NCBI RefSeq assembly: GCF_036241575.1
Contig: NZ_CP108455.1
Span: forward strand, 2,370,501-2,434,500
DNA: 64,000 nucleotides
From: Streptomyces sp. NBC_01267
Lineage (GTDB): Bacteria > Actinomycetota > Actinomycetes > Streptomycetales > Streptomycetaceae
Reading direction: 5' to 3'
Shown here: piece after piece, positions 1-64,000 of the stretch
How positions within the stretch are numbered: the first letter of the stretch is position 1
Layout of the letters: every line of letters begins with the position of its first letter
The notes under the pieces: generated by a model
The model's database searches: none
The model's input: the letters and a program-made list of their open reading frames with translations, nothing else
Told to the model about the DNA's origin: nothing
Program-made: the position numbers and the translations under genes

Positions 1-1225
1 CGGTGTCGCGCTCGACGACCAGTACCCGCCCGTCGTGCGCGGCGACGGCGAACCGGCTGCCGTCGGGGGCCGCCGCGAGTCCGAGCACCCGGCCGATCCG
101 GCCCTGGGCGAGGCGGCGCGGGGCGGCGCCCGGTACGGCGCCGGTGGCGGGGGCGCACTCCAGGGCGTCGTCGCCCTCGGCGTCGGTCACCCAGACGACG
201 TGCTCGGCGCCCTCGGCGCGGAAGGTGCGGGGCAGCCTGGCCCGTACGCCGGGTTCGGTGGCGAGTGCGCGGGCCGGGCCCTCCCGGTGGGTGACCCAGT
301 GCACGGCGCCGCGCGACTCGACGGCGCTGCCGCGGCCGGTGCGGTCCGGGGACGCGGTGTGCAGATGGTGTCCGGCGCGTACCGGATGGGGCTGGAGGTC
401 GGCGCGCTGACCGCCGAGGCGGACCTCGACGCGGCGCGGTTCGGCGCCTTCGAGGTCGTCGACGATCCACAGTTCGCCCGCAGACGCGTAGACGACGCGG
501 GCACCGTCGGTGGCTGCGTGGCGGGCGTAGAAGCCGTCGATGCCGGTGTGCCTGCGCAGGTCCGAGCCGTCCGGGAGCGAGGAGTAGAGCGCGCCGACGC
601 CTTCGTGGTCGGAGAGGAAGGCGATGCGGTCGCCCACCCGGAGCGGGCACTCGATGTTCCCGTCGAGGTCCTCGTGGACGCGTACGAAGTCGCCCCCGGT
701 CTCGCCGGTCCACAGCTTGCCCGCGGTGCCTCCCCGGTACCGCTTCCACCTGGCCGCCTCGCGCCCCATGGTCGCGGAGAGCAGCAGCACCTGCTCGCCG
801 GGACCGTACGCGAGGGAGCCGACCGGACCGTACGGCAGGGTCCGCGCCGGTCCCCCGTCGACCGGAACGGCCCGTGCCCAGGTGCGGCGCAGCGAGGCCT
901 GGCCGTGCGTGCTGATGGCCAGCACCTCGCCGTCCGGGGTCCAGCCGCGTACGGAGGTCCGGGCGTCGCCCCAGTAGGTGAGCCGCTTCGACGGGCCGCC
1001 GTCCACCGGCGCGAGGTGCACTTCCGGCGCCCCGTCCCGGGTGGACGTCCAGGCGACCCACGCCCCGTCGGGGGATATGCGGGGATGGTTGACGGGCCGG
1101 TTGTCGGCACTGACCCGCCAGGCACGGCCCCCGTCGAGCGGGGCCACCCAGACGTCGTCCTCTGCGGTGAATGCGATCAAGTCGCCCTGGACATGCGGAA
1201 ACCGAAGGTAGGAAGGGTGCGTCAC
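1..1225 (-). CDS. Tricorn-type S41 family peptidase, N-terminal part (cut by window start)
   Basis: The reading frame runs leftward from a GTG at 1225 and stays open to the window edge, giving about 408 residues of a protein that is usually near 1050-1100. The visible part starts V-T-H-P-S-Y-L-R-F-P-H and continues with repeated beta-propeller blades of the type 'D-x-V-W-V-A-P-L-D-G-G-x-A-W-R-V-S'. This is the N-terminal propeller that feeds peptides to the catalytic core in tricorn proteases. PDZ and catalytic domains lie beyond the edge and cannot be checked. The start is supported by homology to the usual N-terminus rather than by a strong ribosome site. It could be called a WD40-like or TolB-like protein from this half alone. 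Confidence 0.8.
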   Translation of the reverse strand, partial: MTHPSYLRFPHVQGDLIAFTAEDDVWVAPLDGGRAWRVSADNRPVNHPRISPDGAWVAWTSTRDGAPEVHLAPVDGGPSKRLTYWGDARTSVRGWTPDGEVLAISTHGQASLRRTWARAVPVDGGPARTLPYGPVGSLAYGPGEQVLLLSATMGREAARWKRYRGGTAGKLWTGETGGDFVRVHEDLDGNIECPLRVGDRIAFLSDHEGVGALYSSLPDGSDLRRHTGIDGFYARHAATDGARVVYASAGELWIVDDLEGAEPRRVEVRLGGQRADLQPHPVRAGHHLHTASPDRTGRGSAVESRGAVHWVTHREGPARALATEPGVRARLPRTFRAEGAEHVVWVTDAEGDDALECAPATGAVPGAAPRRLAQGRIGRVLGLAAAPDGSRFAVAAHDGRVLVVERDT

Positions 1226-1230
1226 GTGTG

Positions 1231-2178
1231 TCAGCTTAGGCTGGAGATTCCCTGGGCGTCTCCTAAGCCTGCGAGCCTCAGTTGTCCGTACTCGCGGTGG
1301 GCGAGCGGCAGTCGGTACGTCCCGTTGCCCTGGGGAAGCACCACGGACGAGCGCACCAGTGCGCCGAGTGCGGCCCCGCCGGGAAAGACCGTACGGACCT
1401 GCTCCTCGGTGAACTCACCGGTGAACGCGGACAGTCCGGCCCACAGCAGCCGTTCCGCCCTGGAGCACAGGTCGTGGCTCCACTCGACGGCGCGCAGCAG
1501 GCTGCGGTGCCTGACGGGTTCCCTGGGGCCGTCGGTGAGGACGGTGAGGCGCCCGCCGGGGGCGGAGAGCGTGCCGTACAGCTGCTGTGCGGGGATCAGC
1601 CGCAGCGTGCGGGCGGCGAGCAGGGTGGACAGCGGGTCGCCGTCGAGCCGGCACGCCAGCAACCGGGACCAGTAGTCGGGCAGTTCCACGTCGTGCGCCG
1701 CGGCGCTCTCCTGGAGCAGTTCGGCGGTCCGCTCGGGGGGCAACGGGCTTACGGCCGTCAGCTGTTCGCCCGGTACGTCGAGCGGCTTGCGGCTGGTGGC
1801 CAGTATCTGGAGCTCGGGACAGGTGTCGTACAGCCTGCCCACCAGGTAGGCGCAGCCGGTGAGTACGTGTTCGCAGGTGTCCAGGACGAGCAACCCCTGG
1901 CTGCGGGTGAGCAGTTCGAGCACCGCGTGCACCGGGTCGGCGCCCGGTTCGGGCGAGGCGTGCAGGGCGTCGGCGACTGCGTACGGGACGAGCGCCGCGT
2001 CCCGGCATGCGGAGAGGTCGACGCGGTGGACGGGCAGGCCGACGGCGTCGGTGACACGGTCGGCCAGATAGGTCTTGCCGACGCCACCGGGACCGGTGAG
2101 GGTGACGATCCGGGTGGCGGCAAGGCGGTCGGCGAGGGCGCCGACCTCTGGTTCGGAGAGATCGGAGAGAACGGCCAT
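1231..2178 (-). CDS. Orphan STAND/NB-ARC-type ATPase (AfsR/LuxR-like NTPase domain only)
   Basis: Encodes 315 residues from ATG 2178. An in-frame GTG at 2238 would give 335. The Walker A motif G-P-G-G-V-G-K-T is near residue 29-36 and Walker B is in 'G-L-L-V-L-D-T-C-E-H-V' near residue 95, followed by 'I-L-A-T-S-R' and 'G-E-Q-L', as in the NTPase module of SARP and LuxR (LAL) regulators and fungal/bacterial STAND proteins. There is no N-terminal SARP domain, no C-terminal LuxR helix-turn-helix and no TPR array, so the protein is a free-standing ATPase module. It reads away from the peptidase upstream region and ends 5 bp before its start. ATPase function is well supported. Its biological role is unknown. 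Confidence 0.75.
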   Translation of the reverse strand: MAVLSDLSEPEVGALADRLAATRIVTLTGPGGVGKTYLADRVTDAVGLPVHRVDLSACRDAALVPYAVADALHASPEPGADPVHAVLELLTRSQGLLVLDTCEHVLTGCAYLVGRLYDTCPELQILATSRKPLDVPGEQLTAVSPLPPERTAELLQESAAAHDVELPDYWSRLLACRLDGDPLSTLLAARTLRLIPAQQLYGTLSAPGGRLTVLTDGPREPVRHRSLLRAVEWSHDLCSRAERLLWAGLSAFTGEFTEEQVRTVFPGGAALGALVRSSVVLPQGNGTYRLPLAHREYGQLRLAGLGDAQGISSLS

Positions 2179-2350
2179 GGGTACACCCTGGCCGGAACGA
2201 GGCGGTTGTGCGCGGGTGCGGGCCGAAGATCCGTACACCTATCTCTGCTGATGGGGATACCTAGGCGGCTACCTAAAACCGGTCGTCGCACTGCCGTCTG
2301 CCGCAGGTCCGGATCAAGCCGGGCGGGCTGTCAGGGGCCGTCGGTGGCGG

Positions 2351-2911
2351 CTACTTGCCGGGGTACTGCGTGACGGTGGCCGTGACGGTGACGGTCACCG
2401 TCGGCCGGACGCCACCGCTGTTGTCGCTGGTGCCGCCGCTGTTGCTGCCGCCACTGTTGTTGCCGTTGTTGCTGCCGCCGTTGTTGTTGCCTGGCGGGGC
2501 TGCGGCGCAGTTGCCGAGCAGCGTGGCCCGGAAGGCGAGCTGCCCGCCGACCGTGCTGGTCAGATCTCCGCGCACGCACCGCCCGTCGACGGTCTTGGTC
2601 ACCTTGCCCTTGATGGTGATGTCCTTGCGGTCCTTGGTCCTGCCCTGGCAGTCGACCCGCGCCACGTCGCGCACGGACGCGGACGGAGTGGGGGACTTGC
2701 CGTCGCCGACATCCGCGGTGCAGGTCAGCCAGTCGACGCGGACCCCGTGGCCCTCCAGGGCGCTGGTGCCGGTGCGGTCGGTGGTGTACGCGATGGACGC
2801 GGTGTTCACCCCGTCGACGGGATCGCAGGCCGCGATGCCCGCAACTGCCGCTGCGGTGGCGCCGATTGCCGCGAGGAGTGACCGGTAGCGTACGAGTCTC
2901 GATGCCCCCAT
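2351..2911 (-). CDS. Putative secreted lipoprotein with Asn/Gly/Ser-rich C-terminus
   Basis: 186 residues. The N-terminus has basic residues, a hydrophobic stretch and a lipobox-like I-A-A-C ending near residue 29, so it should be exported and lipid-anchored at Cys. The middle (about 40-140) contains five further cysteines and alternating polar/hydrophobic strands, suggesting a small disulfide-bonded domain of unknown type. A linker of N, G and S repeats follows, and the last 20 residues are Thr/Val-rich, ending in Q-Y-P-G-K. I do not recognise the family. The low-complexity tail is partly explained by CCG/TTG triplet repeats at 2425-2500. Confidence 0.65.
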   Translation of the reverse strand: MGASRLVRYRSLLAAIGATAAAVAGIAACDPVDGVNTASIAYTTDRTGTSALEGHGVRVDWLTCTADVGDGKSPTPSASVRDVARVDCQGRTKDRKDITIKGKVTKTVDGRCVRGDLTSTVGGQLAFRATLLGNCAAAPPGNNNGGSNNGNNSGGSNSGGTSDNSGGVRPTVTVTVTATVTQYPGK

Positions 2912-3026
2912 ATGCGGCAGGGTCCCACCGGGGCGGCCCGCTGTGTAGCCCTATTGCGGTCACTTCACCCTTGTGGGCGCACGACCGGGCCTCTGCACCC
3001 CCCGGTCGTGATCCAAACGAAAGGCC

Positions 3027-3785
3027 CTAACTCCAGCGACCCGTACGCGCCAGCAGCAGGGCCGCTGCCACCGTTCCCGCCGTCGACGTCCGCAGCACGC
3101 TCCGGCCCAGCCGGTACACGCCCGCACCGGCGGCGGTGAACGCCGCCAGCTCCTCCGGCGACACGCCCCCCTCGGGCCCGACGACCAGCATGATCTCCCC
3201 CTCCGCGGGCAGCTCCGCCGACGCCAGCGCCTCGCTGCCGTACTCCTGGTCCTCGTGCAGCACCGCGGCGAAGTCGGCCTCGGCGAGAAGCGCGGCGACC
3301 TGCTTGGTGCTCAGGGCGTCCGCGACCTCGGGGAAGCGGGTCCGGCGGGACTGCTTGCCCGACTCGCGGGCCGTACTGCGCCACTTGGCAAGGGACTTGG
3401 CGCCCCGTTCGCCGCGCCACTGGGTGATGCAGCGCGACGCCTGCCACGGCACGATCGCGTCGACGCCGGTCTCCGTCATCGTCTCGACGGCGACCTCCCC
3501 GCGGTCGCCCTTGGGCAGTGCCTGGACGACGGTGATCCGGGGCGCCGGCGGCGGCTCCTCGGTCCAGGAGTCCACCTGGAGCACCAACTGGTCCTTGCCC
3601 TCGGCGGCCAGGACCACGCACCGGGCCCAGTGGCCCGCGCCGTCGGTCAGTACGACGTCCTCCCCCGCCCGCAGCCGCTTCACGGACACCGCGTGCCGGC
3701 CCTCGGGCCCGTCCAGGACGAACCGGCCGCCGGGGTCGGTCTCGAATGTGCGGGCTCCGTCGACGACGAACACGGGCGCGGTCAT
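3027..3785 (-). CDS. rsmE: 16S rRNA (uracil-1498-N3)-methyltransferase RsmE
   Basis: 252 residues from ATG 3785. RsmE methylates N3 of U1498 in 16S rRNA on the assembled 30S subunit using SAM. The protein shows an N-terminal PUA-like part ('R-H-A-V-S-V-K-R-L-R-x-G-E') and the C-terminal SPOUT knot with 'L-V-V-G-P-E-G-G' and 'L-G-R-S-V-L-R-T-S-T-A' motifs, both hallmarks of this family. Length fits (about 240-255). The start overlaps the stop of the upstream nitronate monooxygenase gene by 4 bp (ATGA), implying coupled translation. A much longer open frame continues upstream but has shadow-type composition. Confidence 0.93.
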   Translation of the reverse strand: MTAPVFVVDGARTFETDPGGRFVLDGPEGRHAVSVKRLRAGEDVVLTDGAGHWARCVVLAAEGKDQLVLQVDSWTEEPPPAPRITVVQALPKGDRGEVAVETMTETGVDAIVPWQASRCITQWRGERGAKSLAKWRSTARESGKQSRRTRFPEVADALSTKQVAALLAEADFAAVLHEDQEYGSEALASAELPAEGEIMLVVGPEGGVSPEELAAFTAAGAGVYRLGRSVLRTSTAGTVAAALLLARTGRWS

Positions 3786-4855
3786 GACGTGCTCCCGGGA
3801 GCCGATGCGGCGCGTGCCGCGTCCAGTTCGGCGATCAGTACCTCGACGAGCTGGCCCGCGGGCAGCTCGCGCGCGAGGCGGTGGCCCTGCCCGGCCCACA
3901 GCGCCATGCCCTGCGCGTCGCCCACTGCGGCGGCGGCCTTGCGCAGCCCGGCGGTGAGGCGGTGCACCTGGGGGTAGGCGGCGGGCGCGTACGGGCCGTG
4001 CTCGCGCATGAAGCGGTTGACGAGGCCGCGCGCCGGGCGGCCGGAGAACGCCCGGGTGAGTTCCGTGCGGACGAAGAGCGGGTTGGTCAGTGCCTGTTTG
4101 TGCAGGACGTTCGCCCCGGACTCGGGGCACACCAGGAAGGCCGTGCCGAGCTGGGCGGCGTCCGCGCCCGCCGCGATCACCGCGGCGATCTGCGAGCCGC
4201 GCATGAGTCCACCCGTGGCGACGACCGGCAGCTGGACGGTCTCGCGTACCTGGGTGATGAGCGACAGCAGGCCGATCCCGGTGCCGTCCGTCTGCGGGTC
4301 GTCGCGGTGGGTGCTCTGGTGGCCGCCCGCCTCGATGCCCTGCACACAGACCGCGTCGGCGCCGCACCACTGGGCGGTCTGGGCCTCCTCGGCCGTGGTG
4401 ACGGTGACGACCGTGAAGGTGCCCGCCCGGTCGAAGGCGTCCAGCACGTCACGGGAGGGGCAGCCGAAGGTGAACGAGACGACCGGGACCGGGTCGTCGA
4501 CGAGGATCGCGAGCTTGGCCTCGTACCCGTCGTCCGCACTGCCCTGGACGTCGCCGAGCGGCGTCTCGTACCAGGTGGACTCGCCCGCGAGCTGATGGCT
4601 GTAGACCTCGACGGCGGCCGGGTCGGCGTTCTCCGGCTGCGGCATGAAGAGGTTCACGCCGAACGGCAGGGAGGTCAGCCCCCGCAGCTGCTTGATCTCC
4701 TCGTACATGCCGTCCGCGGTCTTGTACCCGGCGGCGAGGAAACCGAGACCGCCGGCCTCGGATACGGCGGCGGCGAGCTGCGGGCCTGAAGCACCGCCCG
4801 CCATGGGGGCCTGCACGATCGGATATCGGCAGAGATCGGCGAGTACGGAGGACAT
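3782..4855 (-). CDS. Nitronate monooxygenase (2-nitropropane dioxygenase family)
   Basis: 357 residues. The FMN-dependent TIM barrel oxidises alkyl nitronates such as propionate-3-nitronate to the aldehyde/acid and nitrite. The sequence shows 'Y-P-I-V-Q-A-P-M-A-G-G' at the first strand, 'G-G-L-G-F-L-A-A-G-Y', 'V-Q-G-I-E-A-G-G-H' (catalytic His region, about residue 175-185) and 'V-A-T-G-G-L-M-R-G' plus 'G-A-D-A-A-Q-L-G-T-A-F' for phosphate binding. These are typical of the family. It forms a translationally coupled pair with rsmE. The 100 bp upstream separate it from dnaJ. Confidence 0.92.
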   Translation of the reverse strand: MSSVLADLCRYPIVQAPMAGGASGPQLAAAVSEAGGLGFLAAGYKTADGMYEEIKQLRGLTSLPFGVNLFMPQPENADPAAVEVYSHQLAGESTWYETPLGDVQGSADDGYEAKLAILVDDPVPVVSFTFGCPSRDVLDAFDRAGTFTVVTVTTAEEAQTAQWCGADAVCVQGIEAGGHQSTHRDDPQTDGTGIGLLSLITQVRETVQLPVVATGGLMRGSQIAAVIAAGADAAQLGTAFLVCPESGANVLHKQALTNPLFVRTELTRAFSGRPARGLVNRFMREHGPYAPAAYPQVHRLTAGLRKAAAAVGDAQGMALWAGQGHRLARELPAGQLVEVLIAELDAARAASAPGSTS

Positions 4856-4958
4856 GACCGCATGGTGTCACGTCCTCCGTACGGCGCCGAAATCACGCGC
4901 GGCCCGGATTCTCCCGGGGCAACTCCCGGAATCCCCGGCCACAAGGACAGCCCGACGG

Positions 4959-6092
4959 CTACCGCCCGTTGAACGCGTCCTTCAGCCGCGAGAACAGCCC
5001 CTGCTGACCCGGCTGGAACTGGCCGGTGGGCCGTTCCTCGCCGCGCAGCTTCGCGAATTCGCGCAGCAGCCGCTCCTGCTCCGCGTCGAGTTTCGACGGG
5101 GTCAGCACCTCGACGTGCACGATCAGGTCGCCGCGACCACCGCCCCGCAGATGCGTGATGCCGCGCTGGTGCATCGGGATCGACTGGCCGGACTGCGTGC
5201 CCGGCCGGATGTCGACCTCCTCCAGCGCGTCCAGGGTCTCCAGCGGCACCTTCGTGCCGAGCGCGGCTGCCGTCATGGGGACGGTCACCGTGCAGTGCAG
5301 ATCGTCGCCGCGCCGCTGGAAGACCGCGTGCGGCAGCTCGTGGATCTCGACGTACAGGTCACCGGCGGGGCCGCCGCCGGGGCCGACCTCGCCCTCGCCC
5401 GCGAGCTGGATCCGGGTGCCGTTGTCGACACCGGCCGGGATCTTGACGGTGAGCGTGCGGCGGGAGCGGATGCGCCCGTCGCCCGCGCACTCGGGGCACG
5501 GGGTCGGCACGACCGTACCGAAGCCCTGACACTGCGGGCAGGGCCGCGAGGTCATGACCTGGCCCAGGAAGGACCGGGTGACCTGCGAGACCTCACCGCG
5601 TCCGCGGCACATGTCACAGGTCTGGGCCGAGGTGCCGGGGGCCGCGCCCTCGCCGCTGCACGTCGTACAGACGACGGCGGTGTCGACCTGGATGTCCTTC
5701 GTCGTACCGAAGGCCGACTCGTTGAGGTCGATCTCCAGCCGGATCATCGCGTCCTGGCCGCGCCGCGTACGCGACCTCGGCCCGCGCTGGGACGCCGTAC
5801 CGAAGAACGCGTCCATGATGTCCGAGAAGTTGCCGAAGCCGCCCTGGCCGAAGCCGCCGGCTCCGCCGCCCGCCTGCGAGAGCGGGTCGCCGCCGAGGTC
5901 GTAGACCTGCTTCTTCTGCGGGTCCGACAACACCTCGTAGGCGGCGTTGATCTCCTTGAAGCGTTCCTGCGTCTTGGGATCGGGATTGACATCCGGGTGG
6001 AGCTCACGCGCCAGCCTGCGGAATGCCTTCTTGATCTCGTCCTGGGAAGCGTCGCGGCGCACGCCGAGAATGGCGTAGTAGTCCGTGGCCAC
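4959..6092 (-). CDS. dnaJ: Molecular chaperone DnaJ (heat-shock co-chaperone, HrcA-linked copy)
   Basis: 377 residues from a GTG that follows the hrcA stop codon with no gap. It has a J domain with the HPD motif near residue 33 that stimulates DnaK ATPase, a Gly/Phe-rich stretch (about 75-105), four Cys-x-x-Cys-x-Gly-x-Gly zinc repeats (CTTCSGEG, CDMCRGRG, CPQCQGFG, CPECAGDG) and the C-terminal substrate-binding barrels. dnaK and grpE are not adjacent, so this is the hrcA-linked second DnaJ common in streptomycetes. The CIRCE element upstream of hrcA should control both genes. Confidence 0.96.
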   Translation of the reverse strand: MATDYYAILGVRRDASQDEIKKAFRRLARELHPDVNPDPKTQERFKEINAAYEVLSDPQKKQVYDLGGDPLSQAGGGAGGFGQGGFGNFSDIMDAFFGTASQRGPRSRTRRGQDAMIRLEIDLNESAFGTTKDIQVDTAVVCTTCSGEGAAPGTSAQTCDMCRGRGEVSQVTRSFLGQVMTSRPCPQCQGFGTVVPTPCPECAGDGRIRSRRTLTVKIPAGVDNGTRIQLAGEGEVGPGGGPAGDLYVEIHELPHAVFQRRGDDLHCTVTVPMTAAALGTKVPLETLDALEEVDIRPGTQSGQSIPMHQRGITHLRGGGRGDLIVHVEVLTPSKLDAEQERLLREFAKLRGEERPTGQFQPGQQGLFSRLKDAFNGR

Positions 6093-7103
6093 TTACGACT
6101 CCGCCAGGATCTGTCCGACGTAACGTGCCACTGCGCGTACCGCTCCCATCGTTCCGGGGTAGTCCATGCGGGTCGGTCCGACCACGCCGAGTTTGGCGAC
6201 TGCCTCGTCGCCCGAACCGTAGCCGACGGCGACGACCGAGGTGGACGTCAGGCCCTCGTGGGCATTCTCATGCCCGATGCGTACGGTCATGCCCGAGTCC
6301 TCCCCGAGCAGTTTGAGGAGCACGACCTGCTCCTCGAGTGCTTCCAGCACCGGCCTGATGGTCAGTGGGAAGTCATGTCCGAAACGGGTCAGATTGGCGG
6401 TACCGCCGATCATCAACCGCTCCTCGGTCTCCTCGACCAGGGTTTCGAGCAGGGTCGCGAGCACCGTGGAAACCGTACCCCGGTCCTCCTGCTCGAAGGA
6501 CTCGGGAAGGTCCTGCACCAATTGTGGTACGTCCGCGAAGCGGCGTCCCACGACCCGGGCGTTGAGCCGGGCCCGGAGATCCGCCAGCGACGTCTCACCG
6601 AAAGGCGCCGGACAGTCGATCATGCGCTGCTCGACCCGTCCGGTGTCCGTGATCAGCACGAGCATCAGCCGGGCGGGCGCGAGTGAGAGCAGTTCCACAT
6701 GCCGGACCGTGGAGCGGGTCAGCGAGGGGTACTGCACCACGGCCACCTGCCGGGTCAGCTGCGCGAGCAGCCGCACCGTCCGGCCCACCACGTCGTCGAG
6801 GTCGACGGCGCCGTCCATGAAGTTCTGGATGGCGCGCCGCTCGGGCGACGACAGGGGTTTGACGCCCGCGAGCTTGTCGACGAACAGCCGGTAGCCCTTG
6901 TCCGTCGGGATGCGCCCCGCGCTCGTGTGGGGCTGGGCGATGAAGCCCTCGTCCTCCAGGGCCGCCATGTCGTTGCGGACCGTGGCCGGCGAGACGCCGA
7001 GCCGGTGCCGCTCGGTGAGCGCCTTGGAGCCGACGGGCTCCTCGGTGCCCACATAGTCCTGGACGATGGCGCGCAACACTTCGAGTCTGCGTTCGCTGAG
7101 CAC
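6093..7103 (-). CDS. hrcA: Heat-inducible transcription repressor HrcA
   Basis: 336 residues using GTG 7103, chosen because GGAGGTG sits 8 bp upstream and the product then begins '[17 protein letters not shown]' like other HrcA proteins. The N-terminal winged helix ('[28 protein letters not shown]') binds CIRCE. The remainder is the HrcA dimerisation and GroEL-responsive domain. It sits first in a two-gene operon with dnaJ (0 bp gap). A CIRCE operator lies 37 bp upstream of the start, so autoregulation is expected. Confidence 0.96.
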
Positions 7104-7139
7104 CCGCGCACACCTCCAGCTGTCGATCTCGGAGCCTTC

Positions 7140-7166
7140 TTGGCACTCTGTGCGTTCGAGTGCCAA
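7140..7166. promoter_or_regulatory. CIRCE operator for HrcA
   Basis: A perfect inverted repeat TTGGCACTC at 7140-7148 and GAGTGCCAA at 7158-7166 separated by 9 bp. This matches the CIRCE consensus (TTAGCACTC-N9-GAGTGCTAA) except for one symmetric base in each arm. It lies directly upstream of hrcA-dnaJ and is the expected binding site of the HrcA made from that operon. Confidence 0.95.
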
Positions 7167-7261
7167 TGACCACCCAGTGTACGGCGGAGAGGTTCACCGC
7201 TGGCAAGGGCAGCCCGTCACGCCGTCGCGCCGGTACCTGCCGTCCGGGATAGCGTCGCCGC

Positions 7262-7993
7262 ATGGACGCCCCTTGGGAAGACTCCGGCTGGGAACACCTG
7301 GCGGCGGATGTCGGCCGGCGCCGTCTCCCCGGCTGGGACGCGACGGTCGGACTGGTGGCCGGGACGGACGCCGCGCTGCTGTACGACACCGGCTCGACGC
7401 TCCGCGAGGGCCGGGAGATCCGCATCGCCGCCGAGGCGCTTCTCGGCGGCCGGAGAGTGACGCACATCGCACTGAGCCACCCGCACTTCGACCATGTGCT
7501 GGGGACGGCGGCCTTCGCCGGGGTCCAGGTCTACGGAGCGGCGGGCCTGGACGGTCTGCTGGCCCGCAACTCCCGTGGGGCCGAGGTGCTGCGGCACGAC
7601 GCGGTACGCCACGGGGTCCCGGCGTCCCAGGCCGCGGAGGCGGTGGCCCATCTGGTCGCCCCGCACCACATGGTCTCCGGCGAACTGACGCTGGACCTGG
7701 GCGGACGGCAGGTCGTCCTGGCCGACTGCGGCCCCGGCCACACCGGGCACGACCTGGCCCTGTACGTCCCCGGCAGCCCCGGCGTCGTCTTCTGCGGCGA
7801 TCTGGTCGAGGAGTCGGGCGAGCCGCAGGCGGGCCCGGACGCCTTCCCGGCGCAGTGGCCCGCGGCGCTGGACCGGCTGCTGGCGCTGGGCGGCGAGGAC
7901 GCGCGGTACGTACCGGGGCACGGGGCCGTGGTCGACGCGGCCTTCGTCCGCGCCCAGCGGGATGTGCTGGCAGCGCGCTCCGGGGTGTCGTAG
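7262..7993 (+). CDS. MBL-fold metallo-hydrolase
   Basis: 243 residues. The zinc-binding motif H-P-H-F-D-H (HxHxDH form) is near residue 78, with downstream metal ligands in 'G-P-G-H-T-G-H-D' (about 160), 'C-G-D-L-V-E' (about 178) and 'P-G-H-G-A-V-V' (about 220). This is a complete metallo-beta-lactamase fold hydrolase. The substrate cannot be deduced. Family members include lactonases, glyoxalase II-like thioesterases and small beta-lactamase-like enzymes. It is divergent from hrcA and followed 10 bp later by the DUF3097 gene on the same strand, so the two probably form an operon. Confidence 0.88.
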   Translation: MDAPWEDSGWEHLAADVGRRRLPGWDATVGLVAGTDAALLYDTGSTLREGREIRIAAEALLGGRRVTHIALSHPHFDHVLGTAAFAGVQVYGAAGLDGLLARNSRGAEVLRHDAVRHGVPASQAAEAVAHLVAPHHMVSGELTLDLGGRQVVLADCGPGHTGHDLALYVPGSPGVVFCGDLVEESGEPQAGPDAFPAQWPAALDRLLALGGEDARYVPGHGAVVDAAFVRAQRDVLAARSGVS

Positions 7994-8003
7994 CGTCTGC
8001 GGA

Positions 8004-8834
8004 ATGCGCAGCTACAGCCCGGACCTCACGCCGCCGTGGAAGAAGCAGACGCCCGCCCGCGAGGTCGCGGCCGAGCCCGATCTGGTGGTCGAGGAGATCG
8101 CCACCGGGTTCTGCGGTGCGGTGATCCGGTGCGAGAAGACGGCCGAGGGGCCGACGGTCACGCTGGAGGACCGGTTCGGCAAGCACCGGGTGTTCCCGAT
8201 GGGGCCGCGCGGTTTCCTGCTGGAGGGCCGCCCGGTCACCCTGGTGCGCCCCACCGCGGCTCCGGTGCGCCCGTTGCGTACGGCCTCCGGGTCGGTGGCG
8301 GTCCCCGGGGCCCGCGCCCGGGTCGCGCGGGCCGGGCGGATCTATGTGGAGGGGCGGCACGACGCCGAGCTGGTGGAGCGGGTGTGGGGTGACGACCTGC
8401 GGATCGAAGGGGTCGTCGTCGAGTACCTGGAGGGCATCGACGATCTCCCCTCGATCGTGGCGGAGTTCGGCCCCGCGGCGGACGCGCGGCTGGGTGTGCT
8501 GGTCGACCACCTGGTGCCCGGCTCCAAGGAGTCCCGGATCGCCGCGGAGGTCACCGGCGACCACGCGCTGGTCGTGGGGCACCCGTACATCGACGTCTGG
8601 GAGGCGGTGAAGCCGTCGTCGGTGGGGATCCCGGGGTGGCCGCGGGTGCCGCGCGGACAGGACTGGAAGACGGGGGTCTGCCGGGCGCTGGGGTGGCCGG
8701 AGAACACCGGGGCGGCCTGGCAGCGGATTCTCTCCTGCGTGCGGTCCTACCGGGATCTGGAGCCGGAGCTGCTGGGGCGGGTGGAGGAGCTGATCGACTT
8801 CGTCACAGCTGATTCCAGCCCCTCCGGCGTTTGA
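8004..8834 (+). CDS. DUF3097 family protein
   Basis: 276 residues from ATG 8004, chosen because it gives the usual N-terminus 'M-R-S-Y-S-P-D-L-T-P-P-W-K'. Recognisable actinobacterial DUF3097 features are 'R-I-Y-V-E-G-R-H-D-A-E-L-V-E-R-V-W-G' (a TOPRIM-like acidic patch), 'L-V-D-H-L-V-P-G-S-K-E' and 'G-H-P-Y-I-D-V-W-E-A-V-K'. The E-G-x-x-D and D-H-L pattern is compatible with a nuclease/TOPRIM fold, but this is inference and no activity is established. The last residues S-S-P-S-G-V and the stop codon fall in a dispersed Streptomyces repeat (8812-8858), suggesting a replaced C-terminus. Confidence 0.88.
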   Translation: MRSYSPDLTPPWKKQTPAREVAAEPDLVVEEIATGFCGAVIRCEKTAEGPTVTLEDRFGKHRVFPMGPRGFLLEGRPVTLVRPTAAPVRPLRTASGSVAVPGARARVARAGRIYVEGRHDAELVERVWGDDLRIEGVVVEYLEGIDDLPSIVAEFGPAADARLGVLVDHLVPGSKESRIAAEVTGDHALVVGHPYIDVWEAVKPSSVGIPGWPRVPRGQDWKTGVCRALGWPENTGAAWQRILSCVRSYRDLEPELLGRVEELIDFVTADSSPSGV

Positions 8835-8858
8835 GGAGCGGGGTCCGGGCGGAGCCCC
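8812..8858 (+). repeat. Streptomyces-type dispersed gene-end repeat with hairpin
   Basis: The stretch 'CCAGCCCCTCCGGCGTTTGA' followed by a short GC hairpin (GGGGTCC / GGAGCCCC) is a form I recognise from memory as a very common intergenic repeat of streptomycetes. Here it spans the stop codon of the DUF3097 gene and probably also ends its transcript, since hemW converges from the other side. Confidence 0.55.
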
Positions 8859-8925
8859 CGTACGGACGGCCCGCGCACAGGACTCCGCCCGGACACGGGC
8901 GGCCCGCGCGCAGGGCGACCAGGCC

Positions 8926-10158
8926 TCAGTCGACCAGGTCCCGGACCACCGCGTCCGCCAGCAGCCGCCCCCGCAGGGTGAGTACCGCGCGTCCCGCCCC
9001 GTACGCCTCCGCCTCCAGCAGTCCGTCCGCCAGTGCGCGCCGGGAGGCCGCCAGGCCCGCCGGGGCCAGGACGGACAGCGGGCAGCCCTCGCGCAGGCGC
9101 AGTTCCAGCAGGATGCGCTCCACCCGGCGGTCCTCGGCGGGCAGGATCTCGCGGCCCGCGCCCGGAGACTTCCCGGACGCCAGGGCTGCCGCGTACGCGC
9201 CGGGGTGCTTCACGTTCCACCAGCGCACGCCGCCCACATGGCTGTGCGCGCCGGGGCCTGCGCCCCACCAGTCCGCGCCGCGCCAGTACAGCTCGTTGTG
9301 CAGGCAGCGGCCCGCTTCGGTGGTGGCCCAGTTGGACACCTCGTACCAGGAGAAGCCCGCGTCGGAGAGCACGGAATCGGCGATCAGATAGCGGTCGGCG
9401 TGTTCGTCGTCGTCCGTCATCGGGACCTCGCCGCGCCGGATCCGGCGGGCCAGCTGGGTGCCCTCCTCGACGATCAGCGCGTACGCGGAGACGTGGTCGG
9501 GGCCCGCGCCGACGGCCGCGTCCAGCGAGGCCCGCCAGTCGTCGTCGGACTCCCCCGGTGTGCCGTAGATCAGGTCGAGGTTGACGTGGTCGAAGCCCGC
9601 GGCCCGTGCTTCCGCGACGCACGCCTCGGGCCGTCCGGGGGTGTGCGTGCGGTCGAGGATCTTCAGTACGTGCTGCCGGGCGCTCTGCATCCCGAACGAG
9701 ATCCGGTTGAAGCCCCCGGCCCGCAGGGTCGCCAGGTACTCGGGGCCGACGGACTCCGGATTCGCCTCGGTGGTGATCTCGGCGTTCTCGGCGAGGCCGA
9801 ACTCGTCCCGGACGGCGGCGAGCATCCGTACCAGGTCGGCGGCGTCGAGCAGGGTCGGCGTACCGCCGCCGACGAAGACCGTGCTGACCGGCCGCGGGTC
9901 GTCGCCGAGCACCTTCCGGGCCAGCCGGACCTCTTCGGTGAGGGTCGACGCGTAGTTGTCCCGGGAGGCCAGCACGCCGCCCGAGCCGCGCAGTTCGGTG
10001 GCGGTGTAGGTGTTGAAGTCGCAGTACCCGCAGCGCGTCGCGCAGTAGGGCACATGCAGGTAGAAGCCGAGCGGCCGGTCACCCGCGCCCTCCAGGGCAT
10101 GACCGGGCAGCGCCCCGTCTTCGGGCACGGGTTCACCATCGGGCAGTACGGAAGGCAT
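8926..10158 (-). CDS. hemW: Heme chaperone HemW (radical SAM, formerly oxygen-independent coproporphyrinogen oxidase-like)
   Basis: 410 residues from ATG 10158 (M-P-S-V-L-P-D-G). The radical SAM cluster motif is 'Y-C-A-T-R-C-G-Y-C-D-F' (CxxxCxxC). Then come 'F-V-G-G-G-T-P', 'T-T-E-A-N-P-E-S' and, diagnostic for HemW, the heme-binding 'H-N-E-L-Y-W' motif near residue 305. HemW hands heme to apoproteins in the respiratory chain and is not a true HemN because the HemN-specific N-terminus is missing. It converges with the DUF3097 gene. A longer in-frame start at 10197 exists but adds non-conserved residues. Confidence 0.93.
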   Translation of the reverse strand: MPSVLPDGEPVPEDGALPGHALEGAGDRPLGFYLHVPYCATRCGYCDFNTYTATELRGSGGVLASRDNYASTLTEEVRLARKVLGDDPRPVSTVFVGGGTPTLLDAADLVRMLAAVRDEFGLAENAEITTEANPESVGPEYLATLRAGGFNRISFGMQSARQHVLKILDRTHTPGRPEACVAEARAAGFDHVNLDLIYGTPGESDDDWRASLDAAVGAGPDHVSAYALIVEEGTQLARRIRRGEVPMTDDDEHADRYLIADSVLSDAGFSWYEVSNWATTEAGRCLHNELYWRGADWWGAGPGAHSHVGGVRWWNVKHPGAYAAALASGKSPGAGREILPAEDRRVERILLELRLREGCPLSVLAPAGLAASRRALADGLLEAEAYGAGRAVLTLRGRLLADAVVRDLVD

Positions 10159-10258
10159 GTCCCCATTGTCACTCGGCTCGCGGGCCGCCCGGCCCACGCA
10201 GGTGCGTACCGGACGCCGCGGGGCAGACGGGACTTCCGGAACACGGCTTCTACCCGCG

Positions 10259-12190
10259 TCACTCCGCCCGCAGCACCAGCAGCGCCAGGTCGTCGTCGAG
10301 GGGCTCGATGCCGAATGCGTACACCGCGTGCTTGATCCGCTCGGCGACCCCCTGCGCGGTCAGTCCCGTGCAGTCCGCCAGCTCGGTCGCCAGTCCGTCA
10401 CCGTCATCGAACATGCGCGGACCCGCCCGCCGCTCGGTGACGCCGTCGGTGACACAGAGCAGGGTGTCGCCGGGCAGCAGGTCGAACGTCTCGCTCTCGT
10501 ACGCGACCCCCTCGATCACGCCGAGCAGCATCTGCGGGGCCGCCGCCGGCCGTACCGTGCCGTCCGGGCGCAGCAGCAGCGGCAGCGGGTGGCCGGCGCT
10601 GGAGAGGGTGCAGCGCACGCCGCCTCCGGCGAGCGGCACCAGTTCGCCGTAGAGCAGCGAGAGGAAGCGGGACTGGGGGTCCTCGGGCATGTCCTGGCCA
10701 CCGGCCACCGCGACCATCCGGGCCGCCGCCTCGGCCGTCTCCATCGCGTCGTCGAGGAGCAGTTTGTTGAGCCGGTCGAGCACACCGGAGACCTGGTAGC
10801 CCTCCCGGGCGAGCAGCCGCAGCCAGGGTCTGGCGAGGCCGGTGACGACCGCCGCCTCGGGGCCGCTGCCCTGGACGTCGCCGAGGGCGAAGCACCAGCG
10901 GCCCCCTGCGGCGTCGCCGGGGAAGACATCGTAGAAGTCGCCGCCGACGACGCCCTCGCCGCGCGGCTCGTAGACCAGGGCGCTGTCGACACCGGGGATC
11001 TCCGCGACGCTGCTGGGCAGCAGTCCGCGCTGGAGCACCCGGCTGATGGTGGCCTGCCGGGTGTACTGGCGGGCGGCGGCGATCGCCAGGGCGACCCGTC
11101 GCGCGAAGTCCTCGACCAGGCCGCTCACCTCCTCGGAGGCGCGCTGGAGTCCGGTCCGGCCGAGCAGCAGGGTGCCCAGCGGCCGGCCGGCCGCGAGCAG
11201 CCGGTAGCCGAGCGCCACCCCGTCCGTCCCGGCGGCTCCGGCGCCACCGGTGGCCCCGGGGGGCTCGTTCAGACCCGGCCACGGCACGGGCACGCCCGCA
11301 CCGCGGGCGGACTCCGGCAGCTTCGGGGGTTCCCTCTCCAGCGCGGCCCGCAGTTCGTCGATCCGGTTCTCCTTGGTGTGCCAGACCCGGGAGAGCCGCG
11401 GCCTGCGCCCCGGGCCGCCCGCCTCCGGGTCCAGCCAGACGGCGCACCAGTCGCCGAGCCTGGGCACCAGGAGCTGCCCGGCGAGCGCGGCGATCATGTC
11501 CTCGTCGAACTGTCCGGCGAGCAGTTCCGAGGCCTCGGCGAGGAACGACAGCGCGCCCCCGCTGCTCCACTCCCGGTCGTCCCCCGGCGCACGCCGGGGC
11601 GCGGGAGCCAGGATCTCGGCGGCCCGCAGGCCCCACTGGAGCCGCTGGTCACTGCCGGGGGCCGGGTGCGGGTCACCGTCGCCGACCGGCAGCCTGGTCC
11701 AGACGGTCTTGCGGCCGGTGTGGTACGTGATGCCCCAGCTCTCGGCCAGGGCCGAGACGAGCCGCAGTCCGCGTCCGTACTCGGGGATGCCGGGGTCCTG
11801 CTGCGCCTCCGGTTCGTTGCGCACCGCGCGCGCGGGGTGGTGGTCGGAGATCTCGACGACCAGCGCGGGCGGCTCGTCGGCGAGCGCCTCCTCCAGGCGG
11901 ACGAGCAGGTCGACCGTGGTACCCGCGTGCACCACGGCGTTGGTGACGAGTTCGCTGACGATGAGCACCGCGTCGTCGGCGAGCTGGTCGGTGAACCCGG
12001 TGGCGGTCGGCAGCCCGAGCGCGGTCCAGTCGGCGAGCGCGGCACGCACGAACCGGCGCGCGGCGGACGCGGCCAGTTGGTTGCCGGGCAGGCTGGTGCG
12101 GACCACCACGGACGGTGCGGCGACCGGTGGTGGTCCGGGAGGGCGTGCGGAGCGGACCGCTGTCTCCCTCTGCACGGGAATGGACACCAC
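10259..12190 (-). CDS. SpoIIE/RsbU-type PP2C phosphatase with HATPase and GAF-like domains
   Basis: 643 residues. Order: an anti-sigma-type HATPase domain (about 30-165, 'S-E-L-V-T-N-A-V-V-H-A-G' and 'G-R-G-L-R-L-V'), a GAF-like sensor region (about 210-375) and a SpoIIE phosphatase domain (about 395-640) with metal ligands in 'V-G-G-D-F-Y-D', 'G-D-V-Q-G-S-G' and 'D-D-D-L-A-L-L-V'. Such fusions dephosphorylate anti-anti-sigma factors and can bind or phosphorylate them, tuning sigma-B-like factors in streptomycetes. No anti-sigma partner is adjacent. The start is GTG 12190 or the next GTG codon. Confidence 0.9.
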   Translation of the reverse strand: MVSIPVQRETAVRSARPPGPPPVAAPSVVVRTSLPGNQLAASAARRFVRAALADWTALGLPTATGFTDQLADDAVLIVSELVTNAVVHAGTTVDLLVRLEEALADEPPALVVEISDHHPARAVRNEPEAQQDPGIPEYGRGLRLVSALAESWGITYHTGRKTVWTRLPVGDGDPHPAPGSDQRLQWGLRAAEILAPAPRRAPGDDREWSSGGALSFLAEASELLAGQFDEDMIAALAGQLLVPRLGDWCAVWLDPEAGGPGRRPRLSRVWHTKENRIDELRAALEREPPKLPESARGAGVPVPWPGLNEPPGATGGAGAAGTDGVALGYRLLAAGRPLGTLLLGRTGLQRASEEVSGLVEDFARRVALAIAAARQYTRQATISRVLQRGLLPSSVAEIPGVDSALVYEPRGEGVVGGDFYDVFPGDAAGGRWCFALGDVQGSGPEAAVVTGLARPWLRLLAREGYQVSGVLDRLNKLLLDDAMETAEAAARMVAVAGGQDMPEDPQSRFLSLLYGELVPLAGGGVRCTLSSAGHPLPLLLRPDGTVRPAAAPQMLLGVIEGVAYESETFDLLPGDTLLCVTDGVTERRAGPRMFDDGDGLATELADCTGLTAQGVAERIKHAVYAFGIEPLDDDLALLVLRAE

Positions 12191-12420
12191 AGTGCGGCTC
12201 CCTGACCAGATCTGACGTTGTGCCGCTTACGGCACCGCCAGAGTGACAGACTGAGCCCGCCCATATGCGCCGAGTCACTGAACTGGGTGACGCCGGATGC
12301 CAAACACACAGGTCAGCGGGGTGGCACGGGTGCGCCCGCGCGCGCCGGAGCGCACCGGGCGCAGGGCGTGAGCGGGGCCCGGACCGGCCCGTCCGCCCCA
12401 GGAGCCCCGCGAGCCCGCGT
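12191..12420. other. Intergenic, no gene seen
   Basis: 230 bp between the phosphatase start and the acyl-CoA ligase stop. It includes a small stem GTGCCG-ctta-CGGCAC (12220-12235) close to the phosphatase start, possibly an operator. I see no coding signal. Confidence 0.4.
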
Positions 12421-14301
<1,881 letters not shown>

Positions 14302-14357
14302 GACGTCGTCCTCCGGGCCTACGGGCAGCACTGCACGACTGGCTGGTGGCTGGTATT

Positions 14358-14371
14358 TAACTGGCGAGTAA
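14358..14371. promoter_or_regulatory. Possible operator upstream of the acyl-CoA ligase gene
   Basis: TAACT-GGCG-AGTAA, an imperfect palindrome in an otherwise AT-enriched stretch 57-70 bp upstream of the GTG start. The form (T-N-ACT-N4-AGT-N-A) resembles sites of TetR-type fatty-acid regulators, but the regulator is not known here. Confidence 0.35.
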
Positions 14372-14437
14372 CTAAGGATCAGAGTAGAGCGCCAGTGTCC
14401 GCCACGTAAGGGGGAGCAGGCGTGTGCTTCATAACGA

Positions 14438-14469
14438 ACGGGCCCCCGCACCGAGGTACGGGGGCCCGT
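14438..14469 (-). terminator. Terminator downstream of lepA
   Basis: Perfect 11-bp stem ACGGGCCCCCG / CGGGGGCCCGT with a 10-nt loop, followed on the minus strand by TTCGTTATG. It is 84 bp past the lepA stop. Confidence 0.75.
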
Positions 14470-14553
14470 CAGCCCGGTGCACGGAACCGCCTGCGCGTTC
14501 CGCCCTCCGGGTTACGACCTGGTCCACTGCGCCAGGCCGCTGTTCTGCTCCGG

Positions 14554-16422
14554 CTACTTCTTCTTGGCCTCGCCGGACTCGTCGGTGGACAGCACCGCGA
14601 TGAAGGCCTCCTGCGGGACCTCCACGTTGCCGACCATCTTCATCCGCTTCTTGCCTTCCTTCTGCTTCTCCAGCAGCTTCCGCTTACGGGAGATGTCACC
14701 GCCGTAGCACTTGGCGAGGACGTCCTTGCGGATGGCGCGGACGGTCTCACGGGCGATGACCCGGGCGCCGATGGCCGCCTGGATCGGCACCTCGAAGTTC
14801 TGCCGGGGAATGAGCTTCTGCAGCTTGGCGACGAGCCGCACCCCGTACGCGTACGCCTTGTCCTTGTGCGTGACGGCGGAGAAGGCGTCGACCTTGTCGC
14901 CGTGCAGCAGGATGTCGACCTTGACGAGCTGGGCGCTCTGCTCGCCGGTGGGCTCGTAGTCGAGCGAGGCGTAGCCGCGGGTCTTGGACTTCAGCTGGTC
15001 GAAGAAGTCGAAGACGATCTCGGCGAGCGGCAGGGTGTAGCGGATCTCTACGCGGTCCTCGGAGAGGTAGTCCATGCCGAGCAGGGCGCCGCGCCGGTTC
15101 TGGCAGAGCTCCATGATCGCGCCGATGAACTCGCTGGGGGCCAGCACCGTGGCGCGGACGACCGGCTCGTGCACCTTGTCGATCTTGCCCTCGGGGAACT
15201 CGCTCGGGTTGGTGACGGTGTGCTCGGTACCGTCCTCCATCTCCACGCGGTAGACCACGTTGGGGGCGGTGGCGATGAGCTCCAGGTTGAACTCGCGCTC
15301 CAGCCGCTCCCGGACCACGTCGAGGTGGAGCAGCCCGAGGAAGCCGACGCGGAAGCCGAAGCCCAGCGCCGCCGAGGTCTCCGGTTCGTACACCAGCGCC
15401 GCGTCGTTGAGCTGGAGCTTCTCCAGGGCCTCGCGCAGGTCCGGGTAGTCCGAGCCGTCCAGCGGGTAGAGCCCCGAGAACACCATCGGCTTGGGGTCCT
15501 TGTAGCCGCCCAGCGCCTCGGTGGCGCCCTTGTGCAGGGAGGTGATGGTGTCACCGACCTTGGACTGCCTGACGTCCTTCACACCGGTGATGATGTAGCC
15601 GACCTCGCCGACGCCCAGACCGTCGGAGGGGGTCATCTCCGGCGAGGAGACGCCGATCTCCAGCAGTTCGTGGGTGGCGTTGGTGGACATCATCCGGATG
15701 CGCTCGCGCTTGTTGAGCGAGCCGTCGATGACCCGGACGTACGTCACGACGCCGCGGTAGGAGTCGTAGACCGAGTCGAAGATCATCGCGCGGGCCGGGG
15801 CGTCGGCCGCGCCGATCGGGGCCGGGACGTCCTTGACGACGCGGTCGAGCAGGGCATCCACCCCGACGCCGGTCTTGGCCGAGACCTTCAGCACATCCTC
15901 CGGCTGGCAGCCGATGAGGTTCGCCAGCTCCTCGGAGAACTTCTCGGGCTGCGCGGCCGGCAGGTCGATCTTGTTGAGCACCGGAACGATCGTGAGGTCG
16001 TTCTCCATCGCCAGATAGAGGTTGGCGAGAGTCTGGGCCTCGATGCCCTGGGCGGCGTCCACCAGCAGAACCGTGCCCTCGCATGCCGCGAGGGAGCGGG
16101 AGACCTCATAGGTGAAGTCCACGTGACCAGGGGTGTCGATCATGTTCAGGACATGGGTCTTGCCCTGGCCGTCGCCCGTGGTGGGCGCCCAGGGCAGCCG
16201 GACCGCCTGGGACTTGATCGTGATGCCGCGCTCACGCTCGATGTCCATACGGTCGAGGTACTGAGCGCGCATCTGCCGCTGGTCGACCACACCGGTCAGC
16301 TGAAGCATCCGGTCGGCAAGGGTCGACTTGCCGTGGTCGATGTGCGCGATGATGCAGAAATTGCGGATCAGCGCCGGGTCGGTACGGCTCGGCTCGGGCA
16401 CGTGGGTAGGAGTCGCGGGCAC
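14554..16422 (-). CDS. lepA: Elongation factor 4 (LepA)
   Basis: 622 residues from GTG 16422, giving an N-terminus '[11 protein letters not shown]'. The translational GTPase has G1 'A-H-I-D-H-G-K-S-T', G3 'D-T-P-G-H', G4 'N-K-I-D' and the LepA-specific C-terminal domain ending in [18 protein letters not shown]4 back-translocates or remodels stalled 70S ribosomes and aids 30S assembly. Length matches the actinobacterial family. It is divergent from rpsT, the usual arrangement in streptomycetes, and has its own strong terminator. Confidence 0.97.
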
Positions 16423-16521
16423 GCAAGGTCCTGATTCTTGAGACGCGGGGCGTCTCGTCTCGGGCGATGGCGGATCGATACGTAGCTGCCATGGTCCCAC
16501 GACTGGGCACCGGAGCCCGTT

Positions 16522-16551
16522 TTGGGCTGGTGGGTGGACGGCTGATACCGT
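16522..16551 (+). promoter_or_regulatory. Candidate rpsT promoter
   Basis: TTGGGC (16522-16527), an 18-bp spacer and TACCGT (16546-16551) fit a housekeeping-sigma promoter. Transcription would start near 16558, leaving a leader of about 128 nt before the rpsT GTG. Confidence 0.45.
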
Positions 16552-16685
16552 GGTCAGCTGTGCCTCCTGCCCCCTTCGCACGAGTCCGTCGACGCGCATC
16601 GGTCACCCGAAACCGCTGAACCGGATCCGTACGGGTCGGCGTGGGGCACTCATCGAAATTCAATCGAACCTGAAAAGGCTCTTTC

Positions 16686-16952
16686 GTGGCGAACATCAAG
16701 TCCCAGATCAAGCGGAACAAGACCAACGAGAAGGCGCGCCTGCGTAACAAGGCCGTCAAGTCGTCGCTCAAGACCGCGATCCGCAAGGCCCGTGAGGCCG
16801 CTGTCGCGGGCGACGTCGAGAAGGCCACCGTGGCCGCTCGTCTGGCCTCGCAGCAGCTCGACAAGGCTGTCAGCAAGGGCGTCATCCACAAGAACGCCGC
16901 TGCCAACAAGAAGTCGGCCATCGCCAAGCGCGTTGCCGGTCTCGCTGCCTGA
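16686..16952 (+). CDS. rpsT: 30S ribosomal protein bS20
   Basis: 88 residues from GTG 16686. The sequence '[18 protein letters not shown]' and a helix rich in Lys, Arg and Ala are typical of S20, a primary 16S rRNA binder in the 30S body. It stands alone, divergent from lepA and convergent with holA. Confidence 0.97.
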
Positions 16953-17266
16953 ACGATTCGGTCCGACGTTCCGTCCGACTGACTTCGCATGACGGGCTCT
17001 CCGAGCCCAGCCGTCGTCCCGGACCCAGCGGTCCCTCTACCCGCTCCGGTACGACACCCCGCGCCGCACACGGCCTGCGTTCGCCACGCGGGTGCGGCGC
17101 ACAGATGCTTGAGCCGAAGGCCCCGCTGCCGTCCTTCCCCAGGACGGGAGCGGGGCCTTCGGCGTGCGTGGTGCGCGTCCCCCGGCGCGTGCTCCGGCGC
17201 GTGGTCGGGGCGGCTGCTCGGGGCGCCTGCTCGGGGCGTCTGCTAGGGGGCGCGGTCGGACAGGCC
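16953..17266. other. Intergenic region between rpsT and holA
   Basis: 314 bp between two converging genes. It contains the long hairpin at 17113-17163 and, at 17211-17245, three imperfect copies of CTGCTCGGGGCG. No coding signal is convincing on either strand. Confidence 0.5.
17113..17163. terminator. Bidirectional hairpin terminator between rpsT and holA
   Basis: Long inverted repeat: GCCGAAGGCCCCGCT and AGCGGGGCCTTCGGC form the outer stem and CCGTCCT / AGGACGG the inner stem around a TCCCC loop. The symmetric stem lies between convergent genes, so it can serve both strands. Confidence 0.8.
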
Positions 17267-18262
17267 CTAACGCCGGAGGCGGGCCGCGCGGGCCACCGTG
17301 ACCACGGCCTTCTCCAGCGCGTACTCCGGATCGTCGCCGCCGCCCTTGACCCCCGCGTCGGCCTCGGCGACGGCCAGCAGCGCGAGCGCGACCCCGTCCG
17401 GTGTCCAGCCGCGCATCTGCTGGCGCACCCGGTCGATCTTCCACGGCGGCATTCCCAGCTCGCGCGCGAGATCGGCGGGACGGCCGCCACGCGCCGAGGA
17501 GAGCTTGCCGATGGCGCGGACCCCTTGGGCCAGCGCGCTGGTGATCAGTACGGGAGCCACCCCGGTCGACAGCGACCAGCGCAGCGCCTCCAGCGCTTCG
17601 GCGGTCCGCCCCTCGACGGCCCGGTCGGCGACGGTGAAGCTGGACGCCTCGGCTCGGCCCGTGTAGTAGCGGCCGACGACGGCCTCGTCGATGGTGCCCT
17701 CGACGTCCGCGACGAGCTGGGAGGCCGCGCTCGCGAGCTCGCGCAGATCGCTGCCGATCGAATCGACCAGCGCCTGGCAGGCCTCGGGGGTGGCGGAACG
17801 GCCCAGGGCGCGGAACTCCGACCGTACGAAGGAGAGCCGCTCCGCGGGCTTGGTCGTCTTCGGGCAGGCGACCTCGCGGGCACCGGCCTTACGCGCGGCG
17901 TCCAGCAGTCCCTTGCCCTTGGCCCCTCCCGCATGGAGAAGCACCAGGGTGATCTCCTCGGCGGGAGCGCCCAGGTAGTCCTTGACGTCCTTGATCGTGT
18001 CGGCCGAGAGGTCCTGCGCGTTCCGCACGATCACGACCTTGCGCTCCGCGAAGAGCGAAGGGCTGGTCAGCTCGGCGAGCGTGCCGGGCTGGAGCTGGTC
18101 GGACGTGAGATCCCGGACGTCCGTGTCGGCGTCGGCGGCACGGGCGGCTGCGACCACCTGCTGCACCGCGCGGTCGAGCAGCAGGTCCTCCTGCCCGACG
18201 GCGAGGGTGACGGGTGCGAGGACGTCGTCGGCGGAATTCTGCTGGCTCTGTTTGCGGATCAT
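17267..18262 (-). CDS. holA: DNA polymerase III subunit delta
   Basis: 331 residues from ATG 18262. Delta opens the beta clamp within the clamp-loader complex. The sequence has 'L-A-V-G-Q-E-D-L-L-L-D-R-A' near residue 20 (the clamp-contact region of actinobacterial HolA), 'L-L-H-A-G-G-A-K-G-K-G-L-L' and the C-terminal helical collar ending 'Y-A-L-E-K-A-V-V-T-V-A-R-A-A-R-L-R-R'. Length and location next to rpsT and the com genes are standard. An open frame extends a further 300 codons upstream but its composition is that of a shadow. Confidence 0.94.
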   Translation of the reverse strand: MIRKQSQQNSADDVLAPVTLAVGQEDLLLDRAVQQVVAAARAADADTDVRDLTSDQLQPGTLAELTSPSLFAERKVVIVRNAQDLSADTIKDVKDYLGAPAEEITLVLLHAGGAKGKGLLDAARKAGAREVACPKTTKPAERLSFVRSEFRALGRSATPEACQALVDSIGSDLRELASAASQLVADVEGTIDEAVVGRYYTGRAEASSFTVADRAVEGRTAEALEALRWSLSTGVAPVLITSALAQGVRAIGKLSSARGGRPADLARELGMPPWKIDRVRQQMRGWTPDGVALALLAVAEADAGVKGGGDDPEYALEKAVVTVARAARLRR

Positions 18263-18319
18263 CGCGGTCCAGCATCCCACGGGGCACTGACACTCCCGTA
18301 CGTGGCGGAGAATGGCCAG

Positions 18320-18565
18320 GTGAGCGATGTGAGACATGTGCTGGTGCTGCCGGACCGCGACACCGCGGAGGAGGTGGCGGGGGAACTCGCCGACCGTTTC
18401 GGGGTGAGCCAGGAGCCCCAGCTCGTACGGGACGCGCTGGCCGGTGAGGACGACGCCGAGGACGCGCAGTGGCTGGTCGTCGTCGAGGATCCGGACGGGC
18501 GGCTGGCCCCCGCCGAGCTGGACACCTTCGCGGCGGAGTACGAAGGGTGGCTGGAGACGCCCTGA
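18320..18565 (+). CDS. Small conserved acidic protein, function unknown
   Basis: 81 residues from GTG 18320, with GGCGGAG 9 bp upstream. The product begins V-S-D-V-R-H-V-L-V-L-P-D-R-D-T-A-E-E-V-A and alternates beta and alpha elements with many Asp/Glu, like a small ferredoxin-fold regulator. No catalytic motif is visible. It starts 57 bp from the divergent holA start, so the two may share a regulatory region. Codon use (strong GC3) supports real coding. Confidence 0.7.
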   Translation: MSDVRHVLVLPDRDTAEEVAGELADRFGVSQEPQLVRDALAGEDDAEDAQWLVVVEDPDGRLAPAELDTFAAEYEGWLETP

Positions 18566-18575
18566 GGCGCGGCCC

Positions 18576-18610
18576 TGGCCTGGCCTGGCCTGGCCAGGCC
18601 TGGCCTGGCT
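18576..18610. repeat. TGGCC pentamer array between the small acidic protein and the YceI gene
   Basis: Seven tandem TGGCC-type pentamers (one AGGCC, one TGGCT). The array contains the perfect palindrome GGCCTGGCCAGGCC, so it can fold as a hairpin and may act as a terminator for the converging genes. Confidence 0.7.
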
Positions 18611-18624
18611 AAGAGTTTGTCCCG

Positions 18625-19524
18625 TCAGGGCGTGTTCGGGGCGGCCTTCTTCACGATCTGGATGTCCAGGTCGATGGTGACGCTGTTGCCGACCGCCGCG
18701 ATACCCCGGGCCAGCATGGTCTGCCAGGTGACGGTGAAGTCCTCCCGGTGCAGTTCGGTGGTGGCCCGGCAGGCGGCGCGGATCTCGCCCTCCATGCCGT
18801 TGCCGATGCCCAGGTACTGCGTGTCGAGCGTGACGGTGCGGCTGACACCGTGCAGGGTGAGCGCGCCGGTCACGCCCCAACGGCTGCCGCCGCGGTGGAC
18901 GAAGCGCTCGCTGTAGAACTCCAGCGTCGGGAAGTGCGCCACGTCGAGGAAGTCGCCGGAGCGCAGATGGTCGTCGCGCATCTGGACGTTGGTGTCGATG
19001 GACGCCGCGTCGATGATCACGTGCATGGCCGACTGCTCCATGTGGTCCGCGATCCTGACCGCTCCGGCGAAGGTGTTGAAACGGCCGTGGATACGCGCCA
19101 TCCCGATGTGCCGGGCGGTGAAGCTGATGTGCGAGTGCGTCGGCTCGATCTCCCACTCGCCGGGTTCCGGCAGCGTGGGGGGCTGGGCGATCTGGAGGGT
19201 CACCCCGCCCATGGCGGCGTGACCGCCCTCGGTCACGGTGACGTTCCCGTGGAAGGGGGTGAAGCCCTCGGCGGTGACGGCGAGCCGGTACTCACCGGCG
19301 GGGACGGTGGTGAACACGGAGCCGTACGGGTCGGTCTCACCGCCCACGGTCCTGCGGCCCATCCTGTCGGTGAGGACGAACTCGGCCTGCTGCACAGGCT
19401 CGTTGACCGGATCGAGCACCCGGCAGGTGAGCACGCCCCCGCGCTCGGGGACCGTCAGCTCTCCGAGGAGGCCGCCGCTGCGGGCGACGCCGGTGGACCT
19501 GCTGCCAAACCAACGGCTGAACAC
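18625..19524 (-). CDS. YceI-like protein with N-terminal carboxypeptidase-regulatory-like domain
   Basis: 299 residues. The first part (about 25-110) is a transthyretin-like beta-sandwich ('G-G-V-L-T-C-R-V-L-D-P-V-N-E-P-V-Q-Q-A-E-F' and 'V-P-A-G-E-Y-R-L-A-V-T-A-E-G-F'). The second (about 120-295) is the YceI lipocalin-like barrel with 'W-E-I-E-P-T-H-S-H-I-S-F-T-A-R-H' and 'V-T-G-A-L-T-L-H-G-V-S-R'. YceI proteins bind polyisoprenoid or other amphiphilic ligands. No export signal is obvious, so this version is probably cytoplasmic or non-classically exported. The fusion is common in streptomycetes and its ligand is unknown. Confidence 0.85.
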   Translation of the reverse strand: MFSRWFGSRSTGVARSGGLLGELTVPERGGVLTCRVLDPVNEPVQQAEFVLTDRMGRRTVGGETDPYGSVFTTVPAGEYRLAVTAEGFTPFHGNVTVTEGGHAAMGGVTLQIAQPPTLPEPGEWEIEPTHSHISFTARHIGMARIHGRFNTFAGAVRIADHMEQSAMHVIIDAASIDTNVQMRDDHLRSGDFLDVAHFPTLEFYSERFVHRGGSRWGVTGALTLHGVSRTVTLDTQYLGIGNGMEGEIRAACRATTELHREDFTVTWQTMLARGIAAVGNSVTIDLDIQIVKKAAPNTP

Positions 19525-19763
19525 TTTTCACGAACCCCCGTGCGTAGGACCGATCCTCGGTCGCACGCACAGCAGGACGTCGTTGTCGGGGCGGCGACCC
19601 GTTGACGAATAGACATTCGATCATTGTGGGGGCGTTCTGGGCAAACTGTGCTGGTCGTGGGGGTTGGCGTCACCTGTCACGACTTGTACTCCCTGCGAAG
19701 TGGACGAACCCGTACCGCCGGAGACGTCCCGCAGCACCGGCACCCGGTGCTGCCGCGCGGAGT

Positions 19764-19812
19764 CCTCGGGTCTACGTGCGGAGGCCTCGGGTCTACGTGC
19801 GAGGACCTCGGG
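19764..19812. repeat. 21-bp tandem repeat, 2.3 copies
   Basis: The unit begins CCTCGGGTCTACGTGCG; copies start at 19764, 19785 and (partial) 19806. It is near-identical, implying a recent duplication. Confidence 0.8.
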
Positions 19813-19885
19813 GCAGCCGTCCGGGTCCCGCCGCACGGCAGGCGTCCAGGTCACGCCGTACGACCGACGTCCGAGAGCGGCCGCT

Positions 19886-19942
19886 GCCATCGCCGTCGCC
19901 ATCGCCATCGCCATCGCCGTCGCCGTCGCCATCGCCGTCGCC
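19886..19942. repeat. GCC(A/G)TC hexamer array abutting the comEC stop
   Basis: About 9.5 units of GCCATC/GCCGTC, ending 2 bp before the comEC stop codon at 19945-19947. This is a candidate length-variable locus at the end of comEC. Confidence 0.85.
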
Positions 19943-19944
19943 GG

Positions 19945-22431
19945 TCAGCCTCCGTTGGGTATGGCGCGCAGCGCGGGCCCCGTGCCCGTCACCGCGATGG
20001 AGCCGTCCGTGTCGGTACGCAGCACGGTGGCGCCGCCCGCGCGCAGGGCCGCGACCGTACGCGGGGCCGGGTGACCGTACGGGTTGTCCTGCCCGCACGA
20101 GATCAGCGCGAGCCGAGGGTGGACGGCACGCAGCAGGCCGGGGTCCTGGTACGCCGAGCCGTGATGGGCGACCTTCAGCACGTCCACCGGGGGCAGCGCC
20201 GGGTAGGCCCGTAACAGCGCTTCCTGCGCGGGTGGTTCCAGATCGCCGGGGAGCAGCAGGGTCAGGCCGGCGGCGTGCACGAGCAGGGTGACACTGGCGT
20301 CGTTCGGTCCGTCCGGGACCGGCGCGGGTCCGGCCGGTGGCCACAGCACCTGCCAGCCGAGCTGTCCGATACGGCGCTGCTCCCCCGGTCCCGCCCGGAC
20401 CACAGGGATGTGCGCCGCCGCTGCCGCTCTCCGTACGGACGCGCTCTGGTCCTGCGGGTCCTGGAGGTTCGTCGTCTCGATCGTGCCGACGGCCCGGCCG
20501 CGCAGTACGCCGGGCAGCCCGGCCACATGATCGGCATGGAAGTGGGTGAGCAGGAGGAGCGGGATACGGGTGACGCCGAGTTCACGCAGGCAGTGGTCGA
20601 CGAGGTGCGGATCCGGGCCCGCGTCGATGACAACGGCTGTCCCCGCACCTGCCGCCAGCACAGTGGCATCGCCCTGGCCGACATCACACATCGCGTACGT
20701 CCAGCCGGGAGGTGGCCAGCCGGTGACGACACGGGTGAGCGGAGCGGGCCGCAGCACGGCGACGAACAGCAGCAGTACGCAGACGGCCGCCACCCAGGGG
20801 TGATGGCGCAGCCTTCGGGCGGCGGCCACGAGGGCCACCGTGACGACGGCGAGCAGCAGTGCACCGGACCGGCCCCCGGGCCAGTCGACCTGCGCGCCGG
20901 GAAGTGCGGCACCACCGCGTGCGACGGCGGCGATCCACCCGGCCGGCCATCCCGCGCACCGGGCCAGCACGCCTGCCACCGCCGTGGACACCGGAGCGGT
21001 CGCCAGAGAGGCGAAGCCGAGGACCGTCGCGGGTCCCACCGCGAGTTCGGCGAGGAGATTGCAGGGGACGGCCACCAGCCCGACCCGGGACGACAGCAGC
21101 ACGATGACCGGGGCGCAGACCGCCTGTGCGGCGGCTGCCGCCGCGACCACCTCGGCGAGCCGCGGCGGCACTCCGCGCCGTTGCAGCGCGGCGCTCCAGG
21201 TCGGCCCGATGGTGAGGAGGGCGCCGGTGGCCAGGACGGAGAGGACGAAGCCGTAACTGCGGGCCAGCCAGGGGTCGTACAGCACCAGCAGCAGTACCGC
21301 TGCGGCCAGTGCCGGGATGAGCGATCTCCGGCGCCCCGTGCCGATCGCGAGCAGCGTGACGAGTCCGCAGGCCGCGGCCCGCAGCACGCTCGGATCCGGT
21401 CGGCACACGATCACGAAGGCCAGGGTCAGTATCCCGCCGAGCACGGCCGTCGCCCGCAGCGGGATGCCGAACCGCGGTGCGAGCCCGCCCCGTTCGGCCC
21501 GCAGCGCAGCACCGGGCGGGCCGATCAGCAGAGCCAGGATCAGCGTGAGGTTACTTCCCGACACCGCGAGCAGGTGCGTCAGGTCGGTGGTCTGGAAGGC
21601 GTCGCGGAGGTCGGGCGGAATCCTGGAGGTGTCCCCCACGACCAGCCCGGGAAGCAGGGCCCGCGCGTCCGGGGCGAGCCCGTCGCTCGCCGCCCGCAGC
21701 CCGGCACGCAGGTCTCCCGCCAGGCTCTGGACACCGGTCGGCGCTCCGGTGACGCGCGGGGGCTCCCTGCCCGGCACGCTCAGTACGGCAGCGATGCGGT
21801 CGTCGTCCGACAGCGGAGCCTCCAGCCGAGCGGTCAGCCGCAGCCGGGTGGTGGGCAGCAGCCGCTGCCACTCGGCGGAGTGGGCGATCACCAGGACGGG
21901 AGTACGGACGGTGGACGTGCTGCCGCCGGGCGCCCGTACTCGGGTGATCTCCGCGTCGAGGACGAAGGACGGGGGCGCCGCGTGGTCCCCGCGGATCCGG
22001 GGACGCGTCGGACGGGGATCGGACGTGACGGTCAACTCCGCTGTGACACGGGCCGATTGGCGCGCCAGCCCTGGCACCGGGCCCCGCCGGGCATCGGCCC
22101 CGTGCAGTCCGCCCGAGACCGCGCCCGCAGCGGCACAGAGCAGAGTCGCCGCCGCGGCGGTCGCGTTCAGCCGGTTTCCCGGCCGGACGGCCCGGCGCAC
22201 CAGCAGCACCGCTGCCGCACAGACGCAGGCCGCGACCGCACAGAGCGTCCACCGGCCCGGTGCCGCCACAGCCAGGGCCGCCGCAGCCCACGCGGCCAGT
22301 GCGGGCGCCACCAGCCGCAGATCGACAGGGCCCTCCTGCCGTGGATCGGACGCGCCGAGCCGGTGGCCGGATGCCGCGTGGACTGCGGTGCGTGCCACGG
22401 CTGTTGGCAGTGGTCCGCCTGAACGTGTCAT
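19945..22431 (-). CDS. comEC: ComEC/Rec2-type DNA internalisation protein
   Basis: 828 residues. N-terminal transmembrane helices and a DUF4131-like part (about 30-210), a central competence domain with many helices ('L-L-A-V-S-G-S-N-L-T-L-I-L-A-L-L-I-G' near residue 295) and a C-terminal metallo-beta-lactamase domain with 'L-T-H-F-H-A-D-H-V-A-G' near residue 625. ComEC forms the inner-membrane DNA channel and may degrade the non-transported strand. The start codon overlaps the comEA stop by 4 bp, giving an operon. Natural competence is not established in streptomycetes, so the role may be another form of DNA uptake or nucleotide scavenging. Confidence 0.93.
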   Translation of the reverse strand: MTRSGGPLPTAVARTAVHAASGHRLGASDPRQEGPVDLRLVAPALAAWAAAALAVAAPGRWTLCAVAACVCAAAVLLVRRAVRPGNRLNATAAAATLLCAAAGAVSGGLHGADARRGPVPGLARQSARVTAELTVTSDPRPTRPRIRGDHAAPPSFVLDAEITRVRAPGGSTSTVRTPVLVIAHSAEWQRLLPTTRLRLTARLEAPLSDDDRIAAVLSVPGREPPRVTGAPTGVQSLAGDLRAGLRAASDGLAPDARALLPGLVVGDTSRIPPDLRDAFQTTDLTHLLAVSGSNLTLILALLIGPPGAALRAERGGLAPRFGIPLRATAVLGGILTLAFVIVCRPDPSVLRAAACGLVTLLAIGTGRRRSLIPALAAAVLLLVLYDPWLARSYGFVLSVLATGALLTIGPTWSAALQRRGVPPRLAEVVAAAAAAQAVCAPVIVLLSSRVGLVAVPCNLLAELAVGPATVLGFASLATAPVSTAVAGVLARCAGWPAGWIAAVARGGAALPGAQVDWPGGRSGALLLAVVTVALVAAARRLRHHPWVAAVCVLLLFVAVLRPAPLTRVVTGWPPPGWTYAMCDVGQGDATVLAAGAGTAVVIDAGPDPHLVDHCLRELGVTRIPLLLLTHFHADHVAGLPGVLRGRAVGTIETTNLQDPQDQSASVRRAAAAAHIPVVRAGPGEQRRIGQLGWQVLWPPAGPAPVPDGPNDASVTLLVHAAGLTLLLPGDLEPPAQEALLRAYPALPPVDVLKVAHHGSAYQDPGLLRAVHPRLALISCGQDNPYGHPAPRTVAALRAGGATVLRTDTDGSIAVTGTGPALRAIPNGG

Positions 22432-23669
22432 GGCTGTACGAGAGGCTGGAGGTCGGAGAAGCGCCGGTCACCGATGCCGTTGACCTCACGGAGCTCACCG
22501 ACGGAGCCGAAACCGCCGTGCTGGGTGCGGTAGTCGATGATGTGCTGAGCCAGTACGGGGCCGACGCCGGGCAGGGTGTTGAGCTGCTCCGCAGTGGCGG
22601 TACTGAGGCTCACCGGCGCCGCGGCGGCCCCGGTCGGCGGGCCGGTGCCGCCCGCAGGAGCGGCGCCTCCGCCGACCGCGGACTGTGGTGCGGGCGGCTC
22701 ACCGACGACGACCTGCTCGCCGTCGGTGAGCACCCGTGCCCGGTTCAGCCCGACCGCGTCCACTCCCGCCTTGATCCCGCCGGCCGCCCGCAGGGCGTCG
22801 GCGACCCGCGAACCGGCGGGCAGGCGCTGGATTCCCGGGCTACGGACCTTGCCGCTGACATCCACGACGATCCGTGCGGCGGACGCCCCGGTCGGCCCGG
22901 CGCCGGCAGGCTGCCGGGGCCGACCGGGTGCCGCTGACCCGGCTGACGCCTTCGGAACGGCAGCGGGCGCCCCCTCGCTGACCATCTCCGGAGCTCTGAC
23001 GGATTGGGGGCGTCCGGTCCAGAAGTGCTGGACGGCGAAGACCACGGCCACCACGAGGACGGCAGCCAGCGCGGCGAGTGTCCGGGGAGCGAGTCCGCAC
23101 CGCGCCTGCGCCCATAACGGCAGACGCTCACGCAGCGCTGCCCCGGCGCCGGTCACGGCCGCGCCGATTCTGCCGGCCGACGAGGGCGCCGCGGATACGC
23201 CCGGCCCGCCTGCGGCAACCCCCGCACGCGCCCCACCGGTTGCAGCCGAACCACCCGGCGTACTTGGCGCACCCGCCGCACCCGCCGCACCCGAAACCCC
23301 GGGACCACCCGGACCTGAACCGCCGGGGCCGGGACCACCCGGACCGCTATCCCGACCTGTGCCACCCCGACCCGTGCCACCTCGACCCGTGCCATCCCGA
23401 CCCGTGCCACCCCGACCTGGAACACCAAGATCTGGAACACCAAGATCTGCACACTCGACCCGCTCGACCGGCGCAGCCCTCCCCACCGATTCCCTCGGCG
23501 CAGCCGGAAACAGCGCCTCCGCGCGCAGAAGCAGTGGCGCCCGGGGCGACGGCGTACGGACTCGTCGCGAACGGCGTCGTGCGGCGGCATGGCGGGCGCG
23601 GCCGTCCGACGCGGGCGCACGGCCGGGGCCGCTGGTCGCAGAACGTGGGCTGAGCGTTCGGGAAGTCAT
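22428..23669 (-). CDS. comEA: ComEA-type helix-hairpin-helix DNA-binding protein
   Basis: 413 residues from ATG 23669 (M-T-S-R-T-L-S-P-R). An N-terminal cytoplasmic, low-complexity half contains a Gly/Thr/Arg and Gly/Pro repeat encoded by 15-bp DNA repeats. A single membrane helix (about 203-222, 'A-L-A-A-V-L-V-V-A-V-V-F-A-V'), a SLBB domain (about 275-325, 'V-D-V-S-G-K-V-R-S-P-G') and a C-terminal helix-hairpin-helix (about 350-413, 'L-N-T-L-P-G-V-G-P-V-L-A-Q-H-I-I-D-Y-R') follow. ComEA captures double-stranded DNA outside the membrane for ComEC. The long collagen-like N-terminal part is unusual for the family. Confidence 0.92.
   Translation of the reverse strand: MTSRTLSPRSATSGPGRAPASDGRARHAAARRRSRRVRTPSPRAPLLLRAEALFPAAPRESVGRAAPVERVECADLGVPDLGVPGRGGTGRDGTGRGGTGRGGTGRDSGPGGPGPGGSGPGGPGVSGAAGAAGAPSTPGGSAATGGARAGVAAGGPGVSAAPSSAGRIGAAVTGAGAALRERLPLWAQARCGLAPRTLAALAAVLVVAVVFAVQHFWTGRPQSVRAPEMVSEGAPAAVPKASAGSAAPGRPRQPAGAGPTGASAARIVVDVSGKVRSPGIQRLPAGSRVADALRAAGGIKAGVDAVGLNRARVLTDGEQVVVGEPPAPQSAVGGGAAPAGGTGPPTGAAAAPVSLSTATAEQLNTLPGVGPVLAQHIIDYRTQHGGFGSVGELREVNGIGDRRFSDLQPLVQP
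23351..23449. repeat. Two 15-bp tandem arrays inside comEA
   Basis: Four copies of a CCCGACCCGTGCCAC-type unit (23351-23410) followed by about two copies of CTGGAACACCAAGAT. On the coding strand they give repeated G-x-G-G-T / G-R-D-G-T and G-V-P-D-L pentapeptides, so length changes keep the frame. Confidence 0.85.
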
Positions 23670-23771
23670 GCCACGAGACGGTAGGCATCTCCCCCGGCCC
23701 CCGCTGATCAAGGTCAATTTCGGTGGAGAACCCGGCACTTGTGGATAACACCGCCACCCGATCGAGCGGCT

Positions 23772-24617
23772 TCAGCGCAGTGAGACGACAACTCCCAGCA
23801 GTCCCGGTCCGGTATGCGCTCCGATGACCGCGCCCACCTCGCTGACATGCAGGTCGACCAGGCCCGGCACACGGTCGCGCAGCCGTTCCGCGAGCGCCGC
23901 CGCCCGCTCGGGCGCCGCCAGATGGTGTACCGCGATGTCCACCTGATCCGCCCCCGCCCGGTCGGCGGCGATCTCCTCCAGCCGGGCGATCGCCTTCGAG
24001 GCCGTGCGTACCTTCTCCCGCATTTCGATCCGGCCGCCGTCGAGCTCCAGCAGCGGCTTCACCGCGAGCGCCGAGCCGAGCAGCGCCTGTGCCGCACCGA
24101 TCCGGCCGCCGCGGCGCAGGTAGTCCAGGGTGTCCACGTAGAAGTACGCGGACGTGCCCCCGGCGCGCTTCTCCGCGGCGGCCACCGCCTCGTCCAGCGT
24201 GCCGCCGGCCTCCGCGGTCCCGGCGGCCGACAGTGCGCAGAACCCGAGGGCCATGGCGACCACGCCGGTGTCCACCACCCGTACCGGTACGGGCGCTTCC
24301 TTCGCCGCCAGCACGGCGGCGTCGTACGTCCCGGAGAACTCGGCCGACAGATGCAGCGAGACGATGCCGGTCGCCCCCGCCTCGGCTGCCGCCCGGTAGG
24401 TGGCCGCGAAGACCTCGGGGCTGGGCCGGGACGTGGTCACCGAGCGCCGCTTCTGAAGGGCCAGGGCCAGTGCGCGGGCCGAGGTCTCCGTACCGTCCTC
24501 CAGGGCCCGGTCGCCGAGGACCACGGTCAGCGGCACCGCTGTGATGCTGTGCCGCACCAACGTCTGCTGCGGCAGGTAGGCCGTGGAATCGGTGACGATC
24601 GCGACATGGCGGGACAT
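23772..24617 (-). CDS. DegV family fatty-acid-binding protein
   Basis: 281 residues from ATG 24617. The start 'V-A-I-V-T-D-S-T-A-Y-L-P' with the Thr-Asp-Ser-Thr motif, 'T-S-R-P-S-P-E-V-F' and 'S-L-H-L-S-A-E-F-S-G-T-Y' are diagnostic for DegV (FakB-like) proteins, which hold a fatty acid for phosphorylation by FakA. A FakA partner is not in the window. It precedes comEA on the same strand, 102 bp apart. Confidence 0.94.
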   Translation of the reverse strand: MSRHVAIVTDSTAYLPQQTLVRHSITAVPLTVVLGDRALEDGTETSARALALALQKRRSVTTSRPSPEVFAATYRAAAEAGATGIVSLHLSAEFSGTYDAAVLAAKEAPVPVRVVDTGVVAMALGFCALSAAGTAEAGGTLDEAVAAAEKRAGGTSAYFYVDTLDYLRRGGRIGAAQALLGSALAVKPLLELDGGRIEMREKVRTASKAIARLEEIAADRAGADQVDIAVHHLAAPERAAALAERLRDRVPGLVDLHVSEVGAVIGAHTGPGLLGVVVSLR

Positions 24618-24676
24618 GAGCGGGAGATTACCCGCAGGTGCCGGGGCACGGCAGCGCGGCCCCTCCCGGCGATCAC

Positions 24677-25441
24677 TCAGGTGGTGCTCTCCGGGCGGCC
24701 GGTCTTCTGCCACGGATAGCGGCGCCGCGGTTCGTCGCGGTCCCGCCCGGTGATCGCCTCGGGTCCCGCAGTGGTCCCGGACGCGGCGCCCGGTCCGGTG
24801 TCCTTCGCGGACCGCCGCCGCGCGCCCGCGGTCGAAGCCGAAGCCGAACTCGAACCCGGCCGCTCCCCTGACGCCGTACCGGCCCCCTCCTCGCCGGAGG
24901 TCGTCCAGTGCCGCAGCGCCCCCGCCTCCACATCGATCTCCGCGTTCAGCGCGATCAGATCGTCGTCGGCGAACCTCCGGGCCCGGTCCCGGGCCGCCCA
25001 GCGCAGTGCGTCGGCCGAGTGCGTGATCTGCTCCGTACGCTCCCGCAGGCCGGGCAGTCGGCGGCCGAGTCCGGTCTTGTCCGGCTCGCGCTCCAGCCGT
25101 CTCAGCTCAGCGTCCAGCTCCAGGCCGTGCACGCTGAGCCGTTCGAAGAGTCCCAGCGTCTCGCGCAGCGACTCGTCCTCCGCCACGCCCGCGTGCAGGG
25201 CGTCCTGGGTGGCCCTCATCGACGTACGCAGTGTGAGCCTCAGCTGCGCCAGTTCGCCCCCGGCGCCCGGCTGGCCGTAGCTCTTCGCGCGCAGCGCGGT
25301 GTCCTCGACGGTGCGCCTGGCCTGCGCGATCGTCTGGTCCACGCCCCGCCTGGCCGCGCCGACCACCTTGACGGCCGCGTAGGCCCCCACCCCGACGAAG
25401 GCGAGGAAGAGCAACGCCAGGATCAGGATCAGGGCTTCCAT
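24677..25441 (-). CDS. Membrane-anchored coiled-coil protein, function unknown
   Basis: 254 residues from ATG 25441, chosen because GAGGG is 8 bp upstream and the hydrophobic helix then starts at residue 4 ('L-I-L-I-L-A-L-L-F-L-A-F-V-G-V-G'). After this single membrane segment, residues 30-175 form an alpha-helical, charge-rich region likely to coil, and the tail is low-complexity Ser/Ala/Gly. The topology suggests a cytoplasmic body anchored at the membrane. No enzyme motif is seen. It ends 60 bp before the degV start and may be transcribed with it. Confidence 0.75.
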   Translation of the reverse strand: MEALILILALLFLAFVGVGAYAAVKVVGAARRGVDQTIAQARRTVEDTALRAKSYGQPGAGGELAQLRLTLRTSMRATQDALHAGVAEDESLRETLGLFERLSVHGLELDAELRRLEREPDKTGLGRRLPGLRERTEQITHSADALRWAARDRARRFADDDLIALNAEIDVEAGALRHWTTSGEEGAGTASGERPGSSSASASTAGARRRSAKDTGPGAASGTTAGPEAITGRDRDEPRRRYPWQKTGRPESTT

Positions 25442-25510
25442 GAGGCATCCCTCGGTTGTCGACGCGGTGCGGACTCTTCGTGCCGGACCCGGTATCTCCA
25501 CCGTAAACGG

Positions 25511-25552
25511 AAAGGGCAGGCCGGAGGTTCCTCAGGAACCCCCGACCTGCCC
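25511..25552 (-). terminator. leuS terminator
   Basis: GGGCAGG / CCTGCCC outer stem with GGTTCC / GGAACC inner stem and TTTCC after it on the minus strand, 82 bp beyond the leuS stop. Confidence 0.8.
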
Positions 25553-25633
25553 CTGGGGGGAAAGCTCGCACCCCACGCGGGACCGGTGCCGTACTTGGTG
25601 CCGTACCGGAGCACCGGATGCCATGCTGCGGGG

Positions 25634-28549
25634 CTACGCGGGCACGATGTTCACCAGCTTCGGCGCCCGCACGATCACCTTGCGGATCCCCGCCTCACCC
25701 AGCGCCGCGACGACGGCCGGGTCGGCCAGCGCCAGCTTCTCCAGGTCCGCGTCCGTGATCGACGGCGAGATCTCCAGGCGCGCCTTGACCTTGCCCTTGA
25801 TCTGCACGACGCAGGTCACGGTCTCGTCCACCACGTACGCCGGGTCGGCGGCCGGGAAGTCCTGGTGGACCACCGAATCGCTGTGCCCCAGCTTGTGCCA
25901 CAGCTCCTCGGCGATGTGCGGTGCCAGCGGCGCGACCAGCAGCACCAGCTGCTCGGCCACCGTGCGCGGTACGGCGCCGCCCGCCTTGGTCAGGAAGTTG
26001 TTCAGCTCGGTGATCTTGGCGATGGCGGTGTTGAAGCGCAACCCGGCCAGGTCCTGGCCGACCCCGTCGATCGCCTTGTGCAGCGCGCGCAGCGTGTCCT
26101 CGCCGGCCTCGGCGTCGGAGACGGTGACCTCACCGGTCTCCTCGTCGACGACATTGCGCCACAGCCGCTGCAGCAGCCGGTACTGTCCGACCACCGCACG
26201 GGTGTCCCACGGCCGTGAGACGTCCAGCGGGCCCATCGCCATCTCGTACAGCCGCAGCGTGTCCGCGCCGTACTCGGCGCAGATCTCGTCCGGAGTGACG
26301 GCGTTCTTCAGGGACTTGCCCATCTTGCCCAGGACCCGGGTGACCTTCTCGCCCGCGTACCAGAAGCCGCCGTCCCGCTCCTCGACCTCGGCGGCCGGAA
26401 CGGCGATGCCGCGGCTGTCACGGTAGACGAAAGCCTGGATCATGCCCTGGTTGTACAGCTTGTGGAACGGCTCGACCGAGGAGATGTGCCCCAGGTCGAA
26501 CAGGACCTTCGACCAGAACCGCGCGTACAGCAGGTGCAGTACGGCGTGCTCGGCGCCGCCGACGTACAGGTCCACACCGCCGTGCGGCATGCCTTCGCGC
26601 GGCCCCATCCAGTACTGCTCGATGGTGGGGTCGACCAGCTTCTCGCTGTTGTGCGGGTCCAGGTAGCGCAGCTCGTACCAGCAGGAACCGGCCCAGTTGG
26701 GCATGGTGTTGGTCTCGCGCCGGTACTTCTTGACGCCGTCCCCGCGGCCCAGGTCCAGCTCGACGTCGACCCAGTCCTCGTTGCGGGACAGCGGGGTCTC
26801 CGGCGAGGTGTCGGCGTCGTCCGGGTCGAAGGTGCGCGGCGAGTAGTCCTCGACCTCGGGCAGCTCCAGCGGCAGCATCGACTCGGGCAGCGAGTGGGCG
26901 ATGCCGTCCTCGTCGTAAACGATCGGGAAGGGCTCGCCCCAGTAGCGCTGGCGGCTGAACAGCCAGTCGCGCAGCCGGAAGTTGACCGTGCCCTCGCCGA
27001 TACCGCGCGCGGTCAGCCACTCGGTGATCCTGGCCTTGGCCTCGACGACGCCCAGACCGTCCAGGGAGATGTCGGTGTCGGCGGAGTTCACCAGCTTCGC
27101 GTCGTGCGCCACGAAGGCGTCGTCCCAGGCCGAGGTGTCCGTACCACGGCCGTCGGACGGCTCCACGACACAGCGCATCGGCAGTTCGAAGGCGCGCGCG
27201 AAGGCGAAGTCGCGGCTGTCGTGCGCGGGGACGGCCATGATCGCGCCGGTGCCGTACCCCATCAGCACGTAGTCGGCGATGAAGACGGGCACCGGCTCGC
27301 CGCTGACCGGGTTGACGGCGTACGCGCCGGTGAAGACGCCGGTCTTCTCCTTGGCGTCGGCCTGGCGCTCGACGTCGGACTTCGAAGCGGCGAAGGCGCG
27401 GTACCGGGCAACAGCCTCGGCCGGGGTCGCGTGGCCGCCGGTCCACACCTCGTGCGTGCCCTCGGGCCAGGCGTCGGGGACGATCGACCGCTCGCCGGAG
27501 ATCAGCTCGTGCTCGGGCGCCAGCACCATGTACGTGGCACCGAAGAGCGTGTCCTGGCGGGTGGTGAACACCGTGATCCGCTCGGAGCCGGAGCCCACCG
27601 CGAAGTCCACCCGGGCGCCCTCGGAACGGCCGATCCAGTTCCGCTGCTGCAGCTTGATCGCTTCGGGCCAGTCCAGCGCGTCCAGGTCGGCCAGCAGCCG
27701 GTCCGCGTACGCGGTGATCCGCATGTTCCACTGGCGCAGCTTCGCCTTGAAGACGGGGAAGTTGCCGCGCTCGGAACGGCCGTCCGCGGTCACCTCCTCG
27801 TTCGCCAGTACGGTGCCCAGGCCGGGGCACCAGTTGACGGGGGCGTCCGACGCGTACGCCAGGCGGTACTCGCCCAGCAGGTTCGCGCGCCCCTCCGCGT
27901 CCAGTTCGCTCCACGCGCGCGGGCCGGGCACCGTGCGCTCACCGCTCTCGAACTGGGCGATCAGCTCGGCGATCGGGCGCGCCCGCTCCGCGTCCCGGTC
28001 GTACCAGGAGTTGAAGATCTGGACGAAGATCCACTGCGTCCACTTGTAGTACTCGGGGTCGATCGTGGCGAACGACCGGCGGTTGTCGTGGCCCAGCCCC
28101 AGCCTGCGCAGCTGGGATTTCATGTTCTCCATGTTGGCCTCGGTCGAGGCCCGCGGGTGGGTGCCGGTCTGCACGGCGAACTGCTCGGCCGGCAGCCCGA
28201 AGGCGTCGAAGCCCAGGGTGTGCAGGACGTTGTGCCCGGTCATGCGCTGGTGCCTGGCGTAGACGTCCGTGGCGATGTAGCCCAGCGGGTGGCCGACGTG
28301 CAGCCCGGTACCCGAGGGGTACGGGAACATGTCCATGACGAACTTCTTGGGCCGGGCCGCCAGGACCGGGTCGTCCGCCAGGTCACCGGTCGGGTTCGGC
28401 GCCTCGTACGTGCCGTCGGCGTCCCAGAAGTCCTGCCAGCGTGCCTCGATGTCAGCGGCCATGGCAGCCGTGTAACGGTGCGCTGCGGTCACCTCGGAAG
28501 GGACTCCTCCCGCGCTTTCGGCAGCGGAGGAAGAATTCGTCTCGCTCAT
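25634..28549 (-). CDS. leuS: Leucine--tRNA ligase
   Basis: 971 residues from ATG 28549 (M-S-E-T-N-S-S-S). Class I synthetase charging tRNA-Leu. The HIGH-type motif is '[10 protein letters not shown]' near residue 85, the CP1 editing domain is in the middle ('[12 protein letters not shown]' region), and the KMSKS-type motif is 'K-M-G-K-S-L-K-N' near residue 745. The C-terminal anticodon-binding and Leu-specific domains are intact. Expression appears to be controlled by a leucine attenuator (see 28619-28739). The open frame upstream of the ATG overlaps that leader and is not coding for LeuS. Confidence 0.97.
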
Positions 28550-28618
28550 GGTCCTCAAAGCTCCATCGGTCGTCTCTGCCCGCGTTCCCCGCGGCTGCGG
28601 CGCCAGTGGCACCAAACG

Positions 28619-28642
28619 AAAAAGCCCCTCGCACAGGAGGGG
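28619..28642 (-). terminator. Intrinsic terminator in the leuS leader (attenuator)
   Basis: Stem CCCCTC / GAGGGG (28637-28642 with 28625-28630) and a 6-nt loop, followed on the minus strand by C and five T (28619-28623). It lies between the leader peptide stop and the leuS start, so full transcription of leuS requires read-through. Confidence 0.8.
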
Positions 28643-28644
28643 AC

Positions 28645-28698
28645 GCCGCGCTGATGCCGACCGGGGGACTTCATCGGTCGGGACTGATTCAGCGCGGC
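28645..28698 (-). promoter_or_regulatory. Leader RNA hairpin overlapping the leader-peptide stop
   Basis: Perfect 10-bp arms GCCGCGCTGA (28689-28698) and TCAGCGCGGC (28645-28654) on the minus strand, with an inner stem CCGACC / GGTCGG. The 5' arm includes the last codons and stop of the leader peptide, so ribosome position would decide whether it forms. A competing 8-bp pairing, 28665-28672 with 28621-28628, could break the terminator. Confidence 0.65.
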
Positions 28699-28727
28699 TC
28701 GCTAAGCAGAAGGCGTACGGCACGCAT
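28689..28727 (-). CDS. Leucine leader peptide of leuS (12 aa)
   Basis: The frame ATG...TGA encodes [12 protein letters not shown]. The three successive Leu codons are CTT, CTG, CTT, of which CTT is rare in streptomycetes, so translation would be sensitive to charged tRNA-Leu. A TACCCT -10 element ends 6 bp before the ATG, implying a leaderless message starting at or next to the A of the ATG. The peptide is followed by two hairpins and an intrinsic terminator before leuS, the layout of a trp-type attenuator. It is inferred from sequence only. Confidence 0.75.
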
Positions 28728-28733
28728 GGCGTC

Positions 28734-28762
28734 AGGGTACCGCAGGCCCCTCACACCGCGCA
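28734..28762 (-). promoter_or_regulatory. Candidate promoter of the leuS leader
   Basis: TACCCT (minus strand of 28734-28739) is a good -10 element for the streptomycete housekeeping sigma. A weak TGCGCG (28757-28762) sits 17 bp upstream as -35. The start would fall on the leader-peptide ATG. Confidence 0.5.
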
Positions 28763-28868
28763 CAGACGTATCGGGAACCGGGGAACAGGGCCCGGGGGTG
28801 TCCCGCCGCACAGGCCGACGGCACGCGCCCCGGCCGCAGGAACAGGCACGGCGGCGGACAAGCAAGAA

Positions 28869-28895
28869 GCGGGCCACCCTGTTCGGGTGACCCGC
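28869..28895 (-). terminator. Terminator downstream of tRNA-Ala copy 1
   Basis: Stem GCGGGTCACCC / GGGTGGCCCGC with a GAACA loop (minus strand), followed by TTCTTGCTTG. It lies about 18 bp past the tRNA 3' end. Confidence 0.8.
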
Positions 28896-28912
28896 TTCCC
28901 ACTGCTTCACTG

Positions 28913-28985
28913 TGGAGCTAAGGAGAATTGAACTCCTGACCTCCTGCATGCCATGCAGGCGCTCTACCAACTGAGCTATAGCCCC
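28913..28985 (-). tRNA. tRNA-Ala (GGC), copy 1
   Basis: 73 nt. On the minus strand the acceptor stem GGGGCTA pairs with TAGCTCC, the D arm contains AGTTGGTAGAGC, the anticodon loop ATGGCAT reads GGC, and the T arm has GGAGTTCAATTCTCC with the GTTCAA-type loop. CCA is not encoded (the gene is followed by CAG). Identical to the copy at 29831-29903. Confidence 0.97.
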
Positions 28986-29069
28986 GTGCTGTGTGCCGTT
29001 CCGGGGGATTCCCCTTCGGCTCCGCCAACATTACACGGTCCACCGGGTGCTCCGCCAAATCCATTCCCG

Positions 29070-29303
29070 TCAGGCGGTGGCGAAGGAGTAGAACCGCTTG
29101 AGCGTGCAGTGGTCCTCCAGCAGCCGGCCGTAGATCGGCTCGCCCTCAAGCTCCCGGTACGTCTCGATCGGGTCGCCTTTTATGATCAGCGCCCGCGCGC
29201 ACTCCTCGCACCAGTACTGGTAGTCGGCGTTGACCGGATCCATGTCGCGGACGATGGGCGTACCGCTGCCGCACCAGTCGCATTTCCTCCTGTGTGCACC
29301 CAT
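29070..29303 (-). CDS. Small Cys-rich protein (zinc-finger-like), function unknown
   Basis: 77 residues from ATG 29303. Two pairs of Cys, C-D-W-C near residue 8 and C-E-E-C near residue 32, suggest one zinc ribbon or knuckle ('Y-W-C-E-E-C-A-R-A-L'). The C-terminal half is basic/acidic and ends in F-Y-S-F-A-T-A. It follows the 54-residue protein after a 3-bp gap, so the two are probably translated together. Both lie between two tRNA-Ala genes. No family is recognised. Confidence 0.75.
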   Translation of the reverse strand: MGAHRRKCDWCGSGTPIVRDMDPVNADYQYWCEECARALIIKGDPIETYRELEGEPIYGRLLEDHCTLKRFYSFATA

Positions 29304-29306
29304 CGG

Positions 29307-29471
29307 TCAGCTCCAACTGTGGCCGCAGGCCGGGCACATGCACGACATCCCGCCGCTGTCGCCGAGTGTCCGGGCGGTGTGGGGGGAACCGTGGGGCGGG
29401 CAGTCGGGCCGCGTGCGGGCCGTCGCCCCGCCGACCAGGGCATGGACACTCTGGAGCGTGCTCGCGGGCAT
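29307..29471 (-). CDS. Micro-protein with C-terminal CxCxxC motif, function unknown
   Basis: 54 residues from ATG 29471 with a strong ribosome site (AGGGAGGGGAGAG). It starts M-P-A-S-T-L-Q-S-V-H-A-L-V-G-G-A and ends S-C-M-C-P-A-C-G-H-S-W-S, a half zinc finger. Its stop is 3 bp before the 77-residue Cys-rich gene, suggesting co-translation and perhaps a complex sharing metal. No homologous family is recalled. Confidence 0.65.
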   Translation of the reverse strand: MPASTLQSVHALVGGATARTRPDCPPHGSPHTARTLGDSGGMSCMCPACGHSWS

Positions 29472-29684
29472 CGCGCTCTCCCCTCCCTGACGGGCCGTCG
29501 TCCCTCCGGCGGTCCGATTCTGCCATGGCCCCGCAAGGGGGTCAGTGGCGTCGGCGAACGAGCACGGCCGCATCCCCGGGAGCACGGCCCGGGTCGGGCC
29601 CGCGGGCGAACCGTTTCGCCCGCCCCGGCCCGGTGGCCGTGGGGCGCTCTCCGCGCCGCGGGCGAGGTCGTGGACGGAGTCCGG

Positions 29685-29736
29685 GCGAACGGAACGCGGC
29701 CCCGCCGGGGGCGAACGGAACGCGGCCCGCCGGGGG
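29685..29736. repeat. 26-bp tandem duplication
   Basis: Two near-identical copies of a unit beginning GCGAACGGAACGCGGCC, differing only by the length of C and G runs. Confidence 0.8.
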
Positions 29737-29790
29737 CGGCCGGCGCGAACCCGGGGAGCGCCGGGGCCCGTTGACGAGCTGCGGGCATAC

Positions 29791-29822
29791 AGAAAATCCC
29801 GCCCCCTGACGGGGACGGGATT
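29791..29822 (-). terminator. Terminator downstream of tRNA-Ala copy 2
   Basis: Minus-strand stem ATCCCGTCCCC / GGGGGCGGGAT with a GTCA loop, then TTTTCTGTAT. The U-rich tail is good for an intrinsic terminator in a GC-rich genome. Confidence 0.85.
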
Positions 29823-29830
29823 GTCGATTG

Positions 29831-29903
29831 TGGAGCTAAGGAGAATTGAACTCCTGACCTCCTGCATGCCATGCAGGCGCTCTACCAACTGAGCTATAGC
29901 CCC
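29831..29903 (-). tRNA. tRNA-Ala (GGC), copy 2
   Basis: 73 nt, identical base for base to the copy at 28913-28985, anticodon GGC. CCA is not encoded. The 846 bp between the copies hold the two Cys-rich micro-protein genes. Confidence 0.97.
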
Positions 29904-30015
29904 GCTGTTCGCTTCGCTTGCTGCATTCTCTGCGGCCCTGCGGCGCGAACAAGAAGAACTTTAGCGTGTGAACAGCCAGAAAGTGAAATCCGCCCGGACG
30001 GCCACCGGGGAGCCC

Positions 30016-30633
30016 TCAGTCGTCGTCGCCGAACACCGGCTCCGGAAGGGTCCCGGCGTTGTGCTCCAGCAGCCGCCAGCCACGGGCACCCTCGCCCAGG
30101 ACCGACCAGCAGCAGTTGGAGAGGCCGCCCAGGCCCTCCCAGTGGTACGACTCCAGACCGAGGAGCCGACCGATGGTGGTGCGGATGGTGCCGCCGTGGC
30201 TGACGACCACGAGCGTGCCGTCGTCGGGCAGTTCGTCGGCATGTTTCAGCACGACCGGGGCGGCCCGGTCGGCGACCTCGGTCTCCAGCTCACCGCCACC
30301 GCGCCGCACCGGCTCACCGCGTTTCCACGCGGCGTACTGCTCGCCGTAACCCGCGATGATCTCGGTGTGCGTGAGTCCCTGCCAGGTGCCCGCGTACGTC
30401 TCGCGCAGGGCGGAGTCGTACGCGATGCCGAGGCCGGTGACCGCGCCCAGTTCACCTGCGGTGGCCGCTGCTCGCCGCAGGTCGGAGGCGACGATCGCGT
30501 CGGGCTTCAGCGAGGCGAGCAGCCGGGCGGCCCGGCGCGCCTGGCCGACGCCTTCCTCGGTCAGCTCGATGTCCGTGGTGCCCTGGAAGCGCCGCTCCAG
30601 GTTCCACGCGGTCTGGCCGTGCCGCCAGAGCAC
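30016..30633 (-). CDS. Histidine phosphatase family protein (phosphoglycerate mutase-like)
   Basis: 205 residues from GTG 30633. The catalytic R-H-G is in 'L-W-R-H-G-Q-T' and the second His in 'V-V-V-S-H-G-G-T'. These acid-phosphatase-fold enzymes hydrolyse small phosphate esters. The GTG start would clip the first beta strand. Twelve more in-frame codons (M/L-N-G-T-T-G-G-R-G-R-R-I) run back to a CTG at 30669 that overlaps the rsfS stop as CTGA. I suspect that is the true start (217 residues). Expected to be co-transcribed with rsfS. Confidence 0.9.
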   Translation of the reverse strand: MLWRHGQTAWNLERRFQGTTDIELTEEGVGQARRAARLLASLKPDAIVASDLRRAAATAGELGAVTGLGIAYDSALRETYAGTWQGLTHTEIIAGYGEQYAAWKRGEPVRRGGGELETEVADRAAPVVLKHADELPDDGTLVVVSHGGTIRTTIGRLLGLESYHWEGLGGLSNCCWSVLGEGARGWRLLEHNAGTLPEPVFGDDD

Positions 30634-30665
30634 GATGCGGCGGCCACGGCCGCCCGTGGTGCCGT

Positions 30666-31142
30666 TCAGTGCAGCTCACCGTCCAGGTCTGCGTCGTCCA
30701 TGTCCAGGGGGAGATCCTGGCCGGCGTCGCCGCCGCCGTTGAGCTTGGCGTGCTCCTCGGCCTTGCCGCGGGTCTTGACGGCGTCCTCGGGGAGCGGGAT
30801 CTCGGGGCAGTCCTTCCAGAGCCGCTCCAGCGCGTAGTAGACGCGCTCCTCGCTGTGCTGGACGTGGATGACGATGTCGACGTAGTCGAGCAGGATCCAG
30901 CGGGCGTCGCGGTCGCCCTCACGGCGCACCGGCTTGGCGCCGAGGTCCTTGTTCAGCCGCTCCTCGATCTCGTCGACGATCGACTTGACCTGGCGGTCGT
31001 TGGGAGCGGAGGCGAGCAGGAAGGCGTCGGTGATCGACAGCACATCGCTGACGTCGTACGCGGTGATGTCGTGCGCGAGCCGGTCGGCGGCGGCCTGGGC
31101 GGCGGCGTTGATGAGCTCGATGGAACGGTCCGTGGCGGTCAC
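30666..31142 (-). CDS. rsfS: Ribosomal silencing factor RsfS
   Basis: 158 residues from GTG 31142. RsfS (DUF143/RsfA/Iojap) binds uL14 and blocks 30S-50S joining when nutrients are poor. Conserved positions include 'A-Y-D-V-S-D-V-L-S-I-T-D-A-F', 'R-Q-V-K-S-I-V-D-E-I-E-E-R-L' and 'W-I-L-L-D-Y-V-D-I-V-I-H-V'. The acidic C-terminal tail (about 130-158) is an actinobacterial extension. Part of the row LCP protein - rsfS - histidine phosphatase. Confidence 0.96.
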   Translation of the reverse strand: MTATDRSIELINAAAQAAADRLAHDITAYDVSDVLSITDAFLLASAPNDRQVKSIVDEIEERLNKDLGAKPVRREGDRDARWILLDYVDIVIHVQHSEERVYYALERLWKDCPEIPLPEDAVKTRGKAEEHAKLNGGGDAGQDLPLDMDDADLDGELH

Positions 31143-31211
31143 TGGCAGGCTTTCGTCGGCGGTCGGGGAGACTCCCTAGGGTCTCACGGACCGCCGACGG
31201 TCCCGTAAACG

Positions 31212-32951
31212 TTATTTGACCTGGTAGTCCTGGCCGAGTACCACCGAGACGTCCGCGCTCGCCCCGACCTTGCCCTTACGGACCGAGCCGGCCGGCAGAC
31301 CGAGGGTCTTCGCGACCTCGGTCGCGTTCTCCTTCTGCGCCGCGTCACCGTAGGTGACCTGCGACGACGTGCTCACGCTCGCCTCGCTGCCGATCAGGAC
31401 CGTGTAGCCGCCGTTGACCAGGTCGATCCTGGCGCGCTCCGTCGCGGCCGTCTTGCCACTGGCGTTCGAGATGCCCACGCTCACGGCGGTGCCCTTCGCG
31501 GGCGCCGTCACCGAGCCGCCGAGGATCTCCTTGACCACGCCGTCGCTCGTCTGCTGGGTGAGCGTGCCGTCGCTCTGCACGGGCAGCAGGGTGGTCCGGT
31601 AGTCGCCCTTCTTGGCATGCGCGGCGAGTTTGGCCAGCGAGGCGCCCAGGTCCTTGTCCGTCAGGGACGGATCCTGGATCTGCGCCAGGTTCTTCACCGT
31701 GGTCGTCGCGGCCTGCGGGTCGTCCGAGATCTTCTTCAGCACGCCCGTCATGACCTGCCCGAAACGCTGGAGCTGCTTCGCCTCGGGCTCGCCGGGCGCG
31801 CGGTACGTGGCGTACGCCACAGCCATCTGCCCGCTGAGCGTCTGCCCCGTGCCCCGGTGCACCAGCGGATCGGCGCCCTTCTTGCTGTCCGGAACATCGG
31901 TGTCGGTGTCGATCTCGATGTTGCCGACCAGCTCGACCAGGTTCTCCAGGTACGGGGTGTCGAGCCGCCAGGTGCCGCCGATCTTGGCTCCGAGCAGGGT
32001 GCCGAGCGCCTGCCTGGTGCCGTCCGAGCCGTCGTCGTCGACGGACTTGCCGAGCGTCGTGGCGGTGCCGTCGTCGTTCGCCACGGAGAGGGAGTTGGGC
32101 AGCAGGACCGTGGTCCCGTGCCCGGTGGTGACGTTGTCGACGAGGAGCGCGGTGGACGTGCCGCCGCCCTTCGTGTTGTGCAGGTGGACCACGATCACGT
32201 CGTGCTGCTGCGCGCCGGATGCTGTCGCGTTCTTGCTGTCCGAGCCGGAGAGTCCCGGCAGCATGCCCGCGTACCAGAGGTATCCGATGCCGCCCGCGAC
32301 GACGAGTGCCACCACGACGATCAGCGAGACGACGCGGTTGCGGCCCCGGCGCCTGGCCTCCTCGCGCCGCTCGGTGCGGCTCTCGGTGAACTTCAGCCAG
32401 TCGATGACGTCTTCGGAGTCCTCGTCGGGCTCTTCTATGAAGGAGAACTGTTCAGTCCGGTAGTCGACTTCGTCCGAGGCCGGACGGCGCTGACCGGGAA
32501 CGGGCCGCTGCGGCGGAGCCTGCTGCACCTGTGTCTGCTGCGACTGCTGTGCCTGGCCCGGCTGTTGGGGCTCCGGAGGCCGTGGCGCCGCAGCCGGTGG
32601 GGCGGGAGCCTGCGGCTGCGGCGGGTGGGGCTGCTGCGGTATCCACTGCTGTGTGGTGTCGACCGCGGGCTGCTGCCCGGTGTCGACCACGGGCTGCTGC
32701 CCGGTGCCGTAGTCGTAGCCCTGCTGCTGGTACGCCTCAGTCGAGTGCTGAGGCTGGGCGTACGGGTCGTATCCGTACCCCTGTTGCTGGGGCTGCTGCC
32801 CGTACTGGTCGTACTGGGGCGGCTGTTGCTGCTGTTGCTGTTGCTGCTGCACCTGCTGGTACACCGGCTGCCCGTACTCGTCGTACCCGACGAGCTGCAT
32901 CGGCTGCCCGTACTGGTCGTACTGGACATACGGGTTCTGTCGGTCGTTCAA
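31212..32951 (-). CDS. Degenerate LCP (LytR-CpsA-Psr) family protein with LytR C-terminal domain
   Basis: 579 residues. Long cytoplasmic Gln/Tyr/Pro-rich N-terminus (1-165, with 'Q-Y-D-Q-Y-G-Q' repeats), one membrane helix (about 205-230), an LCP-like domain (about 250-400) and a LytR_C domain (about 485-575, 'V-S-V-G-I-S-N-A-S-G'). LCP enzymes attach teichoic acids and other glycopolymers to peptidoglycan, but the usual R-S-D-T and S-I-P-R-D motifs are replaced by S-T-A-L and L-P-N-S-L, and the D..R..RQ stretch is only Y-R and Q-R-F-G-Q. Catalysis is therefore doubtful. By position it corresponds, from memory, to S. coelicolor SCO2578 (PdtA). It lies between nadD and rsfS. Confidence 0.85.
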   Translation of the reverse strand: MNDRQNPYVQYDQYGQPMQLVGYDEYGQPVYQQVQQQQQQQQQPPQYDQYGQQPQQQGYGYDPYAQPQHSTEAYQQQGYDYGTGQQPVVDTGQQPAVDTTQQWIPQQPHPPQPQAPAPPAAAPRPPEPQQPGQAQQSQQTQVQQAPPQRPVPGQRRPASDEVDYRTEQFSFIEEPDEDSEDVIDWLKFTESRTERREEARRRGRNRVVSLIVVVALVVAGGIGYLWYAGMLPGLSGSDSKNATASGAQQHDVIVVHLHNTKGGGTSTALLVDNVTTGHGTTVLLPNSLSVANDDGTATTLGKSVDDDGSDGTRQALGTLLGAKIGGTWRLDTPYLENLVELVGNIEIDTDTDVPDSKKGADPLVHRGTGQTLSGQMAVAYATYRAPGEPEAKQLQRFGQVMTGVLKKISDDPQAATTTVKNLAQIQDPSLTDKDLGASLAKLAAHAKKGDYRTTLLPVQSDGTLTQQTSDGVVKEILGGSVTAPAKGTAVSVGISNASGKTAATERARIDLVNGGYTVLIGSEASVSTSSQVTYGDAAQKENATEVAKTLGLPAGSVRKGKVGASADVSVVLGQDYQVK

Positions 32952-32969
32952 CGGTGCCCCTCTCCACGG

Positions 32970-33566
32970 TCATTCGCCGCGGTACAGCTGGCGCTTGTCG
33001 ATGTAGCGCACCACACCGTCCGGAACCAGATACCAGACCGGGTCCCCCTGTTCGACCCGGGCCCGGCAGTCGCTCGACGAGATCGCCAGGGCCGGCACCT
33101 CCACCAGGGAGACACCGCCTTCCGGCAGGCCGTCGTCCGTCAGGACGTGACCAGGCCTGGTCACGCCGATGAAATGAGAGAGTCCGAACAGTTCCTCCGC
33201 GTTCCGCCAGGTGAGGATCTGGGAGAGCGCGTCGGCCCCGGTGATGAAGAAGAGGTCCGCGTCGGTGTGGGTCTCGCGCAGATCCCGCAGGGTGTCGATG
33301 GTGTACGTCGGCCCGCTGCGGTCGATGTCGATGCGGCTCACCGAGAACTGCGGGTTGGACGCGGTCGCGATGACCGTCATCAGATACCGGTCCTCCGCCG
33401 GGGAGACGACCTTGTGGCTCTTCTGCCACGGCTGCCCGGTCGGTACGAACACCACCTCGTCGAGATGGAACTGCGAGGCCACCTCACTGGCGGCGACCAG
33501 GTGTCCGTGATGGATCGGGTCGAAAGTCCCGCCCATCACGCCGAGACGCCTCTTCTGCTCTCCCAT
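32970..33566 (-). CDS. nadD: Nicotinate-nucleotide adenylyltransferase
   Basis: 198 residues from ATG 33566 ([22 protein letters not shown]). NadD adenylates nicotinate mononucleotide to deamido-NAD. The (H/T)xGH motif 'H-H-G-H', '[10 protein letters not shown]' and 'I-S-S-S-D-C-R-A-R' (ISSTxIR form) are all present. It precedes the LCP gene with 18 bp between and belongs to the nadD - LCP - rsfS row. The longer open frame upstream is not needed. Confidence 0.96.
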
Positions 33567-33613
33567 GCGTGCAGACCCTACTGGCCCGTCTGTTGCCCGT
33601 CTGCGATCCGGTG

Positions 33614-33775
33614 TCAGCGGTCGCGGTTGAAACGGGTGGTGATCCACAGCAACAGGAGGAGCGCGAAGAGCGCGCCGCCACCGGTGAGGAAGGGGCTCAG
33701 GCTTGGATGGTTACCGCCGTGCTCACCCTCGGCAGCGAGAGTGGCCAGGTTGGCGGCAGTGTGGTGGAGGCTCAT
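33614..33775 (-). CDS. Micro-protein with single C-terminal membrane helix
   Basis: 53 residues from ATG 33775. The sequence has a polar N-terminal half ([10 protein letters not shown]) and a Gly/Leu-rich membrane helix '[14 protein letters not shown]', followed by R-F-N-R-D-R. This small tail-anchored shape and its place just upstream of nadD make it a believable gene, although the ribosome site is weak. Function unknown. Confidence 0.65.
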
Positions 33776-33856
33776 GGTCAGCAGGACCTATCCGGGAGTC
33801 GGAGCGGGGGCTTCGCGAACATCGTATGCGGGCCTCCTGGGCACGCTCACGCCGAC

Positions 33857-34000
33857 TCAGTCGTTGTTGCGATATCCACGCAGCAGAAACCAGGCGAGCA
33901 GGGCAGCCCCGACGATCAGGACAACCAGGAGAACCCGCAAGGTATCGCCCGGCCCCTGCTGGTCGGCGGCAGCAGCAAGCAGTGTGGTCGCGTCCGGCAT
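33857..34000 (-). CDS. Micro-protein with single membrane helix
   Basis: 47 residues from ATG 34000, with GAAGGAG 10 bp upstream. It starts M-P-D-A-T-T-L-L-A-A-A-A-D-Q-Q and has the helix 'L-R-V-L-L-V-V-L-I-V-G-A-A-L-L-A-W-F-L-L' followed by R-G-Y-R-N-N-D. With the 53-residue protein it forms a pair of tiny membrane proteins upstream of nadD, divergent from the M48 peptidase gene. Confidence 0.65.
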   Translation of the reverse strand: MPDATTLLAAAADQQGPGDTLRVLLVVLIVGAALLAWFLLRGYRNND

Positions 34001-34116
34001 CACGGGCGTGCTCCTTCTCGGTGTAGGACCCCCGCCACACGTTAGCCCCACCGCATACTCTGGGGCCCGTCAGGGGGACGAGCAGGGACTCGAAGACAGA
34101 AGGCAGGGGGACATTC

Positions 34117-35253
34117 ATGACAGACAGCAGTCACGAGAACAGTCACGAGAACGTGCCGGGCAGGCAGCGCAAACGCTTCGAGGGCATTTCCTCGCGGGCG
34201 TACGAGCACCCGACCGACCGCTCGGCGCTGGTGGCGCTGCGCAGGCTCACCGGCTTCGACACCGTGTTCAAGGCGCTCAGCGGGCTGCTGCCCGAGCGCA
34301 GCCTGCGGCTCCTCTTCCTCTCCGACTCGGTGCGGGTGAGCGACGCCCAGTTCGCCCACCTCCACGTCATGCTGCGGGACGCCTGCTACATCCTGGACCT
34401 GGAGAAGGTCCCCGCCATGTACGTCACGCAGAACCCGCAGCCCAACGCCATGTGCATCGGCCTGGACGAGCCGATCATCGTGGTCACCACGGGGCTCGTC
34501 GAGCTGCTGGACGAGGAGGAGATGCGCGCGGTCGTCGGCCACGAGGTGGGCCATGCGCTGTCCGGTCACGCGGTCTACCGGACGATACTGCTGTTCCTCA
34601 CCACCATCGCGCTGAAGGTCGCCTGGATCCCGCTGGGCAATGTCGCGATCATGGCGCTCGTGACGGCGCTGCGCGAGTGGTTCCGCAAGTCGGAGCTCTC
34701 GGCGGACCGGGCCGGGCTGCTGGTCGGCCAGGACCTCAGGGCCTCGATGCGCGGCCTGATGAAGATCGCCGGTGGCAACCACCTGCACGAGATGAACGTC
34801 GACGCGTTCCTGGCGCAGGCGGAGGAGTACGAGGCGGGGGGCGACCTGCGCGACTCCGTGCTGAAGATCCTCAATGTGCTGCCGCGTTCCCACCCGTTCA
34901 CCACGGTGCGTGCCGCCGAGCTGAAGAAGTGGGCGGAGAGCCGGGACTTCCAGCGGATCATGGACGGGCACTACCCGCGGCGTGACGAGGACAAGGAGAC
35001 GTCGGTCTCCGACTCCTTCAGGGAGTCCGCGTCGCACTACGCCGACACGGTGCGCACCAGCAAGGACCCGCTGATGAAGCTGGTCGGCGACATCGCCGGC
35101 GGAGCGGGTGACCTGGGCGGGAAGCTGCGCGGGAAGTTCACCGGCGGGGGCGGTTCCGGCGGGGGCAAGGGCAGCGCGGGCAAGGGCGACGGCGCGTCCG
35201 GCAGCGGCACGGACCGCCCCACCGGCGACGGCGAGGGACCGGCCGGGAGCTGA
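34117..35253 (+). CDS. M48 family zinc metallopeptidase, membrane-bound
   Basis: 378 residues, with AGGGGGAC ahead of the ATG. The zinc motif H-E-V-G-H is near residue 147, and 'S-E-L-S-A-D-R-A-G' near residue 192 supplies the third ligand Glu. Two hydrophobic segments (about 155-195) flank the active site, as in HtpX-like enzymes with a membrane-linked or cytosolic catalytic face. The C-terminus is Gly/Ser/Lys-rich and likely disordered. The tail and stop codon are part of a tandem duplication (35248-35329). Substrates are unknown, probably misfolded membrane proteins. Confidence 0.9.
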   Translation: MTDSSHENSHENVPGRQRKRFEGISSRAYEHPTDRSALVALRRLTGFDTVFKALSGLLPERSLRLLFLSDSVRVSDAQFAHLHVMLRDACYILDLEKVPAMYVTQNPQPNAMCIGLDEPIIVVTTGLVELLDEEEMRAVVGHEVGHALSGHAVYRTILLFLTTIALKVAWIPLGNVAIMALVTALREWFRKSELSADRAGLLVGQDLRASMRGLMKIAGGNHLHEMNVDAFLAQAEEYEAGGDLRDSVLKILNVLPRSHPFTTVRAAELKKWAESRDFQRIMDGHYPRRDEDKETSVSDSFRESASHYADTVRTSKDPLMKLVGDIAGGAGDLGGKLRGKFTGGGGSGGGKGSAGKGDGASGSGTDRPTGDGEGPAGS

Positions 35254-35329
35254 CGGCGCAGCGCCGGTCACGGGCACCGGTTCGCTCAGCAGCTGACGGC
35301 GCATCGCCGGTCACGACACCGGTTCGCTC
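35248..35329. repeat. About 40-bp tandem duplication spanning the M48 stop codon
   Basis: Copy 1 (35248-35287) and copy 2 (35291-35329) share AGCTGACGGCGCA...GCCGGTCACG...CACCGGTTCGCTC, and a fragment of a third copy is at 35341-35353. Each full copy carries a TGA in the same context. Confidence 0.85.
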
Positions 35330-35346
35330 GGGGCTGCGAGCGCCGG

Positions 35347-36408
35347 TCACGGCCTGACGGCGAGTGTCCCGCACAGCGCGGCGGCCGGCTGCCCGGTGGC
35401 GTACGGATCCGTGCCCGCCGGGCCGCCGGCCGCCGCGTGCTGACCCGCGAGCAGGGGCCGCAGCCGGTTCACCGCGTCGGCCGTGCAGCTCTGCGGCCCG
35501 GCCTGTACGTAGGCGGACGCCAGCCGTGCCTGTTGCAGCCGCAGGTCGTCCGTGCCGAAGCGGAAGCGCACCTCACGGCGGACGGTGAACAGCGAGGCGC
35601 CGCCCGCCTTCGCGGGTCCGGTGGCGGCAGGCCTGAGCGCGTACACGAAGACGTGGTCGGAGGCCACCTCCAGCGTCCCCGCCGCCACCTCCTGGTACGC
35701 CAGGGTGCCCGACACCCGGACCTGCGGGTCGGCGAGCGCCACCTGCGCGGGGTCGAAGCGCACCAGCCAGCCGGTCGCCGCGTGGCCGCCGTCGGCGGAC
35801 GGCGACGCGAGGCTCTGTTCGAACTGGCTGTACTGGTCCGGGGCGAGCAGGGCCCGTACCCGGTCCGTCGAGCCGCCCATCAGGACGGCCGGGTCGAGCG
35901 AGGACTCCACCACGTACTTCTTGGCCATGGCCAGCGCCGCCGACACCTGGACGTCCGAGAAGTGCGAGGTGCGCCGGAACGCCGGGGGGTTCACTCCCGC
36001 GGCTCCGATACGGAACTGGGCGGCGGGGCTGTGCGCGAACAGCCCGGCGGCCGTGCCCCCCGGTACCGCGCCCCGCGGCGCCAGCGGGATCACTGTCGAC
36101 CGCAGCGGATCGGAGGCCGTGCCGCCCGGCGCCAGGTACGGATGGCGCACCCCCATGAAGATCGCCGCACCGAGGGCCAGCGTGACCACCATGAGCACGA
36201 CGAGCATCTGTCTGGGGCCCCTCAGCAGCCGCACGGAGCGGCTGCGCACGGCCGGCGCGTGGTCGCCCATGCGCTCCTGGGCGGAGAACTCCTGGAGCCG
36301 GGCAGCCCGGATGAACGATTCGTCGAAGACGACGGACCGGTACTCGTCCTCGCCACCGCCGGGCAGGCCGTCGGGTGCTCCATCGGGTGGCTCATCGCGC
36401 CCCGCCAT
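35347..36408 (-). CDS. Single-pass membrane protein with SVVFDExF N-terminal motif
   Basis: 353 residues. A cytoplasmic N-terminus contains 'S-V-V-F-D-E-S-F-I-R-A-A-R-L-Q-E' (about 26-41), then a membrane helix (about 69-86, 'V-V-T-L-A-L-G-A-A-I-F-M-G-V') and a large extracytoplasmic domain with no known fold, ending at two Cys that may pair. The motif recurs in the next gene (36528-37154), so the two are likely related functionally. I recall that S. coelicolor homologues around SCO2583-2584 have been tied to the spore-wall complex, but this is recall. No enzyme motif seen. Confidence 0.8.
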   Translation of the reverse strand: MAGRDEPPDGAPDGLPGGGEDEYRSVVFDESFIRAARLQEFSAQERMGDHAPAVRSRSVRLLRGPRQMLVVLMVVTLALGAAIFMGVRHPYLAPGGTASDPLRSTVIPLAPRGAVPGGTAAGLFAHSPAAQFRIGAAGVNPPAFRRTSHFSDVQVSAALAMAKKYVVESSLDPAVLMGGSTDRVRALLAPDQYSQFEQSLASPSADGGHAATGWLVRFDPAQVALADPQVRVSGTLAYQEVAAGTLEVASDHVFVYALRPAATGPAKAGGASLFTVRREVRFRFGTDDLRLQQARLASAYVQAGPQSCTADAVNRLRPLLAGQHAAAGGPAGTDPYATGQPAAALCGTLAVRP

Positions 36409-36527
36409 ACCTTCAGATTAGGTCGCGGCGGGGCTGCGTAAACGCCCTGGTACAGGACAACTTGCGGGGGCACCCGGCTCGGCGGGCACCGGCGGGCGCT
36501 CCTGGGGGCCCCGTCGGCCCGGTGTGG

Positions 36528-37154
36528 TCAGGGCGTACGGGGAATGGCCGAAACCCGGGGCGGCGACGAACCGGCCGGAGCCGTGGCGGGGGCGGATACC
36601 TGCGGCCGGGTGACGGTTGCGCCGCCCGGTACCTTGCCGACCCCCGTCGTGACGGGCGGCGGCACCTGGTCCTGCCGGCCGGCCGACGCTCCGTGGTACA
36701 CGGCGGCGAAGGCCAGGGCGACCATGCCGATCCCCATCACCAGCGCCAGCAGCCAGGCCACCGGCCGGAGCCAGCGGGCCCGGCCGCGGTAGGGCCGCAG
36801 TACGCCGCCGTGCCGCCCGTAGGGACCGTTCTCGCCGCCGTCGGGGCCGTCGTATCCGCCGGCCCGCTCCGGGTCGTACGGACGGCCGTAGCCGCCCGTA
36901 CCCTCGCCGAAGTACTCCTCGTAGAGGTCGTCGTCGACCGACAGGGCGCTCGCCCGCGCTCGGGCCGCCTCGGCCTCGGCGCGTGCCTCGGCAGCGGCCA
37001 GCAGCCGCTCCACGGCGGTCGGTTCGTGGATCGTGGCGGCCCGCACGAAGTCCTCGCCGAACACCACGGAGGCGAATTCCTCGTCCGCTCCTCCGCGGTC
37101 GTCGTCAGGCTCCCAGCCGTCCTGGAACGGCTTGCCCCCCACGTCGTCCGGCAC
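36528..37154 (-). CDS. Single-pass membrane protein sharing the SVVFxExF motif
   Basis: 208 residues. N-terminal cytoplasmic part with 'S-V-V-F-G-E-D-F-V-R-A-A-T-I-H-E' (about 29-44), an Ala/Glu-rich helix, a Tyr/Gly/Asp-rich low-complexity stretch (about 75-115), a membrane helix (about 130-150) and a short Pro/Val/Ala tail outside. Composition suggests a phosphorylation- or interaction-prone adaptor. It precedes the 353-residue gene on the same strand and proA is 65 bp upstream on the minus strand, so all could be linked. Confidence 0.78.
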   Translation of the reverse strand: MPDDVGGKPFQDGWEPDDDRGGADEEFASVVFGEDFVRAATIHEPTAVERLLAAAEARAEAEAARARASALSVDDDLYEEYFGEGTGGYGRPYDPERAGGYDGPDGGENGPYGRHGGVLRPYRGRARWLRPVAWLLALVMGIGMVALAFAAVYHGASAGRQDQVPPPVTTGVGKVPGGATVTRPQVSAPATAPAGSSPPRVSAIPRTP

Positions 37155-37219
37155 GCCATCAGAGTAGACCCGAAGGGTGGGTTTGGGCAGGGAGAGTGCG
37201 AAGTCGACCGATCGGACCG

Positions 37220-38533
37220 TTACCGGGTGTGACCGTCTCCTGTCACGATGTACTTGGTCGAGGTCAGCTCGGGCAGGCCCATCGGTCCGCGTGCGTGCAG
37301 CTTCTGGGTGGAGATGCCGATCTCCGCGCCGAATCCGAACTCGCCGCCGTCGGTGAACCGGGTGGACGCGTTCACCGCGACGGTGGTGGAGTCGACCAGT
37401 TGGGTGAAGCGGCGGGCGGCGGCCTGCGAGGTGGTGACGATCGCCTCGGTGTGTCCGGAGGTCCAGCGCCGGATGTGGGCGACGGCCGCCTCCAGCGAAT
37501 CGACCACGGCAGCCGCGATGTCGTACGAGAGGTACTCGGTCTCCCAGTCCGCCTCGGTGGCCTCGACGGCCTCCACCTTCGAGTCGGCGGCGTACCGCAG
37601 CACCCGCTCGTCACCGTGCACGGTCACCCCGGCCTCGGCCAAGGCGTCGAGCGCCGCCGGCAGGAACGCGTCCGCGATGTCCCGGTGGACCAGGAGGGTC
37701 TCGGCCGCGTTGCAGACGGAGGGGCGCTGCGCCTTGGAGTTGACGAGGATGTCGACGGCCGTGCCGATGTCGGCCTGCGCGTCCACGTACACATGGCAGT
37801 TGCCGGTGCCGGTCTCGATGACCGGAACGGTGGACTCCTCGACGACCGTGCGGATCAGCGAGGCGCCGCCGCGCGGGATCAGCACGTCGACCAGGCCGCG
37901 GGCCCGCATCAGTTCGCGTACGGAGTCACGGGACTCGCCGGGGACCAGCTGGACGGCGTCGGCGGGCAACTCCGGTCCGTCCTGGCCGGATTCGCCGCGG
38001 GACGCTCCGCTGATGGCGTCGCGCACCACCGCGACGAGCGCGGTGTTGGAGGCGTACGCCGACGCGGAGCCGCGCAGCAGTACCGCGTTGCCCGACTTCA
38101 GGCAGAGCGCGGCGGCGTCCACCGTCACGTTGGGCCTGGCCTCGTAGATGATCCCGACGACGCCGAGCGGCACCCGCACCTGGCGCAGGTCGATCCCGTT
38201 GGGCAGCGTGGAGCCCCGTACGACCTCGCCGACCGGGTCGGGCAGCGCCGCTACGTCCCGTACGTCGCCGGCGATGGCGCGGATCCGCTCGGGGGTGAGG
38301 GTGAGCCGGTCGATGACCGTCTCGGCGGTACCGGCGGCGCGGGCCCTGGCGACGTCCTCGGCGTTGGCCTCGACGATCTCGTCCGAACGGGCTTCGAGCG
38401 CGTCGGCGACGGCCAGCAGCGCGGCGTCCTTGGCCGCGCGCGGCAGTGGTGCGAGGTCCGCCGCGGCGGCGCGGGACCGCTGGGCGGCCAGGATGACCGG
38501 GGACGGGGCGGAGTGCGGGGAGAGCGAGGTCAT
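37220..38533 (-). CDS. proA: Gamma-glutamyl phosphate reductase
   Basis: 437 residues. ProA reduces gamma-glutamyl phosphate to glutamate semialdehyde with NADPH in proline synthesis. The catalytic Cys is in '[15 protein letters not shown]' near residue 267. '[17 protein letters not shown]' and '[11 protein letters not shown]' are standard. Aldehyde-dehydrogenase fold, full length. proB is on the same strand upstream, separated by the 165-residue gene. Confidence 0.97.
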
Positions 38534-38597
38534 GCCCGCAGACTAATGGGCCGTCTGCGGGCATCCGCCCGGTGTCCCATGCTCCGAGACGCCGGGT

Positions 38598-39095
38598 TCA
38601 GTAGGGGTGCACCCCGACCGGAGCCGCGGGCGGCGGGCCGTACCCCTCGGCTATGCGCAGGTGGTACGTCTCGCGGTCGATGACCTCCAGACCGACGATC
38701 TCCCACGGCGGCAGCTTCGCCGTCGACCGGTGCTCGCCCCAGAGCCGCAGCGCCACCGCGGCGGCGTCGTGCAGGTCCCTGGCCTCCTCCCAGTACCGGA
38801 TCTCCGCGTGGTCGTCGGCGTACCGGCTGGTCAGCAGGAAGGGATGGTCGTGCGCCAGTTGTTCGAGGCCCCGTCTGACCTCCTTGAGCGGGGCCGCGGG
38901 ACCCGAGACGCTCAGGGTGATGTGCCACAGCTTCGACAGAGTGGCTTCCTCCCTGTGCTTCTCCGTGCCCTGCTCCGCATCTGCCGCCCGGCCGTCCGCT
39001 TCCCGGCGGTTCTCGAAGTCGGCCCCCGCGCCGACACTCGTCAGGGTCCGCTCCCCGGCCCCTCGGGGAGGCGCCCCCGGACGCGCTCGTCTCAC
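38598..39095 (-). CDS. Conserved hypothetical protein with uncertain N-terminus
   Basis: 165 residues if it starts at GTG 39095, which has AGGAGG 6 bp upstream. The first 54 residues are low-complexity. The conserved part begins 'L-S-K-L-W-H-I-T-L-S-V-S-G-P-A-A-P-L' and continues with 'L-T-S-R-Y-A-D-D-H-A-E-I-R-Y-W-E-E-A'. A second ribosome site (GGGAGG) is placed 8-9 bp upstream of a CTG at 38933 just where homologues would start, so the mature form may be 111 residues. Lies between proB and proA and is probably co-transcribed. Function unknown. Confidence 0.7.
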   Translation of the reverse strand: MRRARPGAPPRGAGERTLTSVGAGADFENRREADGRAADAEQGTEKHREEATLSKLWHITLSVSGPAAPLKEVRRGLEQLAHDHPFLLTSRYADDHAEIRYWEEARDLHDAAAVALRLWGEHRSTAKLPPWEIVGLEVIDRETYHLRIAEGYGPPPAAPVGVHPY

Positions 39096-39237
39096 CGGCG
39101 GCCTCCTGTGTGCGTTGCTGTGACTGCCCCCGCAGTTACCCCTGGGACAAAGTTGACCAGCCCGGCGCCCGGCGTGTGACGGTTTTCCGGAAGGTCTCTG
39201 CCGCAAACCTGGACTTTCAGCCGTTTCAGGGGTGCGT

Positions 39238-40365
39238 TCAGGGGTTCATGACGACCAGGTCGTCCCTGTGTACGACTTCCCGCTCGTAGGCCGGACCGAG
39301 GTCGCGGGCGAGGTCGCGGGTGGAGCGGCCGAGGAGCTGCGGGAGCTCCTTGGCGTCGAAGTTCACCAGTCCGCGGGCGACCGTACGGCCCGCGGTGTCC
39401 CGCAGCTCGACCGGGTCCCCGGCGCTGAACTCGCCCTCGACCGCGGCGATCCCGGCGGGCAGCAGCGAGGAGTTGCGCTCGACGACCGCCCGTACCGCCC
39501 CGTCGTCCAGGGTGAGCGCGCCCCGGGGGGTCGACGCGTGCTGGAGCCAGAGCAGCCGGTCGGCGGAGCGGCGCCCGGTGCGGTGGAAGTACGTGCCGGT
39601 GTCCCGGCCGGCGAGGGCGTCGGCGGCGCGGGAGGCCGAGGTCAGCACGACGGGGATGGAGGCCGCCGCGGCGATCCTGGCGGCCTCCACCTTGGTGACC
39701 ATGCCACCGGTGCCGACGCCCGCCTTGCCCGCGGCGCCGATGGTGACGTGCGCGATGTCGCCGGGCCCCGCCACCTCCGGGATCCGGCTGCTGTCCGGTC
39801 TGGCCGGATCGCCGTCGTACAGGCCGTCCACGTCCGAGAGCAGGACGAGCAGATCGGCCCGTACGAGATGGGCGACGAGCGCGGCGAGCCGGTCGTTGTC
39901 GCCGAAGCGGATCTCGTCCGTGGCGACGGTGTCGTTCTCGTTGACGACCGGCAGCGCGCCCATGGCGAGGAGCTGGTCGAGGGTCCGGTAGGCGTTGCGG
40001 TAGTGCGCCCGGCGGCTGGTGTCGTCGGAGGTCAGCAGCACCTGGCCGACGCGTACGCCGTAGCGCGCGAAGGACGCGGTGTACCGGGCGACGAGCAGCC
40101 CCTGGCCGACGCTGGCCGCGGCCTGCTGTCTGGCCAGGTCCTTGGGGCGGCGGGCCAGCCCCAGTGGGGCCAGCCCGGCGGCGATGGCGCCGCTGGAGAC
40201 GAGCACGATCTCCTTCTCGCCGCCGCTCCTGACCTTGGCCAGTACGTCGACGAGGGCGTCCACCCGGTCCGCGTCGAGGCCGCCTGCCGCGGTCGTGAGG
40301 GAGGAGGAACCGACCTTCACGACGATCCTGCGGGCTTCCGTTACGAGCTGCCTTGCCTCTGTCAC
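39238..40365 (-). CDS. proB: Glutamate 5-kinase
   Basis: 375 residues from GTG 40365. ProB phosphorylates glutamate to gamma-glutamyl phosphate. The amino-acid-kinase domain shows 'V-V-K-V-G-S-S-S-L-T', 'S-S-G-A-I-A-A-G' and 'V-N-E-N-D-T-V-A-T-D-E-I-R-F-G-D-N-D', and the C-terminus is a PUA domain. In other actinobacteria proB follows obg directly; here a glycopolymer cluster separates them and the next gene upstream on the same strand is the 404-residue glycosyltransferase, 15 bp away. Feedback inhibition by proline is expected of the family. Confidence 0.96.
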   Translation of the reverse strand: MTEARQLVTEARRIVVKVGSSSLTTAAGGLDADRVDALVDVLAKVRSGGEKEIVLVSSGAIAAGLAPLGLARRPKDLARQQAAASVGQGLLVARYTASFARYGVRVGQVLLTSDDTSRRAHYRNAYRTLDQLLAMGALPVVNENDTVATDEIRFGDNDRLAALVAHLVRADLLVLLSDVDGLYDGDPARPDSSRIPEVAGPGDIAHVTIGAAGKAGVGTGGMVTKVEAARIAAAASIPVVLTSASRAADALAGRDTGTYFHRTGRRSADRLLWLQHASTPRGALTLDDGAVRAVVERNSSLLPAGIAAVEGEFSAGDPVELRDTAGRTVARGLVNFDAKELPQLLGRSTRDLARDLGPAYEREVVHRDDLVVMNP

Positions 40366-40380
40366 ACGGGCGAATCTATG

Positions 40381-41595
40381 TCAGCCGCGCCGACCGCCGC
40401 TCGGGGATTCCACGCGCTGGACAGGGCGTGCTGCCGCCCACTTCCGCACTCTGCGCAGCCGGGTGCGGCCGACTGCGGGCAGCCGCCGCCAGACGGGGGT
40501 TCCCCGTACCGCGTACACATGGTCCGGGATGCCCGCTTCGCGGTCCCGGAAGTACGGAAGGGCGAGGTGGTGGGTGCCGTTCAGCCCGCGTCCGACCCGC
40601 TCGGGTTCCTTGCCTGCCTTCATGTAGCGGAGGACTTCGCAGAGCAGGTCGATGCGGCCCTGCGCGACGCACTGCAGCCGCAGCCGTTCGATGGGCTTGA
40701 GCTTGCGTGCCACGCCCTTGTTCCAGTACGCGGCCATCATCGGGGCCGCGAGTTCCATCCGCTTGCGCTGGACCTCGTCGGACTGCTTCAGGAAGCCGGG
40801 GCCGAACTGCGGCAGCAGGGTGACGATGAACGGCCGCATCATCAACTGGTCGCGCTGCGGGCCCGGTTCGACGTACTCGGCTATCAGTCCGGTCAGCGCC
40901 CGCGCGGAGTCGAACCGCAGCACATAGGTGCCGCTCTTCGTCACGTGCTTGCCGTCGTCGCGCCCCACCAGGTAGTAGCAGGTGTAATCGGACACGACGG
41001 AGACACCCCCGCCGCGCAGATATGCCTCCAGGGTGAAGAGCGCGTCCTCACCGGTCTTGAGCGACTCGTCGAATTTCATGCCCAGGCGCAGGAGCAGTTC
41101 GCGCCGGAACAGCTTCTGCGCGCTGAGGGTGAACTTGATCTGTGAGGAGAAGACGTCCGCGCGCTCGACGGTCTCTTTCCACATGGACTTCGGGGCCCCG
41201 CGATTGACGCCGACGACCTTTCCGAGCACGACATCGGTACCGGCCCGGTCACCCATGGCGACCATTCGTTCGAGGGCTTCCTCGCCGAAATAGTCGTCGG
41301 CGTCGAGGAAGAACACGTAACGGCCGCGGGCCAGTCCGAGACCGACATTGCGCGGGCCGCTGGGCCCTCCGGAGTTCTCCTGTCTGACGACTGTGGTGCG
41401 TATCACTGATCTCGCTGCGAACTCTTCGAGGTACTCCCCCGTGCCATCGGTCGATCCGTCGTCCACGGCGACGATCTCGATCCGGTCCGCGCCCAGGGTC
41501 TGGGACTCGACGGATGCCAGGCACTTCACGAGGTACGGCATCGCTTCATAGGCGCCGACGACGACAGTCACATCGGGCTCACAGGTACTCATCAC
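40381..41595 (-). CDS. Family 2 glycosyltransferase, TarS/TarP-like
   Basis: 404 residues (403 if ATG 41592 is used). GT-A fold: 'V-V-V-G-A-Y-E-A-M-P-Y-L', 'A-V-D-D-G-S-T-D-G-T' (nucleotide binding), 'F-F-L-D-A-D-D-Y-F' (DxD metal site) and 'K-T-G-E-D-A-L-F' near the acceptor site. It shares 'Y-T-C-Y-Y' and 'R-D-D-G' with the larger transferase on the opposite strand, so the two are paralogues. The predicted product is a glycosylated teichoic acid or similar, but the sugar cannot be read from sequence. It ends 15 bp before proB. Confidence 0.9.
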   Translation of the reverse strand: MMSTCEPDVTVVVGAYEAMPYLVKCLASVESQTLGADRIEIVAVDDGSTDGTGEYLEEFAARSVIRTTVVRQENSGGPSGPRNVGLGLARGRYVFFLDADDYFGEEALERMVAMGDRAGTDVVLGKVVGVNRGAPKSMWKETVERADVFSSQIKFTLSAQKLFRRELLLRLGMKFDESLKTGEDALFTLEAYLRGGGVSVVSDYTCYYLVGRDDGKHVTKSGTYVLRFDSARALTGLIAEYVEPGPQRDQLMMRPFIVTLLPQFGPGFLKQSDEVQRKRMELAAPMMAAYWNKGVARKLKPIERLRLQCVAQGRIDLLCEVLRYMKAGKEPERVGRGLNGTHHLALPYFRDREAGIPDHVYAVRGTPVWRRLPAVGRTRLRRVRKWAAARPVQRVESPSGGRRG

Positions 41596-41835
41596 ACGAG
41601 GGAGACGGGCTAATGCGCCAGATGGTTGCCTGGTACCCCCGGATTGGTTTCACGATCTCCCTCTCCTCACCCCATCCGGAATTTTACATTCCCCATACGT
41701 GAGGGGTCCGGGAAGTGGCGTTCGGCACACCGGATAGAGTGCCGCCCGGCGGGTCCCGTACGCAGCGCCCGGAAGTGGTGCCGTCACGCGCTCACCAGCA
41801 CAGGGAAAATCCCTACCAGACACGAGGCGCATACA
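41596..41835. promoter_or_regulatory. Divergent control region between the two glycosyltransferase genes
   Basis: 240 bp, less GC-rich than the genes (ATTTTACATTCCCCATACG around 41680-41700). Promoters for both directions should lie here but I cannot identify them with confidence. Confidence 0.45.
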
Positions 41836-43911
41836 TTGCCGGTCAAAGTGAGTGTCGTCATCCCGGTGTACAACTCGGGAAAGTACATAGACCCGTGCAT
41901 TGAATCCCTGTTGCAGCAGACCCTCCCCGCGGACGAATTCGAAGTCCTCTTCATCGACGACGGTTCGACGGACGACACTCCCGCCAGACTGGAAAAGCTG
42001 GCCGCCGAGCATCCGCATTTCCGGGTGAAAACCATACCCAATTCGGGATGGCCGGGTAAGCCGAGGAACATCGGTGTGGCCGAAGCCCGGGGCGAGTACG
42101 TCCAGTTCGTCGACCACGACGACCATCTCGGCCGGGACGCCCTGCGGCGCATGTACGCCATGGGGCACCGCAACGGCTCGGACATCGTGATCGGCAAGGT
42201 GGCCAGCGATTTCCGCGGAGTTCCGCACGGCATCTTCCGTACCGACCGGGAGAAGTGCACGCTGGAAACCGCGCCGCTCCACGACAGTCTCACCGCGCAC
42301 AAGATGTTCCGGACGGATTTCCTCCGCGACAACAAGATCGCTTACCCGGAGGGCCGGCGCAGGCTGGAGGACCAGCTCTACATGATGCAGGCGTATTTCC
42401 CGGCCGAGACCGTATCCATTCTCGGCTCGTACACCTGCTACTACTACTCGAAGCGCGACGACGGAAACAACTCGGGTTCCACGAGAATCGTCCCTTCCGG
42501 GTACTACGGGAATCTGCGTGAGGTGCTGGAGGTCGTCGGGACCCGGACCGAACCGGGCGCCTTCCAGGACCGGTTGCTCCGGCGCTTCTACCGGGTCGAG
42601 ATGCTGGGCCGCCTCAGCGAGCCCGCCGTCCTCGGCTACGACGCCGCCTTCCTCGACGAGATGGTGGACGCGGTCCGCCCGCTGGCCACCGGGTTCATGG
42701 GCGACGGGGTGCACGAGGGTCTCGGCGCGGTCAACCGCCTCCGTTCCACGCTGCTGCGCGACGACGACCGGCAGGGTCTGGTGAAGCTCGCCCGGCAGGC
42801 GGCCACCGTGAAGAGCGCCGCGCGCCTGGAGGACATCGCCTGGCAGCCCGGCGGCCTGCTCACCGTCACCCTCAGCGCCCGCCTCACCGTGGGCAAGGAC
42901 AAGGCGCCGCTCGCGCTGCTCCGTTCCGACGACCGGATCCTGCTCCACCCCGCCCTCACCGCGGACCCGCTGCCCGACGGTGAACGGCCCGACGCCGACC
43001 TGCCCGACGCCGGCCTGCCCACCGGTGAACCGCTCGACGTCACCGGCGAGATCAAGGCGTTCAAGGCCGAAGTCGCCCTGCGCGACCGGGAGACGGCCGT
43101 CGAGTGGCCGTGCCCGGTGACGTTCACCGCAGCCGCCGAGGACCTGGGCGACGGACGCTGCCAGGTCATCCTGCGCGGCACCGCCCAACTGCCCGCCGAC
43201 GCCTTCCGGGACCGCGGCCCGCTCCCCCGCGGCTTCTGGGACGTCTGGGTCACGGTGCGCGGGCTGGGCCTGGTCCGCAAGGTCAGGCTCGGCGCCGACC
43301 GGCACGCGCGGGTCGACGCGGCGGTCCGGCCCGCGCTGCTCGGCTCTCCGGCCCGCCCGGTGATCCCGTACTTCACGCACCCGCACAGCAACCTCACGCT
43401 CGACGTGGGGCGCCGCGGCAAGAAGCTGGGACGGGCGCTGGCGGCCCACCCGGTGCTCCGAATGCCCGGCCGCTCCGCCGAGCTGCGGCTCGGCGTCTTC
43501 GCCCCGGATCCGGCCACGGCCACCACGGCGGAGCTGGTGCTGAGTTCCGACAGCGGGGCCGGGCACTTCCTGCCGGTCGGTCTCCGGCCGGTCCTGGGCC
43601 GCTTCCATCTCGCGCTGCCCGCCCGCGCCCCCGGCGTCCCGGCCGGGAGCTGGCAGCTCGGTGTCCGGCTGGACGGCGCGAAGGGGCCCGAACTGCCCCT
43701 GTGCGACGTCACCGTCACGGAGAACGGCCGACTGCGGCCCGACGACAGCGTGCCGTACGCCGACCGCGGGGAGATCCGCGCGATGATCGTCCGGCGGCGC
43801 CGGACGGCACTGCGGAACGGACTCAGGACGCTCGGCGGCCCACTGGTCCGCCGGCTTCCCCCGGCGGCCCGCAAGAGGGTCCGCCGGCTCGCCGCGAAGC
43901 TGGGTGGCTGA
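41836..43911 (+). CDS. Family 2 glycosyltransferase with long C-terminal region, TarS-like
   Basis: 691 residues from TTG 41836, which has GAGG 8-9 bp upstream and gives 'M-P-V-K-V-S-V-V-I-P-V-Y-N-S-G-K-Y-I'. Residues 1-230 form the GT-A domain with 'I-D-D-G-S-T-D-D-T' and 'V-D-H-D-D-H-L' (DxD). The rest (about 330-650) is beta-rich and repetitive in strand pattern and ends in an Arg-rich tail ('K-R-V-R-R-L-A-A-K'). S. aureus TarS also has a C-terminal beta domain used for trimerisation. The enzyme may decorate poly(ribitol-phosphate). Divergent from the 404-residue transferase across 240 bp and followed by rfbC. Confidence 0.88.
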   Translation: MPVKVSVVIPVYNSGKYIDPCIESLLQQTLPADEFEVLFIDDGSTDDTPARLEKLAAEHPHFRVKTIPNSGWPGKPRNIGVAEARGEYVQFVDHDDHLGRDALRRMYAMGHRNGSDIVIGKVASDFRGVPHGIFRTDREKCTLETAPLHDSLTAHKMFRTDFLRDNKIAYPEGRRRLEDQLYMMQAYFPAETVSILGSYTCYYYSKRDDGNNSGSTRIVPSGYYGNLREVLEVVGTRTEPGAFQDRLLRRFYRVEMLGRLSEPAVLGYDAAFLDEMVDAVRPLATGFMGDGVHEGLGAVNRLRSTLLRDDDRQGLVKLARQAATVKSAARLEDIAWQPGGLLTVTLSARLTVGKDKAPLALLRSDDRILLHPALTADPLPDGERPDADLPDAGLPTGEPLDVTGEIKAFKAEVALRDRETAVEWPCPVTFTAAAEDLGDGRCQVILRGTAQLPADAFRDRGPLPRGFWDVWVTVRGLGLVRKVRLGADRHARVDAAVRPALLGSPARPVIPYFTHPHSNLTLDVGRRGKKLGRALAAHPVLRMPGRSAELRLGVFAPDPATATTAELVLSSDSGAGHFLPVGLRPVLGRFHLALPARAPGVPAGSWQLGVRLDGAKGPELPLCDVTVTENGRLRPDDSVPYADRGEIRAMIVRRRRTALRNGLRTLGGPLVRRLPPAARKRVRRLAAKLGG

Positions 43912-43968
43912 CCACCCGTGCGGGCCACGGCAGAGGCCTCGGTGAACGCAGAAAAGGACGTGATCGAA

Positions 43969-44562
43969 ATGCGGCAGCTCGCCATCGAGGGAGCCTGGGT
44001 GCACGAGCCGAAGGTCTTCCCGGACAGCCGCGGCAGTTTCCACGAGTGGTTCAAGGAGCCGGACCTGGCCGAGGCTGCCGGTCACGGGCTGCGGCTGGCC
44101 CAGGCCAACTGCTCGGTGTCCCGCCGGGGCACCCTGCGGGGTATCCACTTCGCCGACGTACCGCCGAGCCAGGCCAAGTACGTCAAGTGTGTGCGCGGCG
44201 CCGTTCTCGACGTCGTGGTGGACATCCGGGTCGGCTCACCGACGTACAAGCAGTGGGAAGCCGTACGTCTCGACGATGTGGACCACCGCTCCGTCTACCT
44301 CTCGGAGGGGCTGGGCCACGCGCTGCTCGCGCTGACCGACGACGCCACGGTGATCTACCTCTGCTCCACCGGGTACGCCCCCCAGCGCGAGCACGGCATC
44401 CACCCGCTCGACCCGGAGCTGGCCATCGACTGGCCGGCGGGCCTCACCCCGCTGCTCTCCGAGAAGGACGCGGCGGCCCCGACGCTCGCCGAGGCCGAGG
44501 CGAGCGGCCTGCTGCCGTCCTACGCGGACTGCGTCGCGTACGCCGCGAAGCTGCGCGGCTGA
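43969..44562 (+). CDS. rfbC: dTDP-4-dehydrorhamnose 3,5-epimerase
   Basis: 197 residues from ATG 43969, with AAGGA 9-10 bp upstream. RmlC converts dTDP-4-keto-6-deoxyglucose to the L-lyxo form. The cupin motifs 'D-S-R-G-S-F-H-E-W-F', 'R-G-T-L-R-G-I-H-F-A' (catalytic His) and 'D-V-V-V-D-I-R-V-G-S-P' are present, and Tyr in 'V-Y-L-S-E-G-L-G-H' fits. It is separated from rfbA, rfbB and rfbD by strand and by the methyltransferase gene. Together with them it forms a complete dTDP-L-rhamnose pathway. Confidence 0.95.
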   Translation: MRQLAIEGAWVHEPKVFPDSRGSFHEWFKEPDLAEAAGHGLRLAQANCSVSRRGTLRGIHFADVPPSQAKYVKCVRGAVLDVVVDIRVGSPTYKQWEAVRLDDVDHRSVYLSEGLGHALLALTDDATVIYLCSTGYAPQREHGIHPLDPELAIDWPAGLTPLLSEKDAAAPTLAEAEASGLLPSYADCVAYAAKLRG

Positions 44563-44571
44563 ACAACGGCC

Positions 44572-44595
44572 CCGGCCGGGCACCCGCCCGGCCGG
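44572..44595. terminator. Bidirectional terminator between rfbC and the methyltransferase gene
   Basis: Perfect 10-bp stem CCGGCCGGGC / GCCCGGCCGG with a 4-nt loop, located between two converging genes. Confidence 0.7.
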
Positions 44596-44603
44596 TGAGC
44601 TGC

Positions 44604-45398
44604 TCAGCCCGTGACCCGCTCGATGCTCCGGCGCAGCCCGGTGAAGGCGGCGCGTGAGCGGTTGAGGTTACGGGCCCGGACCAGGCCGGGCCAGAAGTCC
44701 GCGCCGAGCAGCGCCTGCGGTGCCACCGCGCGCTTGCGGGTCATGACCTCGTCGGGGACGTCCTGCGGGTCCGCGGTGACGTACTCCGCCAGGATGGATT
44801 CGTACTTCTCCTTCAGCACGGTGCTGCCCGGATCCGCGCCGAAGACGGCGAGCACGCCGGTCGGCGCGGTGTCCACCTCGACGACCAGCAGGTCCGGGCG
44901 GAAACGCCGCAGCACGGTGGCGACCTTGTACACGTCGCCCGTCCACTCCCTGGTGTGCCGGTCGCGGGCCGCCTCGTCGACATTGCGCGGCAGCATGTCG
45001 TCGAGCACGATCACGCTGTTCCAGCGCGCGTGCTTCTCGACGTTCATGAAGTCCCGCAGCGCGAACTCGAAAAGGTGCATGCCGTCGATGAACGACAGCT
45101 CCAGTTTCGGATCGCCGCCGAGCATCTGGAGGGGGTCCCGGCGGGCGAGCGCACGGAAGGGATTGCGGCCGGGCCGCAGATGCAGCAGCGGATCCTTGCG
45201 GGCGAAGAAATCGTCGCTCGTCGCCTTGACCAGATGGACGTCGCAACTGATCGATGTCACGACCTTGAATGCCGGGTCGACGGCCACAGAAGGGACCCGG
45301 GATATCGCCAGGCTGCGCCCGTCATTGACCCCGATCTCCAGATAGTTCCGGGGCCGGTATACGCGATGGAGGCCGCGCAGGAATTCATGACGGTTCAC
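44604..45398 (-). CDS. Class I SAM-dependent methyltransferase, putative (glycopolymer cluster)
   Basis: 264 residues from GTG 45398. 'N-Y-L-E-I-G-V-N-D-G-R-S-L' is a motif I-like SAM-binding loop (E-x-G-x-x-x-G relaxed), followed by 'V-A-V-D-P' (motif II) and 'L-S-F-I-D-G-M-H-L-F-E' (D-G-x-H of Methyltransf_24-type enzymes), then 'I-V-L-D-D-M-L-P-R-N'. These are usually O-methyltransferases that act on sugars. In this setting it could methylate rhamnose or another wall sugar. The substrate is inference. Last gene of the minus-strand row tagF-like / rfbA-rfbB-rfbD. Confidence 0.8.
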   Translation of the reverse strand: MNRHEFLRGLHRVYRPRNYLEIGVNDGRSLAISRVPSVAVDPAFKVVTSISCDVHLVKATSDDFFARKDPLLHLRPGRNPFRALARRDPLQMLGGDPKLELSFIDGMHLFEFALRDFMNVEKHARWNSVIVLDDMLPRNVDEAARDRHTREWTGDVYKVATVLRRFRPDLLVVEVDTAPTGVLAVFGADPGSTVLKEKYESILAEYVTADPQDVPDEVMTRKRAVAPQALLGADFWPGLVRARNLNRSRAAFTGLRRSIERVTG

Positions 45399-45509
45399 AA
45401 GGAGCGCCTTTCGTCGGAAAGCAACTGGTCCGATCTCCGGCGAAGTTACCCCATCGGCAAGGGGCCTGTGAATGCGCAGCGATTTATTTAAACCGCTATT
45501 TGCCAGGGA

Positions 45510-46394
45510 TCAGGACCGCTCGGTGGCGACCAGTGACGGGAACGCCTCGCCGAGTGCGAGCCGCCAGTCACGCACCGGCTCGATTCCCGCCGCCGCCCAG
45601 CGGTCGTGTCCCAGCACGCTGTACGCGGGCCGCGGCGCCGGCCGTACGAAGGCCTCGCTGGTGGTGGGGCGCACCCGGTCCGGATCGGCGTCCAGCAGCC
45701 GGAAGATCTCCCGGGTGAGGCCGAACCAGGTCGTCGCGCCGCCGCTGGTGCCGTGGTAGACACCGGCGGGCGCGGTGCCCGCCAGGGCGCCCGCGCCCAG
45801 CCGTACCAGCAGGTCCGCCAGATCAACGGTCCAGGTGGGCTGCCCGCGCTGGTCGTCCACCACGTCCAGGGTGTCCTTGACGCCCTCCAGCTTGATCATC
45901 GTACGGACGAAGTTCGCGCCGCCGGCCCCGTACAGCCAGGCCGTGCGGATCACGTAGCCACGCTCGGGCAGCGTGTCCAGGACGGCCCGCTCCCCTGCCA
46001 GCTTGGTGCGTCCGTACGCGCTGCGCGGGGCGACCGGTGCGTCCTCCGGGTACGGCTCGGTGGCGTCACCGGCGAACACGTAGTCCGTGGAGACCTGGAA
46101 CAGCACCGCACCGCTCTCCCGGCAGGCCTCGGCGAGGACGCGTGGCCCGGTGCCGTTGACGGCGAGTGCCCGGTCCTCCTCGGACTCGGCGTCGTCGACC
46201 GCGGTCCAGGCCGCGCAGTTGACGACGACCGAGGGGCGGTGGGCGGCGAGGGCCGCGGTGACCGCCGCCGGGTCGGTGATGTCCAGGGCCGTGCGGTCGG
46301 GAGCCACCGTGGGTGTGCCGTCGCCGGCCAGCCTCGCGACGAGGTCCTGGGCGAGCATGCCGCCCGCTCCGGTGACCAGCCAACTGCCGCTCAT
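45510..46394 (-). CDS. rfbD: dTDP-4-dehydrorhamnose reductase
   Basis: 294 residues. The SDR fold has 'L-V-T-G-A-G-G-M-L-A-Q-D-L' for NAD(P) binding, 'C-A-A-W-T-A-V-D-D-A-E' and the Y-x-x-x-K motif in 'S-A-Y-G-R-T-K-L-A-G-E-R'. RmlD makes dTDP-L-rhamnose. The gene follows rfbB (72 bp gap) and belongs to the row rfbA-rfbB-rfbD-methyltransferase. Confidence 0.95.
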   Translation of the reverse strand: MSGSWLVTGAGGMLAQDLVARLAGDGTPTVAPDRTALDITDPAAVTAALAAHRPSVVVNCAAWTAVDDAESEEDRALAVNGTGPRVLAEACRESGAVLFQVSTDYVFAGDATEPYPEDAPVAPRSAYGRTKLAGERAVLDTLPERGYVIRTAWLYGAGGANFVRTMIKLEGVKDTLDVVDDQRGQPTWTVDLADLLVRLGAGALAGTAPAGVYHGTSGGATTWFGLTREIFRLLDADPDRVRPTTSEAFVRPAPRPAYSVLGHDRWAAAGIEPVRDWRLALGEAFPSLVATERS

Positions 46395-46466
46395 CTCTCA
46401 CCTGTTCCGTGGTACGTCGGGCCCCCGGTCGACGCTACCCGAGGCCCTGTCCGAACGCGGCGCCCG

Positions 46467-47456
46467 TCAGACGAGCGCCGCGCGCTCCTTCAGCGGCTCC
46501 CACCAGGCGCGGTTGTCCCGGTACCACTGCACGGTCTCCGCGAGCCCGTCGGCGAAGTTCCTGCGCGGCTCGTACCCCAGCTCCGTACGGATCTTGGTGC
46601 AGTCGACCGAGTAGCGGCGGTCGTGTCCCTTGCGGTCGGTGACGTACTCGACGCTGGTGTCCCAGTCCGCGCCGCACGCGTCGAGCAGCAGGCCGGTGAG
46701 CTCCTTGTTGGACAGCTCGGTGCCGCCGCCGATGTTGTAGACCTCGCCCGCGCGGCCCTCCGTACGGACCAGCTCGATGCCCTGCACGTGGTCGTCGATG
46801 TGCAGCCAGTCGCGGACGTTGCCCCCGTCGCCGTAGAGCGGGACGGACTTGCCGTCCAGCAGGTTGGTGATGAACAGCGGGATGACCTTCTCCGGGAAGT
46901 GGTGGTGCCCGTAGTTGTTGGAACAGCGGGTCACGCGCACGTCCAGGCCGTGGGTGCGGTGGTAGGAGAGCGCGATCAGGTCGCTGGACGCCTTGGCCGA
47001 CGAGTACGGGGAGTTGGGCTCCAGCGGGTGGGTCTCGGGCCAGGATCCCTCGTCGATCGAGCCGTACACCTCGTCGGTCGAGATGTGCACGAAGGTCTTG
47101 ATGCCGGCCCGGTGTGCCGCGTCGATCAGGGTGTGGGTGCCCAGCACGTTCGTCCGGACGAACTCGGCGCCGCCGTCGATGGACCGGTCGACGTGCGACT
47201 CGGCGGCGAAGTGCACCACCTGGTCGTGGTCCGCCATCACCCTGTCCACCAGGCCGGGGTCGCAGATGTCGCCCTGGACGAAGGCGAACCGGGGGTCGTC
47301 CCTTACCTCGTCGAGGTTGGCCGGGTTGCCCGCGTAGGTGAGCTTGTCGAGCACGGTGACGGAGACGTCACCCGGGCCCTGGGGTCCGAGGACCGTACGG
47401 ACGTAGTGCGAGCCGATGAAGCCGGCGCCGCCGGTCACCAGAATCCTGTTCGTCAT
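46467..47456 (-). CDS. rfbB: dTDP-glucose 4,6-dehydratase
   Basis: 329 residues from ATG 47456, which overlaps the rfbA stop by 4 bp. 'V-T-G-G-A-G-F-I-G-S-H-Y' binds NAD. 'H-I-S-T-D-E-V-Y-G' and 'Y-S-S-A-K-A-S-S-D' give the catalytic T-D-E and Y-x-x-x-K. RmlB converts dTDP-glucose to the 4-keto-6-deoxy sugar. Full length. Confidence 0.97.
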   Translation of the reverse strand: MTNRILVTGGAGFIGSHYVRTVLGPQGPGDVSVTVLDKLTYAGNPANLDEVRDDPRFAFVQGDICDPGLVDRVMADHDQVVHFAAESHVDRSIDGGAEFVRTNVLGTHTLIDAAHRAGIKTFVHISTDEVYGSIDEGSWPETHPLEPNSPYSSAKASSDLIALSYHRTHGLDVRVTRCSNNYGHHHFPEKVIPLFITNLLDGKSVPLYGDGGNVRDWLHIDDHVQGIELVRTEGRAGEVYNIGGGTELSNKELTGLLLDACGADWDTSVEYVTDRKGHDRRYSVDCTKIRTELGYEPRRNFADGLAETVQWYRDNRAWWEPLKERAALV

Positions 47457-48520
47457 GAAGAGATCTGCACCTTGCTGTGGTCGCCGAGCACGAGTCGGTG
47501 GGCTGCCGGGTTGCGTGGCGCGGGTGTCACCTCGACGCCTCTGCCGATCAGTGAGGCCTCCACCCTGCGGACCCCGGCGATCGACGCGTCCCGCAGGACG
47601 ATGGAGTACTCGATCTCGCTGTCCTCGATCCGGCACCGCTCGGAGACCGAGGTGTACGGACCGACGTACGCGTCACTGATCACGGTGTCCGCGCCGATGA
47701 TGGCGGGGCCCACGATACGGCTGCGGACGACCCGGGCGCCCGCCTCGATCCTGACCCGGCCGATGATCTCGCTGGCCTCGTCGACCGTGCCGTCCTCGCA
47801 CGGTTCGACGGTCTCCAGCACCGCCCGGTTGACCTCCAGCATGTCGGTGACGTTGCCGGTGTCCTTCCAGTAGCCGGAGATCGTCGTGGAGTGCACGTCG
47901 TGCTTCTGGTCGATCAGCCACTGGATGGCGTGCGTGATCTCCAGCTCGCCGCGCCAGGACGGCTCGATGGCACGGACCGCCTCGTGCACGGCCGGGGTGA
48001 AGAGGTACACGCCGACGAGCGCGAGGTCGCTCTTGGGGACCGCCGGCTTCTCCTCCAGGGCCACCACCCGGCCGTTCCCGTCGAGTTCGGCCACGCCGAA
48101 CGACGTCGGATCGGGGACCTGGGTGAGCAGGATCTGGGCATCGGGGCGGGCCTCGCGGAAGCCGTCCACCAGGCCGGTGATGCCGCCGACGATGAAGTTG
48201 TCGCCGAGGTACATGACGAAGTCCTCGTCACCGAGGAAGTCGCGGGAGATGAGCACCGCGTGGGCCAGCCCCCGGGGGGCCTCCTGCGGGATGTACGTGA
48301 TCTTGACGCCGAACCGGGATCCGTCACCGACGGCCTCGCGGATCTCCTCGGCGGTGTCACCGACGACGATCCCGACGTCGGTGATGCCCGCGTCGGCGAT
48401 GGCTTCCAGCCCGTAGAAGAGCACGGGCTTGTTCGCCACGGGGACGAGCTGTTTCGCTGAGGTGTGCGTGATGGGGCGCAGGCGCGTGCCCGCGCCGCCG
48501 GAAAGTACAAGAGCCTTCAC
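47453..48520 (-). CDS. rfbA: Glucose-1-phosphate thymidylyltransferase (long form)
   Basis: 355 residues from GTG 48520. 'L-S-G-G-A-G-T-R-L-R-P-I-T' and 'K-Q-L-V-P-V-A-N-K-P' are the signature of sugar-nucleotidyltransferases. The C-terminal 110 residues continue past the short RmlA end into a left-handed beta-helix part ('I-I-G-A-D-T-V-I-S-D-A-Y-V-G-P-Y-T-S'), as in StrD-type enzymes of actinobacteria. First step of dTDP-rhamnose synthesis and first gene of the rfbA-rfbB-rfbD row. tagF-like lies 181 bp upstream. Confidence 0.95.
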   Translation of the reverse strand: MKALVLSGGAGTRLRPITHTSAKQLVPVANKPVLFYGLEAIADAGITDVGIVVGDTAEEIREAVGDGSRFGVKITYIPQEAPRGLAHAVLISRDFLGDEDFVMYLGDNFIVGGITGLVDGFREARPDAQILLTQVPDPTSFGVAELDGNGRVVALEEKPAVPKSDLALVGVYLFTPAVHEAVRAIEPSWRGELEITHAIQWLIDQKHDVHSTTISGYWKDTGNVTDMLEVNRAVLETVEPCEDGTVDEASEIIGRVRIEAGARVVRSRIVGPAIIGADTVISDAYVGPYTSVSERCRIEDSEIEYSIVLRDASIAGVRRVEASLIGRGVEVTPAPRNPAAHRLVLGDHSKVQISS

Positions 48521-48642
48521 GATTCGGTCCCTGGCGAGCAGTCGGTCTGGCAGAGCTTGATCCGTCCGGTCGGATTTTATCCGTTCTGGCGTGATGGCAC
48601 CGTAAGTGCCGGGCGCCCGAGGACCGCCCCGCAGCACGCGGA

Positions 48643-48675
48643 ACGGCCGCCCGCGCACTGTGCGCGGACGGCCGT
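48643..48675 (-). terminator. Terminator downstream of the tagF-like gene
   Basis: Stem ACGGCCG-C-CCGCGCA / TGCGCGG-A-CGGCCGT with a CTG loop. It separates the polymerase gene from the rfbA row. Confidence 0.7.
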
Positions 48676-48701
48676 GAGGCACCCGTGGAGCCGGGAAACG
48701 G

Positions 48702-50798
48702 TCAGCCGCCGACCGCCGAATCGACACCGGTCACGCCGGAGTCGTTGAGGCCGGGTGCGCCGTCCGGACCGGCGGTGCGCTGCGCCACGCCCTGGTTGCG
48801 CGCCTCGGCCTTGGCCGTCAACGCCCGTACCGCCGCGTTGAACTGCTCCATCGAGGTCGGCTCGTCGGGGCCGAGCAGATACTGCTTCAGCTCCCGCCGG
48901 TCGCCCGCCAGCGGGTCGGCCGCCGCGTCGGTGATCGACGCCAGCAGCTCGCCGATCTCCTTGGCGCTGTTGGAGAGGATGACGGCGGCCCGTACGGCGG
49001 TGTTCTGCCGCTTGAACTCTTCCACGCCCAGTTCGGCCGAGTCGGTGACCGCGTACGGCTTGCCGCTCGCGATGAAGTCCGAGACGACGCTGGAGATGTC
49101 CGAGACCATGCCGTCCGACTCGTTGAAGCAGTCGTACAGACGGGGCTCGCCGCCCTCGATGACCCGGTGCTCCCACCAGCCGAAGGTGCGCCAGTAGGCA
49201 CTGTTCCACTCGCCGCGCAGCGCGGCGGTCTCGTCCTCGCGGGCGGGGTCGGCCAGCGAGACCCGCGAGGCGTCGGACTCGTCGCCGCTCTCGCTGCCGG
49301 AGCTCTCCAGCTCGGCCAGCCTGGCCTCGATCCGGACCAGTTCGGCTCGGGCCGCCGTCCGGTCGGCCGCCGTCGCGGCGGACAGCTCGGTCCAGCGGGG
49401 CTCGGCCGCGCGGGCGGCGGCGGCCTTCTCGACCATGGCGGTGATGCGGATGTGCGCCGCCTTGGCCTTGGCGCTGCGGGTGCCGGTGAAGGGGTGCGGC
49501 TTGTAGAGCACCCGGACCGGCTGCTCGGCCGTGAGCAGCCGCCGGACGATGTTCTCGCCGGCCAGCAGCAGGGAGGTGTTGCCCGGGTTGTCGTCCCAGC
49601 CCTCCCAGGTGGGCGCGTACAGCACGGTCGGGATCTGCTGCTTCGGGGTGCCGGTCCAGCTCCGGATGGGTGCCAGCTGCGGGCGGCCCACCTCGACGAT
49701 GTCCTCGTCGCGCACACCGACGTCGGCCAGCGCGTAACGGTCGCGCCCGGCCCGGCCCGCGGTCCACACCTCGTCGTACGCCTTGCTGTACGGGTTGACG
49801 CTGGCGAGCTTGTCGCTGTCGCCGTGCCCGATGAAGACGTGCTTGATGGTGGGGACGCGCAGCATGTGGATGTTCTTGCCGACGTTCGCCGCGTACAGCG
49901 CGACACGCACGGTGGAGAGGTCCATGTTCATCAGGTGCACGCCACCCGGCACACACACCACGGGCACCGCGGTCGACGCGAGCTGCGGCACGATGGCGCG
50001 CTCCCGCAGGATGATCAGCGGGCGCCCCTCGACCTGGGACATCGTCTCCAGCCACATGTTGACCTGGTAGGCGGAGTCCCTGGAGCCGGAGAAGTAGAGC
50101 GCGACGGTCGGCCGGTACTCGCGCAGCCAGCCGTCGAGACCTTCCAGCACCTCGGCCGCGCTCGGCAGCCTGCGGCCCTTCTTTATGTACGGGACGAGCA
50201 CGGCGATGTAGAGGACGCCGAGGGCCAGGGTGGCGACGATGCCGATGTACCCGTAGTCGTCGGTCCCGGTCCGGGCGGCGATCAGCAGGCCGATCACCGC
50301 GAAGACGTCCAGGTGGAGCATCTTCTCGGCGGCTCGGTTGAGCAGCAGCCGCGGCGGGGCCTCGGGGACCCGGATCGAGCCCAGGTCGACGTTGCGGGTG
50401 ACCACGGGCATGACCCGGCGCAGCCGGATGAGGGTGGTCAGGGTGCCGTGCGCGGCCTGGAGACCGTAGAAGACCAGGAAGCAGGCGACGGCGGCGTAGT
50501 AGACGTTCTGATCGGCGAGCTCCAGCCGGGCCAGCAGCAGAATAAGCAGCAGTTCACGCAGCAGGAATCGGATCGACAGACCGGCCCGGACCTTCGCCAG
50601 GCGATTGATCAGATAGCTGCCGCGCTGATGGAGAAACCAGTCGGAGACGTACGTCACGACGGTGGCAGCGGCGAAGAACCAGATATTGGGGATGAGTGCG
50701 GCGATCATCACGCACGGGTAGCTGAGCCCCATGAAGGCTGCGGCGAACAGCTCGGACCGGCTGCCTACGCGCGCCAGCCGAATGGCGGTCGAAATCAC
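48702..50798 (-). CDS. TagF/TarF-type polyol-phosphate transferase with membrane N-terminus
   Basis: 698 residues from GTG 50798. The N-terminal third has several hydrophobic helices (about 15-55, 75-125 and 165-200). The catalytic part (about 230-690) carries both His of the CDP-glycerol glycerophosphotransferase family: 'F-I-G-H-G-D-S-D-K' near residue 325 and 'Y-K-P-H-P-F-T-G' near residue 433, plus 'S-D-I-S-S-V-V-S-D-F-I-A-S-G-K-P' near the C-terminus. It should polymerise CDP-glycerol or CDP-ribitol units on a lipid carrier. A coiled, Glu/Ala-rich insert (about 445-515) is an addition. Next to the CDP-ribitol synthase gene, ribitol is the likely substrate. Confidence 0.9.
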   Translation of the reverse strand: MISTAIRLARVGSRSELFAAAFMGLSYPCVMIAALIPNIWFFAAATVVTYVSDWFLHQRGSYLINRLAKVRAGLSIRFLLRELLLILLLARLELADQNVYYAAVACFLVFYGLQAAHGTLTTLIRLRRVMPVVTRNVDLGSIRVPEAPPRLLLNRAAEKMLHLDVFAVIGLLIAARTGTDDYGYIGIVATLALGVLYIAVLVPYIKKGRRLPSAAEVLEGLDGWLREYRPTVALYFSGSRDSAYQVNMWLETMSQVEGRPLIILRERAIVPQLASTAVPVVCVPGGVHLMNMDLSTVRVALYAANVGKNIHMLRVPTIKHVFIGHGDSDKLASVNPYSKAYDEVWTAGRAGRDRYALADVGVRDEDIVEVGRPQLAPIRSWTGTPKQQIPTVLYAPTWEGWDDNPGNTSLLLAGENIVRRLLTAEQPVRVLYKPHPFTGTRSAKAKAAHIRITAMVEKAAAARAAEPRWTELSAATAADRTAARAELVRIEARLAELESSGSESGDESDASRVSLADPAREDETAALRGEWNSAYWRTFGWWEHRVIEGGEPRLYDCFNESDGMVSDISSVVSDFIASGKPYAVTDSAELGVEEFKRQNTAVRAAVILSNSAKEIGELLASITDAAADPLAGDRRELKQYLLGPDEPTSMEQFNAAVRALTAKAEARNQGVAQRTAGPDGAPGLNDSGVTGVDSAVGG

Positions 50799-51022
50799 GA
50801 AGAACCTGCTCCAGGGGGTGCCGGTTTTTGACCGGCCGGCAAATAGGGGGCGGCGTCACCGGGTGTGGCACGCACCACACCCCGCTCCTTCTCCCGTCCC
50901 ATTTGTCGGTCGGCTTATCTGGGGGAATTGTGAAGGCGAGGCCTCACGCATTCGGGCCTCTGCGATTCGCGTGAAGCGATCACAGAGGCCCGAAAAAAGC
51001 TTCCAGTTTTGCTCAAGAAGTA
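50799..51022. promoter_or_regulatory. Intergenic region with two palindromes between CDP-ribitol synthase and tagF-like genes
   Basis: 224 bp, relatively AT-rich. It contains GGGTGTGG-cacgca-CCACACCC (50861-50882) and a long stem-loop TTCGGGCCTCTG / CAGAGGCCCGAA with inner GATTCGC / GCGATC pairing (50951-50993). Neither stem has a T tail, so operator or RNA-element roles are possible. Confidence 0.5.
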
Positions 51023-52528
51023 TTACACATCTTCCTGACGGTCCAACACCGAGGCCAGGGCCTGCTCGAACCCTGAGGCGTCCGCGCTGGCGTCGCGGGT
51101 CGGGTCCTGCTGGCGTACGTCGATGACATGGCCGGTCAGCTCGGACAGCAGCACGTCCAGCGAGGTACGGGCCACCGCCTCCGAGGAGAGCAGGCTCCCC
51201 TCGGGCTCCTGGCCGAATGCCTTGGTCCGCATCGGCGTTGCCGTGCGCTCCGGGTTGACGCAGTTGACGCGGATCCCGTCGCCCGCCCATTCGTCGGAGA
51301 GGGCCTGGGTGAGATTCACCATGGCCGCCTTGGTCGACGAGTAGAGGCTGTACTCGGCGCGGCCCCGCGTGTAGCTGCTGGAGGTGTAGAGCAGCAGCTG
51401 GCCCTTGGTCTCCGCCAGGTACTTGTACGAGGCGCGCGCGATCTGCACCGGCGCCAGGTAGTTGACGTTCAGCGCTTCCTGGATGGTCGTGTTGTCGGTC
51501 TCGGCCAGCTTGCCGATGCGCAGCACGCCCGCGGTGTTGATGACGTAGTCGATCCGGCCGGTCTCCGAGTACGCCTTGGAGAGGGCGTCGTCGACGTGCT
51601 CCGGGTTCTCGACGTGCGTGCCGGTGGTGGAGCGGCCCAGTGCGTACACCTTGGCCCCGTAGGACTCGGCGATGGTGGCGATGTCCGCGCCGATCCCGTA
51701 CGAACCGCCGAAGACGACCAGGGTCTTGTCGGCGAGCAGCTCGCGGTAGGCGGCCTCGTCGGCCTGGCGCGGGGCGGCGGTGGAGGCCAGCTGGAACAGC
51801 TTGTCGGTGATGAAGACGTCGACCGGCTGGGTGACCTTCATGTTGTACTCGTCGCCCGCGACGACGTAGATCGGCACGTCCGGCAGGTACTTGAGCACGA
51901 CCGAGCAGTCGTCGGTGGCCTGGAAGTTCGGGTCACCGGACGCGACGGCGTACGCCCTGCGGATGGTGGAGAGCTTGAACGCCTGCGGGGTCTGGCCGCG
52001 GCGGAGCCGGGAGCGGTCCGGGACCTCGGTGATGAACTCGCCGTCCTCGCCGTGGGTGCGGGTCACGATGATCGTGTCCGCGGACGGGATGGCGACGTCG
52101 ACGGCCTGGTAGCGCTCCAGCGCGTCCACACAGTCCTTGATCACGCGCTGCGAGAGCAGCGGGCGCACGGCGTCGTGGAAGAGGACGTTGCGGTCCTCGC
52201 CCTCGGCCAGGCCCTCGCCGAGGGCCGCGATGGCACGCTCGGTGGTCTCGTTGCGGGTGGAGCCGCCCTCGATGATCCGAGTCACCTTGGTGAGGCCGGA
52301 CTTGGCGACGATCTTCTCGATGTCGGGTACGTAGCCCGGCGCCATCAGCACGATGACGTCGTCGATGGAATCAGCCTGCTGGAAGATCGTCAGCGTGTGC
52401 TCGATGACAGCCTTCCCGGCGATCTTCAGCAGTTGCTTGGGGATCGACAGACCCACGCGCTGGCCGGTACCACCGGCGAGAACGACTGCTGTAGTCCGGG
52501 GCTTGGTTGCTTTGTGCTGCACAGACAC
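51023..52528 (-). CDS. Bifunctional cytidylyltransferase / SDR (CDP-ribitol synthase, Bcs1-like)
   Basis: 501 residues from GTG 52528, with AAGGTAGG 6-7 bp upstream. Residues about 12-240 are an IspD/TarI-type nucleotidyltransferase ('V-V-L-A-G-G-T-G-Q-R-V-G' and 'P-K-Q-L-L-K-I-A-G-K'). Residues about 255-485 are an SDR with 'G-G-S-Y-G-I-G' near 277 and catalytic Y-S-S-T-K near 397. H. influenzae Bcs1 has this architecture and makes CDP-ribitol from ribulose-5-phosphate with NADPH and CTP, so the same reaction is inferred here. It is upstream of the tagF-like gene on the same strand. IspD for isoprenoids usually lacks the SDR, so that alternative is unlikely. Confidence 0.88.
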   Translation of the reverse strand: MSVQHKATKPRTTAVVLAGGTGQRVGLSIPKQLLKIAGKAVIEHTLTIFQQADSIDDVIVLMAPGYVPDIEKIVAKSGLTKVTRIIEGGSTRNETTERAIAALGEGLAEGEDRNVLFHDAVRPLLSQRVIKDCVDALERYQAVDVAIPSADTIIVTRTHGEDGEFITEVPDRSRLRRGQTPQAFKLSTIRRAYAVASGDPNFQATDDCSVVLKYLPDVPIYVVAGDEYNMKVTQPVDVFITDKLFQLASTAAPRQADEAAYRELLADKTLVVFGGSYGIGADIATIAESYGAKVYALGRSTTGTHVENPEHVDDALSKAYSETGRIDYVINTAGVLRIGKLAETDNTTIQEALNVNYLAPVQIARASYKYLAETKGQLLLYTSSSYTRGRAEYSLYSSTKAAMVNLTQALSDEWAGDGIRVNCVNPERTATPMRTKAFGQEPEGSLLSSEAVARTSLDVLLSELTGHVIDVRQQDPTRDASADASGFEQALASVLDRQEDV

Positions 52529-52694
52529 AGACGACCTACCTTGCGATGACGAGGGAACGGTGTGATGGTCGCACTCTCCGTGACCGTCTCGCAAGATGGA
52601 CGCCAAGCCTCCACAACCCTTGCGATACCGCCTGTTCACCCTAAGGGCAGGAAGGTCACTCGAATCCCACCTGCCACGGTGAGTGACCGACGCC

Positions 52695-52736
52695 ACAGGG
52701 GCGGACCTGAATCACTTCAGGTCCGCCCCTGTGGCC
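52695..52736 (-). terminator. Strong terminator downstream of obg
   Basis: Perfect 19-bp stem (CCACAGGGGCGGACCTGAA and its complement) with a TCAC loop, 75 bp beyond the obg stop. It closes the rplU-rpmA-obg row and marks the border of the glycopolymer locus. Confidence 0.8.
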
Positions 52737-52810
52737 GGGTGCGCGGGGCCGCCCTTCGGGCGGCGGCAAACGGTCCGACGGCGCGGCGCAGGCGGACTTT
52801 CAAACGCGTC

Positions 52811-54250
52811 CTAGAACGGGTCGAACTCGTCGTACTCCTTGTCCGAGTCGTCCCGCTCGGCCTCGCGGTCCCTGCGGCGCTGCGCCGCGGGCCTCGGGGC
52901 CTCCATCCGGTGGTCCTCACCGCGGCGGCCGAGCATCTCGGCGCCCGCCGTCAGCGTCGGCTCCCAGTCGAAGACGACCGCGTTGTCCTCGGCGCCGATG
53001 GCCACGCCGTCACCCGCACGGGCACCGGCCTTGAGCAGCTGGTCCTCGACCCCGAGGCGGCTGAGGCGGTCGGCGAGGTAACCGACGGCCTCGTCGTTGC
53101 TGAAGTCGGTCTGGCGGACCCAGCGCTCCGGCTTCTCGCCCCGTACGCGGTAGACGCCTTCCTCCTCCTCGAAGGTCACCGTGAAGCCCGCGTCGTCCAC
53201 GGCCTTCGGGCGGATGACGACCCGGGTCGCCTCCTCCAGCGGCTTCGCGGCGCGCGCCTCGGCGATGATGCCGGCCAGCGCGAACGACAGCTCCTTCAGG
53301 CCGAGATGCGCCACGGCGGACACCTCGAAGACCCGGTAGCCACGCGCTTCCAGATCCGGGCGGATCATGTCGGCGAGGTCCTGGCCGTCGGGGATGTCGA
53401 CCTTGTTCAGGGCGACGATGCGCGGCCGGTCCTCCAGACCGCCGTACAGCTTGAGCTCCTCCTCGATCATGTCGAGGTCGGAGAGCGGGTCGCGGTCGGA
53501 CTCCAGCGTGGCCGTGTCCAGGACGTGCACGAGCACCGAGCAGCGCTCGACGTGCCGCAGGAACTCCAGGCCGAGGCCCTTGCCCTGGCTGGCTCCGGGG
53601 ATGAGCCCGGGGACGTCCGCGATGGTGTAGACGGTCGAACCGGCCGTCACCACACCGAGGTTGGGGACGAGCGTGGTGAACGGGTAGTCCGCGATCTTCG
53701 GCTTGGCCGCGCTCAGCACGGAGATCAGCGAGGACTTGCCCGCGCTCGGGTAGCCGACGAGCGCCACGTCGGCGACGGTCTTCAGCTCCAGGACGATGTC
53801 CCGCGACTCGCCCGGCTCGCCGAGCAGCGCGAAGCCGGGGGCCTTGCGGCGGGCCGAGGCCAGCGCGTGGTTCCCGAGGCCGCCACGGCCGCCCTGGCCC
53901 GCGACGAACGTGGTGCCCTGGCCGACGAGGTCGGCGAGGACGTTCCCTGCCCTGTCGAGCACCACGGTGCCGTCGGGCACGGGCAGGACGAGGTCCTGTC
54001 CGTCCTTGCCGGAGCGGTTGTCACCGGCGCCGGGCTGGCCGTTGGTCGCCTTGCGGTGCGGGCTGTGGTGGTAGTCCAGCAGCGTGGTCACGGCCTGCTC
54101 GACGACGAGGATGACGTCGCCGCCCCGCCCGCCGTTGCCGCCGTCGGGTCCGCCGAGCGGTTTGAACTTCTCACGGTGTACGGAGGCGCAGCCGTGGCCT
54201 CCGCTACCCGCGGCGGCATGCAGCTCGACGCGGTCCACGAAGGTGGTCAT
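52811..54250 (-). CDS. obgE: GTPase ObgE/CgtA
   Basis: 479 residues from ATG 54250 with GGAGG 8 bp upstream. N-terminal Gly-rich Obg fold (about 1-158), the G domain with '[10 protein letters not shown]' (G1), 'D-V-P-G-L' (G3) and 'N-K-V-D' (G4), and the OCT domain (about 345-425). Obg helps 50S maturation and links ribosomes to (p)ppGpp. In Streptomyces it affects aerial growth. The Arg/Asp/Glu-rich tail (about 435-479) is longer than in E. coli. Confidence 0.97.
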
Positions 54251-54312
54251 GGGTGTGCCTCCAGAAAGTACGAAATTTGTCTCAGACCGACCGGTCATAC
54301 GTGTAACACGAC

Positions 54313-54357
54313 AAAGGCGGACCAGCTTCCCGTAAGCAACGGGAAACCTGGTCCGCC
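54313..54357 (-). terminator. Hairpin between rpmA and obg
   Basis: Stem GGCGGACCAG / CTGGTCCGCC with inner TTTCCCG / CGGGAA and TTTGT following on the minus strand, 33 bp past the rpmA stop. It would reduce obg expression relative to the ribosomal genes. Confidence 0.75.
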
Positions 54358-54389
54358 CTCGACAGATCGCTCTACGGCAGCCTGAAAGG

Positions 54390-54644
54390 TCAGGCGACCG
54401 GAACGATGTTCACGACCTTGCGGCCACGGTGCGTGCCGAACTCGACCGCACCGGGGTTCAGCGCGAACAGCGTGTCGTCGCCGCCACGGCCGACGCCGGA
54501 GCCCGGGTGGAAGTGGGTGCCGCGCTGGCGGACCAGGATCTCACCGGCGTTGACGACCTGACCGCCGAAGCGCTTCACGCCGAGCCGCTGAGCATTGGAA
54601 TCGCGCCCGTTCCGAGTGGACGATGCGCCCTTCTTATGTGCCAT
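54390..54644 (-). CDS. rpmA: 50S ribosomal protein bL27
   Basis: 84 residues. '[20 protein letters not shown]' is the intact N-terminal tail that reaches the peptidyl transferase centre. There is no Firmicute-type cleavable extension. Follows rplU by 14 bp. Confidence 0.97.
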
Positions 54645-54658
54645 GTCTCCTCAGTCCC

Positions 54659-54979
54659 TTACTTCGCAGCCGCGGGGATACCGGTGACCTTGATCGCCGT
54701 GTACTGCTGGCGGTGACCCTGGCGACGGCGGTAGCCGGTCTTGTTCTTGTAGCGAAGGATGTCGATCTTCGCGCCCTTGTGGTGATCCACGACCTCGGCC
54801 TGGACCTTGATACCGGCAAGCACCCACGGGTCGCTGGTGACGGCGTCGCCGTCGACCACGAGCAGGGTCGAGAGCTCGACCGTGTCGCCAACCTTGGCGG
54901 TGGGAATCTTGTCAACCTCAACGATGTCGTCGACAGCAACCTTGTGCTGGCGACCACCGCTGCGCACGATGGCGTACAC
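54659..54979 (-). CDS. rplU: 50S ribosomal protein bL21
   Basis: 106 residues from GTG 54979 ([14 protein letters not shown]). L21 binds 23S rRNA domain II. First gene of the rplU-rpmA-(obg) row. A longer open frame to 55030 is not supported by homologues. Confidence 0.96.
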
Positions 54980-55191
54980 GCGGATCTCTCTTTCGCTCGG
55001 AATCGGCCCTCTGAAGCCAGCCGCCCACACGGGTCCGGGGACCCGTGACGATCCGGATGGGACGAGCGGCCTCTCCCGGCGGAGCCAGGAGGGAGTTGCT
55101 CAGAGGTGCGACGTACAGGAAACACGCCGATGGGTAAGGCTACGGGGCCGGGCGCGGAGGGTCAAACCGGCCCCCTTCGACCGTGCACAAG

Positions 55192-55227
55192 GCCTCCCGC
55201 AATGCCTCCCGCAATGCCTCCCGCGCG
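55192..55227. repeat. 12-bp GCCTCCCGCAAT tandem repeat, about 3 copies
   Basis: Copies start at 55192, 55204 and 55216 (last one diverged), in the gap between rplU and the 161-residue gene. Confidence 0.75.
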
Positions 55228-55244
55228 GTCTCACCCCCGGTCGC

Positions 55245-55730
55245 TCACCGCCGTACGCGCAGCCGCCCGCGCAGCCGCGCGCCGAGCGAGGGTCTCGGTG
55301 GGAACAGCCGTTCCGTACTGACCACCATGTGCCCCGCCGCGTCCACGTGCGCCGCGGCCTTGTACGGGTCCGCACGGCCCCACCGGCGGGCCAGCGGCAT
55401 CGGCAGCCCCGCGGCCCGCAGCGGGATCTCGTACGGGGCGCCGGCGACGTCCAGCGAGACGCGCACGGGGAGCGTGGCGTCGCGGCGTTCCACCGGGAAC
55501 CGGGCGCGGACGGCCGTACCGCCGCCGTCCGGGGTCGCGGTGCGGGTGGTCCCGCCCTGCCGGACAGGTCCCAGATGTACGGCGGCAGTGCCGGGGTCGG
55601 CGGCTCCCCCGATCCGTACCACCAGCTCCAGCGAGAGTGCCTCACCGTCCTGGAGCCAGCGCGAGGAGAGCAGTTCGACGGTCTCCGCGAACCGCCCGGA
55701 GGCCACCGTCGCATCGGGTACGCCGCCCAC
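55245..55730 (-). CDS. Small beta-rich protein between rne and rplU, function unknown
   Basis: 161 residues from GTG 55730 with TGAGGTG 5 bp upstream. Predicted strands dominate ('L-S-L-E-L-V-V-R-I-G-G' and 'L-P-V-R-V-S-L-D-V-A-G-A-P-Y-E-I-P-L') and the tail is Arg-rich ('G-A-R-L-R-G-R-L-R-V-R-R'). The strand pattern and basic tail recall the C-terminal domain of the 691-residue wall-polymer glycosyltransferase, so it might be a detached accessory domain or remnant. That is weak, by-eye similarity. No catalytic residues are seen. Confidence 0.6.
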   Translation of the reverse strand: MGGVPDATVASGRFAETVELLSSRWLQDGEALSLELVVRIGGAADPGTAAVHLGPVRQGGTTRTATPDGGGTAVRARFPVERRDATLPVRVSLDVAGAPYEIPLRAAGLPMPLARRWGRADPYKAAAHVDAAGHMVVSTERLFPPRPSLGARLRGRLRVRR

Positions 55731-55837
55731 ACCATCACCTCAGCAGTCTCTCGATGTCGCCGCACGACCTCACTGCACGACATCCTCCGGCCCGCGTGCC
55801 CGGCTGTCCGGCGATTCCGGAAAGGCGCACACAGCAG

Positions 55838-55867
55838 AGGTGCGGCTCCGCCAAGGAAACCGCACCT
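55838..55867 (-). terminator. Hairpin downstream of rne
   Basis: Stem AGGTGCGG / CCGCACCT with a 14-nt loop, 31-60 bp past the rne stop. No T run, typical of streptomycete terminators. Confidence 0.6.
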
Positions 55868-55897
55868 CCGGGGTGACTGCTACTTGCGCGACGGCTG

Positions 55898-58800
55898 TCA
55901 GTCCTCCGTGGAGGCCGAGACCGCGGACGGCGCGTCCTGCTCCGCCGCCACGGTCTTCTTGGAAGCCTTCTTGGCCGTCGTCTTCTTGGCGGCCGTCGTC
56001 TTCTTCGCCGCGGTCTTCTTGGCGGCGGCCTTCTTCGCCGGCGCCTTCTTCGCCGTCTTGCGCGCGGCCGTCTTCTTGGCCGGCGCCTCCGGCTCCGCGG
56101 TCGGGGCCTCCGCCTGGGCGGGGGCCTCGTCCGACGGGGCTTCCACCACGACGACAGCCGCTTCGGCCGCGCCCGCGGGGGCGGTGGCCTTACGGGTCGC
56201 GCGGCGGCGGGCCCGCGGCGGCGCGGGCTCGGCGACCGGCTCCGGGGCTGCCTGCGGCTCGTCGGCCACCGGGGCCGGAGCCTCCGCGACGACGATCTCG
56301 GCAGCCTCGTCGGCGACCTTGGGCGCGCCGGCCGGAGCCGTCGCCTTACGGGTCGCCCTGCGGCGCGTACGGGCCGGAGCGGCCTCCTGGACCGGCTCGG
56401 CCTCGACGACCGGCTCCGGGGTCACCGGCTCGGGTGCCACCGGCTCCTCGGCGACCGGCTCGGCCACCGTCTCCGGCTGCGCCGCCCTGGGCGCACCGGC
56501 CGGGGCCGACACCTTGCGGGTCGCCCTGCGACGGCCACGGCTGCGCGTGGCAGCCGCCTCCGCCTCTGCGGGGCTGCTGTACAGGTCCTCGTCCGGTACG
56601 AAGCTCTCCTGCGGCTCCGCGACGTCCGCGTACCCGGCCTCCGGCTCGTGGTCGTCGGCCTGGTCGTGGTCGTGGTCCTGCTCGTGCGTGTGCTCGCCGG
56701 TGTGGTCGTGGTCGCCACCCGCGGAGCCGCCCCGGCCGCGCTTCTTGGCGCGCTTCCCGCCACCGCCGCCGATCGCCGTCGGCTGCTCCATGTGCACGAT
56801 CACGCCGCGCCCGTTGCAGTGGACGCAGGTCTCGGAGAAGGACTCCAGCAGACCCTGCCCCACCCGCTTACGGGTCATCTGGACCAGTCCGAGCGAGGTG
56901 ACCTCGGCCACCTGGTGCTTCGTACGGTCCCGGCCCAGGCACTCCAGCAGCCGCCGCAGCACCAGGTCCCGGTTGGACTCCAGCACCATGTCGATGAAGT
57001 CGACGACGACGATGCCGCCGAGGTCGCGCAGCCGCAGCTGACGCACGATCTCCTCGGCCGCCTCCAGGTTGTTCTTGGTGACGGTCTCTTCCAGGTTGCC
57101 GCCCTGGCCGGTGAACTTGCCGGTGTTGACGTCGACCACGACCATCGCCTCGGTCTTGTCGATCACCAGCGAGCCGCCGCTCGGCAGGTAGACCTTGCGG
57201 TCCAGCGCCTTCATCAGCTGCTCGTCGATGCGGTACGTCGCGAAGACGTCCACCTCGGAGGTCCAGCGCGAGAGCCGGTCAGCCAGGTCGGGGGCGACGT
57301 GGGCGACGTAGCCGTGGATGGTGTTCCACGCGTCGTCACCGCTGACGATGACCTTCGAGAAGTCCTCGTTGAAGATGTCGCGGACGACCCGGACGGTCAT
57401 GTCCGGCTCGCCGTAGAGCAGCGTCGGCGCGTTGGAACTGCCGCCGCTCTTCGCCTTCTTCTCGATGTCCTCCCACTGCGCCTGGAGCCGTTCGACGTCG
57501 CGGCGCAGCTCGTCCTCGCTGGCGCCCTCGGCGGCGGTACGGACGATGACGCCCGCGTCCTCGGGGACGATCTTCTTGAGGATGGTCTTCAGACGCGCGC
57601 GCTCGGTGTCGGGCAGCTTGCGGCTGATGCCGGTCATGGAGCCCTCGGGCACGTAGACCAGGTAGCGGCCGGGCAGCGAGACCTGGCTGGTCAGGCGGGC
57701 GCCCTTGTGGCCGATCGGGTCCTTCGTCACCTGGACGAGGACGGACTGGCCGGACTTGAGCGCGGTCTCGATACGGCGCGGCCCGTGGGCCATGCCGAGC
57801 GCCTCGAAGTTCACCTCACCGGCGTACAGGACGGCGTTGCGGCCCTTGCCGATGTCGACGAACGCGGCCTCCATCGACGGCAGCACGTTCTGGACCTTGC
57901 CCAGGTAGACGTTGCCGACGTAGCTGGTGGCCTGCTCCTTGTTGACGTAGTGCTCGACCAGGACGTTGTCCTCCAGGACACCGATCTGGGTGCGCTCGCC
58001 GTGCTGGCGGACCACCATCACGCGCTCGACGGCCTCACGGCGGGCCAGGAACTCGGCCTCCGTGATGATCGGGACGCGGCGGCGGCCCTGCTCGCGGCCC
58101 TCGCGGCGGCGCTGCTTCTTCGCCTCCATACGGGTCGAGCCCTTGATGGACTGGACCTCGTCGAAGCCGGTGCCGGGCTCGCGCTCGGCTTCCTTCTTGC
58201 GCGGCTCGCGGACCTTGACGACCGTACGCTCCGGGTCGTCGGCCACCGCGTCGGCGTCGGTGCCCGAGTCACCGCTGCGACGGCGGCGACGCCGGCGGCG
58301 GCGGCTGCTGCTCGACCCGGAGGCACCGTTGTCGTCGGTGTCGGTGTCGCTGTCGCCGTGGTCGTCGCCGTCCGTGTCCTGGTCGGCGGCGTCGCGGGAC
58401 TCGCCCTCGTCGGCGCCTTCGGACTCGTCGTCGTGCTGGTCGTTGTGGTGCTCGTCCGTCTCCGCGGACTCACCGCGGCGACGGCGGCGGCCACCCCGGC
58501 GGCGGCGGCGCGAGGGGCGGTCGCCGTACTCGTCGGACTCCTCGCCCCCGCCCTGCGCGTCCTCGGACTCCGGCTCTTCCTCGACGGGCTCCTCGGCCGC
58601 GGGCGCGGCCACCGGCTCGGGGGCCTTCTCGGCCTCGGCGGGCTCGCCACGGCGACGGCGACGACGGCCGCGCGAGCCGCCGTGCGACGCGGACTCGGCG
58701 GGCTCGGGGGCCTTCACGGTCTCCTCGACGCCCTCCTCCTCGTCCTCGATGTCCGTGATCTCCTCGACCGGCTCCGCGGACCTGGCAGCAGCGGCAGCAG

Positions 58801-59971
58801 CGGCGGTCTCCGGCGTCTGGAACATCGGCTCGGCGAAGACGGGCGCCTGGAACACGGCCACGGCGGGACGCTGCGCCCGGCGACGGGAGCGGGCCGGCTC
58901 GGCGGGCTCCGCGGGCTGCGGGGCCTTCTCCTTCTCGGCCACCGCGGTGAACTGCGGGGACTCGGCCCTGCGGCGCTTACGTCCGCGGGGCGCCGCCTCC
59001 GTCTCCTCGGCCAGCGCCTCGGCGACGGCCTCGGGCAGGCTCTCGCCCGCGGCCTCGGGCTGGGCGATCTCGGGCTCCGGGGTGGCGACGGGCGCGGTGG
59101 CACGGCGGCGGTTACGGCCGCGCGGCGCCTCGACGGGGGCTTCGTCGGCCTGCGGCGCCGGCTCTTCGGCGGCGGGCTGCTCGACAGCGGGCGCGGTCGC
59201 CTTACGGGTCGCGCGGCGGCGGGCGCGCGGCGGAGCGGCGTCCTGCGCCACCGGGGCCTCGTCGGCCGCTGCGGTCTCCGGCTCGGCGGCCACGGGCTCG
59301 GCGGCCGGGGCCTCCGCGCTCTTCGGCGCACCGGCGGGTGCGGTCGCCTTACGGGTGGCACGACGGCGGGCGCGCGGCGGGGCCGCGTCCGGGGTCTCAT
59401 CGACCACAACGGCCTCCGGCTCAGCAGCGGCCACGGGGGCCTGAGTGGTCTGCGGGTCTTCCACAGGTGTGCCGGTGCCACGGGTGGCACGACGGCGGGT
59501 CCGCGCGGGCGGCGCCGCGTCGGCCTCTGTGTCCTTGGCGTCCTTGGCGTCCTTGACGGATCCGGCGGTCGCCTCGGTCACCGGTGCACCCGCGGGGGCG
59601 GAGGCACGGCGGCGGCCCCGCGGTGCGGGCTCCGCGGCCTCGGCGGTGACCGGGGTGTCGGCGATGTCCGTGGGGCGGGTCTCCGCCGGCTCGGCGGCCT
59701 TCGCGGCGCCCGCCGGAGCGGTCGCCTTACGGGTCGCGCGGCGGCGGACGGGCGGAGCCGCCTCGCCGGTCGCCGATCCGGCCGCGGTACCCTCCGCGGC
59801 CGGTATGGCCGGCGTCACCACTTCGGCCGCGTCCGCGGCGGCGTCGCGCGCACCGGCCGGGGGCCCGGCGGGGCGTGATGCCGCGCGGCGCCTGCGGCGC
59901 GGCGGCAGCGTGTCGCTGGGACTGGTCTCTTCGTTCGCTCCGGTGGTACCGGATTCGTTCGACTCAAGCAT
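55898..59971 (-). CDS. rne: Ribonuclease E/G with long repeat-rich arms
   Basis: 1357 residues from ATG 59971 (M-L-E-S-N-E-S-G-T-T). The catalytic core (about 650-1065) has an S1 domain ('Y-V-G-N-V-Y-L-G-K-V-Q-N-V-L-P-S-M-E-A-A-F'), the metal Asp in 'V-V-D-V-N-T-G-K-F-T-G' and 'V-V-V-D-F-I-D-M', and the Zn-link Cys pair C-V-H-C. The N-terminal arm (1-640) and C-terminal arm (1065-1357) consist of about 11 copies of a module with core R-R-R-A-T-R-K-A-T-A-P-A-G-A spaced by Pro/Glu/Ala, an Asp-rich patch and, at the end, a Lys/Ala/Thr run. The arms probably bind RNA and other degradosome proteins, as in S. coelicolor RNase ES. Confidence 0.95.
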   Translation of the reverse strand: MLESNESGTTGANEETSPSDTLPPRRRRRAASRPAGPPAGARDAAADAAEVVTPAIPAAEGTAAGSATGEAAPPVRRRATRKATAPAGAAKAAEPAETRPTDIADTPVTAEAAEPAPRGRRRASAPAGAPVTEATAGSVKDAKDAKDTEADAAPPARTRRRATRGTGTPVEDPQTTQAPVAAAEPEAVVVDETPDAAPPRARRRATRKATAPAGAPKSAEAPAAEPVAAEPETAAADEAPVAQDAAPPRARRRATRKATAPAVEQPAAEEPAPQADEAPVEAPRGRNRRRATAPVATPEPEIAQPEAAGESLPEAVAEALAEETEAAPRGRKRRRAESPQFTAVAEKEKAPQPAEPAEPARSRRRAQRPAVAVFQAPVFAEPMFQTPETAAAAAAARSAEPVEEITDIEDEEEGVEETVKAPEPAESASHGGSRGRRRRRRGEPAEAEKAPEPVAAPAAEEPVEEEPESEDAQGGGEESDEYGDRPSRRRRRGGRRRRRGESAETDEHHNDQHDDESEGADEGESRDAADQDTDGDDHGDSDTDTDDNGASGSSSSRRRRRRRRRSGDSGTDADAVADDPERTVVKVREPRKKEAEREPGTGFDEVQSIKGSTRMEAKKQRRREGREQGRRRVPIITEAEFLARREAVERVMVVRQHGERTQIGVLEDNVLVEHYVNKEQATSYVGNVYLGKVQNVLPSMEAAFVDIGKGRNAVLYAGEVNFEALGMAHGPRRIETALKSGQSVLVQVTKDPIGHKGARLTSQVSLPGRYLVYVPEGSMTGISRKLPDTERARLKTILKKIVPEDAGVIVRTAAEGASEDELRRDVERLQAQWEDIEKKAKSGGSSNAPTLLYGEPDMTVRVVRDIFNEDFSKVIVSGDDAWNTIHGYVAHVAPDLADRLSRWTSEVDVFATYRIDEQLMKALDRKVYLPSGGSLVIDKTEAMVVVDVNTGKFTGQGGNLEETVTKNNLEAAEEIVRQLRLRDLGGIVVVDFIDMVLESNRDLVLRRLLECLGRDRTKHQVAEVTSLGLVQMTRKRVGQGLLESFSETCVHCNGRGVIVHMEQPTAIGGGGGKRAKKRGRGGSAGGDHDHTGEHTHEQDHDHDQADDHEPEAGYADVAEPQESFVPDEDLYSSPAEAEAAATRSRGRRRATRKVSAPAGAPRAAQPETVAEPVAEEPVAPEPVTPEPVVEAEPVQEAAPARTRRRATRKATAPAGAPKVADEAAEIVVAEAPAPVADEPQAAPEPVAEPAPPRARRRATRKATAPAGAAEAAVVVVEAPSDEAPAQAEAPTAEPEAPAKKTAARKTAKKAPAKKAAAKKTAAKKTTAAKKTTAKKASKKTVAAEQDAPSAVSASTED

Positions 59972-60255
59972 GCGGGCGGTTCTCCCGTCACGCTCCCGGG
60001 CGCCGCGTCTGTTTCCGGTCCGGCACGGTCCGCGTCTGATGCGCGGTTCCGCTCGTCCGGGGCGCGGGCGCCGCACGGGAGCTGATGTCTGGCTCGCCGG
60101 TTCCCTACGCGATGTACGTACGGCCTGGCGAAAGTCTTCTGGTCAGTGCGCTGCCCGACCCAGGTGGCTCCCGGATCCAAGGGCTGCGCTACAACGACTG
60201 TCCTTACGCGGCGGGACCGCTCCCAGGCCCTGAAGGGCCGGGGAGGCACCCCCTC
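59972..60255. other. rne upstream region, no gene seen
   Basis: 284 bp between the DUF2344 gene stop and the rne start. It contains a short stem GGCCCT-ga-AGGGCC (60226-60239) and presumably the rne promoter and 5' leader, which I cannot place. Confidence 0.45.
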
Positions 60256-61089
60256 CTACGCCGTCGCGGGTGTCCCCCCGGCGGAAAGCCGGTGGGAGGC
60301 CGTCCCGGCGGCCGTGGGTGGAGCGGCCGGGGCTGCCTCGCGGTCGGGCGAGAGCGGGTCGGTCACCGTGCCGGACTCCTCGTCGAAGAGCCCCTGCGCC
60401 AGCCTGGTCACCGCTGCGGGGACCGGCGGCGCGAGGTCGGCCACAGCGTGGAGACCGGACAGGACGTCGTCGGGTCGCACAGCAGGCGTCACGTGCCGAA
60501 CAACCAGCCGCAGTATCGCACAGCGCTCACCCCCCGGCCTATTGACGAGGTCCGTGCCGTCCGCTCCGGTGGCGTCGGCGCGCGCACCGGGCTCGGGGCG
60601 GACGGCCACCAGCTCGGCCACGGCGCTGCGGGCGTCGAAGGTCCGCACACCGTTCTTCGTACGGCGCTGGACCTCGACGGTCCCGGCCGCGACGAAGGCC
60701 GCGACGGCCCGCTCCGCTTCCTCGAACTCGACGCCGTCCAGGCGCAGTTCCCATACGGACGCGGTCAGCCGATCGGCGAGACCCGAGGTGCGCGCCTCGA
60801 CCGCGTCGGTGATGTCGAGCCCGTCGGGGAGTGATTCGTCCAGGAGCTGCCGCAGCTTCTCCGGGTCGCGCGCCTCGGTGAGCGCGATCTCCAGGAATTC
60901 GGCCTCGCTGCCGGTGCCGGTGGGTGCGGCATTGGCGTACGAGACCTTCGGGTGCGGGGTGAAGCCCGCCGAGTACGCCATGGGCACCTCGGCTCTGCGC
61001 AGTGCCCGCTCGAAGGCGCGCTGGAAGTCACGGTGGCTGGTGAACCGGAGGCGGCCGCGCTTGGTGTAGCGCAGTCGGATGCGCTGCAC
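60256..61089 (-). CDS. TIGR03936/DUF2344 family radical SAM-associated protein
   Basis: 277 residues from GTG 61089. The start 'V-Q-R-I-R-L-R-Y-T-K-R-G-R-L-R-F-T-S-H-R-D-F' with 'A-E-V-P-M-A-Y-S-A-G-F-T-P-H-P-K-V-S-Y' identifies the family. From memory homologues begin 'M-A-K-R-Q-P-E-G-P-P-P-A-P-A-V-Q-R'; here the matching codons start with CTG at 61131 behind GAGGAG, so 291 residues is likely. The partner TIGR03960 radical SAM gene is directly upstream. The two are often fused in other bacteria, and role with RNase E or ribosome assembly is only suspected. Confidence 0.88.
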   Translation of the reverse strand: MQRIRLRYTKRGRLRFTSHRDFQRAFERALRRAEVPMAYSAGFTPHPKVSYANAAPTGTGSEAEFLEIALTEARDPEKLRQLLDESLPDGLDITDAVEARTSGLADRLTASVWELRLDGVEFEEAERAVAAFVAAGTVEVQRRTKNGVRTFDARSAVAELVAVRPEPGARADATGADGTDLVNRPGGERCAILRLVVRHVTPAVRPDDVLSGLHAVADLAPPVPAAVTRLAQGLFDEESGTVTDPLSPDREAAPAAPPTAAGTASHRLSAGGTPATA

Positions 61090-61427
61090 CGCCGGAGCGG
61101 GCGGCGGGCCTTCGGGCTGTCGCTTGCCCAGTGGTTCTTCTCCTCGGTGCGGGGCTGGCGCGGGGGACGCGCCGCCCTACGGCGGGGTTCCCGGGGTACC
61201 CGGACCGGCTCACCCCGGTCCGGCTCTGTGCCGGACAGGGAGATCTCTGGCCTCGGTACCACGTCGGGGACAGTCGTTTCTACTACCCAGAGTACGCGTA
61301 CGGGGCACCACAGGTTCCCGGACCCGGACGGGCACGCTCCGCCGACCGGGGGACGCCCCGTGGTACGCCACTGCCCGGCCGCGGAGTTCCGTGGCCGGGC
61401 AGTGTGCCGGTCGGTGACCGGCGGGGG
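61090..61427. other. Intergenic region between the radical SAM and DUF2344 genes
   Basis: 338 bp (296 if the DUF2344 gene starts at CTG 61131). It contains the terminator at 61369-61404 and GC-rich inverted repeats around 61190-61250. No gene seen. Confidence 0.5.
61369..61404 (-). terminator. Terminator downstream of the radical SAM gene
   Basis: Stem CACTGCCCGGCC / GGCCGGGCAGTG with a 12-nt loop, 24 bp past the stop. Confidence 0.7.
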
Positions 61428-63353
61428 CTACTTGACGACCGTCAGCGGCAGCAGCTTCTTGCCGGTGGGGCCGATCTGGATGCTGGTGTCCATCTGCGGG
61501 CAGACGCCGCAGTCGAAGCACGGCGTCCAGCGGCAGTCCTCGACCTCGGTCTCGTCGAGCGAGTCCTGCCAGTCCTCCCAGAGCCAGTCCTTGTCGAGGC
61601 CGGAGTCGAGGTGGTCCCAGGGCAGGACCTCCTCGTACGTGCGCTCACGGGTGGTGTACCAGTCGACGTCCACGCCGAAGTCCGGGAGCGTCTGCTCGGC
61701 GGCCTTCATCCAGCGGTCGTAGCTGAAGTACTCGCGCCAGCCGTCGAAACGTCCGCCGCCCTCGTACACCGCGCGGATGACCGAGCCGACCCGGCGGTCA
61801 CCGCGTGAGAGCAGGCCCTCGACGATGCCGGGCTTGCCGTCGTGGTAGCGGAAGCCGATCGAGCGGCCGTACTTCTTGTCGCCGCGGATCTTGTCGCGCA
61901 GCTTGGTCAGCCGGGCGTCGGTCTCCTCGGCGGAGAGCTGCGGGGCCCACTGGAACGGGGTGTGCGGCTTGGGCACGAAGCCGCCGATGGACACCGTGCA
62001 GCGGATGTCGTTCTGTCCGGAGACCCGGCGGCCCTCGGCGATGACGTTGACCGCCATGTCGCCGATCTGCAGGACGTCCTCGTCGGTCTCGGTGGGCAGG
62101 CCGCACATGAAGTACAGCTTCACCTGGCGCCAGCCGTTGCCGTAGGCCGTGGAGACCGTACGGATGAGGTCCTCCTCCGAGACCATCTTGTTGATGACCT
62201 TGCGGATGCGCTCCGAGCCGCCCTCGGGCGCGAAGGTCAGGCCGGACCTGCGGCCGTTCCTGGTCAGCTCGTTGGCGAGGTCGATGTTGAAGGCGTCGAC
62301 CCGGGTGGACGGCAGCGAGAGGCCGACCTTGTCCTCGGTGTAGCGGTCGGCGAGGCCCTTGGCGATCTCGCCGATCTCGGTGTGGTCGGCGGAGGAGAGC
62401 GAGAGCAGCCCGACCTCCTCGAAACCGGTCGCCTTGAGACCCTTCTCCACCATGTCGCCGATGCCGGTGATGCTTCGCTCCCGCACGGGGCGCGTGATCA
62501 TGCCGGCCTGGCAGAAACGGCAGCCGCGGGTGCAGCCGCGGAAGATCTCGACGGACATCCGCTCGTGGACGGTCTCGGCGAGGGGCACGAGGGGCTGCTT
62601 GGGGTACGGCCACTCGTCGAGGTCCATCACGGTGTGCTTGGAGACACGCCACGGGACACCCGGCCGGTTCGGCACGGTGCGTCCGATGCGGCCGTCGGGC
62701 AGGTACTCGACGTCGTAGAAGCGCGGGACGTACACCCCGCCGGTCCTCGACAGCCGGAAGAGCACCTCGTCACGGCCGCCGGGGCGGCCCTCCGCCTTCC
62801 AGGCGCGGACGATCTCGGTGATCTCCAGGACGGCCTGCTCGCCGTCGCCGATGACCGCGCAGTCGATGAACTCCGCGATCGGCTCGGGGTTGAAGGCCGC
62901 GTGGCCGCCCGCGAGGACGATCGGGTCCTCGACGGTCCGGTCCTTGGCGTCCAGCGGGATGCCCGCCAGGTCCAGGGCGGTGAGCATGTTGGTGTAGCCG
63001 AGCTCGGTGGAGAAGCTCAGCCCGAAGACGTCGAAGGCCTTCACGGGCCGGTGCGCGTCCACGGTGAACTGCGGGACCTGGTGCTCGCGCATCAGCTCTT
63101 CGAGGTCCGGCCAGACGCTGTAGGTGCGCTCGGCGAGGACGCCCTCACGCTCGTTCAGTACCTCGTAGAGGATCATGACGCCCTGGTTGGGCAGGCCCAC
63201 CTCGTACGCGTCCGGGTACATGAGGGCCCAGCGGACGTCGCATGCGTCCCAGTCTTTGACAGTGGAGTTCAGTTCACCGCCGACGTACTGGATGGGCTTC
63301 TGGACGTGCGGGAGAAGCGCTTCCAGCCGCGGGAAGACCGACTCGACAGGCAT
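61428..63353 (-). CDS. TIGR03960 family B12-binding-domain radical SAM protein
   Basis: 641 residues from ATG 63353 (a further ATG at 63368 would add five). Order: N-terminal B12-like Rossmann domain (about 35-175), radical SAM domain with 'F-R-G-C-T-R-G-C-R-F-C-Q-A-G' (CxxxCxxC), and a C-terminal part with another Cys cluster 'C-R-W-T-P-C-F-D-C-G-V-C'. After strand 1 of the B12 domain the expected D-x-H-x-x-G is D-A-Y-E-V-G, so the base-off His ligand is Tyr. Probable modification enzyme of unknown substrate, paired with DUF2344. Confidence 0.9.
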   Translation of the reverse strand: MPVESVFPRLEALLPHVQKPIQYVGGELNSTVKDWDACDVRWALMYPDAYEVGLPNQGVMILYEVLNEREGVLAERTYSVWPDLEELMREHQVPQFTVDAHRPVKAFDVFGLSFSTELGYTNMLTALDLAGIPLDAKDRTVEDPIVLAGGHAAFNPEPIAEFIDCAVIGDGEQAVLEITEIVRAWKAEGRPGGRDEVLFRLSRTGGVYVPRFYDVEYLPDGRIGRTVPNRPGVPWRVSKHTVMDLDEWPYPKQPLVPLAETVHERMSVEIFRGCTRGCRFCQAGMITRPVRERSITGIGDMVEKGLKATGFEEVGLLSLSSADHTEIGEIAKGLADRYTEDKVGLSLPSTRVDAFNIDLANELTRNGRRSGLTFAPEGGSERIRKVINKMVSEEDLIRTVSTAYGNGWRQVKLYFMCGLPTETDEDVLQIGDMAVNVIAEGRRVSGQNDIRCTVSIGGFVPKPHTPFQWAPQLSAEETDARLTKLRDKIRGDKKYGRSIGFRYHDGKPGIVEGLLSRGDRRVGSVIRAVYEGGGRFDGWREYFSYDRWMKAAEQTLPDFGVDVDWYTTRERTYEEVLPWDHLDSGLDKDWLWEDWQDSLDETEVEDCRWTPCFDCGVCPQMDTSIQIGPTGKKLLPLTVVK

Positions 63354-63405
63354 GGTGGTGTCTCTCATGAGCGGGCAGGGGTGACCATCCAGCGTACCCC
63401 GGCGG

Positions 63406-64000
63406 TCAGCTGTCCGGCGCCGTCCGGAGATCCACCGCCGATGCCTTCGCCCACACCTTCGGCAGTTCCCGCTCCCGCTCGGCGGCCTGCGCCGCCTCCT
63501 GCCCGTACAGCAGTCCCCAGGTGAACGACGGCTCGCCCGCCGCCTGGGCCTGGATCGCGAGCGTCCGCAGGGCCCGGCGGGCGGTCACGCTGTCCTGGTG
63601 GTCGCCGAGCACGGTCTGGACCGCCTTCGTCCGCTGCGCGCACAGCGTGGCGGGCGGGCCCAGCGCGGGCGCCGCCGCCTCGGCCGCGTACCGGACCCGC
63701 TTGGCCGCCTTGCGCGCGTCGTGCATCGCCAGGTCCCGGGGCTCCCCCGGGGGCAGCGCCAGCGCGTGCCCGATCCGGGCCGCCAGTCTGCGGTGCGCCC
63801 GGAGTACCGCCGCGGGCAGTACCTGCGCGGCGGGGCGGTCCGCGGCGGGCAGCAGCGGCGGTGCGGTGAGCAGCGCGTCGAGGGCGTCGAGCAGCGCGGG
63901 GTAGCGCGCGCCGTCGAGTACGTCCTCCGTCCTGCGCCGGGATCCGGTCCGCCCGGCGACGGTCCAGATCCGCAGCCGGCCGCGGACCGGGCCCAGCAGG
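63406..64000 (-). CDS. CHAD domain protein, C-terminal part (cut by window end)
   Basis: 198 residues are visible in the frame open to the window edge. The CHAD pattern of conserved His and Arg/Lys is clear in 'D-L-A-M-H-D-A-R-K-A-A-K-R-V-R-Y-A-A-E' and 'L-G-D-H-Q-D-S-V-T-A-R-R-A'. CHAD domains bind polyphosphate. Full actinobacterial proteins usually carry an N-terminal CYTH (triphosphate tunnel) domain, which would be beyond the edge. It ends 52 bp before the radical SAM start. Confidence 0.85.
   Translation of the reverse strand, partial: LLGPVRGRLRIWTVAGRTGSRRRTEDVLDGARYPALLDALDALLTAPPLLPAADRPAAQVLPAAVLRAHRRLAARIGHALALPPGEPRDLAMHDARKAAKRVRYAAEAAAPALGPPATLCAQRTKAVQTVLGDHQDSVTARRALRTLAIQAQAAGEPSFTWGLLYGQEAAQAAERERELPKVWAKASAVDLRTAPDS

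Follow-up and report, generated by a model that had tools for sequence, protein, structure and literature searches.

Is the short, leucine-rich reading frame in front of leuS in Streptomyces sp. NBC_01267 the sensing part of a ribosome-mediated attenuator, and if so, how could a ribosome on that frame act on the terminator behind it? Here, we addressed this by comparing the leuS leader within a 64,000-nt stretch of this genome (the window) with published systems and with its copies in other genomes, and by modeling its folding with a ribosome at defined positions.

The leuS leader and its published counterparts

An earlier note on this DNA had described a TACCCT element, an ATG, the codons CTT-CTG-CTT, a hairpin (P1) over the leader stop codon and a terminator with a T5 tract before leuS, and all of these parts are present on the minus strand (Table 1). 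P1 is a perfect 10-bp helix; its 5′ arm begins 8 nt downstream of the position at which the final Leu codon starts. Between positions 28400 and 29000, there are two terminator-like sites, including the leuS terminator, compared with 0.3 ± 0.6 in shuffled sequences. The folded leader had a z score of −2.15, a moderate signal only, with 6 of 200 shuffles folding equally well. Upstream of the leuS promoter lie two minus-strand tRNA genes with the same Rfam score (28913-28985 and 29831-29903), and a GC-rich inverted repeat at about 28898-28866, between the nearer tRNA gene and leuS, is perhaps the terminator of that tRNA.

Table 1. Parts of the leuS leader element in the window, and the cimA leaders of class genomes
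Feature	Position or locus	Strand	Remark
−10-like element, TACCCT	28739-28734	minus	6 nt before leader ATG
Leader ORF, 12 codons	28727-28689	minus	ATG 28727, TGA 28691-28689; probably without 5′ UTR
Regulatory Leu codons, CTT-CTG-CTT	28712-28704	minus	inside leader ORF
P1 5′ arm, GCCGCGCTGA (GCCGCGCUGA)	28698-28689	minus	overlaps leader stop codon
P1 3′ arm, TCAGCGCGGC (UCAGCGCGGC)	28654-28645	minus	directly adjoins terminator
Inner 7-bp hairpin, CCGACCG/CGGUCGG	28681-28675/28663-28657	minus	enclosed by P1
Intrinsic terminator, CCCCUC-CUGUGC-GAGGGG	28642-28625	minus	followed by C and U5 (T5 28623-28619)
Weak candidate antiterminator, GCGCGG with terminator loop CUGUGC	28651-28646 with 28636-28631	minus	putative pairing
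leuS, leucine–tRNA ligase, the controlled gene	25634-28549	minus	ATG 28549; TIGR00396 leuS_bact, 889 bits
cimA leaders, class genomes	L312, L316, L319, L320, L325, L329, L330, L333, L334, L335, L336		

Classical attenuators of leuS were predicted in 2005 in S. coelicolor and S. avermitilis (PMC1262725), and an RNA-seq study of 2021 reported leuL2 upstream of leuS in S. lividans as a leaderless frame with a hairpin and a uridine stretch (PMC8079986). According to the description of leuL2 in strain TK24, it precedes the same gene, encodes an identical 12-residue peptide, is leaderless and has a terminator with a U tract (PMC8079986). Peptide, gene and terminator are found alike in the window; for leaderlessness, the −10 spacing was tested here, and the mapped start is that given for S. 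lividans (PMC8079986). In the features compared with the published descriptions (gene, peptide, leaderlessness and terminator), no difference was seen (PMC1262725, PMC8079986). The attenuator in the window is thus an already known system, which the earlier note recognized correctly while not knowing it as one described in streptomycetes; it has been described there, with the identical peptide (PMC1262725, PMC8079986). Its reading as an attenuator is well supported by our comparison and agrees with the published prediction and RNA-seq data (PMC1262725, PMC8079986). The additions to the known system that emerge from sequence comparison are its spread across orders, the two LeuS lineages behind it and a fixed distance between the CTT codon and P1. 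In the open-access literature, no description of the spread or of the two lineages was found, a result that does not establish their absence from print.

Conservation within Streptomyces

The earlier note had proposed aligning leuS upstream regions from many Streptomyces genomes, and in the best 80 of 552 matches, taken as the named leuS loci (79 labelled Streptomyces and one [Kitasatospora] papulosa), a leader with three consecutive Leu codons was present in all 80. The codons were CTT-CTG-CTT in 77 loci, CTC-CTG-CTT in two and CTT-CTG-CTC in one. The leader DNA was matched in 389 of 392 Streptomyces genomes. A chance origin of the element is excluded because the leader is conserved to this extent. 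A second DNA match in the genome of the window itself (G000:C1:2470390-2470427) was rejected as a chance similarity, on the opposite strand of an ORF that by eye looks aminopeptidase-like.

Among the three genomes without a match, G001 is 79% complete and gave only a 37% match, and G045 and G297 (100% and 99% complete) had no covariance-model match below E = 0.07. The best LeuS proteins of G297 (locus L384) and G045 (L385) belong to a third type that is 41% identical to the LeuS of the window (46% over the matched N-terminal part); they are 92% identical to each other and fall outside the two clades, A and B, described below. This third type might be a replaced or drug-tolerant synthetase. The DNA upstream of the gene is also alike in L384 and L385.

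Spread across the class

The window and 65 distinct copies from the 80 named loci were aligned (A1, 66 rows), and the covariance model derived from this alignment (R1) gave a match in all 200 genomes sampled from the family, representing 17 of 17 genera. In the order sample, it matched 197 of 197 genomes, including 15 of 15 from two other families. The class sample gave matches in 105 of 296 genomes, 28 of which are Streptomyces, leaving 77 of 268 others with 78 places. From these 78 places, 60 loci were taken, and a LeuS-like protein was found downstream at 56 by tblastn; of the remaining four, L267 is truncated where its contig ends, and no such protein was seen at L274, L282 or L283.

A second model (R2) was built from 100 copies (A2; 99 distinct): 2 come from Streptomyces, 44 from other members of the family and order, and 54, L267 and L274 among them, from the class. 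R2 matched 120 of the 268 class genomes (84 at E <= 1e-10), which is not a count of leuS leaders, many of the weaker matches being leuA, leuC, cimA or ilvB leaders. In a phylum sample of about 225 genomes outside the class, R2 matches occurred in six: G1007 has a strong one (1.4e-14) with LeuS downstream, that of G976 stands before leuA, and that of G929 stands before a gene that is ilvB-like by eye. In 20 R2-negative class genomes, a crude scan for upstream ORFs (uORFs) at the best LeuS place revealed no three-Leu leader, with the restriction that absence is not established for L364, L376, L382 and L383, in which the scan overlooked the LeuS motif or read it wrongly. One R2-negative locus, L379, has the uORF MRPIRIELLV with two Leu. 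By sequence, copies of the leuS attenuator thus occur far more widely than in Streptomyces and extend into other orders of the class. The element, whose covariance model finds copies across orders, is a candidate for a curated RNA family.

Two LeuS lineages behind the leader

The proteins at the 56 class loci were of two types, recognized by identity and motif: 27 of type A, with LeuS at least 60% identical to that of Streptomyces, and 29 of type B, at 32-46%. NCBIfam ranked leuS_bact first for three additional proteins, two of type B and one of type A. A tree was built from 14 proteins (six A, five B, E. coli and the two odd Streptomyces proteins), and in it A and B each formed one clade with support of 100/99 or better. 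Identities were 37-44% between the types and 62-79% within them. Gene order was compared by protein clusters in ten stretches and the window, with ten proteins confirmed by Pfam. degV followed by comEA-/comEC-like genes stood after leuS in four of six type A stretches (the window, L349, L350 and L355) and in three of five type B stretches (L352, L353 and L358); such an arrangement was not seen in L351, L354, L356 and L357. One genome, G852 (stretches L354 and L355), has both LeuS types, each with a leader of its own (L229 and L261).

The data fit two histories and do not decide between them: the enzyme was replaced while the attenuator stayed in place, or attenuator and gene moved together. 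A broader reading, plausible yet held here only tentatively, would be that one ancient, class-wide regulatory RNA outlived its enzyme: it would stand before two LeuS lineages, in part within a shared leuS-degV-comEA-comEC locus, and would read Leu-tRNA through a near-invariant, rare CTT codon 8 nt before P1, with no conserved trp-style antiterminator.

Structure, codons and spacing

Within A1, P1 hardly varies, and seven of its ten pairs never change. In A2, 16 of 23 pairs showed changes on both sides (five of ten in P1, six of six in the inner hairpin where present and five of seven in the terminator). Compensatory cells numbered 152, whereas shuffles gave 41 and slid versions 10-20, in an alignment whose fitting to the structure favors this count. 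P1 was paired in 98.9% of A2 cells, and replacements of whole arms were visible by eye (e.g., GCCGCACCGG/CCGGTGCGGC in L243). In the columns of the inner hairpin, over half of the divergent copies have gaps. Conservation of the stems, on which the reading as an attenuator had been made to depend, is therefore borne out, with both P1 and the terminator supported by compensatory changes among the aligned copies. The primary sequence is also strongly conserved, including a common terminator loop, CUGNGC.

Leaders could be parsed in 96 of the 100 A2 copies (L213, L258, L266 and L278 were left out). The −10 element ended 6 nt before the start codon in all 66 rows of A1. In 95 of the 96 parsed leaders, the distance from TANNNT to the start codon (ATG in 69 and GTG in 27) was 6 or 7 nt. 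The leaderless reading is well supported by this spacing in the relatives and agrees with the RNA-seq data given for S. lividans (PMC8079986).

The last Leu codon was CTT in 93 of the parsed leaders and CTC in three. CTT is otherwise rare: four long frames of the window together have 179 Leu codons, of which 4 are CTT, and none of the 77 in leuS is CTT. Measured from the first base of the last Leu codon, the GCCG with which P1 starts lay at a distance of 8 nt in 93 of the 96 leaders. As for the exceptions, L259 has GCTG at this place, L274 (the locus with no LeuS found) is one nucleotide off, and L250 has a CTT followed one codon later by the CTC that closes the Leu run. In 18 leaders, a further GCCG is present one register earlier, with an apparent distance of 4 nt. 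The stop codon followed the last Leu codon after 5 codons in 79 leaders, after 2 in 10 and after 6-10 in 7. Because the stop moves while the Leu-to-P1 distance stays, it is the sensing Leu codon, not the stop, that is fixed relative to P1.

Related leaders of other genes

Forty further R2 matches were assigned to downstream genes, ten of the proteins by NCBIfam and the rest by eye from translations. The ten comprised two CimA (best family TIGR00977, as truncated proteins below the cut-off), two LeuA, one LeuC, one acetolactate synthase, three LeuS and one without a family. The leaders of cimA, encoding citramalate synthase, contain uORFs with Ile runs (e.g., MTFCLIIP, MTVRQIIF and MPSQVLIIVRRAG), and a P1-like hairpin and a terminator-like repeat stand upstream of the gene; among the cimA loci of Table 1, L329 and L333 were identified by NCBIfam and the others by eye. 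Three leuC leaders (L323 by NCBIfam; L315 and L337 by eye) have Leu runs and P1-like hairpins, and leuA leaders also carry Leu runs. The identity of the codons thus follows the pathway, which lends indirect support to codon-specific sensing in the leuS leader. Among the papers that a literature search for cimA attenuators returned, none dealt with such leaders, judging by title and abstract.

R2, although trained on leuS leaders, also picks up those of leuA. The LEU element of actinobacterial leuA shares a Leu-run uORF with the leuS element; it is described as a pseudoknot in which the Leu codons base pair with the leuA Shine-Dalgarno sequence (PMC1262725). The leuA leader of S. lividans is described without a typical terminator, unlike the leuS element, which has one (PMC8079986). 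Published mutations in the ilvB and leuA leaders of S. coelicolor, as cited in PMC1262725, did not behave as classical attenuation, a point against the attenuator reading of the leuS leader.

Ribosome modeling and the search for an antiterminator

The trp, thr and leu attenuators of E. coli resemble the leuS element in having an intrinsic terminator and a leader peptide that contains cognate codons. Another trait in common is a protector-like hairpin toward the end of the ORF, which is P1 in the leuS element. Unlike these three, the leuS element has a leaderless ORF and no comparable antiterminator was found, and it regulates a synthetase gene, as in pheST.

With a modeled ribosome on the first Leu codon, P1 was intact; moving the ribosome to the last Leu codon removed about half of it (mean P1, 0.61 in the 66 sequences of A1 and 0.49 in 83 of A2), and it was gone at the stop. 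The half loss at the last Leu codon fits sensing at that codon. In the E. coli trp, leu and thr controls, the 5′ arm of the terminator was sequestered to 0.62-1.0 on the regulatory codons and to 0.00-0.02 at the stop. For the leuS element, the corresponding values at the first Leu, last Leu and stop codons were 0.13, 0.15 and 0.38 in A1 (66 sequences) and 0.07, 0.25 and 0.31 in A2 (83 of 100 parsed). A strong trp-like antiterminator conserved in the relatives was therefore not found in A1 or A2, with the E. coli controls positive in the same script. Consequently, the leader and the terminator bear out the pheST-like layout that the earlier note had proposed, but a switch of that kind is not demonstrated.

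The equilibrium stability of the terminator was high in all ribosome states (mean, 0.84-0.87; 157 of 166 sequences). Stability as an argument against attenuation was dropped, since the E. coli controls behave alike, with 0.97-1.0 in every state.

The earlier note had also mentioned, without giving its sequence, a pairing that could oppose the terminator, and one is present in the window: AAGUCCCC with GGGGCUU, which lowers P(terminator) to 0.04 with the modeled ribosome on the stop codon. It is nearly private to this species and was rejected as a general antiterminator; by eye, it occurs only in the window and the near-identical L001 among the 66 rows of A1. P(terminator) fell below 0.5 with the ribosome on the stop in 6 of 157 parsed sequences.

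The only recurrent antiterminator candidate was the P1 3′ arm with the terminator loop. In isolation, it reached at least 3 expected pairs in 92% of 13 distinct A1 segments and 71% of 77 distinct A2 segments, and it beat all 40 letter-shuffled loop sets (3.44 ± 0.10). It showed no covariation between species, the value being 3.85 with a species' own loop and 4.00 ± 0.10 with loops permuted among species. In the full leader, at least 3 expected pairs were reached in 2 of 66 (A1) and 14 of 83 (A2) sequences with the ribosome on the last Leu codon, and in 19 of 66 and 36 of 83 with the ribosome at the stop. This candidate is thus commoner at the stop than at the last Leu codon, the reverse of what a leucine switch needs, which speaks against it. 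Pairing of the Leu-codon run with GAGGGG was also seen by eye; it is partly wobble and weaker in Streptomyces.

Proposed mechanism and alternatives

We consider it likely, from the comparison of sequences, that the leuS leader is a ribosome-mediated transcription attenuator sensing leucyl-tRNA. With enough Leu-tRNA, the ribosome would run off the leader, P1 would re-form, and the terminator would stop most transcripts. When Leu-tRNA is short, the ribosome would stall with CTT in the A site, and its front edge would cover the terminator-proximal half of the P1 5′ arm. The freed, GC-rich 3′ arm of P1 may then interfere with the terminator, possibly by pairing with the terminator loop; this is the least certain step. 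Disturbance of the terminator would allow RNA polymerase to read into leuS. The antitermination step itself is an inference, the models of the leuS leader having shown no switch downstream of P1.

Attenuation could also operate through another switch, an alternative that we regard as possible and on the whole rather doubtful. P1, abutting the terminator, would be needed for termination through stacking or pausing, and a stalled ribosome would unzip P1 with no antiterminator helix being formed. The two hairpins adjoin each other, are both conserved and can coexist, the search for a conserved strong antiterminator was negative, and the fixed Leu-to-P1 distance fits direct unzipping; however, the terminator alone is predicted to be stable without P1.

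Less can be said for a constitutive premature terminator with an incidental Leu-rich ORF and leuS expressed at a fixed level of read-through. Such a scenario would agree with the models, in which no codon-dependent change of the terminator is predicted, but the conservation across orders of the Leu run, the rare CTT and the Leu-to-P1 spacing, together with the pathway-specific codons of the sister leaders, makes it improbable. That the leader binds a ligand, a tRNA or a protein (as a T-box-like, riboswitch or LEU-element-like RNA) instead of sensing translation would account for the unusually strong primary-sequence conservation, including the loop CUGNGC, but is very improbable, given that conservation covers the ORF, its start and its Leu codons and does not extend to the stop or the P1 loop, which vary, that only two tRNAs in the whole window reach the gathering score in Rfam 15, with no family matching the element (28619-28739), and that no T-box covariance model matches at the gathering threshold in the window.

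Significance

The attenuator itself being published, the finding as given is ordinary, and it is the wider form that would matter. Our data suggest that the leuS leader probably switches leuS on when charged leucine tRNA runs short, and the fixed distance between CTT and P1 provides a precise and cheap handle on how leaderless attenuators sense tRNA charging. If the broader reading is true, the presence of one attenuator across orders and ahead of two alternative LeuS enzymes would show clearly that regulation can survive replacement of the enzyme.
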